Source: Acidobacteriota bacterium (lineage in GTDB: Bacteria > Acidobacteriota > Terriglobia > Terriglobales > Acidobacteriaceae). Taken from it: a DNA stretch of 7,889 nucleotides. This document shows positions 1 through 7,889 of this stretch, piece by piece (position 1 is the stretch's first letter; each line of letters begins with the position of its first letter). Made by a program: the position numbers and the translations under genes. The stretch is from the NCBI GenBank assembly GCA_021781255.1, contig JAJXXG010001226.1:1-7889 (forward strand), in the 5' to 3' direction. The notes beneath the pieces were generated by a model that made no database searches, had not been told where the DNA came from, and was given only the letters and a program-made list of their open reading frames with translations.

Positions 1-1
1 T

Positions 2-652
2 GAACTGGATGATAAGGGCATGGCCCTTATATATGTACCCGCTGAAGCAAAGGGTGTGAGCTTTGGAAAAAACGAGAAGAAAGCAGGTATGCAGGGAGAT
101 AAGAATTGCTCCATGTTCTTGGATGATGTAAGGGTACCAAGGGAGTTTAGGGCAGCAGGCCCCGGAGTCGATGCAGAACTTATGCACAATAATGTCTTGG
201 TAGCCAGAATCCTCACAGGTGCACTGGCTGTGGGCAATGCCCAGGGCGCCTTTGAGGCAGTCCTCAAATTCACAGGGGAAAGGGTAGTGGCGGATAAACC
301 CATTAGACAGCACTCCATATGTGCAGGGATGCTGGCGGATATGGCCATAGGTATAGAGACGGCAAGAAGTTACATCCTCTCTGTGGCGTACATGTATGAC
401 CATCCTGAGACATATGGCCCCCCAGTTTCCGATCTTTTGCTGTCCAGGGCAAGCATCGCTAAAGTCTACGCCGCTGATGTGGCAGTGATGGTCACCAACA
501 AGGCCATGGAGCTAATGGGTTCATACGGCTACGTCCGCGACTATGACGTCGAAAAATACTGGAGGGATTGCAAAATCATCCAGTTGTGGGAAGGGGGCGC
601 GCAACTCGGCAGATTCGACGTTTGCAGGGGTTACTACGATTGCAGCCTGTGA
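2..652 (+). CDS. Acyl-CoA dehydrogenase, C-terminal part (5' end outside the window)
   Basis: The reading frame is open from base 2 (E-L-D-D-K-G-M-A) with no start in view, so this is the last 216 residues of a protein of usually about 380. The ATG at 20 is internal. Members are flavoproteins that oxidise acyl-CoA thioesters to 2-enoyl-CoAs and pass electrons to ETF. The visible part covers the end of the middle beta domain (FLDDVRVP) and the C-terminal helical FAD/substrate domain, with MGSYGYVRDYDVEKYWRD and IIQLWEGGAQLGR. The Glu in WEGG sits where medium- and short-chain acyl-CoA dehydrogenases keep the catalytic base. The C-terminal wording reminds me of cyclohexanecarboxyl-CoA/aromatic-acid type dehydrogenases of anaerobes, but I cannot assign a substrate. 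Codon use is odd: 11 of its 12 arginines are AGA/AGG, against about 10 of 49 in the glycyl radical enzyme downstream. This suggests transfer or a chimeric assembly. Confidence 0.88.
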   Translation, partial: ELDDKGMALIYVPAEAKGVSFGKNEKKAGMQGDKNCSMFLDDVRVPREFRAAGPGVDAELMHNNVLVARILTGALAVGNAQGAFEAVLKFTGERVVADKPIRQHSICAGMLADMAIGIETARSYILSVAYMYDHPETYGPPVSDLLLSRASIAKVYAADVAVMVTNKAMELMGSYGYVRDYDVEKYWRDCKIIQLWEGGAQLGRFDVCRGYYDCSL

Positions 653-924
653 CCGCGAAGATGTGCTAGACGCAAAGACTCCGAAGGGGGCCCCGTGTTC
701 CCCCTTGGTTTGGCATGCATCTGCTGAGGTACGATCGCTGCGAAAATTGGCGTCATTTAGCCGCCCGGCATCTCGAAAGTAACTTGGGCTCGGCGAAGGT
801 AACAAGACGATCTCTTCTGGTCGACGATGCTGGCCAACAGTAAAACAAAGGTAAGCCCCACTATATCGTTTCGGGAAACGCTATCGCCCCTGAAGGGCCC
901 TTCCCAAATCTGGATGGGACAAAG
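653..924. other. Gene-free stretch between the acyl-CoA dehydrogenase and DUF2905 genes
   Basis: I find no credible gene here. The open frames crossing it are out-of-frame continuations of the dehydrogenase end and resemble nothing known to me. It holds the terminator-like hairpin at 681-708, a short dyad at 867-880 (CGTTT, CGGG loop, AAACG) and a 12-bp palindrome GAAGGGCCCTTC at 892-903. The last two lie just before the DUF2905 gene and could be operator-like or part of its leader. No convincing -35/-10 pair is visible. Confidence 0.6.
681..708 (+). terminator. Candidate rho-independent terminator of the acyl-CoA dehydrogenase gene
   Basis: A G/C-rich stem begins 28 bases after the stop codon. 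AAGGGGG (684-690) pairs with CCCCCTT (700-706), and an outer CC/GG pair (681-682 with 707-708) closes it across one bulged G. The loop is 9 bases. Only TTT follows (709-711), so the U-tract is short and rho-independent function is plausible rather than certain. Confidence 0.4.
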
Positions 925-1149
925 ATGCAGGATTTTGGAAAAATGCTGCTTGGACTCGGACTGCTGCTGGCGCTGATCGGCGCACTGGTGCTCGTGGCTT
1001 CGCGCATGGGCCTGCAGTTGGGACGGTTGCCCGGCGATTTTACCTACAAAGGCAGGAATGTCACTTTCTATTTCCCGCTGGGGACGTCGATTCTAATCAG
1101 CATCGTTCTTTCCGTCATTCTCTATCTCTTCTCGCGCTTTCGCCGTTGA
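925..1149 (+). CDS. DUF2905 family small integral membrane protein
   Basis: The 74-residue protein matches the DUF2905 pattern: a first membrane helix (about residues 7-26), a short loop with the family hallmark RLPGD (34-38), an aromatic FYFPLGTS segment (48-55), and a second helix (about 54-70) ending in a basic tail RFRR. Its length is normal for the family. Function is unknown for the whole family, and no catalytic residues are evident. The ATG at 925 follows GGATGGGAC at 912-920, a modest purine-rich ribosome-binding region. The upstream ATG at 914 is out of frame. The gene stands alone on the + strand and converges with the gene at 1246-1482, with a strong hairpin between them. Confidence 0.85.
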   Translation: MQDFGKMLLGLGLLLALIGALVLVASRMGLQLGRLPGDFTYKGRNVTFYFPLGTSILISIVLSVILYLFSRFRR

Positions 1150-1191
1150 CGCGGGAAGGCGGAAGCTCATTGCAGAGATTTTCGTTCAAAC

Positions 1192-1223
1192 GCCTCGATG
1201 CCGCCCGCAGGCGGCATCGAGGC
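1192..1223. terminator. Perfect 14-bp hairpin between convergent genes, probable bidirectional terminator
   Basis: GCCTCGATGCCGCC (1192-1205) and GGCGGCATCGAGGC (1210-1223) are exact reverse complements with a 4-base loop CGCA. The structure lies 43 bases past the DUF2905 stop and 23 bases past the stop of the gene on the other strand, the typical place for a shared terminator. Neither side has a clean run of T, so termination could depend on the stem alone or on Rho. The stem could instead mainly protect 3' ends. Confidence 0.55.
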
Positions 1224-1245
1224 ACAGAATGCGATTTGCGGCGCT

Positions 1246-1482
1246 TCAGATGCCGACACCGAACTCGCCGGCCTGCTGCTCGCCGGCGTTCGTGTAAAAG
1301 TCGTAGGGCGTGCGCTTCTTGAAGCGGTAACGGCTGCGCAGCTCGGCGCCCAAAAAAATCCCAATTGCGGTTACGGCCACTCCTACCGAAAACCACGTGA
1401 TGATGCGAAGTGCGGGAAATCCGGGTTTTTCCACTGTGGGTGTTTCTTCATTGAGGAGCTCAGTTTCGGGATTGTCGAACAT
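1246..1482 (-). CDS. Small single-span membrane protein of unknown function
   Basis: The 78-residue protein has an acidic N-terminal tail (DNPETELLNEETPTVEKP), one hydrophobic helix at about residues 27-47 (IITWFSVGVAVTAIGIFLGAE), a basic stretch RSRYRFKKR and a polar tail containing TPYDFYTNAGE. The positive residues after the helix suggest that the C-terminus stays in the cytoplasm. The ATG is well supported by AGGAGG at 1492-1497 (read on the - strand) with a 9-base spacer. It sits 88 bases downstream of the deaminase gene on the same strand and could share its transcript. A possible own -10 (TATCAT, 1508-1513 on the - strand) has only a weak -35. I do not recognise a named family. The helix, start signal and terminator position make a real gene likely. 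Confidence 0.72.
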   Translation of the reverse strand: MFDNPETELLNEETPTVEKPGFPALRIITWFSVGVAVTAIGIFLGAELRSRYRFKKRTPYDFYTNAGEQQAGEFGVGI

Positions 1483-1570
1483 GAAAAATAGCCTCCTACT
1501 GCCCTCAATGATAGCGCAGTTTGAGTTGATAGTGAGAAGAAGTCCCGTATGGTGGAAAAGCTGGCATTTA

Positions 1571-2605
1571 CTAAGTGGTTTCGATACGGGCGAGCCACGC
1601 GGTCTTTTCGTTTTCGGGAAGAAAGCTGGCGCGAATGGAATTGGCCGCGAGGTGGCGCAGCTCTTCGCGGGTAAATCCCTGTTCGATATGCGCGAGCAGG
1701 AACTCGTTAGCCAAGTCGGAGCCGAAGAGGGCGGGGTCGTCGGAGTTGAGCGTCACAAGCAGGCCAAGATCGAAGTAGCGGCGCAGAGGATGATCGGCAA
1801 AGGAGGGACATTCGCCGGTACGGACGTTGGAGGTGGGGTTCAGCTCGAGGGGGGTGCTCCGCACTTTTAGCTTTTGGAGGAGATTCATATCCTGAATCGC
1901 CGAAAGCGCATGGCCGATGCGCTCGGAGCCGATGGAGAGGGCTTCGCGGATGGCCTCGGGACCGGTGGTTTCGCCGGCGTGGGTAGTCAACCGCAGACCA
2001 GCCTGTGCGGCTTCAGCGTAGAGGGCGCGGAATGCCTCGGAGCCGCAAAGTCGCTCGTCTCCGCCGAGGCCGATGCCGATGATGGAGGGGTACTGCGGAC
2101 GCATTTCGGCGGCTTTACGGAAGACGCGATCGGCCTCCTCGACGGTGAAGTGGCGAACGGCGTCAAAGATCCAGTAGAGCGAAAGGTCCAGCTCGCGGGC
2201 AGCGCGCACCCGGGCGCGTTCCAGGGCAGCGAAGATGGGCTCAAAACATGCGGGATCGTGGTTGCGCCACATATAGATGACGCCGACTGAGATGTAGACC
2301 TCAGCGTGGACGACGCCCTGCGCGGCAAGATGCTGCATCATGCGCCAGGCGATCAGTTCGTAGTCGTCCGGGCCTGTGAGCAGGCGGGTGACGGCACGGA
2401 AAGCTTCAATGAATCCGGTGAAATCGGTGAAGCGATAGAGCGCCTCGGCATCCTGAAGAGTCAAGGGCCTGGCATCGTGACGGACGCTGAGCTCGACCAG
2501 CGTCGGGGGCAGGATGGTGCCTTCGAGATGCAGATGCAGCTCGGCCTTGGGCACGCGGCGGATGAATTCGCGGATCTCAGTCACAACTTCAAGATTAGAT
2601 GCCAA
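1571..2605 (-). CDS. add: Adenosine deaminase family protein (adenosine or aminodeoxyfutalosine deaminase)
   Basis: This 344-residue cytosolic zinc hydrolase has the normal length and all family motifs in order. These are AELHLHLEG with zinc ligands His24 and His26, the substrate glycines around GIGLGGDE (177-184), THAGE with His209 and the proton-shuttling Glu212, ERIGHA with His232, and NSDDPALFG with Asp289 (zinc) and Asp290. Such enzymes replace an exocyclic amino group by a keto group, as in adenosine to inosine in purine salvage. Some bacterial members of this subgroup act instead on 6-amino-6-deoxyfutalosine in menaquinone synthesis, and residues alone do not let me separate the two. 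The start is uncertain. No in-frame ATG precedes the HxH motif. TTG at 2605 has an in-frame stop 18 bases upstream and no clear Shine-Dalgarno, and GTG at codon 8 is an alternative. Confidence 0.9.
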   Translation of the reverse strand: MASNLEVVTEIREFIRRVPKAELHLHLEGTILPPTLVELSVRHDARPLTLQDAEALYRFTDFTGFIEAFRAVTRLLTGPDDYELIAWRMMQHLAAQGVVHAEVYISVGVIYMWRNHDPACFEPIFAALERARVRAARELDLSLYWIFDAVRHFTVEEADRVFRKAAEMRPQYPSIIGIGLGGDERLCGSEAFRALYAEAAQAGLRLTTHAGETTGPEAIREALSIGSERIGHALSAIQDMNLLQKLKVRSTPLELNPTSNVRTGECPSFADHPLRRYFDLGLLVTLNSDDPALFGSDLANEFLLAHIEQGFTREELRHLAANSIRASFLPENEKTAWLARIETT

Positions 2606-2671
2606 ACTGGATAGCCCGCACTACGACCAGAGCATTTTTGCTTCACGTGTCGACATTGCGGCATTGTGCAA

Positions 2672-2738
2672 GGTGGCTTTTCCTCTACGCCTGCGACGAA
2701 GACCTGTCGCAGGGGAGCCCGGCGAGGAAGAAGCCACC
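2672..2738 (-). other. Nested hairpin between the esterase and deaminase genes
   Basis: An outer stem pairs GGTGGCTTTTCCTC (2672-2685) with GAGGAAGAAGCCACC (2724-2738) over 14 bp with one bulged base (2730). Inside it, across a 4/10-base internal loop, CCTGCGAC (2690-2697) pairs perfectly with GTCGCAGG (2706-2713) around an 8-base loop. On the - strand it starts 49 bases after the esterase stop and ends 66 bases before the deaminase start. A transcription terminator without a U-tract, an mRNA-stabilising fold or a repeat-type element would all fit. I cannot tell which. Confidence 0.5.
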
Positions 2739-2787
2739 CGGCGCCCCGGTTTCAGTAAAGAGCAGAAGCGAAAATGCTGCAGCGGTC

Positions 2788-3846
2788 TCAGGATGCAGTA
2801 AATGCGCGGCGGATGGCCTCGTTCCAGGCCTGTTTGAACTGAATCGAAAGGCTTGCCTGGGGAATGAGGGCGTCAAAAGCGTGGAATGCGCCGGGGACCA
2901 GCGACAACTCAGTGGGCACGGCGGAGGCGATGAGGCGCTGAGCGTAGTCGATATCTTCCGGGGCAAAGAGGTCGATTGAGCCGACGCCGATAAAGGCCGG
3001 CGCAAGACCGGCGAGGTCGGCAACGCGCGCGGGCACGGAATTGGCAGGCACAGTGCTTGCTCCGGCGGGCACCCCAAGCAGCGCGGTCCAGCCGTAGCAG
3101 TTCATCTGGGGGGTCCAGATATATTTGCCGAATTGACTTGGAATCTGGCGGGAGGAGCCGGTGCGGTCATCGAGCATGGGATAGATAAGCACCTGGAGGC
3201 ATAGGGGAAACTCGCCACGATCGCGAGCGGCAATAGCCAGCGCAGCAGCGTGGCCTCCGCCTGCGCTCTCACCTTTCACGGCGATGCGGGTCGTGTCGAT
3301 GCCAAGCTCTTTGGCCCTCGAGTGCATCCAGCGGAGTGCAGCATAGTTGTCTTCAAGCGATCCCGGAAAATGGGTCTCCGGAGCTAGGCGGTATTCGACG
3401 GTAACAGCTACGCAATTATGCGTGGTCGCCAGGTCCTGGATCTCCCGGCGTGAGCTAAGCGCTGAGCCCAGAACGTATCCGCCCCCGTGCATGTGCAGGA
3501 CGGCGGGTTTGGATGCACCGGCGACGTCGCCGCAAACATACACCGTCACCTGTGGCGCACCGGTGGGGCCGGGAATCAGCTGTTCCCTGACCGCGGGTGT
3601 GAGCGTCGGGGGTGGGGTCGGGAAGCCGTGGTCACGCAGTTGCCTGAGCGTGGCGTCATCCAAGTGGCCGCCTTCTCCTGACGACTTGAGGAACTGTTCC
3701 AGGGCAGGGCGGAACTCGATGTTAACCAGGCTCATCGGATCAGCGGGAGCAGCGGGTGCGGGCGTCTGGGATTCAGCGGCGCGGGGCAGCACGGCGGCGG
3801 CAGCCAGGGTGCATCCCATGGAAAGAAGTTCGCGGCGTGTGATCAT
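2788..3846 (-). CDS. Exported alpha/beta hydrolase, hormone-sensitive-lipase (family IV) esterase
   Basis: The 352-residue protein has the family IV esterase layout. HGGGYVLGS (oxyanion hole, HGGG at 120-123) comes first, then GESAG with nucleophile Ser194, Asp292 in SIDLF, and His322 in GAFHAF, forming a complete triad. These enzymes hydrolyse short-chain acyl esters. The N-terminus MITRRELLSMG, followed by an alanine-rich hydrophobic stretch and an A/P-rich linker, is a twin-arginine (Tat) signal peptide. The enzyme is therefore probably exported folded, to the periplasm if the cell is Gram-negative. I chose the ATG at 3846 because it has GGAG 9 bases upstream and places the twin arginine at residues 4-5. 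The frame stays open to an ATG at 3945, but that start has no ribosome-binding site, would bury the signal peptide, and would include a tandem repeat. The substrate is unknown, and nothing nearby identifies it. Confidence 0.88.
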   Translation of the reverse strand: MITRRELLSMGCTLAAAAVLPRAAESQTPAPAAPADPMSLVNIEFRPALEQFLKSSGEGGHLDDATLRQLRDHGFPTPPPTLTPAVREQLIPGPTGAPQVTVYVCGDVAGASKPAVLHMHGGGYVLGSALSSRREIQDLATTHNCVAVTVEYRLAPETHFPGSLEDNYAALRWMHSRAKELGIDTTRIAVKGESAGGGHAAALAIAARDRGEFPLCLQVLIYPMLDDRTGSSRQIPSQFGKYIWTPQMNCYGWTALLGVPAGASTVPANSVPARVADLAGLAPAFIGVGSIDLFAPEDIDYAQRLIASAVPTELSLVPGAFHAFDALIPQASLSIQFKQAWNEAIRRAFTAS

Positions 3847-3855
3847 GAGGTTCAA

Positions 3856-3859
3856 CTCC
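3856..3859 (-). promoter_or_regulatory. Ribosome-binding site deciding the esterase start
   Basis: Read on the - strand, GGAG stands 9 bases before the ATG at 3846, whereas the upstream in-frame ATG at 3945 is preceded by CCCGTA with no purine-rich site. This, with the Tat signal peptide, favours the shorter protein. Confidence 0.55.
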
Positions 3860-3862
3860 ATC

Positions 3863-3898
3863 TTTGAGGTTGATGCCGGCTTTGAGGTCGATGCCGGT
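3863..3898. repeat. Tandem 18-bp direct repeat, two copies
   Basis: TTTGAGGTTGATGCCGGC (3863-3880) is immediately followed by TTTGAGGTCGATGCCGGT (3881-3898), differing at two positions. It lies in the leader of the esterase gene. If the longer start were used it would encode a doubled P-A-S-T-S-K. Confidence 0.8.
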
Positions 3899-4214
3899 TC
3901 CAGTGTAACCGGCGTGAGACGGCGCAGGGCTTTCCGGTATGGCATTACGGGAAAAAAGCACTCCTGGGCTCGGGATCGGCCGCATCCGCATGCGACGCGT
4001 TCCTGATGCTTCGGCCGAGAGCCTTACGCCATTGCCGTCGAGCCTGTTCCGTGCAAATCGCTGGTCAAATGCTCCGCAAATTCGGTTTTCTGAAGCCGCA
4101 AGATATTGAGGTAACCTGCGTGAAGTAAATACCCATCTGCGACTACATCAGAAGGACGGATTGACAGCGACCAAAAACCAGAATAAGAATGGCTCACCAA
4201 AGTTGAAGTATCCT

Positions 4215-4228
4215 GTATGCATGCATAC
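4215..4228. promoter_or_regulatory. 14-bp perfect palindrome, candidate operator
   Basis: GTATGCATGCATAC is its own exact reverse complement, centred about 200 bases before the glycyl radical enzyme start, in the divergent intergenic region. A symmetric GTAT...ATAC site suits a dimeric repressor or activator, and GntR-type regulators use sites of this general form. No regulator gene is present in the window to link it to. Confidence 0.35.
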
Positions 4229-4360
4229 CTGAGCACAAAAGTAGCAGGAAACGGTAGGTTAAATGGATATCCAGTTCGATTGTCGGGCTTCAAGCGCTGA
4301 CCAATGCATAGAGATACGAGCCGGGCGGCATTGGCGCGGCCGTCAACGCGGTGTCAATGC

Positions 4361-4403
4361 TTGGCACTAGCCAGTTCGCATCATAAGCCATTGTCATTAG
4401 GAT
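4361..4403 (+). promoter_or_regulatory. Weak candidate promoter region of the glycyl radical enzyme gene
   Basis: Two overlapping imperfect sigma-70-like pairs are visible: TTGGCA (4361-4366) with CATAAG (4382-4387, 15-base spacer), and TTCGCA (4375-4380) with TAGGAT (4398-4403, 17-base spacer). Neither is strong, which would suit an activated promoter. The gene's own ribosome-binding site is GAGG at 4415-4418, 5 bases before the ATG at 4424. Confidence 0.22.
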
Positions 4404-4423
4404 AAGTTTGAGAAGAGGGGCAT

Positions 4424-6913
4424 ATGGCATCGCCAACACTGTCAACCGAGCAGGTGGAAACCACCCTGACCATGCCTGATGCAGAGCTGTTTCGAGAGAT
4501 CGATGGACTGCAACTGAACGAACGGCTCTTACGGTGGAAGGAAGCGCGGCGCAACGCCCCCTGGCGGGTCTGCACCCGGCGGCAGCAACTGGTCATGGAG
4601 TCCTGGAAAGAGACCGAGGGGGAGGATATTGAGATACGCAGAGCGAAGATGCTCGCCAAGATTCTTGCCTCCGTGCCGATAGACATCCTCGACTTCGACC
4701 TGATCGTCGGGAGGATTTCCACCGGGCTTCTCGCGGCCACGACTGCGATCGACATCTGCGGGGATTACATCCCGGGCCTGTGGGAAGATGACTCCAACCT
4801 GGAGCTCAACCTTACCGCGAAGGGCGCGTTGCCTGCCGAGGACCGGCAGATACTGAGAGAGTGCACGAAGTACTTTGCTGGCAAGACGGCGCCGGACCAC
4901 ATCCAGTCCGCCTGGCATAGCGTGGTAGGGACATGGTCGGACGATTGTGTGGAAGCAAAACTCAAGGATCCGGCTCCAGTGGTCGGTTTTGTCCCAGGAG
5001 CGTCTGGCTCCTTAATGTGGGATAGAGCGCTGGCCAAAGGCATGCGGGGGTTCATCGACGAGGCGCTGGGGCACATCGATAGCTTTCTAGAGAGCAAAGA
5101 TACCGATATCCGCAAGCTGTATTTCTGGAAGTCGGTAATTATCGTGTGCGAAGCGGCGATCGCTTACGCTCACCGCTATGCTGAGCTGGCCCGGCAAATG
5201 GCGAACTCTGAGTCCAATGCCGCCCGGAAACAGGAACTGTTGCAGATCGCCGAAGTATGCGACTGGGTTCCCGAGAATCGGCCGCGCAGCTTCCACGAAG
5301 CCATCCAAGCAATGCACTTTATCGGAGTTTGCAAGAACCTGGAGGATCCAGCATGCTATTACCCCGTGCTCGGCCGTATCGACCAGTATCTGTGGCCGTA
5401 TTTTGCCGACGACTTCCGTGTGGGAAATCTCACTCTGGAACGGGCAGCGGAGCTGCTGGCGTGCGGCCTCGGACACTGGGGCAGCCAGATCTTTATTGCG
5501 AACGCGATCTCCAGGCAGACCCATCAAATCAGCTTCGGCATCAACTCGCTGAATGTCGGCGGAGTGGATAAGGAGGGCAATGACGCTGCGAACCTGTTGA
5601 GCTATCTTATCCTCCACGTGATCGGTTTGCTCAAGCTTTCGACTCCCACGGTCGGTTTGCAGTGGCACAAGGACACGCCGCGCTGGCTTCTGGATAAGGC
5701 GGTCGAGACCAATGTCAAAGTTAAGGGCGGAATACCGTTATTCGAGAATGGCGATTATATCGTCCAGTACTTCGCCGCGTACGGCATTCCAGAGGAAAGA
5801 GCCAGGGACTGGTATGGATTGGGCTGTGTGATGCCCGTGGTGCTGGGGACCATAGAGCATGTAGGCAGTGAAGGCCTGGGAGCGATCAATGGCGCCTGCG
5901 TTCTCGATATAACGCTGCACAACGGGCGCTCGGCGATCACCGGGAAACAGGTAGGCATCGAGACAGGCGACCCCCGCGGTTTTACGACGTTTGAGCAATT
6001 GTTCGATGCGTATAAGAAACAGTATGAGTTCGTGACGAAGCGCATGTTCTGGCTGGCGGCCATAGCCCGGCAGGAAAACGAGAAGTATGTGCGCCTGCCT
6101 TTCCTCTCGATGCTCAATTCCGAACAGTGCATGGAAAAGGGCAAGGACACGGTGGTCACGGACCCTGCGTACCACACTTTCTGCCAGGGCGATCGGGCGG
6201 TCATCGATACGGCGGATTCTCTGATAGCGGTCAAGAAGCTCGTCTTCGAGGAGAAGAAGATCTCAATGAGTGAGCTCCTGGATGCGCTGGATTCTAATTT
6301 TGCGGGAGCGCGCGGGGAACAGATAAGGCAGATGTGCCTGGCGGCGCCCAAATACGGCAATGACATCGATGAGGCCGACGTGATGGTTCGCGATGTGGGC
6401 GCGTTAAACGGGGCAGTGATCCGATCCTACGACAATAGCCCGGACCGGCCCTTCAATGTTGTCCGGGAGGGGTTGTCGTGGCATTATTTCGGCGGCCTGG
6501 GCGTGGGGGCGCTACCCAATGGCCGCAAGTCAAAGAAGCCGCTGAACGATGGTTCCATGTCGCCCATGCGGGGAATGGATAAGGCCGGGCCGACGGGCGT
6601 TCTTCGCTCCGCGCTCAAAGCGGGCTTTCGCGAATCGCTGCCCTGCGCCCTGAATCAGAAGTTCTCTGCGAGCGCTGTTCAAAGCCCGGAGAGCCGAGGG
6701 AAGCTTGCGGTGCTTACCGATACGTTCCTGAGACAGGGCGGGCAGCATATCCAATACAACCTGGTGGACACCAGGGAACTGCTCGATGCCAAAGCGCATC
6801 CGGAAAAGTACCAGGACCTGGTAGTGCGGGTAGGCGGTTTCAGCGCGTACTTTGTGCAACTCTCGCCGGAGATCCAGGACGATGTGATCAACCGCAGCCA
6901 GCAGGGGTTATAG
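4424..6913 (+). CDS. Glycyl radical enzyme (PFL-like) of unknown reaction, with an atypical Cys-Val-Met active-site motif
   Basis: This complete 829-residue member of the pyruvate formate-lyase/glycyl radical family uses a backbone glycyl radical, installed by a radical-SAM activase, to generate a thiyl radical that attacks the substrate without oxygen. Family marks are NVGGVDKEGND (377-387), the thiyl cysteine Cys468 in GLGCVMP, DGSMSPMRGMDKAGPT (709-724), HIQYN (775-779) and the radical loop RVGGFSAYF with Gly805, 25 residues from the C-terminus. Length and Cys-Gly spacing (337) suit the PFL2/dehydratase/decarboxylase/sulfite-lyase classes. The general-base Glu of the usual C-x-E motif is Met470 here, and the common GHxxPDY region reads as ASGSLMWDRAL instead. 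The position 15 after the cysteine, an Arg in benzylsuccinate synthase, is Glu483. Substrate and reaction are therefore unassigned. No activase or transporter is adjacent. Start ATG 4424 has GAGG 5 bases upstream. Arginine codons are mostly CGN. Confidence 0.92.
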   Translation: MASPTLSTEQVETTLTMPDAELFREIDGLQLNERLLRWKEARRNAPWRVCTRRQQLVMESWKETEGEDIEIRRAKMLAKILASVPIDILDFDLIVGRISTGLLAATTAIDICGDYIPGLWEDDSNLELNLTAKGALPAEDRQILRECTKYFAGKTAPDHIQSAWHSVVGTWSDDCVEAKLKDPAPVVGFVPGASGSLMWDRALAKGMRGFIDEALGHIDSFLESKDTDIRKLYFWKSVIIVCEAAIAYAHRYAELARQMANSESNAARKQELLQIAEVCDWVPENRPRSFHEAIQAMHFIGVCKNLEDPACYYPVLGRIDQYLWPYFADDFRVGNLTLERAAELLACGLGHWGSQIFIANAISRQTHQISFGINSLNVGGVDKEGNDAANLLSYLILHVIGLLKLSTPTVGLQWHKDTPRWLLDKAVETNVKVKGGIPLFENGDYIVQYFAAYGIPEERARDWYGLGCVMPVVLGTIEHVGSEGLGAINGACVLDITLHNGRSAITGKQVGIETGDPRGFTTFEQLFDAYKKQYEFVTKRMFWLAAIARQENEKYVRLPFLSMLNSEQCMEKGKDTVVTDPAYHTFCQGDRAVIDTADSLIAVKKLVFEEKKISMSELLDALDSNFAGARGEQIRQMCLAAPKYGNDIDEADVMVRDVGALNGAVIRSYDNSPDRPFNVVREGLSWHYFGGLGVGALPNGRKSKKPLNDGSMSPMRGMDKAGPTGVLRSALKAGFRESLPCALNQKFSASAVQSPESRGKLAVLTDTFLRQGGQHIQYNLVDTRELLDAKAHPEKYQDLVVRVGGFSAYFVQLSPEIQDDVINRSQQGL

Positions 6914-6946
6914 ACGGGATTGCCTTGCAGGAGCACCAGGAACAGG

Positions 6947-7004
6947 AACAGTTCAGTTACTTTTGATATCCAGTACCTTTAGCCTCAAAAGTAACTGAAC
7001 TGTT
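6947..7004. repeat. Perfect 20-bp inverted repeat between convergent genes, terminator-like or mobile-element remnant
   Basis: The arm at 6947-6966 (starting AACAGTTCAG) and the arm at 6985-7004 (ending CTGAACTGTT) are exact reverse complements over 20 bases, with an 18-base spacer. It begins 33 bases after the glycyl radical enzyme stop and ends 84 bases before the end of the convergent cyclase gene. The arms are only 35% GC, and no T-run follows on either strand. A bidirectional transcription stop is the simplest reading. The long AT-rich arms and large loop are also unlike an ordinary rho-independent terminator. Confidence 0.7.
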
Positions 7005-7088
7005 ACAACAAACATCGAGGTAACGGCGGCGCCAGCTTCCGTGCCGCCGCACTTCGCCTGGATAGAGTCGCCTGAGACCGCTGCACCC

Positions 7089-7748
7089 TTAACGCAGCGG
7101 GCGCAGGATGGCCCGGGCGGGGCCGGCGTCGCCGCCCTGCATGAGGAGCGGAAGGCAGAGCAACTCGTATTCGCCGGGCGGCACATGACCCAGCGCACAG
7201 GATTCCAGAACGTAAATGCCCGCTCCGAGCAATGTTATATGCACTTTCTTCAGGTCCTCTTCCTTTTTGATGTCGCCGAGGCTAATGACGTCCAACCCGA
7301 AGAGGACGATCTCCTTCTCAGCCAGATACTCCGCCCCAGCAGGGGCGAGGTACACGAAATCCTCCATCCACCCTGGCCCTTCGTAGGCGCGTGGGGAATT
7401 GCGTGTCTTGCACAGGATGCGCTCGCCCTTGCGGATGTTGTGCCGTTCCAACTCCTCTGCGCTGATCTTTTCCGGATCTTTGATCTCAATCACCCGCGCC
7501 GGCCCTATGGTGGCATCCAGCGGCATGTCGGAGATCGTGGATCCCCCGGGAATAAAGTGGGTCGGAGAATCGACGTGCGTGCCGGTGTGCGAGATGATCT
7601 CGATCTTGCTCATCGTTACTGGAGCCCCCAGCGCCGGATCAAACATGCGATAAATTCTCGGGGGCACCGGATCCATGGGGTTGTAGACCATGTCCTGCTT
7701 GAGAGGGACAGAAATGTCATACCAGCCTTGGGGTACTTTGACAGCCAT
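7089..7748 (-). CDS. Cyclase family protein (PF04199), metal-dependent hydrolase of the kynurenine formamidase/isatin hydrolase fold
   Basis: The 219-residue protein has the family signature HTGTHVDSPTHF (His54, His58, Asp60, His64), which binds the catalytic metals. It also has a GLD motif at 151-153, His170 in VHITLLGAGIYVLE, and a C-terminal segment with ELLCLPLLMQGGDAGPARAIL. Characterised relatives hydrolyse amide, lactam or lactone bonds, for example N-formylkynurenine or isatin, in the cytosol. The overall family is clear, but the substrate cannot be read from sequence. No signal peptide is seen. The ATG at 7748 is well supported by AAGGAG (7757-7762 on the - strand) with an 8-base spacer. 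It is convergent with the glycyl radical enzyme, so the two are not co-transcribed. A functional link is possible but unsupported. Confidence 0.88.
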   Translation of the reverse strand: MAVKVPQGWYDISVPLKQDMVYNPMDPVPPRIYRMFDPALGAPVTMSKIEIISHTGTHVDSPTHFIPGGSTISDMPLDATIGPARVIEIKDPEKISAEELERHNIRKGERILCKTRNSPRAYEGPGWMEDFVYLAPAGAEYLAEKEIVLFGLDVISLGDIKKEEDLKKVHITLLGAGIYVLESCALGHVPPGEYELLCLPLLMQGGDAGPARAILRPLR

Positions 7749-7843
7749 GATTCGAGCTCCTTCTGCAAATTGTTTGGAACGGTGAGTTTCCGGTGACGAC
7801 CCAGCATACTACAACGGGGTCCGGATGCGCCAAGCCTACTCTC

Positions 7844-7889
7844 TTCCAACGCAAGATGAGCCTGAAGGGTGGGATTGATTCCAACGCAA
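7844..7889. repeat. Short 11-bp direct repeat at the window end
   Basis: TTCCAACGCAA occurs at 7844-7854 and again at 7879-7889, a 35-base period, in the region upstream of the cyclase gene. The second copy ends exactly at the last base of the window, so whether further copies follow cannot be seen. The rest of 7749-7889 shows no gene. Confidence 0.6.

Follow-up and report, generated by a model that had tools for sequence, protein, structure and literature searches.

An uncharacterised branch of glycyl radical enzymes that lacks the CxE glutamate and has a candidate carboxylate elsewhere

Several types of glycyl radical enzymes (GREs) have a glutamate two residues after the thiyl cysteine (position +2). 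These CxE eliminases include glycerol/propanediol dehydratase, CutC, HypD, and IslA/IseG. Excerpts from two papers call the CxE motif conserved among GRE eliminases and report that IslA loses all activity if this glutamate is replaced (E470Q) (PMC8473560, PMC7077986). Pyruvate formate-lyase (PFL) has an adjacent Cys-Cys pair. The X-succinate synthases (BSS/TutD and MasD) do not have the glutamate, and the Cys loops of BSS and MasD read CMSP. Small beta and gamma subunits are another mark of BSS. An excerpt on indoleacetate decarboxylase describes a Glu502-to-Gln variant that was made "to mimic PAD" (PMC9248008), which implies that phenylacetate decarboxylase (PhdB/PAD) has glutamine at that site. 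According to excerpts from two papers, PhdB/PAD is from an acidobacterium (PMC6181972, PMC9226047).

We analyzed a 7,889-nucleotide stretch of DNA from an Acidobacteriota bacterium (assembly GCA_021781255.1, contig JAJXXG010001226.1), which we will call the window. It encodes a GRE whose Cys loop has methionine at the CxE position (Table 1). An original prediction, made from the sequence alone, proposed that this is an uncharacterised GRE subfamily whose chemistry does not use the usual acid/base glutamate. As background, it stated that most decarboxylases of the family keep the glutamate, and the glutamine implied for PAD means that this does not hold for all of them.

Table 1. Features of the GRE and its neighbors in the window
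Feature	Position	Strand	Comments
Esterase, Abhydrolase_3	2788..3945	-	Upstream divergent neighbor; 179 bits against the LipP1 model (cut-off 350)
Glycyl radical enzyme (GRE)	4424..6913	+	829 amino acids, intact; PFL-like and Gly_radical domains
Cys loop GCVMP (Gly467-Pro471)	5822..5836	+	Thiyl Cys468; Met470 is the CxE position. Codons: Gly467 5822-5824; Cys468 5825-5827; Val469 5828-5830; Met470 5831-5833; Pro471 5834-5836
Loop His479-Val-Gly-Ser-Glu483	5858..5872	+	Glu483 is in a clade-specific insertion
beta-7, Gly589-Asp590-Arg591-Ala592	6188..6199	+	Asp590-Arg591 in 44/44 rows (window clade and sister groups)
beta-8, Arg681-Glu682-Gly683-Leu684-Ser685-Trp686-His687	6464..6484	+	Glu682 (6467-6469), candidate relocated carboxylate
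Gly loop VRVGGFSAYF	6824..6853	+	Radical Gly805, codon 6836-6838 (RVGGFSAYF)
PF04199 cyclase / arylformamidase-like hydrolase	7089..7748	-	Downstream convergent neighbor; 143 bits against TIGR03035 (cut-off 223)

The Cys loop and the placement of the clade

The protein matches the PFL-like (451 bits) and Gly_radical (88 bits) families of Pfam, both above their cut-offs. It has the marks of the GRE superfamily, a Gly loop of the form RVxG[FWY] and a thiyl cysteine in the middle of the protein, as do all 121 aligned proteins (see below). Since Gly805 is present, the window GRE is not of the aminoacyl radical type, with Ala, Ser, or Thr for the Gly of RVxG. Rereading the open reading frame and its codons confirmed the predicted motif (Gly467-Cys468-Val469-Met470-Pro471). 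The prediction also saw no Cys-Cys pair of the PFL type, which is correct for a loop that reads GCVMP, and a rewritten region, ASGSLMWDRAL, which is present at residues 193-203. PFL matches the window GRE in sequence only in the C-terminal part.

A search of 5.8 billion proteins found 624 matches to the GRE. We aligned it to the best 120 of these 624 homologues, clustered at 90% identity (n = 121 with the window GRE; each shares at least 58% identity with it). Cys468 and Gly805 are each invariant (121/121). Position 470 is Thr in 107 proteins, Ser in 4, Gln in 4, Met in 3, Tyr in 2, and Ala in 1, so this residue varies in both size and polarity within the clade. None of the 121 proteins has Glu at this position, which the original prediction had flagged as a sign that Met might be a lone substitution. 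The missing glutamate is thus a property of the clade. CVM is limited to the window GRE and two close homologues, P0002 (92% identity) and P0003 (85%), among the 121 aligned proteins. Because these two also have CVM, and because none of the 121 has Glu, GCVMP is not a sequencing slip. Judging from the alignment, Met470 is a local variant within the clade. We rejected a conserved CVM as the mark of the subfamily, and with it the predicted cluster with this motif, since just 3 of the 121 have Met and 107 have Thr.

No NCBIfam model reaches its cut-off for this protein. The top match is the general PFL2-3 subfamily (474 of 678 bits). The equivalogs for eliminases are far below their cut-offs (HypD, 410 of 1100 bits; CutC, 388 of 1050; HpsG, 431 of 1000; HpfG, 344 of 1000), as are those for the arylacetate decarboxylases HPAD and IAD (276 of 1150 and 313 of 1100); with Met470, the protein has no CxE glutamate. 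In our trees, the window clade has support of 100/100 and sits within a superclade that is rich in Chloroflexota. It is separate from the CutC, HypD, YbiW, HpsG-like, and succinate-synthase-like sequences that were included; the trees were built without PhdB, BSS, MasD, IAD, HPAD, glycerol dehydratase, or PFL sequences. The original prediction had also considered that the protein might fall in a characterised cluster that has CVM, and for the types in these trees, it does not. By fold scores, the window GRE is closest to the CxE eliminases. The AlphaFold 2 (AF2) model has a pLDDT of 84 and a pTM of 0.89. Overall, the window GRE is an intact and uncharacterised GRE with a fold like that of glycerol/diol dehydratases, and the original prediction of an uncharacterised subfamily without the CxE glutamate is upheld. 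In the literature library that we searched, we found no paper that describes this clade. Many of its genes are named "formate C-acetyltransferase" or "pyruvate-formate lyase", and our results suggest that these names are wrong.

The nearest sister groups are GRE paralogues from metagenome-assembled genomes (MAGs) of Chloroflexota (G002, G003, and relatives), which are 42-46% identical to the window GRE. We know of no characterised member among them. The G002 genome (Chloroflexi MAG NC_groundwater_644, about 5.0 Mb) has 23 distinct GRE genes (L012, L014, L017, L020, L023, L026, L028, L035-L040, and L045-L054); we found 27 matches, of which four are second pieces of a gene. G003 has 11 near full-length GREs and two fragments. 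Another sister-group GRE (L075, G534:C23) lies beside apparent MttB-type methyltransferases and a corrinoid protein, as judged from the sequence starts. In L019 (G004:C41:15995-18043), the Gly loop reads RVASTVAYF, with Ser for the radical Gly. By its sequence, L019 may be a seryl radical enzyme, a type that is covered in an excerpt of PMC11528403.

Loss of the +2 glutamate is not unique to the window clade. The succinate synthases and, by implication, phenylacetate decarboxylase also lack it, and so does a second uncharacterised clade of GREs (L045, L046, L047, and P0242-P0361). In a crude motif scan of this L045 family (121 pattern matches from 120 listed proteins), the +2 residue was His in 43, Val in 39, Leu in 15, Gln in 10, Ile in 6, another residue in 8, and Glu in none.

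Conserved residues near the thiyl cysteine

Glu682 is present in 120 of the 121 clade proteins (the exception has Gly) and in none of the 48 other de-duplicated GRE rows of our alignment. At this site, the 26 sister-group rows have Asn (21), Gln (3), Pro (1), or Asp (1); L043 and L044 both have Arg; and the 20 outside rows are mixed. His479 and Glu483 are each found in 121/121 clade proteins, and the insertion that carries Glu483 is a gap in all 48 other rows. Ile373 (116/121, otherwise Leu) replaces the aromatic residue by the cysteine of the eliminases, which precedes the GG of beta-3 (Trp374 in IslA). Several other residues (Gln368, His398, Thr429, Asp590-Arg591, Arg681, and Gly683) are present in all 44 rows from the window clade and the sister groups (without L043/L044) and are rare outside; many further columns are invariant in this 44-row alignment. 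The Chloroflexota paralogues, with GCSQP and other motifs in the Cys loop, thus share these residues with the window GRE, but they do not have the Ser-Glu-Gly loop insertion, the place of Glu682 is taken by Asn, Gln, Pro, or Asp, and their +2 residue is Gln, Glu, or another residue.

To place Glu682, we compared beta-8 to described enzymes. In an ungapped alignment to IseG, and from IseG to IslA via L030, Glu682 pairs with Val680 of IslA and Leu684 pairs with Phe682. (We checked the IslA numbering of Cys468, Glu470, Arg189, Gln193, Trp374, Arg678, Val680, and Phe682 on the alignment.) According to an excerpt of PMC8473560, Val680 is about 3 Å from the catalytic cysteine. If the conserved P-[ND]-G-R after the beta-8 strand is lined up, then Glu682 pairs with Gln707 of BSS, whose carbonyl forms a hydrogen bond with Cys493 (excerpt of PMC13298812). 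Glu682 would therefore point inward and adjoin Cys468, as judged from the alignment alone: the AF2 model is weakest at beta-8 (mean pLDDT of 48 for residues 681-690, and below 50 for 684-700 and 702-718). The overall folds of the CxE eliminases and the window GRE are alike, but besides Met470, Ile373, and Glu682, the window GRE differs from IslA in having Val190 and Ser194 instead of Arg189 and Gln193.

Glu682 is a candidate relocated carboxylate, which is new in the present analysis. Because it aligns with Val680 of IslA, and because Glu483 is invariant, the carboxylate is perhaps not lost but found at another site. In this respect the original prediction, of chemistry without the usual acid/base glutamate, was overstated, as Glu682 and Glu483 may stand in for it.

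We did not find a clean trade-off between the +2 residue and site 682 across GREs. Five of the 26 sister-group rows have Glu at +2, with Asp or Asn at 682, and outside of the superclade, site 682 is Tyr, Thr, Ser, Leu, Gly, Val, Ala, or Met in rows without the +2 glutamate. The five sister-group rows also led us to reject loss of the +2 glutamate as a rule for the superclade.

The original prediction noted that position +15 from the cysteine is Glu483 instead of the Arg508 of BSS. The count is correct, but the two positions are not homologous, because Glu483 lies in the clade-only insertion, so we rejected +15 as the equivalent of Arg508. The sites that do align with Arg508 are Gly481 (121/121) and Ser, Ala, or Cys482 (Ser482 in the window). 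Up to the following helix, the BSS loop is two residues longer than the window's.

These residues bear on whether the clade could carry out radical addition, as the X-succinate synthases do. In such a reaction the thiyl radical generates a carbon radical for addition to an acceptor, and no base is needed. Like the window clade, BSS and MasD have no +2 glutamate, have Pro at +3, and have an aliphatic residue in beta-3 where eliminases have the aromatic residue (Leu in BSS). We take Leu391 and Val709 to be pocket residues of BSS. However, a branch with support of 99/97 splits the window clade from the succinate-synthase-like L051 and L054 (in a tree without BSS or MasD themselves), and BSS and MasD score lower than the eliminases against the window GRE, in sequence and in fold. 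No Arg is found between positions 469 and 495 in the window GRE or in 109 of the 121 aligned proteins, though position 476, eight residues after the cysteine, is Lys or Arg in 110 of the 121. Also, two conserved glutamates would repel fumarate. We consider radical addition to be quite unlikely.

Genes near the GRE

Among the open reading frames of the window, none encodes an activase. (Our lists of genomic context cover open reading frames of at least 90 amino acids.) Of the 156 genomes from G001's order, five (all Dehalococcoidia) have a GRE with 81-88% identity to P0024, a member of the clade. In all five loci, an activase is directly upstream of the GRE; the one that we scanned matches TIGR02494 (349 bits). 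An esterase is directly downstream in three of the five loci (two are similar to Abhydrolase_3 and one to COesterase). Other neighbors are an IclR regulator (3/5), a cupin-like protein (4/5), which has no hit in Pfam itself but is weakly similar to a Cupin_2 protein, and SnoaL beside the activase (2/5). For each type of neighbor, we scanned one member against families and assigned the others by BLAST. In the G004 locus, a UGSC-like protein is downstream of the GRE, and likewise in three G002 loci (L076-L078); one of these proteins scores 34 bits against the UGSC model, whose cut-off is 125. The G002 stretches also have solute-binding-like proteins around the GREs, as judged from sequence starts only.

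The window's lack of an activase, and the variability of the +2 residue, might be expected if the GRE were a degenerate or inactive paralogue whose base is gone. But the open reading frame is intact, Cys468 and Gly805 are invariant in the clade, as are many columns in the 44-row alignment, and the activase adjoins the GRE in every one of the five related loci. Furthermore, in four of the five genomes that we searched, the clade's GRE is the only match to PF02901. It is very unlikely that the enzyme is inactive.

The window's esterase, a candidate functional partner of the GRE, has a twin-arginine-like start (by eye). It shares 44% and 47% identity with the esterases beside the GRE in two Dehalococcoidia MAGs, G491 and G492. 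The GRE-adjacent gene is its best match in the G491 genome and one of two strong matches in G492. G001 has a single strong homologue, which is away from the GRE and about 1.2 kb from a homologue of the cyclase, and neither G493 nor G004 has a strong match. Because of this mixed pattern, we view the link between the esterase and the GRE across two phyla as suggestive but not universal. The downstream cyclase is a weak candidate for a tight partner of the GRE, as its homologues lie elsewhere. Cyclase homologues (64-73% identical) are found in 7 of the 156 genomes of the order, of which four have the clade's GRE (these are MAGs and may be incomplete). Put another way, four of the five Dehalococcoidia genomes with the GRE have the cyclase, but not beside it. 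Instead, the cyclase homologues are in a cluster that is common to related species, with MutS, flavodoxin-like, FAH-like, and arg genes (from sequence starts).

The window has two inverted repeats around these genes. A perfect 20-nt repeat with an 18-nt loop (6947-7004), in the gap where the GRE and cyclase genes converge, is perhaps a shared terminator. A 25-nt repeat (2768-2792 and 7071-7095; 84% complementary) flanks the block with the esterase and the GRE and may be due to chance. Scans of the window for Rfam families and tRNAs found nothing. The C-terminal part of an acyl-CoA dehydrogenase (1-652) has a GC content of 0.51 and a GC3 of 0.57, while the genes from 1571 on have GC of 0.58-0.63 and GC3 of 0.70-0.74 (a small DUF2905 gene has GC3 of 0.68), so the lower-GC part is possibly foreign DNA or an assembly join. 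The gene at 1571-2605 belongs to the adenosine deaminase family, and many of its homologues are annotated as aminodeoxyfutalosine deaminase. Among its best 120 matches, all six that are named by organism are from Terracidiphilus (81-83% identity), which points to a probable acidobacterial host.

Possible reactions and their meaning

If the enzyme is similar to other GREs, then an activase would form the Gly805 radical, which would be handed to Cys468, and the thiyl radical would abstract a hydrogen atom from the substrate. Proton transfer, which is the task of the +2 glutamate in eliminases, would be shifted to Glu682 in beta-8, perhaps with help from Glu483 or His479, and the neighboring group would leave, with cleavage of a C-O, C-N, or C-C bond. 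Our guess is that the adjacent esterase frees the substrate, which would be an acid or an alcohol. We tentatively favor this reading, a lyase that resembles the eliminases but has its base in a new place, although we would not bet heavily on it.

An ordinary eliminase might not need a protein base near the cysteine, for instance if the leaving group is self-assisted, and the +2 residue would then just shape the pocket. This could account for the range of residues at +2, but it leaves the near-invariant Glu682 and the invariant Glu483 and His479 unexplained, and we consider it unlikely.

Another alternative is a radical decarboxylase, or another C-C lyase that acts by hydrogen abstraction, as proposed for PhdB. 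Both the window and PhdB are acidobacterial. The residues of PhdB reportedly include His327, Cys482, Tyr691, and Gly815, but a fingerprint based on these numbers did not match any of the proteins in our set. In the L045 family, 101 of the 121 pattern matches have Tyr at the beta-8 site. This family may be related to PhdB, and maybe more so than the window clade is, which we offer only as a lead. On the other hand, glutamine at +2, as implied for PAD (excerpt of PMC9248008), is found in 4 of the 121 clade proteins and in 14 of the 26 sister-group rows. On balance, a decarboxylase seems improbable.

Returning to the lyase with a moved base, a broader proposal is that a large branch of GREs from Acidobacteriota and Chloroflexota carries out a reaction that is new to the superfamily. 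The catalytic carboxylate would be Glu682 in beta-8 instead of a residue of the Cys loop, a clade-specific His479/Glu483 loop would contribute, and the enzyme would act in an esterase-linked pathway for anaerobic degradation. This is possible but speculative. The departure from the CxE rule is real, and it is common to the whole clade in this uncharacterised branch of GREs.

Few GRE reactions are known (reportedly, about 10), and guesses at the function of a GRE often rely on the CxE motif. Here, a deep clade (at least 120 homologues when clustered at 90% identity) combines the fold of the eliminases with no CxE motif and, by alignment, another near-invariant carboxylate that would lie by the cysteine. 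Point mutants in this clade could test whether the base must sit on the Cys loop.
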